IMG/VR virus record: IMGVR_UViG_3300047550_000409
Span: 1-41,029 of that record
Origin: a virus
Direction: 5' to 3' (one strand)
Length of the DNA stretch: 41,029 bases
Below the pieces are notes generated by a model. It was not told the DNA's origin. It did no database searches and saw only the letters and a program-made list of their open reading frames with translations. Of the stretch, positions 1 through 41,029 are shown in pieces (the first letter of the stretch is position 1; each line of letters starts with the position of its first letter). A program made the position numbers and the translations under genes.

Positions 1-945
1 GCGAATCATCGTTGTCTCTAAAACCCAGGGCATGGCCCGCAAGTTCCTTAGCGCGATTAAGACCCGCCTCTCTCACCCGAATTGGATTAAACTTCAGACG
101 GCCTTCGGTCCACAGGGTGGATACAAGGCCGATTCTCAGACATGGTCTGCTGATATGATTTACCTGGGTACTGGACGAGACTCAGGCGAGAAAGACCCTT
201 CAGTCCAAGCCCTTGGCTTTGGTAGTCAAATTTACGGTGCTCGTGCCGATTTGATTATCCTTGACGATGTTGTGATGAACTCAAACGCCCATGAATGGGA
301 GAAGCAAATTGAATGGCTTCAAAAGGAAGTCATCACACGCTTAGGCCGACACGGGAAACTACTTATCGTAGGGACCCGTGTTGCGCCAGTAGACTTATAC
401 AAGATGATACGGGACGGTCAGCAGTGGACTGGTGGTAAATCACCATTCACATACTTTAGCCAACCAGCAGTCTTGGAGTTCGATGAGAAACCTTCTAACT
501 GGAAAACTCTCTGGCCTTATACGGATAGGCCGGAAGGTGAAAAGGATGAGCCTAACGAAGTTGGACTCTACCCGAAGTGGGACGGTAGTTCGCTTTTTAC
601 TCGCCGCAGTGAAGTGGCACCTTCCGTATGGGCGATGGTCTATCAACAAGAAGACGTTATCGAAGACTCCATATTCCCGCCAGCAGCAGTTGCAGGATGT
701 GTTAATGGTATGCGAAAGCGCGGACCGCTTAAGCCAGGCACTCCAGGACACCCCAAGCACATCGAAGGTGCATACACGGTCATCGGACTAGACCCTGCTA
801 TGACGGGCAACACCGCTGCAGTTGTAGTTACCTATAACCGTAGCGACTCAAAGATTTATGTACTAGATGCAGTCAACATGGTTGACCCAACTCCAATGAA
901 GATTAGGACGCTCATTGAAGAGTGGGTTGAAAAGTACCGTCCTCA
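1..945. repeat. Left copy of imperfect terminal direct repeat
   Basis: Bases 1-945 align without gaps to 40085-41029. I count about 98 mismatches by hand, nearly all in 1-835 and mostly at third codon positions. Bases 836-945 match 40920-41029 exactly (110 bases). Both copies encode the same part of terL. The unit length implied is 40,084 bases. This looks like the closure of a circular or permuted genome assembled from two close variants. A real diverged duplication is the alternative. Confidence 0.95.
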
Positions 946-1411
946 AGAATTAAGAATTGAAATCAATGCGCACCAGAAAGCATACGCCCTTGATGATGAC
1001 TTGCGAAACTGGCTCGCAGCCTACGGCTGTCAGCTCAACTCTCACTTCACTGGCAAGAATAAGTGGGATACTGGTTTCGGTGTGGCTTCTATGGCAGGTC
1101 TTTTTGGTAGCATACGAGATGGAAGATTTCAAGACAACAACATAATCGAACTACCCAGCAACGAAGGTAGTGAAGGATTAAAGGCTTTAGTACAACAGCT
1201 CATTACCTGGAAGCCTGATACAAGAAACGCAACAGACTGCGTGATGGCACTTTGGTTTGCCGTCATCAGGGTTCGTGAGCTCATGCAACAAAACTCTAGC
1301 TCAGCCAAATGGATGCAAAACCGTTGGGCTACTAGATATCAGAAATCTAATAGAGGTTCGATTAACTTAGATGAAGCCATTGCAGAACAGTGGCAAGAGA
1401 CATACGGATAG
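1..1411 (+). CDS. terL: Terminase large subunit (N-terminally cut by the window edge)
   Basis: This is the packaging motor: an ATPase that drives DNA into the prohead and a nuclease that cuts concatemers. The frame is open from base 2, so the ATG at 32 is internal; the gene's true start is seen in the right-hand copy at 39627. Joining the two gives about 622 residues. Counting from the ATG at 32, the Walker B-like stretch LIILDD lies at residues 74-79. The RNase H-like nuclease domain starts near YTVIGLDPAMTG (about 249-260, Asp254 a likely metal ligand) and includes a later acidic NATDCVMALWF segment. The gene ends at TAG 1409-1411, nine bases before the next ATG. The family is clear from the motifs and from the portal gene downstream. 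Confidence 0.93.
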   Translation, partial: RIIVVSKTQGMARKFLSAIKTRLSHPNWIKLQTAFGPQGGYKADSQTWSADMIYLGTGRDSGEKDPSVQALGFGSQIYGARADLIILDDVVMNSNAHEWEKQIEWLQKEVITRLGRHGKLLIVGTRVAPVDLYKMIRDGQQWTGGKSPFTYFSQPAVLEFDEKPSNWKTLWPYTDRPEGEKDEPNEVGLYPKWDGSSLFTRRSEVAPSVWAMVYQQEDVIEDSIFPPAAVAGCVNGMRKRGPLKPGTPGHPKHIEGAYTVIGLDPAMTGNTAAVVVTYNRSDSKIYVLDAVNMVDPTPMKIRTLIEEWVEKYRPQELRIEINAHQKAYALDDDLRNWLAAYGCQLNSHFTGKNKWDTGFGVASMAGLFGSIRDGRFQDNNIIELPSNEGSEGLKALVQQLITWKPDTRNATDCVMALWFAVIRVRELMQQNSSSAKWMQNRWATRYQKSNRGSINLDEAIAEQWQETYG

Positions 1412-1419
1412 GAACTAAG

Positions 1420-1755
1420 ATGGCAAAATTAGGTGTAGGCGGCTCAAATGGCCCTGGCGAAAAATATGTCCATCCTGTATACAGAAATATGAGTCCTGGA
1501 AAAATTTCTGCAATAGATAAAGTTACTGCAATGGGAATAAATGTTAAAGGAAAAAATAAAGGCAAAGCATCTGATGTTGCTAAAAATATGAAAGAAGTGC
1601 AAGAGGATATTAAATCTCTTACTCGCGTCAGAGGAAGTAGAACCAGTAATACTGGTGGTTCAGAACCAAAATATAGAGGATATAGAGGAAGTTATAGTAC
1701 CAGACAAGGTCTCTCCGGCGGTGCAGGTGGAGCTTTTCTAGAAAATTTAAAGTAA
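1420..1755 (+). CDS. Small Gly/Lys-rich protein between terL and portal, unknown function
   Basis: A 111-residue protein starting MAKLGVGGSNGPGEKYVHPV. I chose the ATG at 1420, after the terL stop, because an upstream in-frame ATG at 1390 lies inside terL. It is rich in Gly, Lys and Ser with a short helical, charged middle (about residues 45-70), and it looks partly disordered. Its codons are noticeably more AT-rich than those of terL and portal on either side, which may indicate a separate origin. I recognise no family. The position between terminase and portal suggests a packaging or virion accessory role, but that is only positional. Confidence 0.7.
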   Translation: MAKLGVGGSNGPGEKYVHPVYRNMSPGKISAIDKVTAMGINVKGKNKGKASDVAKNMKEVQEDIKSLTRVRGSRTSNTGGSEPKYRGYRGSYSTRQGLSGGAGGAFLENLK

Positions 1756-1762
1756 GGATATT

Positions 1763-3523
1763 ATGTTATCTATTGAACAGATTGCAGCACGGGTTGATTC
1801 CCTTCGCTATAGACACGCGGAGCGTGATGCCCGTAATCAGGATGTCCTTGCTGTACGCAAAGGTAAAATCGCAGAAGTATACCCAGACTTCTTTCCAGAA
1901 GGTGTAGACGCAAATGTCGTTGCGAATTTTATTGATATTGTTGCTAGAGACCTATCGGAAGTTATGGCTCCCCTACCGGCAGTCAACTGCTCAGCAGCAA
2001 ATCAAACGTCTGACAGGGCTCGCTCTTTTGCCGATAAGCGTACTCGCATCGCTAGCAATTATTTTGCTCACAGCGACTTGGCCGTCCAAATGTACTCAGG
2101 AGCGGACTGGTATATAACCTATGGCTTCTTGCCATTTGTTGTAGAACTTGATGAAGAATCAAAGCTTCCTCGTATTCGTCTTGAGAATCCAATCGGCTCC
2201 TATCCAGAGTTTGATAGATATGGACGATGCGTAGCTTTTGCAAAGCGTTACCATATGACACTCGGAGAACTCATCTCCCAATTTCCTGAGTACGAAGCAC
2301 AGCTTCTTGGTGAGCGTCGCTACGACCAAGACTTGAATTCTCAGGTTGAGATGATTCGCTATTACGATAAAGACCAATCACTCATCTATGTCCCAGCACG
2401 CAAGAACCTCGTATTGTCGAAGGCAGCAAATCCTCTTGGCAAGATGATGGTCATCGTTGCACGTAAGCCATCTATCGATGGTGAACTACGCGGACAGTTT
2501 GATGATATCCTAGGAATTCAGTTGCTCCGCAATCGCTTTGCTTTGCTTGCTATGGAAGCAGCAGAGAAGAGCGTACAGTCGCCTATCGTACTTCCTACAG
2601 ATGTTCAGGAATTACAACTTGGTGGCGATGCGATTATCCGCACAGCCAACCCACAAGGCGTACGTCGCGTAGAGCTCACACTTCCACAAGGTGCATTCAC
2701 AGAACAAACTCTTCTTAACCAAGAATTGCGCGTTGGTGCTCGTTATCCGGAAGGCCGTACAGGCAACATCAACGCATCGATTGTCACGGGCCAGGGCGTA
2801 CAGGCTCTCATGGGTGCATTCGATACCCAGGTCAAATCTGCTCAGGCTATCTTTGCTAGCGCCCTCCGTGACGTTATCTCAGTTTGCTTTGAAGTTGATG
2901 AAAAGATTTTCTCAAACGAAAAGACAATTCGTGGAGTTGACTCAGGTGCTCCATACGAAGTTACATACATGCCAAAGAAAGACATCAAGGGTGACTACTC
3001 TGCTGATGTCCGTTACGGTATGCTCGCTGGTTTGAACCCAGCACAAGGACTTATCTTCATGCTTCAAGCTCTTGGTGGTGGACTTATCTCCAAGGATATG
3101 GCAATGCGTGAACTTCCATTCACTGTCAATGTCACACAGGAAGCAGAGAAGATTGAAATTGAATCTATGCGTAGCTCGCTACTTGCTTCGCTACAAGCAT
3201 ATACTCAAGCTATTCCACAGATGGCGCAAGGTGGCGGGGACGCGTCTGAAGTAGTGCGCAAGGTCGCTTCGGTAATCAAAGCTCGTCAAAAAGGACAAGC
3301 TATTGAAGATGCTATCGAAGAAGTCTTTGCTCCGCAACAGGTTCCTCCTGCTGGGGCTGCCCCCTCTATGGTTGAGCAAACGTCCCCTGCTCCCGCTGGC
3401 GCACCGGCAGGAGGCGCTATTCCACCAGAAGGTGGAGCAGCTCCTGATGTAATGAGTCTTCTTTCAAGCCTAACTGCTGGAGGACAGGCTAACGCAAGCG
3501 TAAGAACAATTCGTAGACGGTAA
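1763..3523 (+). CDS. Portal protein
   Basis: A 586-residue protein placed directly after terL, where the head-tail connector gene normally sits. The portal forms the dodecameric ring through which DNA enters and leaves. The body (about 1-500) has the alternating helices and strands of portal proteins, including a long helical stretch around ALLAMEAAEKSVQSPIVL. The last roughly 75 residues are a low-complexity Pro/Ala/Gly tail followed by a basic end (VRTIRRR). The start is ATG seven bases after the previous stop, with a short AAGGATAT ribosome site. I assign it from position, length and general sequence character; I see no signature motif that alone proves it. Confidence 0.85.
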   Translation: MLSIEQIAARVDSLRYRHAERDARNQDVLAVRKGKIAEVYPDFFPEGVDANVVANFIDIVARDLSEVMAPLPAVNCSAANQTSDRARSFADKRTRIASNYFAHSDLAVQMYSGADWYITYGFLPFVVELDEESKLPRIRLENPIGSYPEFDRYGRCVAFAKRYHMTLGELISQFPEYEAQLLGERRYDQDLNSQVEMIRYYDKDQSLIYVPARKNLVLSKAANPLGKMMVIVARKPSIDGELRGQFDDILGIQLLRNRFALLAMEAAEKSVQSPIVLPTDVQELQLGGDAIIRTANPQGVRRVELTLPQGAFTEQTLLNQELRVGARYPEGRTGNINASIVTGQGVQALMGAFDTQVKSAQAIFASALRDVISVCFEVDEKIFSNEKTIRGVDSGAPYEVTYMPKKDIKGDYSADVRYGMLAGLNPAQGLIFMLQALGGGLISKDMAMRELPFTVNVTQEAEKIEIESMRSSLLASLQAYTQAIPQMAQGGGDASEVVRKVASVIKARQKGQAIEDAIEEVFAPQQVPPAGAAPSMVEQTSPAPAGAPAGGAIPPEGGAAPDVMSLLSSLTAGGQANASVRTIRRR

Positions 3524-3537
3524 TTAAGGAGGGGACA

Positions 3538-4086
3538 ATGACAACGATTATTGGAATTCAGCAAGACAACGGCTGTATCCTGGTCGCTGACAGCCTAGTT
3601 ACCGATGATTCAGGACGCAAGTATTGGCATCCTGAGATGAAGAAGCTTGCAGAGCGTGGAGAGTTTCTTGTAGGTGGTGCAGGAGAAGTTCTTCCTTGTG
3701 ACATCATACAACACAATTGGAACCCGCCATCAACAACAGCTAAAGATAGACAAGATTTATATCATTTCATGGTGAGCAAGGTAGTTCCTAGCCTGCGTCA
3801 ATGTCTGACTGAGAATGGTTATAACTTTGACGAAGCGCATGATAAGAAAGATGGGGAGCGTTTCCATCTGCTTATAGCAATCTCTGGAACTATATTTGAT
3901 GTTGACCAAGAGCTTTCGATAACAATGAACAATGATGGCGTATATGCTATTGGCAGTGGCGGAGATATTGCACTAGGGGCTATTCATGCAGGAGCCGATG
4001 CGTATGAAGCCATGGAAATAGTATCTAAACTTTCTGCCTATACGGCAGGTCCTTATACTTCTAAAGAACAATTCAAGCGTAGCTAG
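3538..4086 (+). CDS. HslV/proteasome-like Ntn-hydrolase peptidase, candidate head maturation protease
   Basis: A 182-residue protein that aligns by eye with HslV (ClpQ) peptidases. After Met removal it would start TTIIGIQQ, giving an N-terminal Thr nucleophile. Asp17 of the mature chain sits exactly where HslV has Asp17 (VAD), a Lys-Lys pair follows at 34-35 near HslV Lys33, and AIGSGG matches the HslV active-site Ser/Gly loop. The C-terminal YTAGPYTSKEQF resembles the end of HslV. A strong AAGGAGGGG ribosome site precedes the ATG. It lies between portal and the head genes, where phages usually carry a prohead protease of other families, and no such protease is seen elsewhere. No HslU partner is visible. 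The peptidase family is a confident reading; the maturation role is inferred from position. Confidence 0.8.
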   Translation: MTTIIGIQQDNGCILVADSLVTDDSGRKYWHPEMKKLAERGEFLVGGAGEVLPCDIIQHNWNPPSTTAKDRQDLYHFMVSKVVPSLRQCLTENGYNFDEAHDKKDGERFHLLIAISGTIFDVDQELSITMNNDGVYAIGSGGDIALGAIHAGADAYEAMEIVSKLSAYTAGPYTSKEQFKRS

Positions 4087-4097
4087 TAGGAGAATCA

Positions 4098-4571
4098 ATG
4101 GCAGAGAATCGTGGCGGATACCGCCCATCAGCACCGCAGAATAATCCTGCTAATGTCAGTGCAACAGGTGGCAATGGTCAATCTGGTAAGCAACCTATGC
4201 GTAACTACACAGGTATGGGATATGGTGGCTCTAAGGCTCTAGCAGACCAGCAACGTGGTGCGGCAATGCAAGGCAAGCCAACCATGCCAGCTCTTGCTGC
4301 AGCTCCAGTTAACCCCTCATATGGTATCAGTCCAGTAATTCCCCTTGATGCACCTACATCTAATCCAACAGAAGACGTGATGTCTGGTGTCAATGCTGGC
4401 CCAGGACCAGGTTTTGATGCTACAGGATTACCGCGTAGCCAACAGCTACAGAATAATGATTTTAAGAATGCTCTATCTGCATATGCCCCAGTTCTCAAAT
4501 ATGTAGCATCTCGTGGAGATGCATCAGTTGAAACAAGAGCTGCTATCGCATTATTGCTGAGGGATATTTAA
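4098..4571 (+). CDS. Disordered Gly/Pro/Asn-rich protein of the head cluster, unknown function
   Basis: A 157-residue protein. Residues 1-120 are low complexity (Gly, Pro, Asn, Ala) and likely unstructured. Only the last roughly 35 residues look folded (helical ALSAYAPVLKYVASRG and AAIALLLRDI). It starts after a GTAGGAGAATC ribosome site, and its stop overlaps the next start by one base (TAATG). This begins a coupled run of five genes. Such proteins in head clusters may be internal or assembly factors, but I recognise no family. Confidence 0.7.
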   Translation: MAENRGGYRPSAPQNNPANVSATGGNGQSGKQPMRNYTGMGYGGSKALADQQRGAAMQGKPTMPALAAAPVNPSYGISPVIPLDAPTSNPTEDVMSGVNAGPGPGFDATGLPRSQQLQNNDFKNALSAYAPVLKYVASRGDASVETRAAIALLLRDI

Positions 4572-7500
4572 TGAATGTTTGGAATCGCTTTGGCAAACTA
4601 GGTAAAGGCGTCCTAGATTGGGTAGGTGACATTGGTGGTGCTGTATTGTCAGTACCCCGTGCTGCCTATGACTTGGTGGTCACTGCTCCGTGGAATAATG
4701 ATGAAGAGTATAATGGCTTTATCAATACTCTAAAAAGCGTCAGCATCCGTGCTGCAAAAGACTTAGCCCGCCCTATTGGTGGAGTAATTTCTGCTGCGTC
4801 AGTAACTGGACAGAACATTGTACGTGAACCACTAAGCGCCGTAGCCTTATATGCTGGTGGAAAAGATAAAAGTTTATATGGCTGGACAAAAGCTTGGGAA
4901 AATCGCAATGACATCTCATTAGGACAATCATTGCTGACAGCAGCAGGTCGTCCGCTAAGCATCCTGCCTGACCAGATTACACCAGAGTTCATCGATAGCG
5001 ACTTCAACATTTATGATGAGAAGGCTCGCAAAAGTGCATTCAATGATAGCCTATTCGGGAAGTTTACTTCTGGCTCAGTAGATACAGCAGCACAATTTTT
5101 CTCAGACCCTACATTCTTACTAGGCAAGCCAATGATTGCCCTCAAGGCTGCAGACTCCGCCTTTGATGCAATTAAGTCTTTAGAAAAAGTAACCGCTATT
5201 GGTGCTACTAATAAGTACAGCAAGCTAGCTGAAGACTTTGCAGCAAATGATACCATCTGGGCAGCGGCACATCCTTGGGTGCGTCAATCAAATGACCCAA
5301 CAACTGTAGCTTACCTTCTCGGCGCAACAAAGACTAAGAACGAAGCAGCATTAACAATGCGTGCTATTCTTGGAGACAAGAGTGCACTTAAGCAACTTGA
5401 TGAAATTAACCGACCAGATTTAGCTGAGCCATTACGAGTAGCATCTGGAGAACTTACACGCAGTCAACTCAAGGCAGTCTTGGGCGAAGAAGCCGCTTTA
5501 TTCAAATCTTTTGATGAAGGTATGTTGCAGTTTACTGGACGTACAGCTGAAGAGATTGCAGCAGATAATGCCTATATCGCAGCTTGGGCACAGCATGACG
5601 CATACTTTGATAAGCTAATCAGGGTTGCAAATGAGGCACCAGCAGCAGAAGGTATTGGTCGATTTGGCCAAGTGATTGGAAAAGAACTAGCTACTGGACG
5701 TGCGGCAGCTTCTCAGGAAGCACGCATGAAGGCAGGACAGCCTGTCATTACTACCTATCAGCCAACCCCGTTCCATAAAGCATATCACTTTGTCTCTTGG
5801 ACACAGCGCGAAATGCCTAGCGGTATGGTTAATCTGAATGATGGCAATTCCATTGCTGAAGTTACAGCTATTGTGAATCGTCTTGTTGCTCTTTCCCGCA
5901 GCAAGAAGTTCAAAGTAGTGACTACGGGCCAAGCTCTTTCGGATACGGATGCCACAGCACTTATAGCTAAGTATGCCGCAGCAGCCAACCCTGAGCAGAG
6001 AGCTAAAGTAGTATCTGAAATTGAAAATCGTGGATACAAACTGATAGCCGAAAAATATGATATTGATGTAGACACTGCTCAGAAGTTGTATGACATGCAT
6101 GTTATGCAACGTACTGGCAAACTAGCAGAAGCACGCGATACAGGCTTCCTGTATGACAAAGAAACAGACTCTATGTACAAAGTTCCATTGCTAGAGTCAC
6201 AGACTGCAAACTGGTTGCCTATGGCAAACTTTGATGAAATTGATAAAGTGCTTAAGGCAAACGGAAACCTACTTCGCACTGGCTTAAACAGGACTAATGA
6301 AATAGCGGAAGCATTCAGCGACATCTGGAAAGCATCTGTATTGCTTCGTCTAGGATACCCAGTTCGTAACGCAGTTGACTCGCAGCTTCGTATATTTGCA
6401 ACTGTTGGTGCTATGGCCAGTCTACAGCATATTGGCGAGGGCTCGGTTAACCTGATTAAGAATGTTACTAACTCAGCAAAGCGTACTCGCTATATTGATA
6501 AGTTTACAGTCGGCAAGACACCTAAATATACCGACGTAAAGAATCAACTACAGAAAGTAGGCCGAGAGCTCCAAGAGTCAACCAACAATATAACTCGACT
6601 CGAAGAGCAGCTTGCGAAGACCCCAGATGATTTAGATACTATTGGCAAGTTGGCAGTTGAAAGACAGAAACTAATTGCACGTAAAGCTGCTTATGAGCAC
6701 AACAATAGAATTCTTACAAACATAGAGGCTAAGAAGATTCCTTCCAAAAAGGAAAGAATTGGTACCGGGACATATCAGCTATCCTCAAAGTTTAACTCAG
6801 TAGATGGCGAAGAGTATATCTTTAATGATGCTTTTGGTGGCCCAACTGGTGGACTATGGCAGGAGCTATCATCCTCAGATAGAACATTCGCATCCCTTAT
6901 GGATGACTTCTCTACAATGTACGGTAAGCAGTTTGCCTCCAAGTCTCGTGGTGTTGTACGCCCAGAAGCTGCAAACTACTACCAAGAGTGGGCTAAGGCA
7001 ATCAATGAGGACTTCCTTAACTCAGCAGTTGCGCGTAAGCTTATAGCTGGCGAGGATACACAATCTGTAGCTAAGTGGCTAGAGGACAATATGGCCTTGC
7101 GCCAACGTCTAGGCATTGCACGCACAGAAGCGCTAGAGCATGTCGCTGAGGTTAAGACATTTGTAGACAACTATATCCCTGATGGGTATGGCATTCGTGA
7201 GAAACTCAACCTTGTATCACCAACAGGTGAGCAAGCTAAGGTAAGCGAAGAATTTCTTCGTAATGCAATCAAGAATCCTGACGAGTTGCCAACCATTCAT
7301 GGACATCTCATGGAGGAAGCGCTCAATAGGACAACCCCTCGTATTGCCAAGGCAATGACTAACTATCTATTCAAGTGGTTAGCAACCCGTCCTGAAGATG
7401 CATGGGCACGTCACCCATTGTTTATTGATTTATATCGCAAGTCTTTGGCTAAGCGCGTAGACACCATGGAGCGACTCAAGGGTGGCAAGTTTACCCGCGA

Positions 7501-9160
7501 AGAGTTTGCAGATATCCAGTATGGCCTAGAAAAGGCAGCCCGTGCTGACGCACTCAAGGGGTTAAAAGAAACCCTTTACAACGTAGAGCGCCGCAGCAAT
7601 GCCGCTCATATGTTGCGATTCGTAATGCCGTTCTTCTCAGCACAGGAGAATGCTCTTAAGACATGGCTAAGAATTGCATCAGACCAACCTTGGATGGTAG
7701 CACGAGCCAATGTAATTTGGAATGCACCTAACCGCAGTGGCTTGGTAACTGACGAGAATGGTGACCCAGTCCCACCAGGAAACATATTCTCCGAGCAAGA
7801 TACTATGTGGTTCCAGGTTCCTGATGCGCTAAAGAAACTGCCATTACTTGGAAAGGGATTATCATCCCTCGATGAGATTGGTATCAGCAAGAAGAGTCTT
7901 GATGTCATGTTCCAGGGCAACCCATTCGGTGTTAACCTAGGACCATTAGCTGCAATTCCAGCGGCAAAGGTAATGAAGATGAAGCCTGAGCTAGGTGAAT
8001 CTCTTAGGTTCGTATTCCCTTATGGACCAGATGATAGCCTACAGCAGCTACTTCCTACCTATATGCGCCGTCAATTACAGCGCATCCAGGGACAAAACAA
8101 CTCTGATTATGCCAAGATGTACCAGCTTATCTGGACAACAGAGCAGCATAAAGCTCGTGATGAACAGCGCCCATATAAGACTGAGAAGGAAATCAAAGAG
8201 ATGACTGATGCGTACTTTAATGTGCGCACAGTGGCAAACTTAGTTCTCCCATTTGCCCCTCAGTTCAGTAGCCCATATCGTTTCTATATGGACAAGTGGC
8301 GTCAGTATAGCGACCTATATGGTATTGGCGCAGATTCAAAGTTCCTTACCGACTACCCAGAATTCTTTGACTTTGCTATGTCCTTATCTAAGAATCCTAC
8401 AGGCTCCAGGGCTACAACCGAAGATGCTGTAAATGCCAAGAAGTACGCAGACTTGATTGCAGATGTAGCAGGAGATGACCAATCCCTTATTGGACTCATC
8501 ACTCGTGGTAGTGGCTCTGGCAAGTATAATCCTGTGGCATACTGGTGGCAGGAGCAAACCTCAATATCCCCAGGCACACCTGAGAAGTTCCGTGGAAAGA
8601 TTACTCCACAAGAAGCATCTCGCCAGAATCAGGCTCGCAGAGGCTGGGCAACATGGCGTAAATATATGGGCATGATTGATGCAGAACTAGCCAACAGAGG
8701 CTTGACATCAGTTGAGCAAACTGGCGCTGAAGACTTAAAGTATACGAAAGAAGTTATCGTTCGTAACCTAGCATCTGAGATTGACCCAGTCACAAAGAAG
8801 CCTACTGGTGAACCAACTGCTTGGTATCAGGACTACAGAGATGTTGATGGCCTCAAGACTGCCCGTACCATAGTAGGGCTAAAGAAGATTGTTAACAATG
8901 AAAAGTTTATGTCAGACAATGCTGATGACCCAACATGGAAATCCATTGCGACATATCTAGAAATCAGACAGCAGCTTGGAAAGTCTTTAGCTTATCGCTC
9001 AGTTAAGGACATCAATGCCAAGGCTAATGCTGATTTGAAACTTATGCTAGATTACTATGTATATAAACTCAAGCAAGGAGACTTGGATTTTGCAGATGTA
9101 TACGACAGATACTTGTCTCAGGACAAAATCTATGACAAGAACCTTGATAGGGGTGCATAG
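4571..9160 (+). CDS. Very large (1529 aa) putative internal or ejection virion protein
   Basis: The largest gene in the window. It is soluble-looking, mostly helical, with no signal peptide. Residues about 650-720 form a likely coiled coil (RLEEQLAKTPDDL region). Residues about 1015-1045 hold the aromatic-rich MPFFSAQENALKTWLRI segment, and near 1230 there is a similar NLVLPFAPQFSSPYRFYMD. There are no phage RNA polymerase motifs that I can see. It lies between portal and scaffold in a chain of one-base TAATG/TAGTG overlaps, suggesting co-translation with the next three genes. Giant proteins in short-tailed phages are often internal core proteins ejected with the DNA, which is my working call. 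A tape measure is less likely because no tail-tube genes are present. Confidence 0.6.
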   Translation: MNVWNRFGKLGKGVLDWVGDIGGAVLSVPRAAYDLVVTAPWNNDEEYNGFINTLKSVSIRAAKDLARPIGGVISAASVTGQNIVREPLSAVALYAGGKDKSLYGWTKAWENRNDISLGQSLLTAAGRPLSILPDQITPEFIDSDFNIYDEKARKSAFNDSLFGKFTSGSVDTAAQFFSDPTFLLGKPMIALKAADSAFDAIKSLEKVTAIGATNKYSKLAEDFAANDTIWAAAHPWVRQSNDPTTVAYLLGATKTKNEAALTMRAILGDKSALKQLDEINRPDLAEPLRVASGELTRSQLKAVLGEEAALFKSFDEGMLQFTGRTAEEIAADNAYIAAWAQHDAYFDKLIRVANEAPAAEGIGRFGQVIGKELATGRAAASQEARMKAGQPVITTYQPTPFHKAYHFVSWTQREMPSGMVNLNDGNSIAEVTAIVNRLVALSRSKKFKVVTTGQALSDTDATALIAKYAAAANPEQRAKVVSEIENRGYKLIAEKYDIDVDTAQKLYDMHVMQRTGKLAEARDTGFLYDKETDSMYKVPLLESQTANWLPMANFDEIDKVLKANGNLLRTGLNRTNEIAEAFSDIWKASVLLRLGYPVRNAVDSQLRIFATVGAMASLQHIGEGSVNLIKNVTNSAKRTRYIDKFTVGKTPKYTDVKNQLQKVGRELQESTNNITRLEEQLAKTPDDLDTIGKLAVERQKLIARKAAYEHNNRILTNIEAKKIPSKKERIGTGTYQLSSKFNSVDGEEYIFNDAFGGPTGGLWQELSSSDRTFASLMDDFSTMYGKQFASKSRGVVRPEAANYYQEWAKAINEDFLNSAVARKLIAGEDTQSVAKWLEDNMALRQRLGIARTEALEHVAEVKTFVDNYIPDGYGIREKLNLVSPTGEQAKVSEEFLRNAIKNPDELPTIHGHLMEEALNRTTPRIAKAMTNYLFKWLATRPEDAWARHPLFIDLYRKSLAKRVDTMERLKGGKFTREEFADIQYGLEKAARADALKGLKETLYNVERRSNAAHMLRFVMPFFSAQENALKTWLRIASDQPWMVARANVIWNAPNRSGLVTDENGDPVPPGNIFSEQDTMWFQVPDALKKLPLLGKGLSSLDEIGISKKSLDVMFQGNPFGVNLGPLAAIPAAKVMKMKPELGESLRFVFPYGPDDSLQQLLPTYMRRQLQRIQGQNNSDYAKMYQLIWTTEQHKARDEQRPYKTEKEIKEMTDAYFNVRTVANLVLPFAPQFSSPYRFYMDKWRQYSDLYGIGADSKFLTDYPEFFDFAMSLSKNPTGSRATTEDAVNAKKYADLIADVAGDDQSLIGLITRGSGSGKYNPVAYWWQEQTSISPGTPEKFRGKITPQEASRQNQARRGWATWRKYMGMIDAELANRGLTSVEQTGAEDLKYTKEVIVRNLASEIDPVTKKPTGEPTAWYQDYRDVDGLKTARTIVGLKKIVNNEKFMSDNADDPTWKSIATYLEIRQQLGKSLAYRSVKDINAKANADLKLMLDYYVYKLKQGDLDFADVYDRYLSQDKIYDKNLDRGA

Positions 9161-10164
9161 TGGCTGAATTAGCTAAACAGATTTTTGATGCTGAAAACAA
9201 TGTAAGGAAAGCCAAGTTCATGCTTGATAGCGTCAATGCTCAAGCTAAGCGTGCTGGTAAAGCAACTCCTGCCCAGGCTAAAGCACAGGCAGCGTATGAT
9301 AGCGCAGTAAATAGACTTGAAGCCTTACGCAAAGAGCAGACAACCCAGAAGAATAAGAAAGAAAAAGGGCCTCTTGCATCAACCGCAACAGAGTCCACAT
9401 TCAATGATACGCCGTTTGTTGTCAGCAATAAGATTCTCCAAGAGTTCCAGAATGAAAACCCTGGAGCCATCATAGACAAGAACTTCTTCTCTACTGGCCA
9501 AGGTTCTGGACTATTGGTATATACTGGTAAAGCAATGGGCAAAACAACAAGCCCTACTGGCGGAACATATAGCCAGGTCAAGGATGCCACAAGTCTTACC
9601 ATGAACGAGATTAACAGATTCAACTCTGATGCTAAATTAAAGAACAGAGTTACTGCTATGGTCCGCAAGTTTAATCCTAATGCAGATGAGATTGATGCTT
9701 GGAATGCATGGCAACAGGTTGTAGCAGATGCTGCAAAACTGTATGCTGGTGGCAATGGCATCAAGATTACTCCTGAAGATTTGTTAAATAGACAACTTGC
9801 TAAGGCTAATAAGGATGCCCCATATACTGGCCCTGAAACTACGCTAGCCCGCAAAGTATACGACGAAGCAACTATTAAATCCTGGATGGAAGAAGGGTTG
9901 CTCAAGTATCTACAGAAGCCATCACTAGACCCGAAGGATATGGCCGACTTGCAGGCATCTATCCTAGCAATGACAAGCAAGTATAATAAGACCGTTGTTA
10001 CAGATAATCGTATGGGCAAGAGAACCATTACAGAAACACCAGCATTTAGCGAGGCTCAGATTCAAGGTGCTATTAAGAAGTTCGCTCAAGAGAAGGACCC
10101 AGTTGCATATGAACGCACAAAGAGCATGGCGTTCTTTGACTGGGCTATGGGGTTAGGTAAATAA
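9160..10164 (+). CDS. Putative internal virion protein, helical, GTG start
   Basis: A 334-residue protein that begins with GTG inside the previous stop (TAGTG), so it is probably translated by coupling. Residues 1-70 are a strongly charged Ala/Lys/Gln helix, likely coiled coil (KQIFDAENNVRKAKFMLDSV), followed by a Lys-rich linker. The rest is mixed helical with Ala/Lys/Asp-rich segments. No catalytic motif is visible. The spacing and overlap tie it to the 1529-residue protein and the next two genes. A head-interior or ejection role is inferred from context only. Confidence 0.6.
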   Translation: MAELAKQIFDAENNVRKAKFMLDSVNAQAKRAGKATPAQAKAQAAYDSAVNRLEALRKEQTTQKNKKEKGPLASTATESTFNDTPFVVSNKILQEFQNENPGAIIDKNFFSTGQGSGLLVYTGKAMGKTTSPTGGTYSQVKDATSLTMNEINRFNSDAKLKNRVTAMVRKFNPNADEIDAWNAWQQVVADAAKLYAGGNGIKITPEDLLNRQLAKANKDAPYTGPETTLARKVYDEATIKSWMEEGLLKYLQKPSLDPKDMADLQASILAMTSKYNKTVVTDNRMGKRTITETPAFSEAQIQGAIKKFAQEKDPVAYERTKSMAFFDWAMGLGK

Positions 10165-11201
10165 TGGCAACATTACAAGAACTGCAGGCTCAATACGACA
10201 AAGAACTTGCTGCGCTTCAAGCGCTTCCCGCTGGTTCTCTACAAAGAATCAGAGCTAAAGAAGAGTTCGATGCGAAGTATCCTACCGGCCGTCCAATGAC
10301 AGTACCAGCTGGTTCTACTTCAGAAGTGAAAGTTGTTAGCAATGCAAGCGAAACAGCAAAAAAAGAAATACTAGCATACGGTCTTTCTGCTGGACTAGTA
10401 GCCCTATTTCCTGACGATAAATTCTTGCAAGATGCATATAATGCATATTTAAAAGAAGATTATGGTGCAGCTGAAGAACTATGGTATAAGAGCACATTCT
10501 ACACATCATTTACTGGTGAGAAGAAACGCAGAGCTTTGCTTAAAGCAAATCAGAAACCAGTATACGATGCTGAACTAGAAGAATTTAGAACCCTTCAGCG
10601 TGCTAAAATTATTGGAACGTTTGGCCAGAACGCCATCACTGATGAACAGGCATTCCTTAAGCTAACCCAAGAAGCATTTGACAACGCTACTAATGAGTTT
10701 GTATTCCAACAAAAGGCAGCAGATACTTTAGTTAAAGGCAAAGATGCCAAACTTGGTGGCTCCGTTGGAGACTACAGAAACTCACTCAAAGAATTTGCCG
10801 ACTCTTTCGGTATGTCATACTCAGATAAGTTCTATGATGAATGGTCAATCTCAATCATCCAGGGTAAGTCAACGCCAGCAGATGCTCAAGATAAAATCAA
10901 GCAGGACTCAGCTTCTGTATACAAAGCATTCGCCAATGATATCATGAATGGCAAAAGCCTTGAGGCTTTAGCTTCTGCATATAAATCATCTATGGCAACT
11001 ATTCTGGAAGTAGATGCTGATACCATTCAATGGTCAGACGCAACTCTTAAGACAGCCCTGCAGGGCGATACAGTAATGCCATTATGGCAGTTCGAACAAA
11101 GCCTACGCAAAGACCCACGCTGGGCTTACACAGACAATGCTAGAGACTCTATTGACAATAAGACCCGACGCATACTCGGAGATATGGGACTGGTGATGTA
11201 A
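10164..11201 (+). CDS. Putative internal virion protein of the coupled block
   Basis: A 345-residue protein starting at an ATG that overlaps the preceding TAA (TAATG). It opens with a coiled-coil-like helix (LQELQAQYDKELAALQAL). The C-terminal half (about 195-345) carries repeating helical units ending with WAYTDNARDSIDNKTRRIL. Its style, size and C-terminal domain resemble the next gene, so the two may be distant paralogues or partners. I recognise no family. It probably belongs to the ejection or internal core set, by position. Confidence 0.6.
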   Translation: MATLQELQAQYDKELAALQALPAGSLQRIRAKEEFDAKYPTGRPMTVPAGSTSEVKVVSNASETAKKEILAYGLSAGLVALFPDDKFLQDAYNAYLKEDYGAAEELWYKSTFYTSFTGEKKRRALLKANQKPVYDAELEEFRTLQRAKIIGTFGQNAITDEQAFLKLTQEAFDNATNEFVFQQKAADTLVKGKDAKLGGSVGDYRNSLKEFADSFGMSYSDKFYDEWSISIIQGKSTPADAQDKIKQDSASVYKAFANDIMNGKSLEALASAYKSSMATILEVDADTIQWSDATLKTALQGDTVMPLWQFEQSLRKDPRWAYTDNARDSIDNKTRRILGDMGLVM

Positions 11202-12712
11202 TGGCAGACATAACATCTGAACTTATTCAAGATAGGTCTTGGTACGGAGTTAACGATAGTTACGAGCAGGTACTTACTAATCTAACAGATAGACTCAAGG
11301 CTGCTGGCTTACAACCAGGGACACCTGAGTATGATGGTGCCTTTAATAGCATCGTTGGCATGGTAAGTAAGTCAACAATTGATTTAACCGATACGATATA
11401 CTCTGACCCGACAACTCAGAATAATGCTCTGGTTAATTGGATGAAACAGAACTTTACTTATGAGATGGCATCCAAGATGGGCGTAGATGTCAATACAACT
11501 CTTTATTCACCAGACTTCAGTGGATGGACAACACCTTCTGGAGAGTTTGTAAAAGCAAATGACCCTTGGGCTAGAGATAGATATGGCGAAAGAATACTGG
11601 ATGAGAGCGGCAATCCCATCCTTACCCCAGTATATGCATTTACTCAACTATTTGAACAACTATACGGAAGAAAACCTACTGCTGCGGAAATTGATGCAGG
11701 GACCAGAGATGTAATTGCTGCAGAAGGATGGACTGCTGCTGGTCGCACTATGGGGTATTCAGGTTCTCCTGTTTCTAGTGGTAGCACGGTAGCTACAACT
11801 CCCACTGCATACAAATTCAATCCAGTTACAGGACAATACGAATCACTAGCAACAAGCGCATATCTAGAGAAACAAAGACAGAGTGCATTCGAACTTATGT
11901 CTGCTCGCTTCAAAGAATACGGACTCGACTCACTGATTCCATTGATGAAACAAATGGTGTGGGATGATGTAAGCGAAGATACAATGTGGCTCCGCCTGCA
12001 AGAGACTGATACATTCAAGCAGCGTTTCAGTGCTAATGAAGCCCGCCGTAAAGCAGGTTTAAGAGTCCTTAGTGTGCCAGAGTATGTGCAATACGAAGAT
12101 GCGTATCGTCAAGTCATCAGAGCATTTGGGTTAAAGCAGTTTGACAATGATGAATATGTTAGCAGATTCTTAGCTAATGATATCTCAATTACTGAACTTA
12201 CCAATAGAGTAACAATAGCCGCTAAGCGTGTCAAAGATATGCCGAATGTAGTTAATGAGCTCAAGTCATACTATGGCTCAGTAATAGGAGATTCTGATAT
12301 TCTTGGCTACGTACTCGACCCTAAGAATGAACTTCCACGAATTGAACGAATGGTTACTGCAGCTGAGATTGGCGCAGCAGCACAGGAGCAAGGGTTGCAA
12401 GTTGCTGGAGCTAAAACCTCCTCGCTTGAACAGATTGCTGCTGAAGACTTGGCTGCGTACGGTGTTACTCAAGAGCAAGCTCGTCAAGGCTACAGCACCA
12501 TTGCTGAGTTACTCCCTGGCGCAGAAAAGCTTAGCCAGATTTATGGTACAAGACTTGATGCATATGGTCAAGCAGAAGCAGAGCAAGAAGTATTTAAGGG
12601 TGCAGCCTCAGCTCGACGTGCTCGCCAGAAGTTGGCAGCAACTGAAGCAGGAACATTCTCTGGCGGTGCGGGTGTAGCCCGTGGCGCTCTAGCAAGCGAA
12701 AGAAACCTATAG
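11201..12712 (+). CDS. Putative internal virion protein, last of the coupled block
   Basis: A 503-residue protein with a TAATG start overlap. The N-terminal third is mixed, residues about 185-230 form a Ser/Thr/Gly linker, and the rest is helical with a long Ala/Glu/Gln/Arg-rich C terminus that looks coiled coil (near 430-480). The end is Gly/Ala-rich (GTFSGGAGVARGALASERNL). Beyond the stop, the +1 frame stays open and encodes a collagen-like GPTGPAGVT string to 12755 (see findings). No catalytic motif is visible. An internal or ejection protein is the best guess from position. Confidence 0.6.
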   Translation: MADITSELIQDRSWYGVNDSYEQVLTNLTDRLKAAGLQPGTPEYDGAFNSIVGMVSKSTIDLTDTIYSDPTTQNNALVNWMKQNFTYEMASKMGVDVNTTLYSPDFSGWTTPSGEFVKANDPWARDRYGERILDESGNPILTPVYAFTQLFEQLYGRKPTAAEIDAGTRDVIAAEGWTAAGRTMGYSGSPVSSGSTVATTPTAYKFNPVTGQYESLATSAYLEKQRQSAFELMSARFKEYGLDSLIPLMKQMVWDDVSEDTMWLRLQETDTFKQRFSANEARRKAGLRVLSVPEYVQYEDAYRQVIRAFGLKQFDNDEYVSRFLANDISITELTNRVTIAAKRVKDMPNVVNELKSYYGSVIGDSDILGYVLDPKNELPRIERMVTAAEIGAAAQEQGLQVAGAKTSSLEQIAAEDLAAYGVTQEQARQGYSTIAELLPGAEKLSQIYGTRLDAYGQAEAEQEVFKGAASARRARQKLAATEAGTFSGGAGVARGALASERNL

Positions 12713-12828
12713 AATCCCTAGCGGACCCACCGGCCCCGCAGGTGTAACAGACCGGTAGCAAGAGCCAGCCTATCTTCCCCGGGTAGAACTGAGGCTTGCG
12801 ACTAACAACGATAGAAAGGGTGGTTGCT
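12713..12828 (+). promoter_or_regulatory. GC-rich structured leader before the scaffold gene
   Basis: A 116-base gap in a region where genes otherwise overlap. ACCGGCC (12729-12735) can pair, with one mismatch, with GACCGGT (12750-12756). A second element at 12758-12799 closes with GCAAG/CTTGC plus a bulged CC/GG, and holds an inner hairpin CTATCT/GGGTAG (12770-12775 with 12781-12786, two G-U pairs). A ribosome site AGAAAGG at 12813-12819 precedes the scaffold ATG. It could tune translation or processing between the internal proteins and the highly expressed scaffold and capsid genes. No T-run follows, so it is not a plain intrinsic terminator. Confidence 0.5.
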
Positions 12829-13305
12829 ATGAGCAACAACTACTGGGACGAAGAAGACGATGACCTAGACAACGCTGAATTTTCAGGCGATGGCAGTGAC
12901 TTGCTAAAGAAGTTACGTAAAGCCAAGCGTGCTGATGAGAAGCGTATCAAGGAACTTACTGAGCAACTTGAGAATTTATCCAAGGTGCAGCGTGAGAGAA
13001 CCGTCAAAGAAGTCCTGGAAAAGAAGGGCGTAAACGCAAAAGCAGCTCGTCTTATTATGAAGGATTTGGAAGACATTAACGAGGAGACAGTCTCTGGCTG
13101 GCTCGATGATAATGCCGACCTATTCGGAATCAAGATGGATAAGTCTGCAACCAACGAAGTTGACACACAGAACCTAGCGGCTCTACGCCAACAGGATGTA
13201 GTCACACAAAACGCGATTACCCCGGAAAGAGCAGATGAACTTGCTTCTAAGTTGGACAATGCCGAAAGCGTTGATGAACTTCTAAGCTTCTTACGCTCAC
13301 AATAA
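12829..13305 (+). CDS. Capsid scaffolding protein
   Basis: A 158-residue, acidic, helical protein just before the major capsid gene, the standard place for a scaffold. It opens with an acid patch (WDEEDDDLDNAEF), followed by a charged coiled coil (about 24-65, KLRKAKRADEKRIKELTEQL) and a C-terminal helical tail (ADELASKLDNAESVDELLSF). I prefer the ATG at 12829, with AGAAAGG about nine bases upstream, over an in-frame ATG at 12796 that lies in the structured leader. The scaffold guides coat assembly and is later expelled or degraded, possibly by the HslV-like peptidase at 3538-4086 (inference). Confidence 0.8.
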   Translation: MSNNYWDEEDDDLDNAEFSGDGSDLLKKLRKAKRADEKRIKELTEQLENLSKVQRERTVKEVLEKKGVNAKAARLIMKDLEDINEETVSGWLDDNADLFGIKMDKSATNEVDTQNLAALRQQDVVTQNAITPERADELASKLDNAESVDELLSFLRSQ

Positions 13306-13336
13306 TAATCCGTTCATAGTCATAGGAGACTAACAA

Positions 13337-14293
13337 ATGGCCAATTCATACGTCAGCACAGACTCTGCCTCATTAGGCGGAACAGCTGGTGCTGCTGGTC
13401 TAGTACAGAAGGCATATGACCGCCTTCTCGAATTCGCTCTCCGCGCACAACCACTAATTCGTGATGTCGCAGATAAGCGCCCAGCTCGCCAAGCAATCCC
13501 TGGCTCAACAGTCGTTCTACAACGTTATGTTGACCTCTCAGCAGCAACAACACCGCTGACTGAAACAACTGACCCAGATGCAGTGGCAATGTCCACACCG
13601 ACATCTGTTACCATTACTCTTGCTGAGTACGGTAACTCGGTCCTCGTTACTCGTGCGTTGGAGCTCTTCAGCCTTGCTGATGTAGACCCAGCAATCGCTA
13701 ACATCATTGCATTCAACCTTGCCGATTCTATCGACAACGTTGCTATGACAACCCTACGTGGTGGAACCAACGTAATCTACGCAGGTTCAACTGCAACATC
13801 AACAGCTACAATCACAGCTGCTGCTACACTCAGCTCTGCAAACATCCGTAAGGCTGTTGCTAAGCTCCGTGCAGGCAAGGCTATTGCTCGCAAGGGCAGC
13901 CTATTCTGGGCTGGTATTCACCCAGAAGTTTCACACGACCTTCGTGCAGAAACAGGCTCATCTGGCTGGTTGCTCCCTAACCAATACGGTGCTTCACAGG
14001 ACCGCATCTGGAACGGCGAAATCGGAACCTACGAAGGTGCATTCTTTGTTGAATCACCACGTCTATACAACGCAACTGATGGCGCAGCCTCAGCTCGCGT
14101 ATACCGCACAATCCTTGCAGGACAGCAAGCACTCGCTGAAGCAGTTGCTGAAGAACCACATGTCGTCATCGGTCCAGTTGTGGACAAATTGATGCGTCAC
14201 CGCCCAATGGGCTGGTACGGTGTTCTCGGCTTCGCTCGCTACCGCGAAGAGGCTCTATACCGCATTGAGTCGGGCTCTTCAATCGCTTCCTAG
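13337..14293 (+). CDS. Major capsid protein, N4-gp56 family (HK97 fold)
   Basis: A 318-residue coat protein. It shows the pattern I associate with the N4-gp56 family: an N-terminal helix, VVLQRYVDLSAATTPLTE, a middle helix with ITLAEYGNSVLVTRALEL, then FWAGIHPEVSHDLRAE and WNGEIGTYEGAFFVES, and a C-terminal beta region ending in GWYGVLGFARYREEALYRIE. Codons look more C-rich and regular than in neighbours, as expected for a very highly expressed gene. The ATG follows AGGAGACTAAC. It forms the icosahedral shell, assembled on the scaffold encoded just upstream. A stable hairpin follows the gene. Confidence 0.93.
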   Translation: MANSYVSTDSASLGGTAGAAGLVQKAYDRLLEFALRAQPLIRDVADKRPARQAIPGSTVVLQRYVDLSAATTPLTETTDPDAVAMSTPTSVTITLAEYGNSVLVTRALELFSLADVDPAIANIIAFNLADSIDNVAMTTLRGGTNVIYAGSTATSTATITAAATLSSANIRKAVAKLRAGKAIARKGSLFWAGIHPEVSHDLRAETGSSGWLLPNQYGASQDRIWNGEIGTYEGAFFVESPRLYNATDGAASARVYRTILAGQQALAEAVAEEPHVVIGPVVDKLMRHRPMGWYGVLGFARYREEALYRIESGSSIAS

Positions 14294-14305
14294 TTGATTG
14301 ATTCT

Positions 14306-14331
14306 GTAGGGTAGGGGAAACTCTACCCTAT
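14306..14331 (+). terminator. Hairpin after the capsid gene
   Basis: TAGGGTAG (14307-14314) pairs perfectly with CTACCCTA (14323-14330) around an eight-base loop that can add further pairs. No clear T-run follows, so it may be an RNA-stabilising or partially terminating hairpin that lets capsid mRNA accumulate over the downstream genes. Confidence 0.65.
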
Positions 14332-14357
14332 GGGATGAGTTCACTAAGAAAGGATAT

Positions 14358-14627
14358 ATGGCTAACTATACATTTAAGACACCAACGGTGGCCGAAGGTC
14401 CAGCTGGTGGGCACCGCTTATTCTGGTTCTATAAACTTGACAGAGGTGTTACAATAGTCAAGTCAGGTGGAGTCTATTCCACTACACGTTATCCGCTAGA
14501 TAGTGACTTGGCAAGTTACCAAGAAGTTTATCTTGGTGGAAGAAATCATATCGTTAACGACGCTACTAAGGCTGCCCTGATTGCTGGGGGAGTTGGAGTT
14601 ACGGAGGCAAACTTTACAGCGCTATGA
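14358..14627 (+). CDS. Small head protein after capsid, unknown function
   Basis: An 89-residue, beta-rich protein (ANYTFKTPTVAEGPAGGHRL, then LFWFYKLDRGVTIVKSGG). It has a good ribosome site (AGAAAGGATAT) and its stop overlaps the next start (ATGA). Small beta proteins next to the coat gene are often decoration or head-completion proteins, but I see no signature that decides this. Confidence 0.65.
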   Translation: MANYTFKTPTVAEGPAGGHRLFWFYKLDRGVTIVKSGGVYSTTRYPLDSDLASYQEVYLGGRNHIVNDATKAALIAGGVGVTEANFTAL

Positions 14628-14929
14628 AACACTGGGAACACCATCCGGTGTATGTGGATGGTTGCTTTGGTTGCAAAGCATCTACTCTGCAAATGAATGC
14701 CGGGGACGCAAAAAGAGATATTCCTGATAAGAAATGGAACGCTGAGCTTCAAGCATATAGAGATGCTAGAGCTCAGGGAATCCAGCCAGCTGGCACAACT
14801 ATGCGCCATGTTCAGGAAGCACATAAAGCATCTGAGGTACTGGGCAAACCTTATGATGCAGATACCATGCCTAAAGCAAACCAAATAAACAATAAAGTGG
14901 TTGAAGTAATGAAAGAAATAGGAGCATAG
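14624..14929 (+). CDS. Small CxxC protein, unknown function
   Basis: A 101-residue protein that starts within the previous stop (ATGA). The N terminus MKHWEHHPVYVDGCFGCK has a CxxC with nearby His residues, suggesting a metal site. The rest is hydrophilic and helical (KKWNAELQAYRDARAQGIQP). I know similar GCFGCK openings only as uncharacterised proteins of actinobacterial phages, from memory. Its place just after the capsid genes is the only functional hint. Confidence 0.65.
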   Translation: MKHWEHHPVYVDGCFGCKASTLQMNAGDAKRDIPDKKWNAELQAYRDARAQGIQPAGTTMRHVQEAHKASEVLGKPYDADTMPKANQINNKVVEVMKEIGA

Positions 14930-14930
14930 T

Positions 14931-15068
14931 ATGTCAGCAAAAGGCGAAAAGTACAAGTCTAAGAAGGCTATGAAGAAGCACGAAAAGACTGAAGGCAAAA
15001 AAGAAATGATGATGGAATACGGCAAGAAGGCTATGAAGAAGAAGCCTGCAAAGAAGAAGGGCAAGTAA
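14931..15068 (+). CDS. 45-residue lysine-rich protein
   Basis: A short ORF, ATG to TAA, beginning one base after the preceding stop and abutting the next gene. The product is 45 residues, close to half Lys, with repeated KKAMKK motifs and a K-rich end (KKKPAKKKGK). The tight packing and absence of alternative ORFs support that it is translated. Such a polycation could bind DNA or RNA, perhaps in the capsid, but this is a guess from composition. Confidence 0.6.
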   Translation: MSAKGEKYKSKKAMKKHEKTEGKKEMMMEYGKKAMKKKPAKKKGK

Positions 15069-15299
15069 ATGGCAACACGCATTAGTCCAATGTCATATGC
15101 TCGTAACCTTCGCAAAGAGGGTGGAGACTTGGTTAATGCCTGGCGTGAAGCATTCGATGCATCAGCCGGTGTTGGTCCAGGAGCATCCGAAAAGGCAGCC
15201 CGAGCAAACAAGAAACAACGAGCTGAACAGGGACAATTTCTTGGTGCACTACTTCAGGGTCGTAAGTACGACAAGAAGGGTAAGCAGGTAAAGAAATGA
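15069..15299 (+). CDS. Small basic protein, unknown function
   Basis: A 76-residue protein that abuts the preceding stop and overlaps the next start by four bases (ATGA). The first half is helical (ISPMSYARNLRKEGGDLVNA); the second half is Ala/Lys-rich and ends KKGKQVKK. It belongs to the run of tiny basic genes from 14931 to 16041. I recognise no family. Confidence 0.6.
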   Translation: MATRISPMSYARNLRKEGGDLVNAWREAFDASAGVGPGASEKAARANKKQRAEQGQFLGALLQGRKYDKKGKQVKK

Positions 15300-15454
15300 A
15301 AAAGCCTACTAAAGCACAGAAGAAGATTTCCAAAGTAATGAAAGAGTTCAAGAAGGGCGAACTCAACATTGGGAAGTCTAGTAAGAAAGTAAAGTCTAAG
15401 AAGCAGGCAGTTGCTATTGCTCTATCTCAGGCTGGCAAAGCCAAGAAGAAGTAA
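15296..15454 (+). CDS. DUF6496-like small basic protein
   Basis: A 52-residue protein starting in the ATGA overlap and ending in a TAATG overlap with the next gene. It matches, from memory, the DUF6496 pattern: a KISKVMKEFKKGEL segment, a Ser/Lys linker, then KSKKQAVAIALSQAGKAKK. This family occurs in many phages and bacteria without a known function. The near-continuous overlaps on both sides argue for real translation. Confidence 0.65.
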   Translation: MKKPTKAQKKISKVMKEFKKGELNIGKSSKKVKSKKQAVAIALSQAGKAKKK

Positions 15455-15603
15455 TGTCTTCCGGCAAGTATAAGCCCCATCGCAAATTCAATACCGTCCA
15501 GATTAAGGACGGTATGGTGGTTAGGCTAAACAAGAATGGCTCGATAAGAGCAGTACTAGGAAAGTATGGGGAATATGGAAAGCAAAGCGGACCCAAGGCT
15601 TAA
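15454..15603 (+). CDS. 49-residue small protein, unknown function
   Basis: It starts at a TAATG overlap with the previous gene and encodes 49 residues (MSSGKYKPHRKFNTVQIKDG then a beta-like MVVRLNKNGSIRAVLGKYG). Its last 29 bases overlap the next gene in another frame. The strand pattern suggests a small beta hairpin or SH3-like fold, with a basic start. No family is recognised. Confidence 0.5.
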   Translation: MSSGKYKPHRKFNTVQIKDGMVVRLNKNGSIRAVLGKYGEYGKQSGPKA

Positions 15604-15865
15604 GAGGGCTGGTGTATCTGGTTTCAATAAACCTAAGCGTACGCCGAATCACCCAAAGAAGTCACACATAGTTGTGGCTAAGGTTGGCGATAAAGTTAAG
15701 ACTATTCGTTTTGGTGAGCAGGGAGCAAAGACTGCAGGAGCACCAAAAGCAGGAGAGTCTGAACGCATGAAGATGAAACGCAAATCCTTTAAGGCGCGTC
15801 ATCAAAAGAATATAGCTAAAGGAAAAATGAGTGCCGCTTATTGGGCAGATAAGGTGAAATGGTAA
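15575..15865 (+). CDS. Small basic protein (DUF5872-like), ending in SAAYWADKVKW
   Basis: A protein of about 96 residues. The hallmarks are DPRLKRAGVSGFNKPKRTPN, then KTIRFGEQGAKTAG, then RKSFKARHQKNIAKGKMSAA and a YWADKVKW end. This layout recurs in small phage proteins that I recall under DUF5872; the label is from memory. I prefer the ATG at 15575, ten bases after AGGAAAG, over the ATG at 15566, which is too close to that site. The end overlaps the next ATG (TAATG). Function unknown. Confidence 0.65.
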   Translation: MESKADPRLKRAGVSGFNKPKRTPNHPKKSHIVVAKVGDKVKTIRFGEQGAKTAGAPKAGESERMKMKRKSFKARHQKNIAKGKMSAAYWADKVKW

Positions 15866-16041
15866 TGAAAGATAACTTCGGACAGACCGTTAAGGGAATG
15901 GAAAAAGGCAAGGGTGGAATCGGCAAGGCAGTATCTGCTGCAGCCCACGCTCGCAATGCTGCTCGTGCAGCTGCTCGCACTGAGGGTGGAATCAAAGGCA
16001 CCCCAGGCAAAGAAGTATACCCAGTATACAAGACATACTAA
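15865..16041 (+). CDS. 58-residue Ala/Lys/Gly-rich protein
   Basis: I set the start at the ATG overlapping the previous stop (15865), not the upstream in-frame ATG at 15859. The product has a helical Ala/Arg run (AVSAAAHARNAARAAARTEG) and a tail PGKEVYPVYKTY that resembles the EKYVHPVYRN motif of the protein at 1420-1755. It is the last of the tiny basic genes. Function unknown. Confidence 0.6.
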   Translation: MKDNFGQTVKGMEKGKGGIGKAVSAAAHARNAARAAARTEGGIKGTPGKEVYPVYKTY

Positions 16042-16055
16042 AAAGGTAGGGGACG

Positions 16056-16739
16056 ATGTCTAAGCAAGAAGAAACTGTATCACTTGTATGGTGCGACAAC
16101 GGTATGGTAGATGGTAAGTTCGCACAGGGAATTGCCGATGTGCTGCTGAAGTCTGGAGTCAAATTTGAAACCACACTTCGCAGCCACGGCAACCAAATAG
16201 CAAGACAGCGTGAAGAATGTATTAACTACTGGTATGACAACAATAAGTCTGACTGGTTGTTTTGGGTAGACTCTGATATCGTAGTAAGTCCAGAAGTATT
16301 CTTGCGTCTATGGAACAAGAAGGATGCGTTAAGTAAGCCACTGCTCACTGGAGTATATTTTACAACTAATAATCCAGAAGAGCCGCTCATGATACCGACT
16401 CCTACAGTATTTAAGTTTGTAGAAAAAGATGAAGTGTTTGGGTTAGAGAGAATCCATCCACTACCCAAAGATGCATTCATGAAAGTGGATGCTGCTGGAA
16501 TGGGACTGGTGCTAATGCACCGAAGCGTAGTCGAGAAGATACGCAAAGTAGTTCCCGATACTCCTTTATTTCAGGAGATGGGAGCAGGAAAGAAATTTGT
16601 CGGAGAGGACATATTCTTCTTCGCACTATGTAATCAAGCAGAGATTCCTCTATGGTGTGATACTGGAGCCACAGTTCCTCACATGAAGCGTTTCTCTTTT
16701 GATGAGCACTATTACAATGCGATGACTAAAGGGAGATAA
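16056..16739 (+). CDS. GT-A fold glycosyltransferase
   Basis: A 227-residue protein with the GT-A pattern. An N-terminal beta strand and loop for the nucleotide lead to RQREECINYWYDNNKSDWLF and then WVDSDIVV, whose DSD is the metal- and sugar-nucleotide-binding DxD. Further on, DAAGMGLVLMHRS and GEDIFFFALC (acceptor-side acidic motif) complete the family look. It would transfer a sugar from a nucleotide sugar to an acceptor in the cytoplasm. It sits just before the fibre genes, and a GT-B enzyme follows the large fibre at 20444, so virion fibre or capsid proteins are plausible acceptors. The ribosome site is GGTAGGGGACG. Confidence 0.8.
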   Translation: MSKQEETVSLVWCDNGMVDGKFAQGIADVLLKSGVKFETTLRSHGNQIARQREECINYWYDNNKSDWLFWVDSDIVVSPEVFLRLWNKKDALSKPLLTGVYFTTNNPEEPLMIPTPTVFKFVEKDEVFGLERIHPLPKDAFMKVDAAGMGLVLMHRSVVEKIRKVVPDTPLFQEMGAGKKFVGEDIFFFALCNQAEIPLWCDTGATVPHMKRFSFDEHYYNAMTKGR

Positions 16740-16741
16740 CA

Positions 16742-17014
16742 ATGGCCGTAGGTACTGCCGGTAGTACATTATGTGCTGAGCTTAATCGCTTAGCAAATGG
16801 TGGAACATATCCAGCTATGACTGCTTTTCTAGACGAGCAGGGAGCTGCCAATAAATGGGCAGGCACCTCAGGACTTGGAATCATTGCTGCGCTGAACATT
16901 AAGAATAGCGTCACAAATCCTTCCTTATATAAAGACTTAAACGGCGTATGCAATGCACTCGCTGGAACTACTGGTAAATCTGCGGTTGACGCATTAAGGA
17001 GCATCTCTTCATGA
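16742..17014 (+). CDS. Small structural-cluster protein, unknown function
   Basis: A 90-residue Ala/Gly/Asn-rich protein, helical, starting two bases after the glycosyltransferase stop and overlapping the next start (ATGA). It carries KWAGTSGLGIIAALN and LNGVCNALAGTTGKSAVDAL segments. It may be a small fibre-associated or virion protein judging from its neighbours, but I recognise no family. Confidence 0.6.
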   Translation: MAVGTAGSTLCAELNRLANGGTYPAMTAFLDEQGAANKWAGTSGLGIIAALNIKNSVTNPSLYKDLNGVCNALAGTTGKSAVDALRSISS

Positions 17015-17352
17015 GCGCTAAATATAATCTTGTATGTAATCAAGGCGCAACCTTCAACCTACAGTTTACCGTAAAGACTGGCGATACAGCCTGGAACCTT
17101 ACTGGTTATACAGCTACAATGACTGTAAAGCCATTTGCTGGCTCTACCACAACAACCGTACTTGCTACAAATGCTAACGGCAGAATCACCCTTGGTGGTG
17201 CCGCTGGAACTGTAGCGGTTACACTATCAGCAGCAACCACGGCAGCCATTGCATCTGGTAAATATGATTATGACTTTGTTCTAGACTCAGGTTCCACAGT
17301 AACACGACTTCTCGAAGGTAAGTTCGTGGTGACAGCTGGTGTCACAGTATGA
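17011..17352 (+). CDS. Small beta-sandwich (Ig-like) virion protein
   Basis: A 113-residue protein with alternating Thr/Val/Ala strands ([20 protein letters not shown], then [15 protein letters not shown]), resembling the Ig-like or BppU-type N-terminal domains found beside tail fibres. It overlaps both neighbours by four bases (ATGA), so it is probably made in step with the collagen-like fibre. A fibre adaptor or decoration protein is the best guess. Confidence 0.6.
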
Positions 17353-20300
17353 GTGAAACTATTGTAGTAATTCAGCAGCCAGCATCTGATGCGATTACAC
17401 TTAGCATTAGCCCAGCAACTGAGGCTACTGAAGTAATTGTCATTACTGAAGAGCAGCCTGAGACTTCGGTAGTAATATCTAATGAACAGGGTCCACAGGG
17501 AATCCCTGGTGTCACAGGTCCTACTGGACCTACTGGCCCAGCTGGAGCTACCGGCCCTACAGGTGCCGCATCAACAGTTCCTGGGCCAACGGGTGCTACG
17601 GGACCCGCTGGAGCCGTAGGAGCCACGGGTGCAACAGGTCCTACAGGAGCAGCAGGTAGCATTGGTGCTACAGGTCCTGCTGGTTCTATCGGAGCGACAG
17701 GTGCAACAGGACCCGCAGGTGCAGTAGGTGCTACTGGCCCCGCTGGTACGGTGGGTGCTACAGGGGCTACAGGGCCTATAGGAGCCACTGGCGCTACTGG
17801 ACCCACCGGAAGTACTGGACCCACTGGTCCATCCGTCTTAAACGGAATTGTTGACCCTACAACTCAGGGCATCGATGGCGACTTTTATATCAACACTTCA
17901 ACAAATAAAATTTTTGGTCCTAAGGCTGCTGGCGTATGGCCAGCTGGAGTAAACCTCATTGGCCCTACAGGACCAACAGGTGCAACGGGAGTTACAGGCC
18001 CAATTGGTGCAACTGGTCCAACTGGGCCCATTGGTGCAACTGGACCGATTGGTGTTACTGGGGCCACGGGCCCAACAGGAACTGGCATTACAATTAAAGG
18101 AACCGTAGCCACAGTTGGAGCGTTACCATCAACTGGTAACACAACTGGTGATGCTTACATAGTAACTGCCGATGGACATCTTTATGTTTGGAGCGGTTCA
18201 ACATGGACCGATGCTGGACTCATTGTTGGGCCAACAGGAGCAACTGGTGCCACTGGTCCTACTGGGGCAGTTGGCGCGACAGGTGCAACTGGTCCCACAG
18301 GAGCTACAGGTCCTCAAGGATATTCAGTTCTTAATGGAACCGTTGACCCAACGACTCAAGGTGTCAATGGTGATTTCTATATCAATACAACAACAAGTAA
18401 AATCTTTGGACCAAAAGCTGCAGGCACTTGGCCTGCTGGTGTAAATCTTATAGGACCTACTGGAGCAACCGGACCAGTTGGCGCCACAGGACCAACAGGC
18501 GCAACTGGGCCAGTTGGTGCTACTGGAGCAACAGGACCTCAGCCACCACTATCATCAGCAACGCCACAAGCACTGGGTACTGCTGCAGCTGGAGTTGGAA
18601 CATCTGCAAGCAAAGATGACCACGTTCACCCAACGACTGGCGTTGGTTTAACTTCTGGAAATTTAAGTCAGTTTGCTTCAACTACATCGTCTCAATTAGC
18701 TGGAGTTATATCTGATGAAACTGGAAGCGGCTCACTTGTATTTGGCACCGCCCCAACAATCGCTCGTCCAAATATAGATAATCCACGTCTTGGTTATACA
18801 ACAACTGTATCATCTGCATCAGCAATCGTGCTTACATCTACCAGTAACTACCAGCAATTTATTACTGGTTCAACTGCACAAACAGTAACGTTGCCAGATG
18901 TGACTACACTGACACTTGGACAGTCCTTTAAGATTGTAAATAACAGCACCCAAACAGTTACTGTTAACTCATCTGGCGGTAACTTGGTAATTTCAGTACC
19001 AACAGGATTTAATGCTGAGGTCGTATGTATTCTGCTTACTGGAACTACTGCGGCATCTTGGGCTGGTTCATTCTGTGATTTTGATGCAGTAACTGGTTCT
19101 GGTTCAGTAGTTCTTTCGACAAGTCCAACTCTTGTTACACCAGCTTTAGGCACTCCATCTTCAGGAACGTTAACCAATGCTACAGGTTTACCTATAAGCA
19201 CTGGAGTATCAGGGCTGGGAACTAACGTAGCTACATTTTTGGGAACACCATCATCAGCAAACTTGTTAGCCGCGCTTACTGACGAAACAGGGACTGGTCT
19301 TAATGTATTTGGAACATCTCCAACAATAAGTAAACCATCAATTGATAATCCATTGTTAGGTTACACAACAACAGTTTCATCTGCGTCAGCAATTGTTCTT
19401 ACAAGCTCAAGCAATTATCAGCAGTATGTTACTGGCTCGACAGCTCAGACAATCACATTGCCAGTAGCATCTACAATGACTCTTGGGCAATCATTTAAGA
19501 TTGTCAACAATAATACATCAGGTTCTCTGACGGTCAACTCATCTGGTGGAAACTTAGTTATCACCGTTCCAGTTGGCTTCAATGCTGAAGTTGTATGTAT
19601 ATTAACATCTGGCACAACAGCAGCATCCTGGTCTGCATCATTCTGTGACTTTGATACAGTTACGGGAACGGGCTCAGTTGTTCTATCAACAAGCCCAACT
19701 CTTGTTACTCCTGCGCTTGGAACACCATCATCTGCAACATTGACGAATGCTACTGGGCTTCCAATATCAAGCGGCGTATCTGGTTTAGGAACCGGTGTTG
19801 CTACAGCTTTAGGTACCAACGTTGGAACTGCAGGTTCGGTAGTAACTAACGGTGGAGCATTAGGTACGCCATCATCCGGAACACTAACCAATGCTACTGG
19901 TTTACCAGTAAGCGGAATCACGGCATCTACTACAGCAGCATTAGGTGTAGGAAGCGTTGAGCTTGGCCATGCAACTGATACTACCTTGGCTCGCGTATCT
20001 GCTGGCGTGGTATCAATCGAAGGTGTCAACATCGTTACAACATCCTCAACGGATACTTTGACAAATAAAACCCTTACCACGCCTGTCATAACACAGGCAA
20101 CGGCAACGCCTACATTTACAACAAACGCCTACACTTTAGTGGCAGGTGATGCTGGTAAGTTGCTTCTTGCGTCCAACGGTGCTACTGCTGGAACAATCAA
20201 CATTCCAACAGATGCTTCCGTCAACTTTGCCCTTGGAACGCAAATTCATATAACGCAGACTGGGTCTGGACAATTAACAGTTCAAGCAACAACTCCTGCT

Positions 20301-20423
20301 ACAACTACAATTAACTCTACTGGTGCAACTGCTACTGCTCCTAAACTTAGAGCTCAGTGGTCATCATTAACATGTATTAAAACTGCAGCAAACGTATGGC
20401 TAATCATGGGTGATATAGCCTAA
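17349..20423 (+). CDS. Collagen-like tail fibre with duplicated beta modules
   Basis: A 1024-residue fibre. Residues about 47-158 are Gly-X-Y collagen repeats rich in GPTGATG. Two nearly identical VDPTTQG-DGDFYIN inserts (about 160-205 and 324-370) and one [15 protein letters not shown] module (about 246-295) interrupt further Gly-X-Y stretches. [11 protein letters not shown] near 420 is typical of phage fibres. A unit of about 190 residues ([20 protein letters not shown] onward) then occurs twice in tandem (from about 473 and 662), with [16 protein letters not shown] spacers. The C-terminal roughly 100 residues are shared with the protein at 22412-23218. It is the likely host-contact fibre. 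The repeats make the DNA prone to length changes. Confidence 0.88.
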
Positions 20424-20443
20424 AAGTAAAGCAAGGGGACATA

Positions 20444-21496
20444 ATGCGATTCCACGTAGTAAGCCTGCCTCACACACAGACTACTCTAGAATATACATCA
20501 TGCGCGTTTACCGAGAAGGTAAGGCGCTTTGCCATGATGATGGAGATGCTAGGGCACGAGGTGTACCTGTACTCTGGTGAGCAAAATACAGTCAAAGTAC
20601 ATGAACACATACCCTGTATCTCTGAAGAGATGAGGGTTGAGTCCTTAGATGGCAAGCATTACACTCAAGGCTCATTTGATTCATCGCTTCCACACTGGCA
20701 GTACTTTAATAATTCAGTAATGAATGAGATGGAAGAGCGCATACAGCCTAAAGACTTTATCTGTCTGATTGGTGGATATAGTCAGAAAGTAATAGCTGAT
20801 GCTTTTCCTAATCATATCTCAGTAGAGTTTGGCATAGGATATCCTGGCACATTTGCAAAGTTTAGAGTATTTGAATCATATGCCTGGATGCATAGCATCT
20901 ATGCTCAACACCGATTAGCTTCAGAGGTAGACGGCAACTTCTTTGATGCTGTAATCCCAGGCTATCTAGAGCCGCACATGTTTCCGCTTCAAGAGAAGAA
21001 GGAAGATTACTACCTATTCATCGGGAGACTGATTGATAGGAAAGGTTATCGCATAGCACAAGAAGTATGCGAAGCTTTAGGTAAGCGCCTAATCTTAGCT
21101 GGAGCTGGTCCTCAAGATGGCTATGGTGAGTTTGTTGGTGTTGTTGGCCCAGAAGAAAGAGCTAAGCTTTATGGTGGGGCTATAGCAACATTTGTTCCGA
21201 CTCAGTATATAGAACCATTCGGTAATGTAGTTATCGAATCTCATATGTGTGGAACCCCAACTATCACAACTGACTGGGGTGCGTTCACTGAAACCAATAT
21301 CGAGGGACTAACAGGGTATCGCTGTAGAACACTAAAAGAATTCTGTGAAGCTGCTGAGAAAGTAAAAAGCCTTGACCCAGCAACTATCAGAAGTACGGCT
21401 GTAAATAAATATTCATTAGAAGCAATCGCCCCTCTATACGAGAAATACTTCAGAAGGCTAGAAACCCTCTGGGGTGACGGATGGTACGAAAGGTAA
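20444..21496 (+). CDS. GT-B glycosyltransferase (GT4-like)
   Basis: A 350-residue protein with a two-Rossmann GT-B layout. The N-terminal half has a Gly-rich start and the acceptor-side domain. The C-terminal half has YLFIGRLIDRKGYRIA, LILAGAGPQDG and the E-x7-E motif in EPFGNVVIESHMCGTPTI (sugar-nucleotide binding), then TDWGAFTETN. This is the retaining GT4/GT1 pattern. The substrate cannot be read from sequence. It lies between fibre and neck genes, paired with the GT-A enzyme at 16056, which suggests glycosylation of virion proteins or of the host surface. The start follows AAGGGGACATA. Confidence 0.85.
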   Translation: MRFHVVSLPHTQTTLEYTSCAFTEKVRRFAMMMEMLGHEVYLYSGEQNTVKVHEHIPCISEEMRVESLDGKHYTQGSFDSSLPHWQYFNNSVMNEMEERIQPKDFICLIGGYSQKVIADAFPNHISVEFGIGYPGTFAKFRVFESYAWMHSIYAQHRLASEVDGNFFDAVIPGYLEPHMFPLQEKKEDYYLFIGRLIDRKGYRIAQEVCEALGKRLILAGAGPQDGYGEFVGVVGPEERAKLYGGAIATFVPTQYIEPFGNVVIESHMCGTPTITTDWGAFTETNIEGLTGYRCRTLKEFCEAAEKVKSLDPATIRSTAVNKYSLEAIAPLYEKYFRRLETLWGDGWYER

Positions 21497-21499
21497 AAT

Positions 21500-22402
21500 A
21501 TGGCAACCCTAAAAGATATGATAGATGAGGTTCGCAGTAACCTAGCTGGTTATACTATGCGTCAAGACCGAATCACATACCTTGCTAACTCAGGTGGTAT
21601 CACCACTACTAGCACAGTTATCGTAGCTGGCTCGTCCACCAATCTTGCCAAAGGTATCATCGAGATTGACGATGAGCTAATCTGGATTGACTCGTTTGAC
21701 AAGGCTACCAACACGATGAATGTTGTGCCTGGCTTTGGTCGTGGGTATCAGAACACTGACCCGGCCCCACACGCACAATACTCACAAGTAATTTTATCCC
21801 CTACATTCCCGCGCATCATGGTAAAGCAAGCAATCAATGATACGATTCTTGCATCATACCCTAAGCTATTTGGTGTAGGAACATATACATTCACATTCGA
21901 TGGAGCAAAGACAACCTATCCTCTACCAGATGATGTTGATGGAATCCTCTCGGTAACATGGCAGACAGTTGGCTCAACTAAAGAATGGCTACCAGTTAAC
22001 CGTTGGAGAGATGATAGAGCGGCCAACGTAGCAGCGTTCAATACAACATCAACTATATCAATCTTTGACCCAGTTACACCTGGGCGCACAGTTCAGGTAA
22101 CATATGTGATGGAACCAAGTACTTTATCTTCTAGTACCGAAGAGTTCTCTGATGTGACTGGATTACCTGAATCTTCAAGAGATGTTATCGCCCTTGGAGC
22201 TGCATACAGACTTGTATCTTATATTGATGCAGGACGTATTAATCTAACATCTGCCGAGTCCGATGCTGCCGATAGCAAGATTCCATCTAATGCATCTGCC
22301 ACAATGGGACGATTCTTGTACAGTCTATACACACAAAGACTTAATGACGAAGCTGCAAAGCTTGTATCAAAGTATCCAGTCCGTCCACACTATACACGCT
22401 AA
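21500..22402 (+). CDS. Neck or tail-completion protein (putative)
   Basis: A 300-residue protein starting MATLKDMIDEVRSNLAGYTM. It has a beta-rich N-terminal part with EIDDELIWIDSFD and PGFGRGYQNTDPAPHAQ, then RIMVKQAINDTILASYPKLF and beta strands. This pattern is common in uncharacterised neck or adaptor proteins of environmental short-tailed phages, from memory. It would connect portal to the tail or fibres. It is surrounded by fibre genes. The exact neck role is inferred, not shown by a motif. Confidence 0.6.
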   Translation: MATLKDMIDEVRSNLAGYTMRQDRITYLANSGGITTTSTVIVAGSSTNLAKGIIEIDDELIWIDSFDKATNTMNVVPGFGRGYQNTDPAPHAQYSQVILSPTFPRIMVKQAINDTILASYPKLFGVGTYTFTFDGAKTTYPLPDDVDGILSVTWQTVGSTKEWLPVNRWRDDRAANVAAFNTTSTISIFDPVTPGRTVQVTYVMEPSTLSSSTEEFSDVTGLPESSRDVIALGAAYRLVSYIDAGRINLTSAESDAADSKIPSNASATMGRFLYSLYTQRLNDEAAKLVSKYPVRPHYTR

Positions 22403-22411
22403 GGAAAATAA

Positions 22412-23218
22412 ATGACACGCAAATACTCAAGCATAAGCATAGAGACAACCCTCGCTTCGGGTATCTCGAATACTGCAACAAGCATGACCGTTGCTACAGG
22501 TACGGGTTCAGCGCTCCTTGGTGGTGTAACCCTTGCTGCTGGAAACGTGGACCAGTTTGCTATTGCACTTGACCCAGATACAGCTTCCGAAGAAATAGTT
22601 TTTGTAACTGCTGTAAGTAGTGATACCTTTACAATCATAAGAGGAAGAGCTGGAACATCAGGCATAACTCACTCTGGTGGAGCAAAGGTAAAGCATGTTC
22701 TTACTGGAGAAGACTTAACATACTTTGAGACAGGAGTATCGTCAGCGGTTACAGCAACTAGCACAACAACGCTCACCAATAAGACTGTCAACCTTACAAG
22801 CAATACCCTCACTGGGACAAAAGCCCAGTTCAACACAGCATTGAGCGATGCTGATTTTGCTACATTAGATGGAACTGAAACTCTTACAAATAAAACACTT
22901 ACATCTCCAATTGTCAATCTCACTCTGAATGCACAAACTGGAACTACATATACTTTAGTATTAGCAGATAATGGAAAACTAGTAACCTTATCTAATGCCA
23001 GTGCAATCACGTTAACAGTGCCATTAAATTCTTCTGTTGCATTCCCAACTGGAGCTCAAGTCAATATACAGCAAATTGGTGCAGGTCAGGTAACGGTCGC
23101 CGGAGCATCTGGTGTAACCATTAATGGAACTGGTACGAAACTAGCGGTTCAATGGTCTGCTGGTACTTTAATTAAGACTGCGACAGATACGTGGACTTTG
23201 ATTGGAGACCTTGCCTAA
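22412..23218 (+). CDS. Second tail-fibre or baseplate-like protein
   Basis: A 268-residue Ser/Thr-rich beta protein. Residues about 1-105 look like a small adaptor domain (IRGRAGTSGITHSGGAKVKH). Residues about 110-165 are TLTNKT repeats. The last roughly 100 residues (TYTLVLADNGKLVTLSNASA to WTLIGDLA) match the C terminus of the collagen-like fibre ([20 protein letters not shown] to WLIMGDIA). The shared tip could be an assembly or receptor knob. Its stop overlaps the next start (TAATG). Confidence 0.75.
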   Translation: MTRKYSSISIETTLASGISNTATSMTVATGTGSALLGGVTLAAGNVDQFAIALDPDTASEEIVFVTAVSSDTFTIIRGRAGTSGITHSGGAKVKHVLTGEDLTYFETGVSSAVTATSTTTLTNKTVNLTSNTLTGTKAQFNTALSDADFATLDGTETLTNKTLTSPIVNLTLNAQTGTTYTLVLADNGKLVTLSNASAITLTVPLNSSVAFPTGAQVNIQQIGAGQVTVAGASGVTINGTGTKLAVQWSAGTLIKTATDTWTLIGDLA

Positions 23219-24615
23219 TGCCTATTCTCGGAATTGTTGCGTCTCAGATAACTGGACGACTTAACCCATACTGGATTGGGTATATTGCTGGCGGTGCCAC
23301 AGCTGCATCTCAGTCTGACTCAACAAATGGTGTTGTTGTTGATTCGTCCGGAAACATTTATCTTACTGGATTTACTAAAAACTCTAGCAACTTTACTATT
23401 GCATTTGTTGCAAAGTACAATTCTTCTGGTGTTATCCAATGGCAACGCACATTGACTGATGGAAACGCTACTCCTGTCGATAAAGGATTTAGCATAGCTT
23501 TGGACTCCTCTGCTAATGTTTATGTAGGAGGCACTGCAAAGAACACTAGCGGTGGAACAAATGCATTCATTGCCAAATACAATACGTCAGGAACCATTCA
23601 ATGGCAGCGCAGTATTAGCGATGCTCAAGCGGCTGGAACTCAGCAAGATTTTATTTATGGTGTAGCAACAGATTCCTCATCAAACGTGTATGTTACAGGA
23701 AAAGAAAGAGATACGTCTGGAAGCGTATACAAAAACTTTATAGCAAAATACAACACAAGCGGTACTATTCAATGGCAAAGAACGTTAAGCACTGCAACAA
23801 GCAGTTTTGAGGCAGGGTATTCTATTGCTGTAGATTCGTCTGCTAACGTATATGTAGCTGGTGCTACAGATTACTTGCTATACACAGCAGCGCATATTGC
23901 CAAATATAATACCTCTGGAGTTATACAATGGCAGCGCATACTATACAGCGCAGCGACAAACCCAACCGATGAAGCATATGCAATAGCCGTTGATTCTTCT
24001 GCTAACGTCTATGTTGCTGGAAGACGCGATAATGCTGCCGTTCAAGGTTATATTGGATTCATTGCTAAGTATAATACTTCAGGTACTATTCAGTGGCAAC
24101 GCACAGTAACAAGCGCATTATCTTCTGCTTGGCAGTACACATTTATTCAAGGCATTGCGCTTGATTCCTCAGCAAATGTTTATGCTATTGCAATAGACCA
24201 AAATGCTGCAGCGGGCAGCAACTTTGGTACGTTTATATTTAAGTATAACTCTTCAGGAACGATTCAGTGGCAACGAAGAATGATAGACTCGAACGCAACT
24301 CCAGACAATAATAGATTATCTGCCATTGCAATCGACTCAAATAACTATATGTACGTTGCTGGTTCTTTCAAGAATACTAGCGGTGGATTTAACGCACTTA
24401 TTGGAAAATTACCAAATGATGGTTCCAAGACCGGAACTTTAACAATCGACGCTTCACACGTAATTGTTTACGGCACTCCTTCATACACCGATGCAGCTGG
24501 CACAGCAACTGATGCAGCAGGTACAGCAACAGATGCCGCAGGCGCTTTGACTGATGCAGCTGGTGCACTAACAGATGCGTCATCATCTCTAACAAATGCA
24601 AAGGTATCAGTCTAA
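23218..24615 (+). CDS. Seven-bladed beta-propeller (SBBP-repeat) tail protein
   Basis: A 465-residue protein starting in a TAATG overlap (23218); the upstream in-frame ATG at 23191 lies inside the previous gene. It contains seven copies of a blade of about 50 residues, each with a DSSANVYVAG-like strand and an AKYNTSGTIQWQR-like strand. That number matches one closed propeller. A short C-terminal tail holds five TDAAG-type repeats and ends in a coiled, Ala-rich stretch. Propellers of this type bind sugars or proteins. In a fibre cluster a receptor-binding role is likely, though not shown. The blades are similar enough that they may expand or contract by recombination. Confidence 0.82.
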   Translation: MPILGIVASQITGRLNPYWIGYIAGGATAASQSDSTNGVVVDSSGNIYLTGFTKNSSNFTIAFVAKYNSSGVIQWQRTLTDGNATPVDKGFSIALDSSANVYVGGTAKNTSGGTNAFIAKYNTSGTIQWQRSISDAQAAGTQQDFIYGVATDSSSNVYVTGKERDTSGSVYKNFIAKYNTSGTIQWQRTLSTATSSFEAGYSIAVDSSANVYVAGATDYLLYTAAHIAKYNTSGVIQWQRILYSAATNPTDEAYAIAVDSSANVYVAGRRDNAAVQGYIGFIAKYNTSGTIQWQRTVTSALSSAWQYTFIQGIALDSSANVYAIAIDQNAAAGSNFGTFIFKYNSSGTIQWQRRMIDSNATPDNNRLSAIAIDSNNYMYVAGSFKNTSGGFNALIGKLPNDGSKTGTLTIDASHVIVYGTPSYTDAAGTATDAAGTATDAAGALTDAAGALTDASSSLTNAKVSV

Positions 24616-24887
24616 TGTCAATTTACTTAAACACAGTAACAGGTGAATACCCCCGTCACGATGGAGATTTGGAACTTTTAGGATGGCAACTAGGAGAACC
24701 ACTACCCGAAAACTGGGTTAGTGTTCTAGAAACTGAGGAGCTAGTGCCAGGAACTAACGAAGTTGTAGAGTCACAACCACCTGTATTTATAGATGGGCAA
24801 TGGCATATGTCTTGGGAAATCCGCACCATGACGCCGGAAGAAATTATCAGGGTAGAAGAGTTTAATAACCAATCAATAGGAGGATAG
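24615..24887 (+). CDS. Small protein, possible fibre chaperone
   Basis: A 90-residue acidic protein that overlaps the propeller stop by one base (TAATG). It carries LELLGWQLGEPLPENWVSVL and GQWHMSWEIRTMTPEE. Short acidic proteins with a W-x-x-R-x-MTPEE end often sit behind phage fibre genes and act as fibre-assembly factors; I judge this from general memory. The family is not certain. Confidence 0.5.
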   Translation: MSIYLNTVTGEYPRHDGDLELLGWQLGEPLPENWVSVLETEELVPGTNEVVESQPPVFIDGQWHMSWEIRTMTPEEIIRVEEFNNQSIGG

Positions 24888-24888
24888 C

Positions 24889-26877
24889 ATGGCACCGTAT
24901 GGTGATGATGTCACAGAAGGTTTACCGTATGTTTTATCTAATCCGGTATCCTTAACAACATACTCAAGCACCAGCGAGGCTTATGATATAGCGATAAGTG
25001 GCTTGCCATTCTTTGTTAATGCCAATGATGAAACTCCTTATCGTCGCCAAACTGCTCCTTATAGAAAGCAACAAGTTGACCAGAGCAATGAGCCAGGAGA
25101 GCAGACTCTTACGGGGTGGTGGGTGCGCAGTCAGTCATCCTTCCATAATGGTTCTGGCGTAAACTTCTATGACCCATCAGCTGGCGAGAGTGTCTTCTAT
25201 AGATTTGCGGACAGCCGTGGAGTAAACGTATGGAACAAGGGTTCATTTACACTGCTAAAGTCGTGCACACAAGGACACATAGTTACTGGGGCTATTGCCT
25301 CTAATGGTGTAACACAACAACACCTCCGCTCAATAGAGTGGACAGCATCTGGTACTACCTATCAAGGGGCATTATTGCTTGATGAGTATGATGTTGATAA
25401 GATAGATTCTAATGGAACAGTAACGCACTTCGTAGACTATAATACTGGAGCTGGAGTATTTCCAGTATACGCAATCTGCGACGATGGAACATATGCTTAT
25501 TGGGTAACCAACATTACCTCTGGTGGCGTATCTAAGATAACAGTTAGAAAGAAACCTCTATCTGGTAGCGCTTCCAATACTGCTGATGAGTCAAATCTTT
25601 TTGATAGCAACTTTACAATCAGCAATGCTGAGATGGAGTACATCAAGGAGCGTATCATCTTGTGTGCTGACAATAAAGTTTATGAATTCAGCACAGCAGC
25701 AACGGCTCTTCCGACCGCTATATACACACACCCAGCAACTACACATGTATACACAAGTATCGCTGCTTCGGGCCCTGCTATCTATGTAGCTGGCTACAAT
25801 GGAATCCAGTCTACAATTCAAAAGTTTACACTAGCAGCTAACGGAACTTTACCTACCTTGACATCTGCAGTCATTGCTGCTGAGATGCCAGCAGGTGAGA
25901 TAATCCATAAGATTCATTACTACCTTGGGTATCTTGTCATCGGCACAAACAAGGGAGTTCGAGTCGCTCTTATCAATGAGACTGATGGTTCCATCAACTA
26001 TGGTCCACTCATTGTAGAAACCACTCAGCCAGTATATGACTTTGCAACTAGAGATAGATTTATCTGGTGCGCAACTGGAGTGGCTGGAAGCCCTGGATTG
26101 ATACGCATTGATTTGGGTGCAGAAATTTCTACTCTTCGTTTTGCTTGGGCGAACGATGTATACTATCCCGATGTAACAAGTAGAGTAACAACTGCTTGTG
26201 CTTTCATAGGTAATACCAATAGAATCATGTATGCTACCTGTAACAACGGGACAACTGACGGATATGTATACTCCGAATCAGCTACCGTACTTATGCCTTC
26301 AGGCTATGTTACGACTGGAAAGATTCGATACTCGACATTGGAAAGTAAGGTATTCAAGTTCCTTAATGTTAGATTTGATAATAGTAATGGTGGACTTGAA
26401 GCATCATCTATTGGATTTGACAATCAGTACTACACCATAGCTGCTATTGCTAAGGGTGATTTTATCCCAGAGATAGGGTTATCTTATCCTCAGGGAGCGC
26501 AAGAATATATCTCTCTACAGTTTAAGATACTACGTGATAGCGCTGACTCTACCAAGGGTCCAACATTCTCTGGCTATCAGTTGAAGTCATTGCCTGCCGT
26601 ACCAAGACAGCGATTGATTCAATATCCCGTAGCCTGCTATGATAGAGAGACAGATAAGTTTGGCGTGCAAGTTGGGTATGAGAACTATGCCTATGAAAGA
26701 CTTACCGCCTTGGAGGCACTCGAGAATACGGGAGACTCCGTCAAAGTAGAAGACTTCAGAACAGGCGAGGCCTTCATTGGACTCATCGAAGAAGTTAATT
26801 TCATCAACCGCACACCGACTGATAAGAGGTTCTCTGGCTTTGGAGGCATCCTTCTAATCACGGTAAGAGCCTTGTAA
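24889..26877 (+). CDS. Large tail protein, nozzle-like (putative)
   Basis: A 662-residue beta-rich protein starting two bases after the previous stop, with AGGAGGATAGC as ribosome site. The N-terminal region has DETPYRRQTAPYRKQQVDQS and a WWVRSQSSFHNGSG segment. The middle (about 120-450) consists of repeating beta strands typical of a propeller, and the C-terminal part (about 480-662) is a beta domain. Size, place after the fibres and propeller core suggest the tail tip or nozzle of a short-tailed phage (T7 gp12-like role). This is inferred; a minor tail protein of another type is possible. Confidence 0.6.
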   Translation: MAPYGDDVTEGLPYVLSNPVSLTTYSSTSEAYDIAISGLPFFVNANDETPYRRQTAPYRKQQVDQSNEPGEQTLTGWWVRSQSSFHNGSGVNFYDPSAGESVFYRFADSRGVNVWNKGSFTLLKSCTQGHIVTGAIASNGVTQQHLRSIEWTASGTTYQGALLLDEYDVDKIDSNGTVTHFVDYNTGAGVFPVYAICDDGTYAYWVTNITSGGVSKITVRKKPLSGSASNTADESNLFDSNFTISNAEMEYIKERIILCADNKVYEFSTAATALPTAIYTHPATTHVYTSIAASGPAIYVAGYNGIQSTIQKFTLAANGTLPTLTSAVIAAEMPAGEIIHKIHYYLGYLVIGTNKGVRVALINETDGSINYGPLIVETTQPVYDFATRDRFIWCATGVAGSPGLIRIDLGAEISTLRFAWANDVYYPDVTSRVTTACAFIGNTNRIMYATCNNGTTDGYVYSESATVLMPSGYVTTGKIRYSTLESKVFKFLNVRFDNSNGGLEASSIGFDNQYYTIAAIAKGDFIPEIGLSYPQGAQEYISLQFKILRDSADSTKGPTFSGYQLKSLPAVPRQRLIQYPVACYDRETDKFGVQVGYENYAYERLTALEALENTGDSVKVEDFRTGEAFIGLIEEVNFINRTPTDKRFSGFGGILLITVRAL

Positions 26878-26888
26878 AGGACACACGA

Positions 26889-27092
26889 ATGACACCGCAG
26901 GACTGGGCAACCATTGCCGTAGCAGTAACAACCATCATCGCCAGCTTTGTTGGGGCAGTTAGATGGCTAGTCAAACACTATCTTAATGAACTTAAGCCCA
27001 ACGGCGGTTCATCTGTTAAGGACCAAATCAATAGACTAGAACGAGAACTGACGCTATTGAAAGACCTAGTGATAGAGCTCGTGAAGAAATGA
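26889..27092 (+). CDS. Small membrane protein with coiled coil, holin-like
   Basis: A 67-residue protein with one transmembrane segment at about 6-26 (WATIAVAVTTIIASFVGAV). After it comes a basic linker and a heptad-like helix (KDQINRLERELTLLKDLVIE). It is directly upstream of the endolysin gene. One-span proteins with a coiled coil often assist lysis as holins or holin regulators; here a second, two-span candidate follows the endolysin at 27548. Confidence 0.6.
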   Translation: MTPQDWATIAVAVTTIIASFVGAVRWLVKHYLNELKPNGGSSVKDQINRLERELTLLKDLVIELVKK

Positions 27093-27095
27093 GTA

Positions 27096-27551
27096 ATGAT
27101 GTCGAATGTGGTAAAGAAAGCAAGCCCTGCTGCGATTGCAGTCCTCCAACAAGCTACTGCCCTTGTACCCAAGAGGAAAAAAACTAGCGACGGAATACTG
27201 CCATCAAAGGCTCATCAAAAGTTAAACCCTAACTCTGACCATAACCTAGGACTAGCGGTTGATTTAACCCATGACCCTGCCTCAGGTTTCGACTGCCACC
27301 AATTATTTGACAAACTAAGGGATGATGATAGAGTTCTCTACCTAATCTTCCATGGAAAGATATGGGTTAGAGGCAAGGGTGAGTCTAGGTATACTGGAAT
27401 CAACCCTCACGTTAAGCATATCCACATCTCAATAGTCAAGAATAAATCCACTGATACCTCACCTTGGTTTCCTTGGATGGGTAAGCCTAAAGTAATCAAC
27501 AAGGTGAAAGCAAAGCTAGCTAAGAAACCTAAGAAAGAGAGCAATACATGA
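27096..27551 (+). CDS. Endolysin, M15-like peptidoglycan peptidase
   Basis: A 151-residue protein with the M15/VanY-type zinc peptidase signature: SDHNLGLAVDLTHD (the S-x-H-x-x-G-x-A-x-D zinc site) and VKHIHIS (the second His pair). These residues hold the catalytic zinc that cuts peptide bonds in cell-wall stems. Only the catalytic domain is present; a Lys-rich C-terminal tail (about 130-151) may bind wall polymers. No signal peptide is visible, so a holin would be needed. The start could be ATG 27096 or 27099. It overlaps the next gene by four bases (ATGA). Confidence 0.82.
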   Translation: MMSNVVKKASPAAIAVLQQATALVPKRKKTSDGILPSKAHQKLNPNSDHNLGLAVDLTHDPASGFDCHQLFDKLRDDDRVLYLIFHGKIWVRGKGESRYTGINPHVKHIHISIVKNKSTDTSPWFPWMGKPKVINKVKAKLAKKPKKESNT

Positions 27552-27772
27552 AAAAGTTCAAAGAGTTCCTCGATGCCAACCCAGTACGCGTTGCAGCATT
27601 CGTATCTGCAGCAGTAGCCATTGTCTCTTCCTTCCTATTTCCTGAGATGCCAACCGAAGCAGCAGTAGCATTCGTGCTATCAGCACTCGGCCTAGGCGAA
27701 TTTGCTCAGCGCAAGGAAGACAAGAAGACCGAAGATGCCCTATTGACAGACCCAGAGGACGTCGAGCTCTAG
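27548..27772 (+). CDS. Two-span holin candidate
   Basis: A 74-residue protein with two hydrophobic segments (about 14-31, AAFVSAAVAIVSSFLF, and 37-52, AAVAFVLSALGLGEFA). A short charged N terminus and an acidic, Lys/Asp-rich C-terminal tail flank them. This is the class II holin layout. It begins inside the endolysin stop (ATGA), closes the late gene block, and is followed by a strong terminator. It would open the inner membrane for the endolysin. Confidence 0.7.
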   Translation: MKKFKEFLDANPVRVAAFVSAAVAIVSSFLFPEMPTEAAVAFVLSALGLGEFAQRKEDKKTEDALLTDPEDVEL

Positions 27773-27821
27773 TCCTAGGATACCCTTTAATGGCCTTCTA
27801 AGGCCCTTTAGAGACACAAAG

Positions 27822-27867
27822 ACCCCCAACCTAAGGTAATCACCTTGGGAAGGGGGTTCTTTTTTTA
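27822..27867 (+). terminator. Strong intrinsic terminator after the late genes
   Basis: ACCCCC (27822-27827) pairs with GGGGGT (27852-27857), extended by CC/GG and AAGG/CCTT inside, followed by a run of seven Ts at 27861-27867. A second small palindrome GGCCTT/AAGGCC lies at 27792-27805, just before it. Together they end the plus-strand late transcript. Confidence 0.9.
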
Positions 27868-27894
27868 TGTCCGACTAGTAGAGAAAGCTTATAC

Positions 27895-27923
27895 TTGACA
27901 TCTTCTCCTATGTCTAGTATAAT
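27895..27923 (+). promoter_or_regulatory. Consensus sigma-70-type promoter, replication block
   Basis: TTGACA (27895-27900), a 17-base spacer, then TATAAT (27918-27923): both hexamers match the consensus. It points toward the replication genes. About 30 bases past the expected start, a GC hairpin interrupts AT repeats, so transcripts may be attenuated or be short RNAs. Confidence 0.88.
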
Positions 27924-28013
27924 ATATATATATATATATATATAATATATAATATATAAGACCCCTACGGGGTCTTTATATTATTATATAATATATATAA
28001 TATAATTATAGCA
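27918..28013 (+). repeat. AT-repeat tract flanking a GC hairpin
   Basis: About 40 bases of TA/ATA repeats, then AGACCCC (27959-27965)-TAC-GGGGTCT (27969-27975), then about 35 more bases of similar AT repeats. The two AT tracts are largely complementary and extend the hairpin into one long imperfect cruciform. The stretch 27868-28081 has no gene. It could be an attenuator, a DNA-unwinding element of an origin, or both. Confidence 0.75.
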
Positions 28014-28046
28014 ATCTGAAAAAGCTTTGTCAAGTCTTTTAATCCC

Positions 28047-28075
28047 TTGACATTCCTGACTGACTAGGATATCCT
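28047..28075 (+). promoter_or_regulatory. Second promoter, apparently leaderless
   Basis: TTGACA (28047-28052), 17 bases, TATCCT (28070-28075). The expected start, about seven bases after the -10, falls at 28082, the ATG of the nuclease gene. There is no ribosome site in front of that ATG, which fits a leaderless mRNA, a form frequent in actinobacteria. Confidence 0.65.
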
Positions 28076-28081
28076 ATACCC

Positions 28082-28279
28082 ATGACAGTATACTTGACAG
28101 ACGACTACACAATACCAGAGCATGTATCTTACTCAGCTCTGACTACCTTCATAGACTGTGGGTATTTGTACTACCTTGGACGATTGCTCCAGATTCCTGA
28201 ACAGCAGGGCATATGGTCAGTGGGTGGCTCCGCCTTCCATAAGGCTACTGAGGAATGGGATAAACAACATGTTGAATAA
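28082..28279 (+). CDS. Cas4/RecB-like nuclease, N-terminal part (split gene)
   Basis: A 65-residue product with the N-terminal features of Cas4/RecB-type PD-(D/E)XK nucleases: SYSALTTFIDCGYLYYL, whose Cys can be the first iron-sulfur ligand, and SVGGSAFHKATEEW (a GG-x3-H motif). It stops at TAA 28277-28279, where the rest of the protein continues in the +1 frame. Skipping the single T of the TAA would join HVE to KQLWEEAWNEY and restore a normal family layout. It may be a programmed frameshift, a true two-subunit split or a one-base assembly error. The gene is first in the replication block and lacks a leader. Confidence 0.7.
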   Translation: MTVYLTDDYTIPEHVSYSALTTFIDCGYLYYLGRLLQIPEQQGIWSVGGSAFHKATEEWDKQHVE

Positions 28280-28877
28280 ACAACTATGGGAAGAGGCATG
28301 GAATGAATATGCGAAAGACGTCGACCTATCAACGCTTAGGGTTAGCGGCATTGTTACGAAGAAATATCCTGACAAAGAAGACGCCAACTTCTGGGCCGAG
28401 AAGGGACCCGAGTGGGTACAATCCTATATCGATTGGCGTACCGTTAACAGCAATTGGAAAATTTGGAAGACGCCTCAAGGCGTTCCTGCGATTGAACTAG
28501 GTATCGTACCTAAGTTTGCTGGGGTACCAGTGAAGATGGTCATCGATAGAATCTTTGACGTTGATGGCACGCTAGTAGTAGTTGACCTCAAGACATCTAA
28601 GAGTACCCCTACCTCTAGCCTACAGCTAGGATTCTACAAGGCTGGCATCCAGCAAATCTTTGGTGTCGACATTGCTTATGGCAATTATTGGATGGCACGC
28701 CATTCAGGTACCGGTTCCATGGTGGACCTATCCAAGTATACCGATGAGCATATATCCTACTTTGTGGAAAAGTTTGACAAAGCACGTAAGGCTGGTGTAT
28801 TCTTGCCTAACACAAACAACTGTAACCGGTGCGGGCTAACGGAGCACTGCCCGTTTACATCAAAGAAAGAGAAATAA
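28269..28877 (+). CDS. Cas4/RecB-like PD-(D/E)XK nuclease, C-terminal part
   Basis: From the ATG at 28269 this gives about 202 residues; the frame is also open further upstream. It holds the catalytic core VKMVIDRIFD and VVVDLKTSKS (Asp, then D-x-K), and SLQLGFYKAGIQ (motif IV Q-x3-Y). Near the end, CNRCGLTEHC supplies a C-x2-C-x5-C that, with the Cys in the upstream ORF, would make a 4Fe-4S site. Catalysis is therefore in this part and the first cluster ligand is in the other. It acts on DNA ends, probably in recombination or replication. The stop overlaps the next ATG (TAATG). Confidence 0.78.
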   Translation: MLNKQLWEEAWNEYAKDVDLSTLRVSGIVTKKYPDKEDANFWAEKGPEWVQSYIDWRTVNSNWKIWKTPQGVPAIELGIVPKFAGVPVKMVIDRIFDVDGTLVVVDLKTSKSTPTSSLQLGFYKAGIQQIFGVDIAYGNYWMARHSGTGSMVDLSKYTDEHISYFVEKFDKARKAGVFLPNTNNCNRCGLTEHCPFTSKKEK

Positions 28878-29263
28878 TGAGCGAAGAATGGAAACTGCAA
28901 GTCTCTTATAAGACTGGCGCTGGTGATATGATTAACATCCGCGCTAACACTGCTGATGAACTCAGCGTATTGCTTGAGGGTATCGGTGACTACGCAACTC
29001 AAATCGTAGCTACTAACAAAATGCTAGGAGCTGCATACAACGTAGCCCCTTTATCAACTACCGGTTCCACTACAAGCACAACGCCTCCAGTCTCATTACC
29101 GCCAACCCCGGTGTCGGAAGCGTCAGGTACCGCCGCTCCGGTGTGTAAGCATGGCGCACGCATTTGGCGTAGTGGAGTCAGTAAGAACACTGGCAAACCA
29201 TATGCATTCTGGGCATGTCCTTCCCCGCAAGGAACGCCTGACCAGTGCAAGCCAGTAAACTAA
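28877..29263 (+). CDS. Cys-rich protein with Thr/Pro linker, possible ssDNA binding
   Basis: A 128-residue protein; I chose the ATG at 28877 inside the previous stop (TAATG). Residues 1-55 form a small alpha/beta domain (EEWKLQVSYKTGAGDMINIR). Residues 56-88 are a Thr/Pro/Ser linker. The end is a zinc-ribbon-like module, CKHGARIWRSGVSKNTGKPY then AFWACPSPQGTPDQC. This module recurs in actinophage replication clusters, from memory. Role unknown; nucleic-acid binding is plausible from its neighbours. Confidence 0.6.
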   Translation: MSEEWKLQVSYKTGAGDMINIRANTADELSVLLEGIGDYATQIVATNKMLGAAYNVAPLSTTGSTTSTTPPVSLPPTPVSEASGTAAPVCKHGARIWRSGVSKNTGKPYAFWACPSPQGTPDQCKPVN

Positions 29264-29317
29264 AACTTAATATAAACTAATGTCGAGCCGTAGTCAGTCG
29301 TTTCAATTCCTTTTCGA

Positions 29318-30133
29318 TTGGCTACGGTTCCTAATAAAGAAAGAACACAATTGCGTACACTTGTCAGAAGCGTTGGTCGCCCTAGTATCGGTGGAGAACC
29401 GTTGCCTAGTTGCTTCAGAGCTTTCGACTCCAACAAGATTATCCTCCGTCGGAGCGAAGTGTCGATGTTCGCAGCAGCACCGGGTGTAGGTAAGTCAACA
29501 CTTGCCTTAGCTCTTGCGTTGAAGATGAAAGTCCCAACGTTGTATATCAGTGCTGATACCAATGCACACACTATGGCCATGCGTCTTGCCTCCATGATTT
29601 CAGGTAAGAACCAGGGCGATGTAGAACAATTACTTAATTCAGACTTAGGCTGGACTAGAGCTGTGCTATCTAAAGCAAGCCACATAGTTTGGTCATTCGA
29701 ATCTGCACCTAGCCTGACAGATATCGATGAAGAAGTACAGGCTTTTGAAGAACTATGGGGTTGCTCACCGCAACTTATTGTAGTTGATAACCTAATGGAC
29801 GTAGCCACAGATGGTGGCGAAGAGTTCGCATCAATGCGTGCGATTATGAAGGAGTTGAAGTATCTTGCTAGAGCGACTAATGCTGCGGTTCTCGTCTTAC
29901 ATCATACATCGGAGGCTGTACCGGGAACACCTTGCCAGCCTCGAAGCGCAATCCAAGGAAAAGTGGCGCAGCTCCCTGCCCTTATATGCACACTTGGTGT
30001 CGTCGGCACATCGATGGGCGTCGCCCCAGTTAAGAACAGATACGGCAGAGCTGACGCAGGTGGAGCGCTCATGACATGGATTGCTTTCAATCCTGAGTAC
30101 ATGTTCGTTGATGACATACCGGAGAATGTATAA
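29318..30133 (+). CDS. DnaB/RecA-fold replicative helicase
   Basis: A 271-residue single ATPase domain. Walker A is APGVGKST at about 54-61 and Walker B is LIVVDN at about 156-161. LVLHHTSE follows, and there is an Arg-rich end segment. It lacks the N-terminal DnaB domain and is closest to the short RecA/DnaB-like helicases of phages; a KaiC/RadA-type ATPase is the alternative. No ATG fits. TTG at 29318 is the longest start but has no ribosome site; TTG at 29351 (after AAAGAAAG) is a good alternative. Neighbouring primase ORFs support a replication role. Confidence 0.8.
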   Translation: MATVPNKERTQLRTLVRSVGRPSIGGEPLPSCFRAFDSNKIILRRSEVSMFAAAPGVGKSTLALALALKMKVPTLYISADTNAHTMAMRLASMISGKNQGDVEQLLNSDLGWTRAVLSKASHIVWSFESAPSLTDIDEEVQAFEELWGCSPQLIVVDNLMDVATDGGEEFASMRAIMKELKYLARATNAAVLVLHHTSEAVPGTPCQPRSAIQGKVAQLPALICTLGVVGTSMGVAPVKNRYGRADAGGALMTWIAFNPEYMFVDDIPENV

Positions 30134-30321
30134 TGGATGATGACTATCTAGAAATCCATGCCAAAGAGATTGCTTTGGCAGAGGTAAACAAGCAGGTGCA
30201 AAAGTTTATACAGAAGATTGATGATGCTAAGGTACCAATCACCGACGAGTATACTCAAGGTATACACGACGGACTTGACTGGGCAATACGAATACTAACA
30301 AAGGATAAGAGCGCTTCATAA
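30133..30321 (+). CDS. 62-residue acidic protein, unknown function
   Basis: It overlaps the helicase stop (TAATG) and ends exactly on the next start (TAATG). It is a helical, charged protein (EIHAKEIALAEVNKQVQKFI). It may be a small helicase or nuclease partner given its coupling on both sides, but no family is recognised. Confidence 0.6.
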   Translation: MDDDYLEIHAKEIALAEVNKQVQKFIQKIDDAKVPITDEYTQGIHDGLDWAIRILTKDKSAS

Positions 30322-30674
30322 TGGCTAACCCTAATGGTCGCAAAGGTGCACAGTTTGAGACTGATGTTATGCGATGGCTTCGTGAACACGAGGCAGTAGC
30401 GGAACGTTTAACTAAGGCTGGTGCCAAAGATGAGGGTGACTTGTATGTATTCCTACAAGGTGAGACATACATCTTAGAGTTAAAGAATAGAAAGAAGCTA
30501 GACTTGCCTGCCTTTTGGGACGAAGCGCAGGTTGAGGCAAAGAACTACGCAAAGGCTAGGGGATTGGCGACCATACCTCCAGCCTTTGTTGTAGTCAAGA
30601 GACGCAACCATGGCATAGAAAAGTCATGGGTCATACAGAATTTAGAACAATGGATGAGAGAGAGATATGAATGA
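30321..30674 (+). CDS. Holliday-junction-resolvase-like PD-(D/E)XK nuclease
   Basis: A 117-residue protein with the Hjc-type layout: GRKGAQFETDVMRWLRE (Glu in the first helix), AGAKDEGDLYV (Asp metal ligand), YILELKNRKKL (E-x-K), then a helix FWDEAQVEAKNYAKARG. This fits nucleases that cut branched DNA during recombination or packaging. The stop overlaps the next gene by eight bases. Confidence 0.75.
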   Translation: MANPNGRKGAQFETDVMRWLREHEAVAERLTKAGAKDEGDLYVFLQGETYILELKNRKKLDLPAFWDEAQVEAKNYAKARGLATIPPAFVVVKRRNHGIEKSWVIQNLEQWMRERYE

Positions 30675-31032
30675 CCTACCAAGTATTAGAGATGTCCTTA
30701 TCCACTACGGTGGGAAGCTTGGACGAACACACGGGCAAGTCAATCTCCGATGTCCTTTCCACGGTGATACGCATCAATCAGGTACCGCAAACTTGGACAA
30801 CAACATCTTCATCTGCTTTGCATGCGGAGTTCAGGGAAACAGTTTGCAAATCATTGCTCAGCAAGAAGGGATTACAGTAAGAGATGCAAAAGAATTCGCA
30901 GAAAGAATTACTGGAGAGAGCCACGGACAAGTACGCGGCAAACATCTCTCAGGCAGAAGCTTACCTAAGAAGCAGGGGTATTCCAATAGAAGTAGCACGG
31001 CTGGCTCGATTAGGCGTAGTCGTGGAGCCTGA
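30667..31032 (+). CDS. Primase zinc-finger part (split gene)
   Basis: A 121-residue product with a CHC2-type zinc finger: LRCPFHGDTHQSGTANL then FICFACGVQGNSLQII. This is the DNA-reading domain of DnaG-type primases. The last 35 or so residues are basic and low complexity (KKQGYSNRSSTAGSIRRSRG), which looks like out-of-frame readthrough. The polymerase part follows in the +1 frame at 30884. Split primases are known in actinobacterial phages, which makes a real two-gene form plausible. Confidence 0.8.
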   Translation: MNDLPSIRDVLIHYGGKLGRTHGQVNLRCPFHGDTHQSGTANLDNNIFICFACGVQGNSLQIIAQQEGITVRDAKEFAERITGESHGQVRGKHLSGRSLPKKQGYSNRSSTAGSIRRSRGA

Positions 31033-31507
31033 AGTAGGACATGAAGCATACCAAGGAAGGTTGAGTATACCATATGTTAGCAAGACTGGCGTTGTTGATT
31101 TGCGTTTTCGTAGTCTCAATCCGGCTGTTGAGCCGAAGTACATGGGACTTACGGGAGTGGATACGAAGATGTATAACGTTCTTGATGTCGAGCGTGCTGG
31201 TGATTACATTGGCATATGCGAAGGCGAACTTGATACTATCACTATGTCTGCTTGTGTTGGTATCCCTTGCGTTGGTGTACCCGGTGCGAACTCATGGAAG
31301 AAACACTATTCAAGATTACTTGCAGATTTTGAACGCATATACGTATTCGCAGATGGTGACCAGCCAGGAAAAGAATTCGCCAACTCCCTCGCAAGAGAAC
31401 TCCCAGTCACAGTAGTACAGTTCCCTGATGGCGAAGATGCTAATTCATTTTATACTACTCATGGCTCAGACGCCATCCGTCAGAAGGCAGGATTACTCGA
31501 TGTTTAA
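30884..31507 (+). CDS. Primase Toprim part (split gene)
   Basis: A 207-residue product in the +1 frame relative to the zinc-finger ORF, overlapping it by 149 bases. It has YLRSRGIPIEVARLARLG (primase catalytic N-terminal subdomain) and the Toprim core ICEGELDTITM (Glu) with YVFADGDQPGKEFAN (D-x-D), which bind the metals for RNA primer synthesis. The ATG at 30884 has only a weak ribosome site (AAGAAGGG, distant), so restart or frameshift are both possible. The end overlaps the next gene by eight bases. Confidence 0.82.
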   Translation: MQKNSQKELLERATDKYAANISQAEAYLRSRGIPIEVARLARLGVVVEPEVGHEAYQGRLSIPYVSKTGVVDLRFRSLNPAVEPKYMGLTGVDTKMYNVLDVERAGDYIGICEGELDTITMSACVGIPCVGVPGANSWKKHYSRLLADFERIYVFADGDQPGKEFANSLARELPVTVVQFPDGEDANSFYTTHGSDAIRQKAGLLDV

Positions 31508-31853
31508 TAAAGATGAAGAAGGTAAACTCCCTAAGTGTGGTGAGTGCGGAGCACAATTCGAAGATGTCTTTGATGCTATAGACCATAGGCTAGAAGATGA
31601 TGAAAGCTTCGACCCTGCATTGATATTGCCCGGCGGGTATAAGTTAATGATTGGAAGTCTGTTGCGTGCATTCTATCAGAATAGGGACAACCCTCACATG
31701 GTATCCGAGATAGCTCAATCGACATACAGTACCTTGTTTGCAGCAGAGATAAGCCCTGAGATGGTAAGTGAAACTATTGAGGAATTGATAGTAGAGAATG
31801 CAATGGAGAATCTAGATGTACAACTCAAAGACCTACTCAAGAATGGAGAATGA
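31500..31853 (+). CDS. Small CxxC protein of the replication block, unknown function
   Basis: A 117-residue acidic protein; the likely start is ATG 31500 overlapping the primase stop. It opens with LPKCGECGAQFEDVFDAIDH (a half zinc-ribbon or C2H-like motif) and continues with helices (ILPGGYKLMIGSLLRAFYQN). It resembles uncharacterised actinophage proteins found next to primase. No catalytic motif is seen. Confidence 0.6.
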   Translation: MFNKDEEGKLPKCGECGAQFEDVFDAIDHRLEDDESFDPALILPGGYKLMIGSLLRAFYQNRDNPHMVSEIAQSTYSTLFAAEISPEMVSETIEELIVENAMENLDVQLKDLLKNGE

Positions 31854-32007
31854 TGAGACATGGCAGATTATAGAACACCTAGTTGGGATGGGTTACAAAG
31901 TTACATCGACCAGAACAGAGGACGGGACGCTTACGGTAACTCTGTCCGTCCCACTACTATCGACGAAAGGTATCCGCGTTTCTCCACCCAGTTCGAAGAC
32001 GACGTAA
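31843..32007 (+). CDS. Possible overlapping small ORF (54 aa)
   Basis: This ORF overlaps both neighbours in another frame. It encodes MENDETWQIIEHLVGMGYKV then TSTRTEDGTLTVTLSV, a sequence that looks like a helix plus a beta hairpin rather than random readthrough. There is only a weak ribosome site. If real, it is an alternate-frame gene over the 5' part of the Nmad1-like gene. Its last residues (VSPPSSKTT) look less natural. Confidence 0.3.
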   Translation: MENDETWQIIEHLVGMGYKVTSTRTEDGTLTVTLSVPLLSTKGIRVSPPSSKTT

Positions 32008-32261
32008 GGATTGTATATGATGAACTTATGTCAGTTCTCCTAGCCAAGCATAAAGATTATGGCCCCAAGAATATTGCTGACGCACCGGGTGGCGCTCTCA
32101 ATGGCTTGCGTGTACGAATTCATGACAAGATAGCACGCATCAACAACTTGATTGATAGACATAGCGACCCTATGTATGAATCAATCGAGGATTCATTCAA
32201 AGACTTAGCTAACTATGCCATCATAGCACTACTAGTATTGAGAGACAAGTGGGATAAGTAA
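31860..32261 (+). CDS. Nmad1/DUF1599-like protein
   Basis: A 133-residue protein whose second half matches the DUF1599 (nucleotide-modification-associated domain 1) pattern: LLAKHKDYGPKNIADAPGG, LRVRIHDKIARINNLI, and YESIEDSFKDLANYAIIAL. Family members sit in phage nucleotide or DNA-modification contexts, though their reaction is not settled. GGAGAA lies about ten bases before the ATG. The first 40 residues are less conserved-looking and are overlapped by another ORF. Confidence 0.72.
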   Translation: MADYRTPSWDGLQSYIDQNRGRDAYGNSVRPTTIDERYPRFSTQFEDDVRIVYDELMSVLLAKHKDYGPKNIADAPGGALNGLRVRIHDKIARINNLIDRHSDPMYESIEDSFKDLANYAIIALLVLRDKWDK

Positions 32262-32654
32262 ATGGTAAAGAACTCCTCATTCGATTTAGACTTTGGATAT
32301 GGACGCAAAGGTGAGCAACTTGTAGAAGAGTTACTCACTGGTGGCAAGACAGTCGAAGTGAAGCGTGATAGGAAATGGTGGATTACTAACAACCTATACA
32401 TCGAGGTTGAGTGCTGGTTCAACAAGTCTAAATCATGGGAGCCGTCAGGCTTATCGGTAACTGAGGCTGCATACTGGGCGTTCGTACTTGAGCAGTCAGT
32501 ATTGATTGTGCCAACACATATCCTTAAGAAGGGCGTAGCTGAATTAGGCAGAGAGATATCCTGCGAAGTCCCACCCAATAAGTCCAAGGGTTATCTGATT
32601 ACAGTTGAGGACTTACTTACTATGACACGCAAGTATAAGAATGAGAAAGAGTAA
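32262..32654 (+). CDS. PD-(D/E)XK-like nuclease or related protein
   Basis: A 130-residue protein abutting the previous gene. DFGYGRKGEQLVEELLTGG followed by KTVEVKRDRKWWITNNLYIE gives the Glu...E-x-K pattern of restriction-like nucleases, with a Trp-rich beta region (VECWFNKSKSWEPSG). It could trim or resolve DNA branches. The metal-binding Asp is not obvious, so activity is uncertain. Confidence 0.55.
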   Translation: MVKNSSFDLDFGYGRKGEQLVEELLTGGKTVEVKRDRKWWITNNLYIEVECWFNKSKSWEPSGLSVTEAAYWAFVLEQSVLIVPTHILKKGVAELGREISCEVPPNKSKGYLITVEDLLTMTRKYKNEKE

Positions 32655-33337
32655 TGGACTGGGAAAGAATTGAACGCTGGGAGTATGTAGTCGTGGCGGT
32701 AGCCACAGAGTACTACAAGAAGTTTCCTATCTGTGAGTACGAAGATATCAAGCAATCGCTTTATCAATGGTTTGCTGAGCATCCTAATAAGTTAGATACA
32801 TGGGAGAAGATTGGTGAGAAGGATGCTAAGAATCTAATCTATCGCAGTTTAAGAAATGAAGCATTGGATTATTGCCAACGATGGAAGGCTAAGAGTGTTG
32901 GCTATGATGTGAGTGATTTATATTATTATGAACCCGTAATGGTGGAAGCCTTGCTTCCTACTGTATTGATGGGTAACTTTCATATTGCGCCGAAGCTAAA
33001 CCTTGGCTCTATTGGTAGACCATCTGCTCCATCAGAAGGTGGCAATGTTCAGGTTATGTTACTTGAAGTAGACTCAGCATACTGGAAGTTATCAAAAGAT
33101 GATAGGAAACTTTTGTTCTTCCGGCATGCCGAGTCTTTAGACTTCAAGGAGATAGCCAACTATCTATCTCTTGGCTCAGAGGACGCAGCGAGGATGCGTC
33201 ATAAGCGTGCTATAAAGCGATTGATAAATAAACTAGGTGGGCGTAAGCCATACCCTGATGAAGACTTCACGGAGTCCACGGAAACAGATAGCCCAGAAGA
33301 TTCCCAAGAAACAGAAACAGATACACCGCTAGAGTAA
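32654..33337 (+). CDS. Sigma-factor-like regulator
   Basis: A 227-residue protein. CEYEDIKQSLYQWFAEHPNK then DAKNLIYRSLRNEALDYCQR resembles sigma-70 region 2, and LSKDDRKLLFFRHAESLDFK then EIANYLSLGSEDAARMRHKR is a region-4-type helix-turn-helix. The C-terminal 30 residues are an acidic Ser/Thr/Glu tail. It would redirect host RNA polymerase, perhaps to late phage promoters. It is the last plus-strand gene before a convergent hairpin. A DNA-binding protein that only mimics sigma domains is the alternative. Confidence 0.7.
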   Translation: MDWERIERWEYVVVAVATEYYKKFPICEYEDIKQSLYQWFAEHPNKLDTWEKIGEKDAKNLIYRSLRNEALDYCQRWKAKSVGYDVSDLYYYEPVMVEALLPTVLMGNFHIAPKLNLGSIGRPSAPSEGGNVQVMLLEVDSAYWKLSKDDRKLLFFRHAESLDFKEIANYLSLGSEDAARMRHKRAIKRLINKLGGRKPYPDEDFTESTETDSPEDSQETETDTPLE

Positions 33338-33383
33338 ACAGCGTAGCGAATACGCCTATTACAACTAGCGGTGCTATCAGTTT

Positions 33384-33407
33384 GGTAAGGTATGCCCGTG
33401 CCTTACC
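33384..33407. terminator. Bidirectional hairpin between convergent genes
   Basis: GGTAAGG (33384-33390) pairs perfectly with CCTTACC (33401-33407). It sits between the end of the sigma-like gene (33337) and the end of the minus-strand block (33410). No strong T-run is present on either side, so termination may be partial. Confidence 0.55.
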
Positions 33408-33409
33408 TA

Positions 33410-33880
33410 TTACCAAGATGCTTCCTCATCATACATAGATGGTTCAGCATCTCCCATGAGTGAGTCGAGGTACTCATCATGGCTAGAAAACTCAGGATAG
33501 AAATCAAGAATCCTCTTACCCTTCTCGATAGGAAGCTCAGCAATCTTAATGTCTGGCTTATCTCCGTCAGAGAATGGCTCAAAGTTTAACTTCATGGTGT
33601 CGAGGTTGAACTCGAACGCGCCATCAGGTGTGCCGAGTATTGCTACTGGTGTATAGCCAGTCTTGCTTACATCTTCCTTGATTGATTGGTATCTATCGTA
33701 GGTTATGACTGGTATGCCAGCACGCACCAACCATAGATAGGCATGGGTCATCATTGATGGACTACTTATCATATAGAATTCGCCATCGTTATCTGATGTT
33801 AGATAAGCTTCGGCATCCTCGTATAGGTTATCTACTACTAGGTTTGCGAACTCATCTGTATTTAGTTCGTGAGTAATCAT
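33410..33880 (-). CDS. Acidic protein, last of the early block, unknown function
   Basis: A 156-residue, strongly acidic protein (HELNTDEFANLVVDNLYEDA) with a mixed alpha/beta middle (AYLWLVRAGIPVITYDRYQS) and an acidic end. A GGAGG ribosome site lies in the tail of the upstream FmdB-like gene, five bases from this ATG. Its charge would fit a DNA mimic, but nothing specific supports that. No family is recognised. Confidence 0.6.
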   Translation of the reverse strand: MITHELNTDEFANLVVDNLYEDAEAYLTSDNDGEFYMISSPSMMTHAYLWLVRAGIPVITYDRYQSIKEDVSKTGYTPVAILGTPDGAFEFNLDTMKLNFEPFSDGDKPDIKIAELPIEKGKRILDFYPEFSSHDEYLDSLMGDAEPSMYDEEASW

Positions 33881-34057
33881 TTATCCTCCAGTTTTATAGA
33901 AGCCAGTCCCCTTGAACTGGATTCCGGGCGCGTTGTACACCCTAGTTGATTCAAGCCCACAAGTTATACACTTGACAGGCTCATCTCTCTGCTCAACAGA
34001 GCGAGAGAATACTACTGATGATTGACATTTATTACATCTGTATTCATATGTCGGCAT
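33881..34057 (-). CDS. FmdB-type zinc ribbon protein
   Basis: A 58-residue protein. MPTYEYRCNKCQSSV, VKCITCGLE and QFKGTGFYKT match the FmdB/CxxC-CxxC regulatory zinc-ribbon family almost end to end, with both CxxC pairs kept. Its ATG follows GGAGGGATAGC. It packs against both neighbours with no gap. Such ribbons are presumed regulators or assembly factors; here it may tune transcription or bind a partner. Confidence 0.82.
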   Translation of the reverse strand: MPTYEYRCNKCQSSVVFSRSVEQRDEPVKCITCGLESTRVYNAPGIQFKGTGFYKTGG

Positions 34058-34058
34058 G

Positions 34059-34298
34059 CTATCCCTCCAGTACTCCGTTCTCGGGAACGGGTGCGGTTGC
34101 TAGTGTACCACAACTTGCGCATTCCATGTCAACGAAATACAATTCTATCGAGCCGTCATCTTTATCGAACACAGTCTTTAGATTCCATATCTCGCTACCG
34201 CATGGGCACACTGTTGTCGGTGTCCCACGAATATCCATCGCTTGTTTGTAGTCTGGCTTCAGTTCTGTTATGTGCTTTGGCTCTTCTCTCTTGCCCAC
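34059..34298 (-). CDS. Small zinc-ribbon protein, GTG start
   Basis: A 79-residue product. VCPCGSEIWNLKTVFDKDD then FVDMECASCGT contains two cysteine pairs that could bind zinc. I use the GTG at 34298 because GGAGGAG lies just upstream; an ATG at 34238 is an alternative. The first 30 residues overlap the previous gene by about 100 bases in another frame. One base separates the stop from the FmdB-like ATG. Confidence 0.6.
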   Translation of the reverse strand: MGKREEPKHITELKPDYKQAMDIRGTPTTVCPCGSEIWNLKTVFDKDDGSIELYFVDMECASCGTLATAPVPENGVLEG

Positions 34299-34473
34299 TT
34301 CTCCTCCAGTCTTTCATGATTGCGGGTGCGTTAGCGCACTCGGTTACTGACATATGATAGTGCCATACTGTCTTGCTTTTCAACTTATTAGATACAGTAT
34401 AGTACTCGCCAGCTAGTGGTTTAGCACATGCTGAACAGAACTTTATATCTTTTAGTTGTAGTTGGGTAGCCAT
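34195..34473 (-). CDS. Small Cys-containing protein, unknown function
   Basis: A 92-residue product starting at an ATG overlapping the previous stop (TAATG). Residues 1-55 look genuine: KDIKFCSACAKPLAGEYYTV and WHYHMSVTECANAPAI, with a possible Cys/His metal site. The last 35 residues are basic and overlap the next gene, so the real end may differ or the overlap may be a frameshift. No family is recognised. Confidence 0.5.
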   Translation of the reverse strand: MATQLQLKDIKFCSACAKPLAGEYYTVSNKLKSKTVWHYHMSVTECANAPAIMKDWRRSGQERRAKAHNRTEARLQTSDGYSWDTDNSVPMR

Positions 34474-34874
34474 TAGTGCCAGCCCTTCTTCTTAAAGTGT
34501 GCCCACGCTTGACAAGGGGTCTTGTATCTATGATAGATATACTCAAGACCCCTGTCTATCTGTTGCGTAGGGGGTGTGCTTGGGTCAAGTCCCAATATCT
34601 GTGGGATACCGCCAGCATTTTTACCTGCTACTTTTATTTTATTGTATGCGTCAGGGTTCCATGCTGATTCCTTACCCCACAGTTTATTGAGACAAGACAT
34701 CTGTTGGTCACGCCATACGCCAAGTCTATCGTATGCGTAACCTTTGCTATCCTCAACCGACCAAGTTTTTTGAAGAGGGTACTTGTGCGGAGACTTGAGA
34801 GGTTCGACAATATAAATTGAAGTTACTGCTACAACTGCTACGATTAGCGTTGTCTTCTTTACAAACTTTCCCAT
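34473..34874 (-). CDS. Membrane-anchored or secreted transglycosylase-like protein
   Basis: A 133-residue protein. Residues 1-7 are basic and 8-24 hydrophobic (TTLIVAVVAVTSIYIV), a signal or anchor segment. The rest resembles the C-terminal SLT/transglycosylase-like domain of actinobacterial secreted proteins: MSCLNKLWGKESAWNPDAYN (catalytic Glu in KES), AGGIPQILG, then IDRGLEYIYHRYKTPCQAW and an AHFKKKGWH end. It would cut glycan strands at the cell wall. It lies far from the lysis cassette, among early regulators, so a role in entry, host-wall remodelling or superinfection exclusion is possible. It overlaps the WhiB gene by 16 bases. Confidence 0.78.
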   Translation of the reverse strand: MGKFVKKTTLIVAVVAVTSIYIVEPLKSPHKYPLQKTWSVEDSKGYAYDRLGVWRDQQMSCLNKLWGKESAWNPDAYNKIKVAGKNAGGIPQILGLDPSTPPTQQIDRGLEYIYHRYKTPCQAWAHFKKKGWH

Positions 34875-35188
34875 ATGCGAACCCTCTCCCTTATTCTTTC
34901 AGCCAACACAACAGCGTCCATTACTAGTGTTGATGTCGTGCTTCTACCTGCTGCTACTAGTCGCTCACCTGGAAGCGAGCCACCCCATATGCCATTCTCT
35001 AGGTTATTATAGCGCATGCCTATCTCTAGGCAATCGTCTTTGACAGGGCAACGCTCGCAGAAACTTAGCGCATATATGGAGTTGTCCATAAGTTGCTCGG
35101 TCTCTTTGACAGATGGCTTGCCTTGTTTAGTGAACTCGGGAAACCATAAGTCGGGGTTGCTGTGTCCAGTACAAGCACCTGTTAGCAT
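34859..35188 (-). CDS. WhiB-like transcription factor
   Basis: A 109-residue protein. One Cys at position 6, then FCERCPVKDDCLEIG (C-x2-C-x5-C), supply the four ligands of the Wbl iron-sulfur cluster. GIWGGSLPGERL is the family's G[VI]WGG turn, followed by a basic C-terminal helix. Wbl proteins bind the principal sigma factor and redirect transcription; phage copies can repress or rewire host programmes. This gene is the main reason to place the host in Actinobacteria. It is near the middle of the leftward early block, which fits a regulator. Confidence 0.9.
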   Translation of the reverse strand: MLTGACTGHSNPDLWFPEFTKQGKPSVKETEQLMDNSIYALSFCERCPVKDDCLEIGMRYNNLENGIWGGSLPGERLVAAGRSTTSTLVMDAVVLAERIRERVRIWESL

Positions 35189-35189
35189 G

Positions 35190-35432
35190 TTATCCTCTGT
35201 TATGTGTAGGTGAATAGATTGGAAAGATTGTAACTATTCCAGTCAGTAACTCTGCCCACTTGCGGGCTTCGTCTACTGTACTGAATGTTCCATACATGAC
35301 GGAGCGGTTGGCTACATCAGTAGGAAATACTAGTACTGAGTAACCTGCCACCAGCATACCTGCTAGTGGCTCGGCTACTGCGATATTGTTATGCGCTGAA
35401 GACAACGCTTGTGTATCCGTCGAGTCGGTCAT
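35190..35432 (-). CDS. Small early protein, unknown function
   Basis: An 80-residue alpha/beta protein (MLVAGYSVLVFPTDVANRSV then FSTVDEARKWAELLTGIVTI). The pattern strand-turn-helix-strand resembles small uncharacterised actinophage proteins. It starts inside the upstream gene (44-base overlap) and its stop lies one base from the WhiB ATG. No catalytic motif is visible. Confidence 0.55.
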   Translation of the reverse strand: MTDSTDTQALSSAHNNIAVAEPLAGMLVAGYSVLVFPTDVANRSVMYGTFSTVDEARKWAELLTGIVTIFPIYSPTHNRG

Positions 35433-35682
35433 GAGTTGTAATCAATCCCTTCTTGCCATTGAGGTGGCGGTATGTGCCGTCGCCTAGTGATACCCACATA
35501 GACTTAGGCTTGAAGCGTGCTTGAGTTGGTAGTGCCTTGAGAATTGTACCACGAGGGTAGTAGTTCTCTGTCTGCTCAACCTCAGTTACGAGTGAGCGTA
35601 GTTCGTCAGCGATTGAACTGAACGAGTCGATACGATACGCTAAATCATCTAGCGCATCTGCGATGAGTGTTGCGTTAGTCAT
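35389..35682 (-). CDS. Small early protein, unknown function
   Basis: A 97-residue product with an acidic helical first half (LIADALDDLAYRIDSFSSIA) and a beta second half (PKSMWVSLGDGTYRHLNGKK). An AAGGAAT ribosome site precedes the ATG. The 44-base overlap with the next gene suggests translational coupling. Function unknown. Confidence 0.55.
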   Translation of the reverse strand: MTNATLIADALDDLAYRIDSFSSIADELRSLVTEVEQTENYYPRGTILKALPTQARFKPKSMWVSLGDGTYRHLNGKKGLITTHDRLDGYTSVVFSA

Positions 35683-35702
35683 TATATTCCTTTGTTAGTT
35701 GG

Positions 35703-36611
35703 TTAGATTAGTGTGTCTTGGTACTTATTATACACCCTTACCCATTGGTTGTCAAAGTCAAACTCTGTGTGAGACTTAGCGGACTTGGGTGTATAGCACA
35801 TACAGTCTTGATAGTTAGCCCAACACGACATACATGCCTCACAGTATTGGCAATACTCTGCGGATATATCTATGTCTATAAGAGCCTCGCACATGGGGCA
35901 TTGGTCGATAACAAGGTAGCCGTCGTTGTCTGCCTTAGCAGATAGTTCTTGGTAGTAGGCTTGCTCGTCAGCGAACGATGAGTCATATGCGATTGTGTCA
36001 ATGATAGGGTGAGCGTCGGCTTTATAGTATGAGTGTTGCGTATAGGTACTACGCTTGTAACTTGAGTTGCTCCACCATACTCCGTTGTCGTCCCAATGAC
36101 CTAACTTCTCGTTGATGAGATAGAGTTGGTATTGAGCCTTAGGATTGGTGGTGAGCACGGCTATCTTACTTCCGCTTGCCCACCCCTCAATCATGCGGTA
36201 CAGATTTTCATCTTCCAGAGCGCAGACACCACCGAGTTTAGGTAGTGTATCCTCTGCGAAGATACGCGTATCACTACGCTTGTCATCTTTCCCTATGAAT
36301 GTATCTAGCACACCATTGTGTGCGAGTACAGTATCAGCATCGTCACCCACTTGGAATGGGTGGCAGTTATCCTCATTCTTTACGCCATGCGTAGCATAAC
36401 GAGCATGCCATATAGCGTAGCCGTGTGGATATTGTTGGCGCATATGAATGAACTTACCCACCGCCTTACGAGCAGACATGGTACGATAACGGAATATCTT
36501 GCCGTCAATTATCATGGCGAACCCGTAGCCGTGTGGATTAGAACACGCGCCTTCTGTAAGTTCCTCGCGCTTTGGTATAGCGTTAGGCTTACAGACAACT
36601 AATAGACACAT
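35703..36611 (-). CDS. Class II glutamine amidotransferase with C-terminal zinc domain
   Basis: A 302-residue Ntn-hydrolase. Met removal would expose Cys (MCLLVVCKPNAI), the nucleophile that releases ammonia from glutamine. IWHARYATHGVKNEDNCHPF and LAHNGVLD are the glutamine-binding Arg/His and Asn-Gly motifs. The catalytic fold covers about 1-190. The end (about 235-280) is Cys-rich: CPMCEALIDI, YCQYCEACMSCWANYQDCMC, suggesting zinc binding. It is ten bases downstream of the amidoligase gene, implying one pathway in which ammonia or glutamine-derived amide is used for amide-bond chemistry. The acceptor is unknown. Confidence 0.85.
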   Translation of the reverse strand: MCLLVVCKPNAIPKREELTEGACSNPHGYGFAMIIDGKIFRYRTMSARKAVGKFIHMRQQYPHGYAIWHARYATHGVKNEDNCHPFQVGDDADTVLAHNGVLDTFIGKDDKRSDTRIFAEDTLPKLGGVCALEDENLYRMIEGWASGSKIAVLTTNPKAQYQLYLINEKLGHWDDNGVWWSNSSYKRSTYTQHSYYKADAHPIIDTIAYDSSFADEQAYYQELSAKADNDGYLVIDQCPMCEALIDIDISAEYCQYCEACMSCWANYQDCMCYTPKSAKSHTEFDFDNQWVRVYNKYQDTLI

Positions 36612-36621
36612 AACACCCCCT

Positions 36622-37839
36622 CTAGGCGTTGATTAGTGGTCGGTTATCTAGTGATACGCTAGGCACTTTGGACATGCGTAGGTATAGGTTAGGGTACTTG
36701 CCGTTGTTGCTGGCTACCCAATCAGCGAACCACTCCCACTTGAGCATGCCCAACTTGACATCGGACACGGACAAGTCGCGTGTGTATTCTACTGAGGCGT
36801 GGCATAATTCGAGTGCCGTCATGACACCCTCGCGCTTCATATTGCCACGGAAGAAGCGCAACTCTAGTGTGTAATCGTTGTTGGTATTGACCGCCGAGTA
36901 TCTCTCGGTGCGGAAACCAGCGTGTATCTTCTCACGAAGATTGAACTGCGGTATGCCCCACTCGTCGGGCTTGTACACATCATCAAAGCGAGCGAAGCGT
37001 GAGTTCTTACGCCCTGCTAACTTCATCATCTCGCGTGGGTTCTTATAGATTAGTGATAAGAACCTATGTGTGTGAGCACCCGACTTGAACGCAGCACGGG
37101 ACACATGGACATGTAGTCCACATGTATCGGTATCCCACGAGCGAGCACCATAGTTGGTGCGTAGGTGTTCGATATAATTCCATAAGTCGGTGGCTTGTTC
37201 GTATGCTCCTAGCGTATGTGGGTGTGTCACCAACTCAAAGCCCGTGCCCTCAATGGAGCCGTCTGACTTGAGATAGCACACATTGTCATTCTCTAGTGGC
37301 TCAACACCACTAACCGCCATGCTGTATAGGTTGTTAGTAATGTCGGGGAAGGTCATCTCTAACTCAAAGCCCATGTATAACCCGTGCGGGTCTACACCAT
37401 GAAAGGCAGGGTTAGGCTTGTAAGAATACTGATGTATCTTACCAGCACCACCGCCACATGAGCACGACGCGTCGCCGTCGGGATAATACTCATCACAATC
37501 GTCACAGTATGAGGCGTTGTCACTAGTACAATGCTCGCACCATGACTCGCGCCCTACTGTATAACTACCCGTGCGGTTGTCGTCATAGGTTTCGTCACAA
37601 CTGTCACAATGAAACGAATTATTTTCCCAGCAACCCTCGCACCACATACTATCCTGTACTGTGTACCATGAGTCGCTATCTGTACCCGACCATTCGCAAC
37701 GCTCGCACATGCGGTAGCAATCGCTACATACTTGGTCGCCGTTGTCTATCGTGAGTGAGTCATCTTGACTTATCTCAGAGTTACACTCAGCACAATTTAC
37801 TGTGTCGGGTGTATCGTCATCATCTATCGGCACTATCAT
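36622..37839 (-). CDS. Zinc-finger/amidoligase fusion (Amidoligase_2-like)
   Basis: A protein of about 405 residues. The first about 130 residues contain roughly eight CxxC-type pairs (CAECNSEI, CERCEWSG, CEGCWENN, CDSCDETY, CDDCDEYY), a multi-finger array. The rest matches the ATP-dependent amidoligase family: MGFELEMTFPD, a SDGSIEGTGFELVTHP motif, CGLHVHVSRAAF and ELRFFRGNM. These enzymes join an amine to a carboxylate. Start: ATG 37839 or the GTG three bases upstream, behind an AGGGGGG run. Together with the adjacent class II amidotransferase it forms a likely two-enzyme unit. Possible targets are cell-wall peptides, host proteins or a small metabolite; sequence does not decide. Confidence 0.82.
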   Translation of the reverse strand: MIVPIDDDDTPDTVNCAECNSEISQDDSLTIDNGDQVCSDCYRMCERCEWSGTDSDSWYTVQDSMWCEGCWENNSFHCDSCDETYDDNRTGSYTVGRESWCEHCTSDNASYCDDCDEYYPDGDASCSCGGGAGKIHQYSYKPNPAFHGVDPHGLYMGFELEMTFPDITNNLYSMAVSGVEPLENDNVCYLKSDGSIEGTGFELVTHPHTLGAYEQATDLWNYIEHLRTNYGARSWDTDTCGLHVHVSRAAFKSGAHTHRFLSLIYKNPREMMKLAGRKNSRFARFDDVYKPDEWGIPQFNLREKIHAGFRTERYSAVNTNNDYTLELRFFRGNMKREGVMTALELCHASVEYTRDLSVSDVKLGMLKWEWFADWVASNNGKYPNLYLRMSKVPSVSLDNRPLINA

Positions 37840-37854
37840 CACCCCCCTAGTGAT

Positions 37855-38043
37855 TTAGTATCTTATTACTTCTCCCCATAATTTTTTATCAAGCAAATCC
37901 TCTAACTCTTGTATCTGCTTGTCAAGTCGCCACATTTCAGACTCATCTACCATGAGTAATCGGTGGCGAGCCATCTGAAGCACGGCACTAATAGTGACGG
38001 CTTCATTCCAACTCAACTTTACTTTACGCCGTAATTTTATCAT
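37855..38043 (-). CDS. Small basic helical protein, unknown function
   Basis: A 62-residue protein, helical throughout (KVKLSWNEAVTISAVLQMAR then DKQIQELEDLLDKKLWG), with a basic N terminus. It starts within the stop of the upstream gene (ATGA). A promoter-like sequence overlaps its first codons (38034-38062). No family is recognised. Confidence 0.55.
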   Translation of the reverse strand: MIKLRRKVKLSWNEAVTISAVLQMARHRLLMVDESEMWRLDKQIQELEDLLDKKLWGEVIRY

Positions 38044-38062
38044 ACTTGAGCCTTGTTGTCAA
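38034..38062 (-). promoter_or_regulatory. Minus-strand promoter candidate before the amidoligase genes
   Basis: On the minus strand TTGACA (38057-38062), 17 bases, TAAAAT (38034-38039). The predicted start lies just inside the 62-residue gene, so it would mainly serve the amidoligase/amidotransferase genes downstream. It overlaps coding sequence, which lowers certainty. Confidence 0.5.
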
Positions 38063-38222
38063 GCCTAGCGTAACTCTGTTCAATCATCATGTTGGAAATC
38101 TTATCGCGTAGGTTATCCACATAGGCTTGTAGCCCTGTGAAGCCTTGTTGCTTGAGCCTTGCGCTCTCGTTGCGTAGGCTTGTGCGTAGCGTGTCCAATT
38201 CTGCTGGCGTTAGTACCAGCAT
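38040..38222 (-). CDS. 60-residue helical protein, unknown function
   Basis: I set the start at ATG 38222, about ten bases after the predicted transcription start of the promoter at 38239-38267. The longer frame up to 38306 would run through that promoter and the tRNA-like element, so I reject it. The product (MLVLTPAELDTLRTSLRNES and a helical remainder) is charged and helical. Unknown function; perhaps a small regulator. Confidence 0.55.
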   Translation of the reverse strand: MLVLTPAELDTLRTSLRNESARLKQQGFTGLQAYVDNLRDKISNMMIEQSYARLDNKAQV

Positions 38223-38238
38223 GTAATCGCTGTCGCTG

Positions 38239-38267
38239 ATAGTATCACACCCTTTCAAGCGTGTCAA
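38239..38267 (-). promoter_or_regulatory. Minus-strand promoter, early block
   Basis: TTGACA (38262-38267), 17 bases, TACTAT (38239-38244) on the minus strand. The expected start is near 38232, leaving a leader of about ten bases before ATG 38222. Spacing and the consensus -35 are good. Confidence 0.72.
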
Positions 38268-38286
38268 GTCTGCGGGCTTTCCGCGT

Positions 38287-38337
38287 GTCCCGTGTCGGAC
38301 TCGCACCGACTACCTATCCGTACCCTATGGACGGGAC
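38287..38337 (-). other. tRNA-like relic: acceptor stem plus T-arm only
   Basis: On the minus strand GTCCCGT (38337-38331) pairs perfectly with ACGGGAC (38293-38287), seven base pairs like an acceptor stem. Next to the 3' strand sits GTCGG-TGCGAGT-CCGAC (38310-38294), a 5-bp stem with a 7-base loop close to a T-loop. Only 20 bases lie between, too few for D and anticodon arms. It may be a decayed tRNA, a tRNA-derived attachment core or a regulatory hairpin pair. It sits in a gap between genes and a promoter. Confidence 0.5.
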
Positions 38338-38346
38338 TACCTAATC

Positions 38347-38676
38347 TTACTTATCGTGTATGTTGAACGCTTTGGCGCGTGGTTGTGCGTTGGCATGTAG
38401 TTGCGCTAGGATAGCGCGTTCTTGTGCTTCATCTAGGTTGGGCGTTAGTACGCGCTCCCCTGCCATGATAGCCCTGTGCGATTTACGCGCTAGGCGTACT
38501 ACTTTACCATGTACTAAGGGCGCAACAGTACGGGTATTCCCGTGCCTATCTGTAATCGTCACAGGTGAGCATTGTGCTCCCGTGAGATTATAGTGGCGCT
38601 TACCCCATTCGCGACTAGCGCGAACAGTTCGCAACTGTCTTACACCTACACCCGAACCCGCGTACGGGTTAGGCAC
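38347..38676 (-). CDS. First early gene, basic protein of unknown function, GTG start
   Basis: A 109-residue basic protein (RQLRTVRASREWGKRHYNLT and VVRLARKSHRAIMAGERVLT). The GTG at 38676 follows AAAGGAG with six bases between, a strong site, and the promoter at 38713-38742 lies just upstream. Its position as first leftward gene suggests an immediate-early role. No family is recognised. Confidence 0.65.
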   Translation of the reverse strand: MPNPYAGSGVGVRQLRTVRASREWGKRHYNLTGAQCSPVTITDRHGNTRTVAPLVHGKVVRLARKSHRAIMAGERVLTPNLDEAQERAILAQLHANAQPRAKAFNIHDK

Positions 38677-38712
38677 TGCTGGCTCCTTTCGCTTGTCTTG
38701 CTTGTTGGTGTA

Positions 38713-38742
38713 ATTCTATCATAGTGCTTTACTGCTTGTCAA
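38713..38742 (-). promoter_or_regulatory. Minus-strand promoter nearest the early genes
   Basis: TTGACA (38737-38742), 18 bases, TAGAAT (38713-38718) on the minus strand. The start would be near 38706, about 30 bases before GTG 38676 with its strong ribosome site. The extended -35 cTTGACAag is shared by several early promoters here. Confidence 0.8.
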
Positions 38743-38748
38743 GTAGGC

Positions 38749-38855
38749 GGGGAGAGTATCGGCGTGTCGGTCAATTCTAGCGTGATACTCACGGGCGACC
38801 CGCTGTTACTAAGTATCTAATCGCTAGGCATGAAACCTAGACCTAAACTCTCCCC
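38749..38855 (-). promoter_or_regulatory. Structured leader with competing stems
   Basis: GGGGAGAGT (38749-38757) pairs perfectly with ACTCTCCCC (38847-38855), closing about 107 bases. GAGTATC (38754-38760) can instead pair with GATACTC (38784-38790). CTAGCG (38777-38782) can pair with CGCTAG (38822-38827), which competes with the hairpin CTAGG-7-CCTAG (38824-38840). CGGG/CCCG forms a further small hairpin. Transcripts from the promoter at 38875-38903 would carry it as a leader. The mutually exclusive stems suggest a switch, riboswitch-like or protein-bound. It is not a tRNA: no proper arms. Confidence 0.55.
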
Positions 38856-38874
38856 TATTTACTTGTTACGCCAT

Positions 38875-38903
38875 ATTGTATCGGGTTCCCTTGAACTTGT
38901 CAA
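38875..38903 (-). promoter_or_regulatory. Minus-strand promoter upstream of the structured leader
   Basis: TTGACA (38898-38903), 17 bases, TACAAT (38875-38880) on the minus strand, near consensus. The transcript would start near 38868 and run through the 107-base structured element before reaching the first early gene. Confidence 0.8.
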
Positions 38904-39044
38904 GCCCGCCTATCTTGTCGGCGTGTCGTGTCGTACCTTGTGAGTACTTGATGACGGGAGAATCATCTCACGCCACCTACCCGCTTGTCAAGCCCCGACA
39001 CCCCACAACTTTTGTGAGATAGGTCACACCATAACGGGGCGGGT

Positions 39045-39073
39045 ATTGTACACGCTCACACCCTATATGTCAA
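39045..39073 (-). promoter_or_regulatory. Outermost minus-strand promoter, next to LexA-like boxes
   Basis: TTGACA (39068-39073), 17 bases, TACAAT (39045-39050) on the minus strand. The first LexA-like box begins 26 bases upstream of its -35, so a bound repressor could act on it. About 200 bases of noncoding DNA follow before the next promoter; I see no convincing gene there. Confidence 0.78.
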
Positions 39074-39098
39074 GCCCTGCCAATGTGATGTCTATCAC

Positions 39099-39114
39099 TC
39101 GAACACTTGTTCTA
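39099..39114. promoter_or_regulatory. LexA-box-like operator 1
   Basis: TCGAACACTTGTTCTA: the half sites fit the actinobacterial/Gram-positive SOS box TCGAAC-N4-GTTCGA with two changes at one end. It lies between the divergent promoters at 39045 (minus) and 39193 (plus). Host LexA or a phage repressor could bind. Confidence 0.7.
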
Positions 39115-39152
39115 ATATGGGGGGGCTTAGGGCATGGGGAGAGAGTCAGTAA

Positions 39153-39168
39153 TCGAACATTTGTTCTA
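39153..39168. promoter_or_regulatory. LexA-box-like operator 2
   Basis: TCGAACATTTGTTCTA, identical to operator 1 except in one spacer base. Centre-to-centre spacing is 54 bases, about five helical turns, so both could be bound on one face. It lies 24 bases upstream of the plus-strand -35 at 39193. Confidence 0.72.
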
Positions 39169-39192
39169 TGGCACAATTCACACGTTTATTAC

Positions 39193-39222
39193 TTGACAGA
39201 ACTCATGGGGATATGGTATAAT
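39193..39222 (+). promoter_or_regulatory. Plus-strand promoter toward terL and late genes
   Basis: TTGACA (39193-39198), 18 bases, TATAAT (39217-39222). Both hexamers are consensus. It is the only strong plus-strand promoter I see in front of terL. The transcript would begin near 39230, at the 11-base repeats, and run through a leader of about 400 bases. Confidence 0.82.
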
Positions 39223-39235
39223 GCCCTAGTGGATA

Positions 39236-39290
39236 CTCAGGAAAGCCTCAGGAAAGACTCAGAAGGCTCTCAGGAAACTCTCAGGAAGGG
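39236..39290 (+). repeat. Five tandem 11-base repeats (CTCAGGAAAGC-like)
   Basis: Exact 11-base period, five units: CTCAGGAAAGC, CTCAGGAAAGA, CTCAGAAGGCT, CTCAGGAAACT, CTCAGGAAGGG, followed directly by six Ts. One unit is about one helical turn, so the set could be an iteron-like protein array, a packaging (pac) site near terL or an RNA-binding leader. No CRISPR: units are too short and there are no spacers. Confidence 0.82.
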
Positions 39291-39425
39291 TTTTTTGACC
39301 CCACCATTGATAAACTCAGCGGGAATCTGGTATATAGACTCACCCAAAAAATTTCTGTTATAAGTAGCCCCCCATATAATATAGGTATAAAACGGACATT
39401 ATACCCCATAAATATAAATATATTA

Positions 39426-39463
39426 GGAAAACCTGTTCGGTTTTCCGATTTGAACAGGTTTTC
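39426..39463 (+). promoter_or_regulatory. Alternative hairpin set 1 in the terL leader
   Basis: GAAAACCTGTTC (39427-39438) pairs with GAACAGGTTTTC (39452-39463) over 12 bases. GGAAAACC (39426-39433) can instead pair with GGTTTTCC (39439-39446) over eight bases with a five-base loop. The two cannot form together. This is the logic of an attenuator or a two-state RNA switch. Confidence 0.65.
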
Positions 39464-39494
39464 TATATATGTAATATATAAATATATAATATAT

Positions 39495-39528
39495 ACGGAG
39501 CTTGCTCCGTTTATTCTACGCAAGCTCC
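39495..39528 (+). promoter_or_regulatory. Alternative hairpin set 2 in the terL leader
   Basis: ACGGAGC (39495-39501)-TT-GCTCCGT (39504-39510) followed by TTTATT resembles a terminator. GGAGCTTGC (39497-39505) can instead pair with GCAAGCTCC (39520-39528). The second pairing would remove the first, as in antitermination. It repeats the design of set 1. Confidence 0.65.
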
Positions 39529-39576
39529 TATAATATATATAATATATAATATATATAATATATATGGGGAAGCTAT

Positions 39577-39594
39577 GCCCGTTATCTGACGGGC
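39577..39594 (+). promoter_or_regulatory. Hairpin just before terL
   Basis: GCCCGT (39577-39582) pairs with ACGGGC (39589-39594) around a six-base loop, about 18 bases before the terL ribosome site. It has no competing partner that I see and could affect access of ribosomes or end a leader RNA. Confidence 0.5.
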
Positions 39595-39626
39595 GTTATA
39601 ACTGTGATTTATGGGGGGATAACTGA

Positions 39627-41029
39627 ATGGGTAGAAAGCCCGGTAAAGTTGATATCCCTATGGCTGAAGCCAAGGAGAAGGTGCTCCTCCAGCTAGCCCA
39701 GGGGGCCACCATCACCCAGGCTATGGCCTCGGTCAACCGCAACGACGTGACTTTCCGTCAGTGGAGCCTCAAGGATTCTGACTTCAAGGATAGAGCCGAC
39801 AAGGCCCGCCTCGAAGGCAAGGGCGTCAAGGCTGACTTCAAGAACCTCAAGGACATCTCCTTTGAAGACTTCTCTGAACAGTTCCTTGACACCAAACTCT
39901 TTGACCATCATAGGACATGGATTGATTTAGTAGAGGGGCGCGAGCCCCGGTGGATGCACCCGGCGATGACATACGAGCCCGGCGCGGCTAACCGAGTCCT
40001 GATTAACGTTCCGCCCGAGCATGCCAAGTCCACGGTGATTACGATTAACTACGTCACCTACCGACTAGCCATTGAGCCGAACATTCGTATCATCCTAGTC
40101 TCTAAAACCCAAGGCATGGCCCGCAAGTTCCTCTCGGCAATCAAGACCCGCCTGAGCCATCCTTCCTGGATTAAGCTACAGACGGCCTTCGGTCCGCAGG
40201 GCGGATACAAGGCCGATTCTCAGACTTGGTCTGCTGACATGATTTACCTGGGCACAGGACGTGACTCAGGTGAGAAAGACCCTTCAGTGCAAGCTCTAGG
40301 GTTCGGTAGTCAAATCTACGGCGCACGTGCAGATTTGATTATTCTAGACGATGTTGTGATGAACTCAAACGCCCATGAATGGGAGAAGCAAATTGAATGG
40401 CTTCAAAAAGAAGTTATCACACGCTTAGGCCGACACGGGAAACTACTTATCGTAGGGACCCGTGTTGCGCCAGTAGATTTATACAAGATGATTCGGGACG
40501 GTCAACAATGGACTGGCGGTAAATCGCCATTCACATACTTCGCCCAACCAGCAGTCTTGGAGTTCGATGAGAAACCCTCTAACTGGAAAACCCTTTGGCC
40601 GTATACTGACAGGCCTGAAGGTGAAAAAGATGAAATCAACGAATTCGGACTTTACCCGAAGTGGGACGGCCCTGCGCTTTTTACTCGCCGCAGTGAAGTG
40701 GCACCTTCCGTATGGGCGATGGTCTACCAACAAGAAGACGTCATCGAAGATAGCATATTCGCGCCTGCAGCAGTCGCAGGATGTGTTAACGGTATGCGAA
40801 AGCGCGGACCGCTTAAACCAGGTGCTCCAGGCCACCCCAAGCACATCGAAGGCTCCTACACAGTCATAGGCTTAGACCCTGCCATGACAGGCAATACCGC
40901 AGCAGTTGTAGCTACATACAACCGTAGCGACTCAAAGATTTATGTACTAGATGCAGTCAACATGGTTGACCCAACTCCAATGAAGATTAGGACGCTCATT
41001 GAAGAGTGGGTTGAAAAGTACCGTCCTCA
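39627..41029 (+). CDS. terL: Terminase large subunit, N-terminal and central part, with HTH domain
   Basis: This copy gives the true start, ATG 39627 after GGGGGGA, and runs off the window. Residues about 12-60 form a helix-turn-helix-like unit (AKEKVLLQLAQGATITQAMA then SVNRNDVTFRQW) like those of small terminase subunits. The Walker A variant is PPEHAKST at 129-136, and the Walker B-like LIILDD is near 237-242. No separate small subunit gene is visible near terL. The first about 460 bases are visibly more GC-rich than the rest of the genome, which suggests recombination or a chimeric join. Spliced to the left copy the protein is about 622 residues. Confidence 0.9.
   Translation, partial: MGRKPGKVDIPMAEAKEKVLLQLAQGATITQAMASVNRNDVTFRQWSLKDSDFKDRADKARLEGKGVKADFKNLKDISFEDFSEQFLDTKLFDHHRTWIDLVEGREPRWMHPAMTYEPGAANRVLINVPPEHAKSTVITINYVTYRLAIEPNIRIILVSKTQGMARKFLSAIKTRLSHPSWIKLQTAFGPQGGYKADSQTWSADMIYLGTGRDSGEKDPSVQALGFGSQIYGARADLIILDDVVMNSNAHEWEKQIEWLQKEVITRLGRHGKLLIVGTRVAPVDLYKMIRDGQQWTGGKSPFTYFAQPAVLEFDEKPSNWKTLWPYTDRPEGEKDEINEFGLYPKWDGPALFTRRSEVAPSVWAMVYQQEDVIEDSIFAPAAVAGCVNGMRKRGPLKPGAPGHPKHIEGSYTVIGLDPAMTGNTAAVVATYNRSDSKIYVLDAVNMVDPTPMKIRTLIEEWVEKYRP
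40085..41029. repeat. Right copy of imperfect terminal direct repeat
   Basis: It matches bases 1-945, about 90 percent identical by hand count, with no indels. The differences stop abruptly at 40919; the last 110 bases are identical to 836-945. That sharp change fits an assembly path switching from one strain variant to another, or a recombination boundary. Confidence 0.95.

Follow-up and report, generated by a model that had tools for sequence, protein, structure and literature searches.

Gene organization of the locus

The window, a stretch of 41,029 nucleotides, comes from a virus of a lake bacterium, an actinophage, and carries two adjacent enzyme genes on the minus strand: an amidoligase and, 10 bases downstream, a class II amidotransferase (GATase). 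Both belong to a leftward gene block that runs from ~38676 to 33410 (Table 1), in which conservation of orf88 and orf109 is restricted to close relatives. A sequence-only reading had proposed a candidate envelope- or peptide-modifying system at 34473–37842. The two enzyme genes, their positions and the HVHV and ELRFF motifs of the amidoligase were all recovered, as were the membrane-anchored SLT-like protein and WhiB within the leftward block, but the interval itself fell short, since a start at the SLT-like gene takes in only part of that block.

Table 1. Coordinates of the features discussed in the text
Feature	Position	Strand	Description
orf62, orf88, orf109	37855-38676	-	unknown genes heading the leftward block; open reading frames
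Amidoligase	36622-37842	-	406 aa, GTG start
Class II GATase	35703-36611	-	302 aa
orf97	35389-35682	-	unknown; accompanies the pair in part of the lineage
orf80	35190-35432	-	unknown; position in the leftward block and conservation in close relatives
WhiB-like regulator	34859-35188	-	PF02467, 37.9 bits
SLT/aggregation-promoting-factor-like muralytic protein	34473-34874	-	N-terminal hydrophobic anchor; NCBIfam NF052397
Promoter-like TTGACA-17-TATAAT	35727-35755	-	sigma-70-type; inside the GATase 3' end, facing orf97-orf80-WhiB-SLT
Promoter-like TTGACA-18-TAGAAT	38713-38742	-	ahead of the leftward block; 11/12 match, extended -10
DUF1599 protein	31860-32261		'nucleotide modification associated'
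Glycosyltransferase	20444-21496		

The promoter-like site within the GATase gene, a prediction only, matches the consensus at 12/12 positions, and 17 of the 20 closest relatives listed have a site at the corresponding place (11–12/12). With this site ahead of the WhiB/SLT part, the early, single operon that had been suggested for these genes is at most putative. Across the region, 15 promoter-like sites were found against 11.8 expected from shuffles, which is no significant surplus. A search of the window for RNA elements and tRNAs returned none, and PADLOC matched no known defence system.

The amidoligase and its zinc array

The amidoligase scores 23.3 bits against Pfam PF12224 (Amidoligase_2) over residues 200–350, above the curated cut-off of 22 bits. 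Its structure model (pLDDT 85) best matches YbdK (Z 12.3) and glutamine synthetases (Z 11–12 for YbdK and these) and also matches gamma-glutamylmethylamide synthetase and glutamate-cysteine ligase. Key residues, including those of the HVHV and ELRFF motifs, are invariant across 34 aligned relatives (GxExE, DxS, E203, GxHxH, R249, R278, N319 and TxExR). Sequence and model together assign the protein a glutamine-synthetase fold with metal/ATP residues, and it is a predicted ATP-dependent amide ligase.

The N terminus of the amidoligase (residues 1–157) holds seven CxxC pairs and one CxC, close to the eight or so CxxC pairs counted earlier. These pairs (C17/20, 39/42, 46/49, 68/71, 79/82, 102/105, 113/116 and 127/129) make up a four-unit LIM-like zinc array. 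Shuffles of this region gave a mean of 1.5 CxxC and reached seven in 2 of 5000 cases. The family profile matches LIM domains of solved proteins with an E value of 2.4e-5; Pfam LIM (PF00412) recognizes a Ruminococcus relative (26.7 against a cut-off of 22.9) and leaves the window amidoligase itself unmatched. The array spacing, CxxC-x18-CxxC-x3-CxxC, is one residue off the usual LIM linker.

LIM-like arrays are protein-binding modules, and the array may accordingly hold a host or phage protein, on which the ligase would amidate or extend a carboxylate much as Pup ligase does. Conservation of the array suits such protein or peptide modification: ten of its cysteines are invariant from phages to Ruminococcus, a conservation as strict as that of the active site. 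The presence of PafA and Dop among the Foldseek matches of the model also points this way. A conserved small protein partner across lineages was not found, however, as orf97 accompanies the pair in 7 of 10 records and DUF960 only in Ruminococcus elements. We regard this explanation as rather unlikely.

The class II amidotransferase

The GATase passes the curated cut-offs of both PF13522 and PF13230 (GATase_6/GATase_4), with 29.7 and 25.8 bits against 27 and 23. M1-C2, R71, T74, G76, N82, H84, P85 and H98-N99-G100 are invariant in 32 relatives. By sequence and modeling, the protein is thus a class II (Ntn) enzyme in which the nucleophilic N-terminal Cys, the oxyanion hole and the residues of the glutamine pocket are all intact. 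The model resembles GlmS/GFAT and EgtC, with GlmS ranking above EgtC.

A C-terminal cysteine cluster had also been noticed in the GATase, and it consists of eight residues (C238, C241, C254, C257, C260, C263, C270 and C272). Shuffles of the whole protein reached its CxxC count in 5 of 5000 cases. From the matching zinc modules of the two proteins, a complex or shared target had been proposed. The modules are real, but the match does not hold as a rule: the cluster is confined to actinophage-type lineages, and it is missing from the GATases of Ruminococcus and Methylophilales, even though the Ruminococcus ligases do have the zinc array.

The EgtC match bears on the chemistry of the pair. EgtC is a gamma-glutamyl hydrolase with the class II GATase fold, and its match to the GATase model means that the fold does not prove ammonia transfer. 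GS-fold ligases are known to pair with GATase-fold hydrolases, and in EgtA/EgtC a GS-fold ligase works with a class II GATase-fold enzyme. The ligase could couple an amine to glutamate or to some other amino acid, with the GATase-like hydrolase removing or trimming this gamma-glutamyl tag, as in EgtA/EgtC and PuuA/PuuD. Structurally, the ligase comes closest to YbdK, a carboxylate-amine ligase, with plant glutamate-cysteine ligase another high-scoring match; a GATase pocket suited to a gamma-glutamyl group whose alpha groups are free is kept either way. Several observations nevertheless make such tag chemistry unlikely. In NCBIfam the GATase matches GlmS and PurF rather than EgtC, and among the fold matches EgtC, a hydrolase of a small-molecule (ergothioneine) pathway, ranks below GlmS. 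Kinship of the ligase with YbdK at the sequence level was rejected, as hhalign gave a non-significant probability of 9 and aligned the GxELEM strand only.

The two genes are inherited together

The amidoligase and GATase form a real unit. Conserved adjacency, for which a search of phage genomes had been suggested, was found: wherever a viral relative offers room for it, the GATase lies directly 3' of the amidoligase, usually after a gap of 9–19 bases. The same order recurs in Marvin-type mycobacteriophages, OM43 phages, a mycobacterial plasmid and multi-copy Ruminococcus mobile elements, the last arranged as DUF960–amidoligase–GATase–recombinase. Among 44 related-phage records, ten have both genes, 34 have neither and none is discordant. 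GxExE, GxHxH, TxExR, the MC start, RxxTxG and HNG are kept in 75 phage, 60 genome and 3 annotated-phage pairs. The sequence-only reading had named missing co-occurrence and loss of active-site residues as observations that would count against it; the genes co-occur, and the catalytic residues are intact across homologues.

Distances between amidoligases correlate with those between GATases: r reaches 0.89 for the phages and 0.92 for the bacterial loci, against at most 0.14 and 0.35, respectively, in 500 permutations. Linked genes diverge together even without complex formation.

The pair is accessory cargo, as it is absent from Planktophila phage E7 and sits beside recombinases in Ruminococcus. 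One C. difficile phage carries an amidoligase of the family without a GATase and one Bifidobacterium phage a GATase without an amidoligase, so either gene can be kept alone. A seemingly natural fusion of the two in an Atopobiaceae MAG (L062) was dismissed as a frame change relative to the near-identical L055; in such a fusion, moreover, the GATase would no longer have its Cys at the N terminus.

Neighboring genes

WhiB and the SLT-like gene lie outside this unit, since Planktophila phage E7, the closest cultured relative, has both in the same order (sigma-WhiB-SLT) but lacks the pair. The SLT-like protein scores 62.5 bits against NF052397 (cut-off 40), and the catalytic Glu of its LWxxESxWNPxA motif is retained in relatives. 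Its gene occurs in phages both with and without the pair, which speaks against its proposed membership of the system. orf97 was present in none of the four pair-lacking records tested. As an obligatory third partner it was rejected because three pair-bearing records lack it.

Two other genes of the phage, encoding the DUF1599 protein and the glycosyltransferase, would fit a role in nucleotide or DNA modification. Phage E7, however, has the DUF1599 gene but not the pair, and no base-modifying enzyme set was found among the proteins scanned. We consider this role very improbable.

Relation to known pairs

Phage annotations have listed pairs of this type for years, and a wall-modifying or superinfection-blocking role has repeatedly been ascribed to them. 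Cluster S mycobacteriophages, including Marvin (gp105/gp106), likewise have adjacent Amidoligase_2-like and class II GATase genes, with 31–35% identity to the window amidoligase and about 30% to the GATase. The GATase cysteine cluster is shared, whereas the zinc region of the ligase is shorter (4 CxxC), the gap is 79 bases and the genome backbone is another. In the Methylophilales (OM43) phages MEP401/MEP402, the two genes overlap by a few bases (PMC10580990); identity is 22–29%, there is little or no zinc array and the GATase is without the cluster. The Ruminococcus pairs have the same order and LIM-like zinc amidoligase but differ in being chromosomal, with relaxase, resolvase and integrase genes as well as DUF960.

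The RIO-1/phiEco32/LUZ24-like podovirus cassette shares the amidoligase, the class II GATase and the predicted amide chemistry, its pair sitting among early or replication genes (PMC5498523, PMC3890496). That cassette has up to seven genes, including an ATP-grasp, a second ligase and a gamma-glutamylcyclotransferase; Pfam matched none of these three among 30 window proteins scanned, a set in which only the smallest genes of the leftward block are not represented.

A proposed amide-forming pathway

Class II GATase domains have an established role in handing over ammonia in GlmS, PurF and AsnB. Based on sequence and models, we lean, if narrowly, toward the pair being a two-protein, glutamine-fed amide-forming enzyme. 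The GATase would hydrolyse glutamine and pass ammonia to the ligase, which would activate a carboxylate with ATP and close the amide, while the zinc array would dock the substrate or the partner. The product may benefit the element by altering some component of the infected host. Modification of a protein would be compatible with this scheme, the target alone differing.

The most plausible target would be a carboxylate of the envelope or of a peptide, for instance in keeping competing phages out. For the cell wall in particular, peptidoglycan modification and superinfection exclusion have been proposed in print for related phage pairs, among them the phiEco32/LUZ24/RIO-1 cassettes (PMC5498523, PMC10580990). 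Here, the muralytic SLT-like neighbor in the leftward block might help to remodel the wall. Yet that gene is retained by pair-lacking phages, the ATP-grasp and gamma-glutamylcyclotransferase are missing from the proteins scanned, and the published support likewise consists of genome context (PMC5498523, PMC10580990). We hold the wall to be a possible target, though a doubtful one. The envelope target of the earlier reading stays plausible and has precedent, but it is not set apart from protein, peptide or small-molecule targets. A 2009 paper by Iyer is cited as the source of the published proposal. The pair spans Gram-positive and Gram-negative hosts, which is awkward for one fixed wall substrate.

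The present analysis adds that both genes are passed on as one unit, that within one phage family this unit is accessory, and that multi-copy mobile elements of Ruminococcus carry it too; the zinc array is as constrained as the active site. With considerable reservation, we suggest that the LIM-type zinc ligase and class II GATase may be a mobile two-gene module of actinophages and gut Firmicutes elements, putatively directing amidation to a host protein or the wall through the zinc array as adaptor. Marvin-type phages of the laboratory strain M. smegmatis mc2 155 carry the pair, and cultures exist of two relatives that lack it, Planktophila phages E7 and F5, so its function is open to direct test.

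Conservation of the amidoligase–GATase pair

In viral genomes the amidoligase gene is followed by that of the class II glutamine amidotransferase (GATase) wherever the contig continues (43 close and 79 wider loci, overlapping sets), and in the few of these loci with no GATase the contig ends at most 151 bases away. The same order occurs in the mycobacteriophage Marvin, the Methylophilales phage MEP402, ctgrD200 and an M. abscessus plasmid; on the plasmid, the adjacent gene carries the annotation 'glucosamine 6-phosphate synthetase'. In bacterial genomes, profiles identified a GATase at 67 of 80 amidoligase loci, and several of the remainder have a Met-Cys ORF in its position. Of 44 records with a shared major capsid protein, many of them fragments, both genes occur in 10 and neither in 34, and no record carries just one of them; of the seven of 39 kb and above, five carry the pair and two lack both genes. 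The conserved adjacency that the sequence-only reading asked for, and co-occurrence in relatives, are supported. Amidoligase and GATase distances correlate strongly, as expected for co-inherited genes. Two exceptions were found, a C. difficile phage amidoligase lacking both zinc array and GATase, and a Bifidobacterium phage with a GATase and no amidoligase. In C. difficile phage AR1086-1 (locus L049, 2674-4863), an amidoligase without zinc array adjoins an RlaP-type RNA-repair nucleotidyltransferase.

In Ruminococcus the pair is present in several copies per genome (loci L053-L131). DUF960 often stands ahead of it (54 of 79 loci from the genome set), serine or tyrosine recombinases lie downstream and, in many cases, there is a relaxase on the opposite side. 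The pair is therefore cargo of mobile elements generally, beyond virions. A literature search, with most subscription journals outside its coverage, found no paper describing this setting.

Domain architecture and proposed activity

The amidoligase passes the PF12224 cut-off, and its predicted model (pLDDT 85) adopts a glutamine-synthetase fold from residue 151 onward, matching YbdK (Z 12.3), glutamate-cysteine ligase (11.5), and glutamine synthetases and gamma-glutamylmethylamide synthetase (about 11). Seven CxxC pairs and one CxC lie within residues 1-150, many more than in shuffled sequences and in line with the roughly eight CxxC pairs of the sequence-only reading. Among solved proteins, the family profile picks out LIM domains (E 2.4e-5), a relative in Ruminococcus scores above the Pfam LIM cut-off, and Foldseek gave weak matches to LIM domains of LMO2, LMO4 and LHX4; because Cys-rich sequences may inflate such matches, we term the array LIM-like. 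Ten array cysteines and the catalytic residues are invariant in 34 phage and bacterial relatives.

The GATase passes both PF13522 and PF13230, and its invariant residues include the Cys that follows the initiator Met, R71, TxG, N82, HP and HNG. Its model has a confident core and a low-confidence tail; the best fold matches are GlmS/GFAT, with EgtC also among them. The C-terminal 8-Cys cluster is retained in actinophage lineages, including Marvin and locus L043, and is absent, among the relatives compared, from GATases of Methylophilales phages and Ruminococcus.

The established chemistry of both families, the intact residues and the near-obligate adjacency lead us to favour, by a modest measure, glutamine-fed, ATP-dependent amide formation. 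The main rival, a ligase partnered by a gamma-glutamyl hydrolase, appears rather improbable. Amide formation could be directed at the wall, which is less likely than not, or, with somewhat lower probability, at a protein or peptide; these estimates overlap with those for mechanism. For related pairs, a wall/superinfection role is already in print, as a suggestion or hypothesis in the portions consulted of PMC5498523 and PMC10580990, and worded as fact in PMC11318856. Phage amidoligase–GATase pairs are a known kind; what appears to be new here is that the LIM-like array is strictly conserved, that the GATase carries a Cys cluster and that the pair is spread on mobile elements.

Neighbouring genes and candidate regulatory sites

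The SLT-like protein is anchored and of muralytic type, with many relatives in Streptomyces phages. The sequence-only reading had placed it in one system with the pair; we rule it out as a member, since its gene occurs in pair-bearing phages and also in phages that lack the pair; among the latter is Planktophila phage LanE43AprE7 (E7), which keeps sigma, WhiB and SLT in unchanged order. A consensus promoter match within the GATase 3' end is conserved in close relatives, and this predicted promoter could drive the WhiB/SLT part separately.

Further features of the window
Feature	Position	Strand	Remarks
GT4-type glycosyltransferase	20444-21496		
Candidate promoters, perfect TTGACA-17-TATAAT	27895-27924; 28033-28005	+; -	gap between 27551 and 28158
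DUF1599 'nucleotide modification associated domain 1' protein	31860-32261	+	also in E7
Leftward gene block	about 38676 to 33410		orf109, orf88, orf62, amidoligase, GATase, orf97, orf80, WhiB, SLT-like protein, small genes
Repeated CTTGTCAAG palindromes	38735, 38896, 38984 (also 37918)		stretch 38735-39000; overlap minus-strand -35-like TTGACA boxes
Four tandem copies of 11-base unit CTCAGGAAAGC	39236-39287		intergenic, before terminase

Judged by motif, the two opposite-strand sites are possible promoters facing both ways, and the CTTGTCAAG palindromes with their TTGACA boxes a possible operator/promoter array. The DUF1599 protein and the glycosyltransferase may hint at modified DNA.

Probable host and record ends

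The window is a virus record of 41,029 bases, and its terminase, portal and capsid match those of tailed phages. The host is probably a freshwater Nanopelagicales actinobacterium, because the large terminase and portal share about 80% identity with those of E7 (OX376640), isolated on 'Ca. Planktophila' (PMC10202952). The terminase large subunit spans the record ends (39627-41029 and 1-1411), and a single E7 gene is matched in overlapping parts by 39627-41027 and 2-1408; the record therefore appears to be a circular or permuted genome that was cut.
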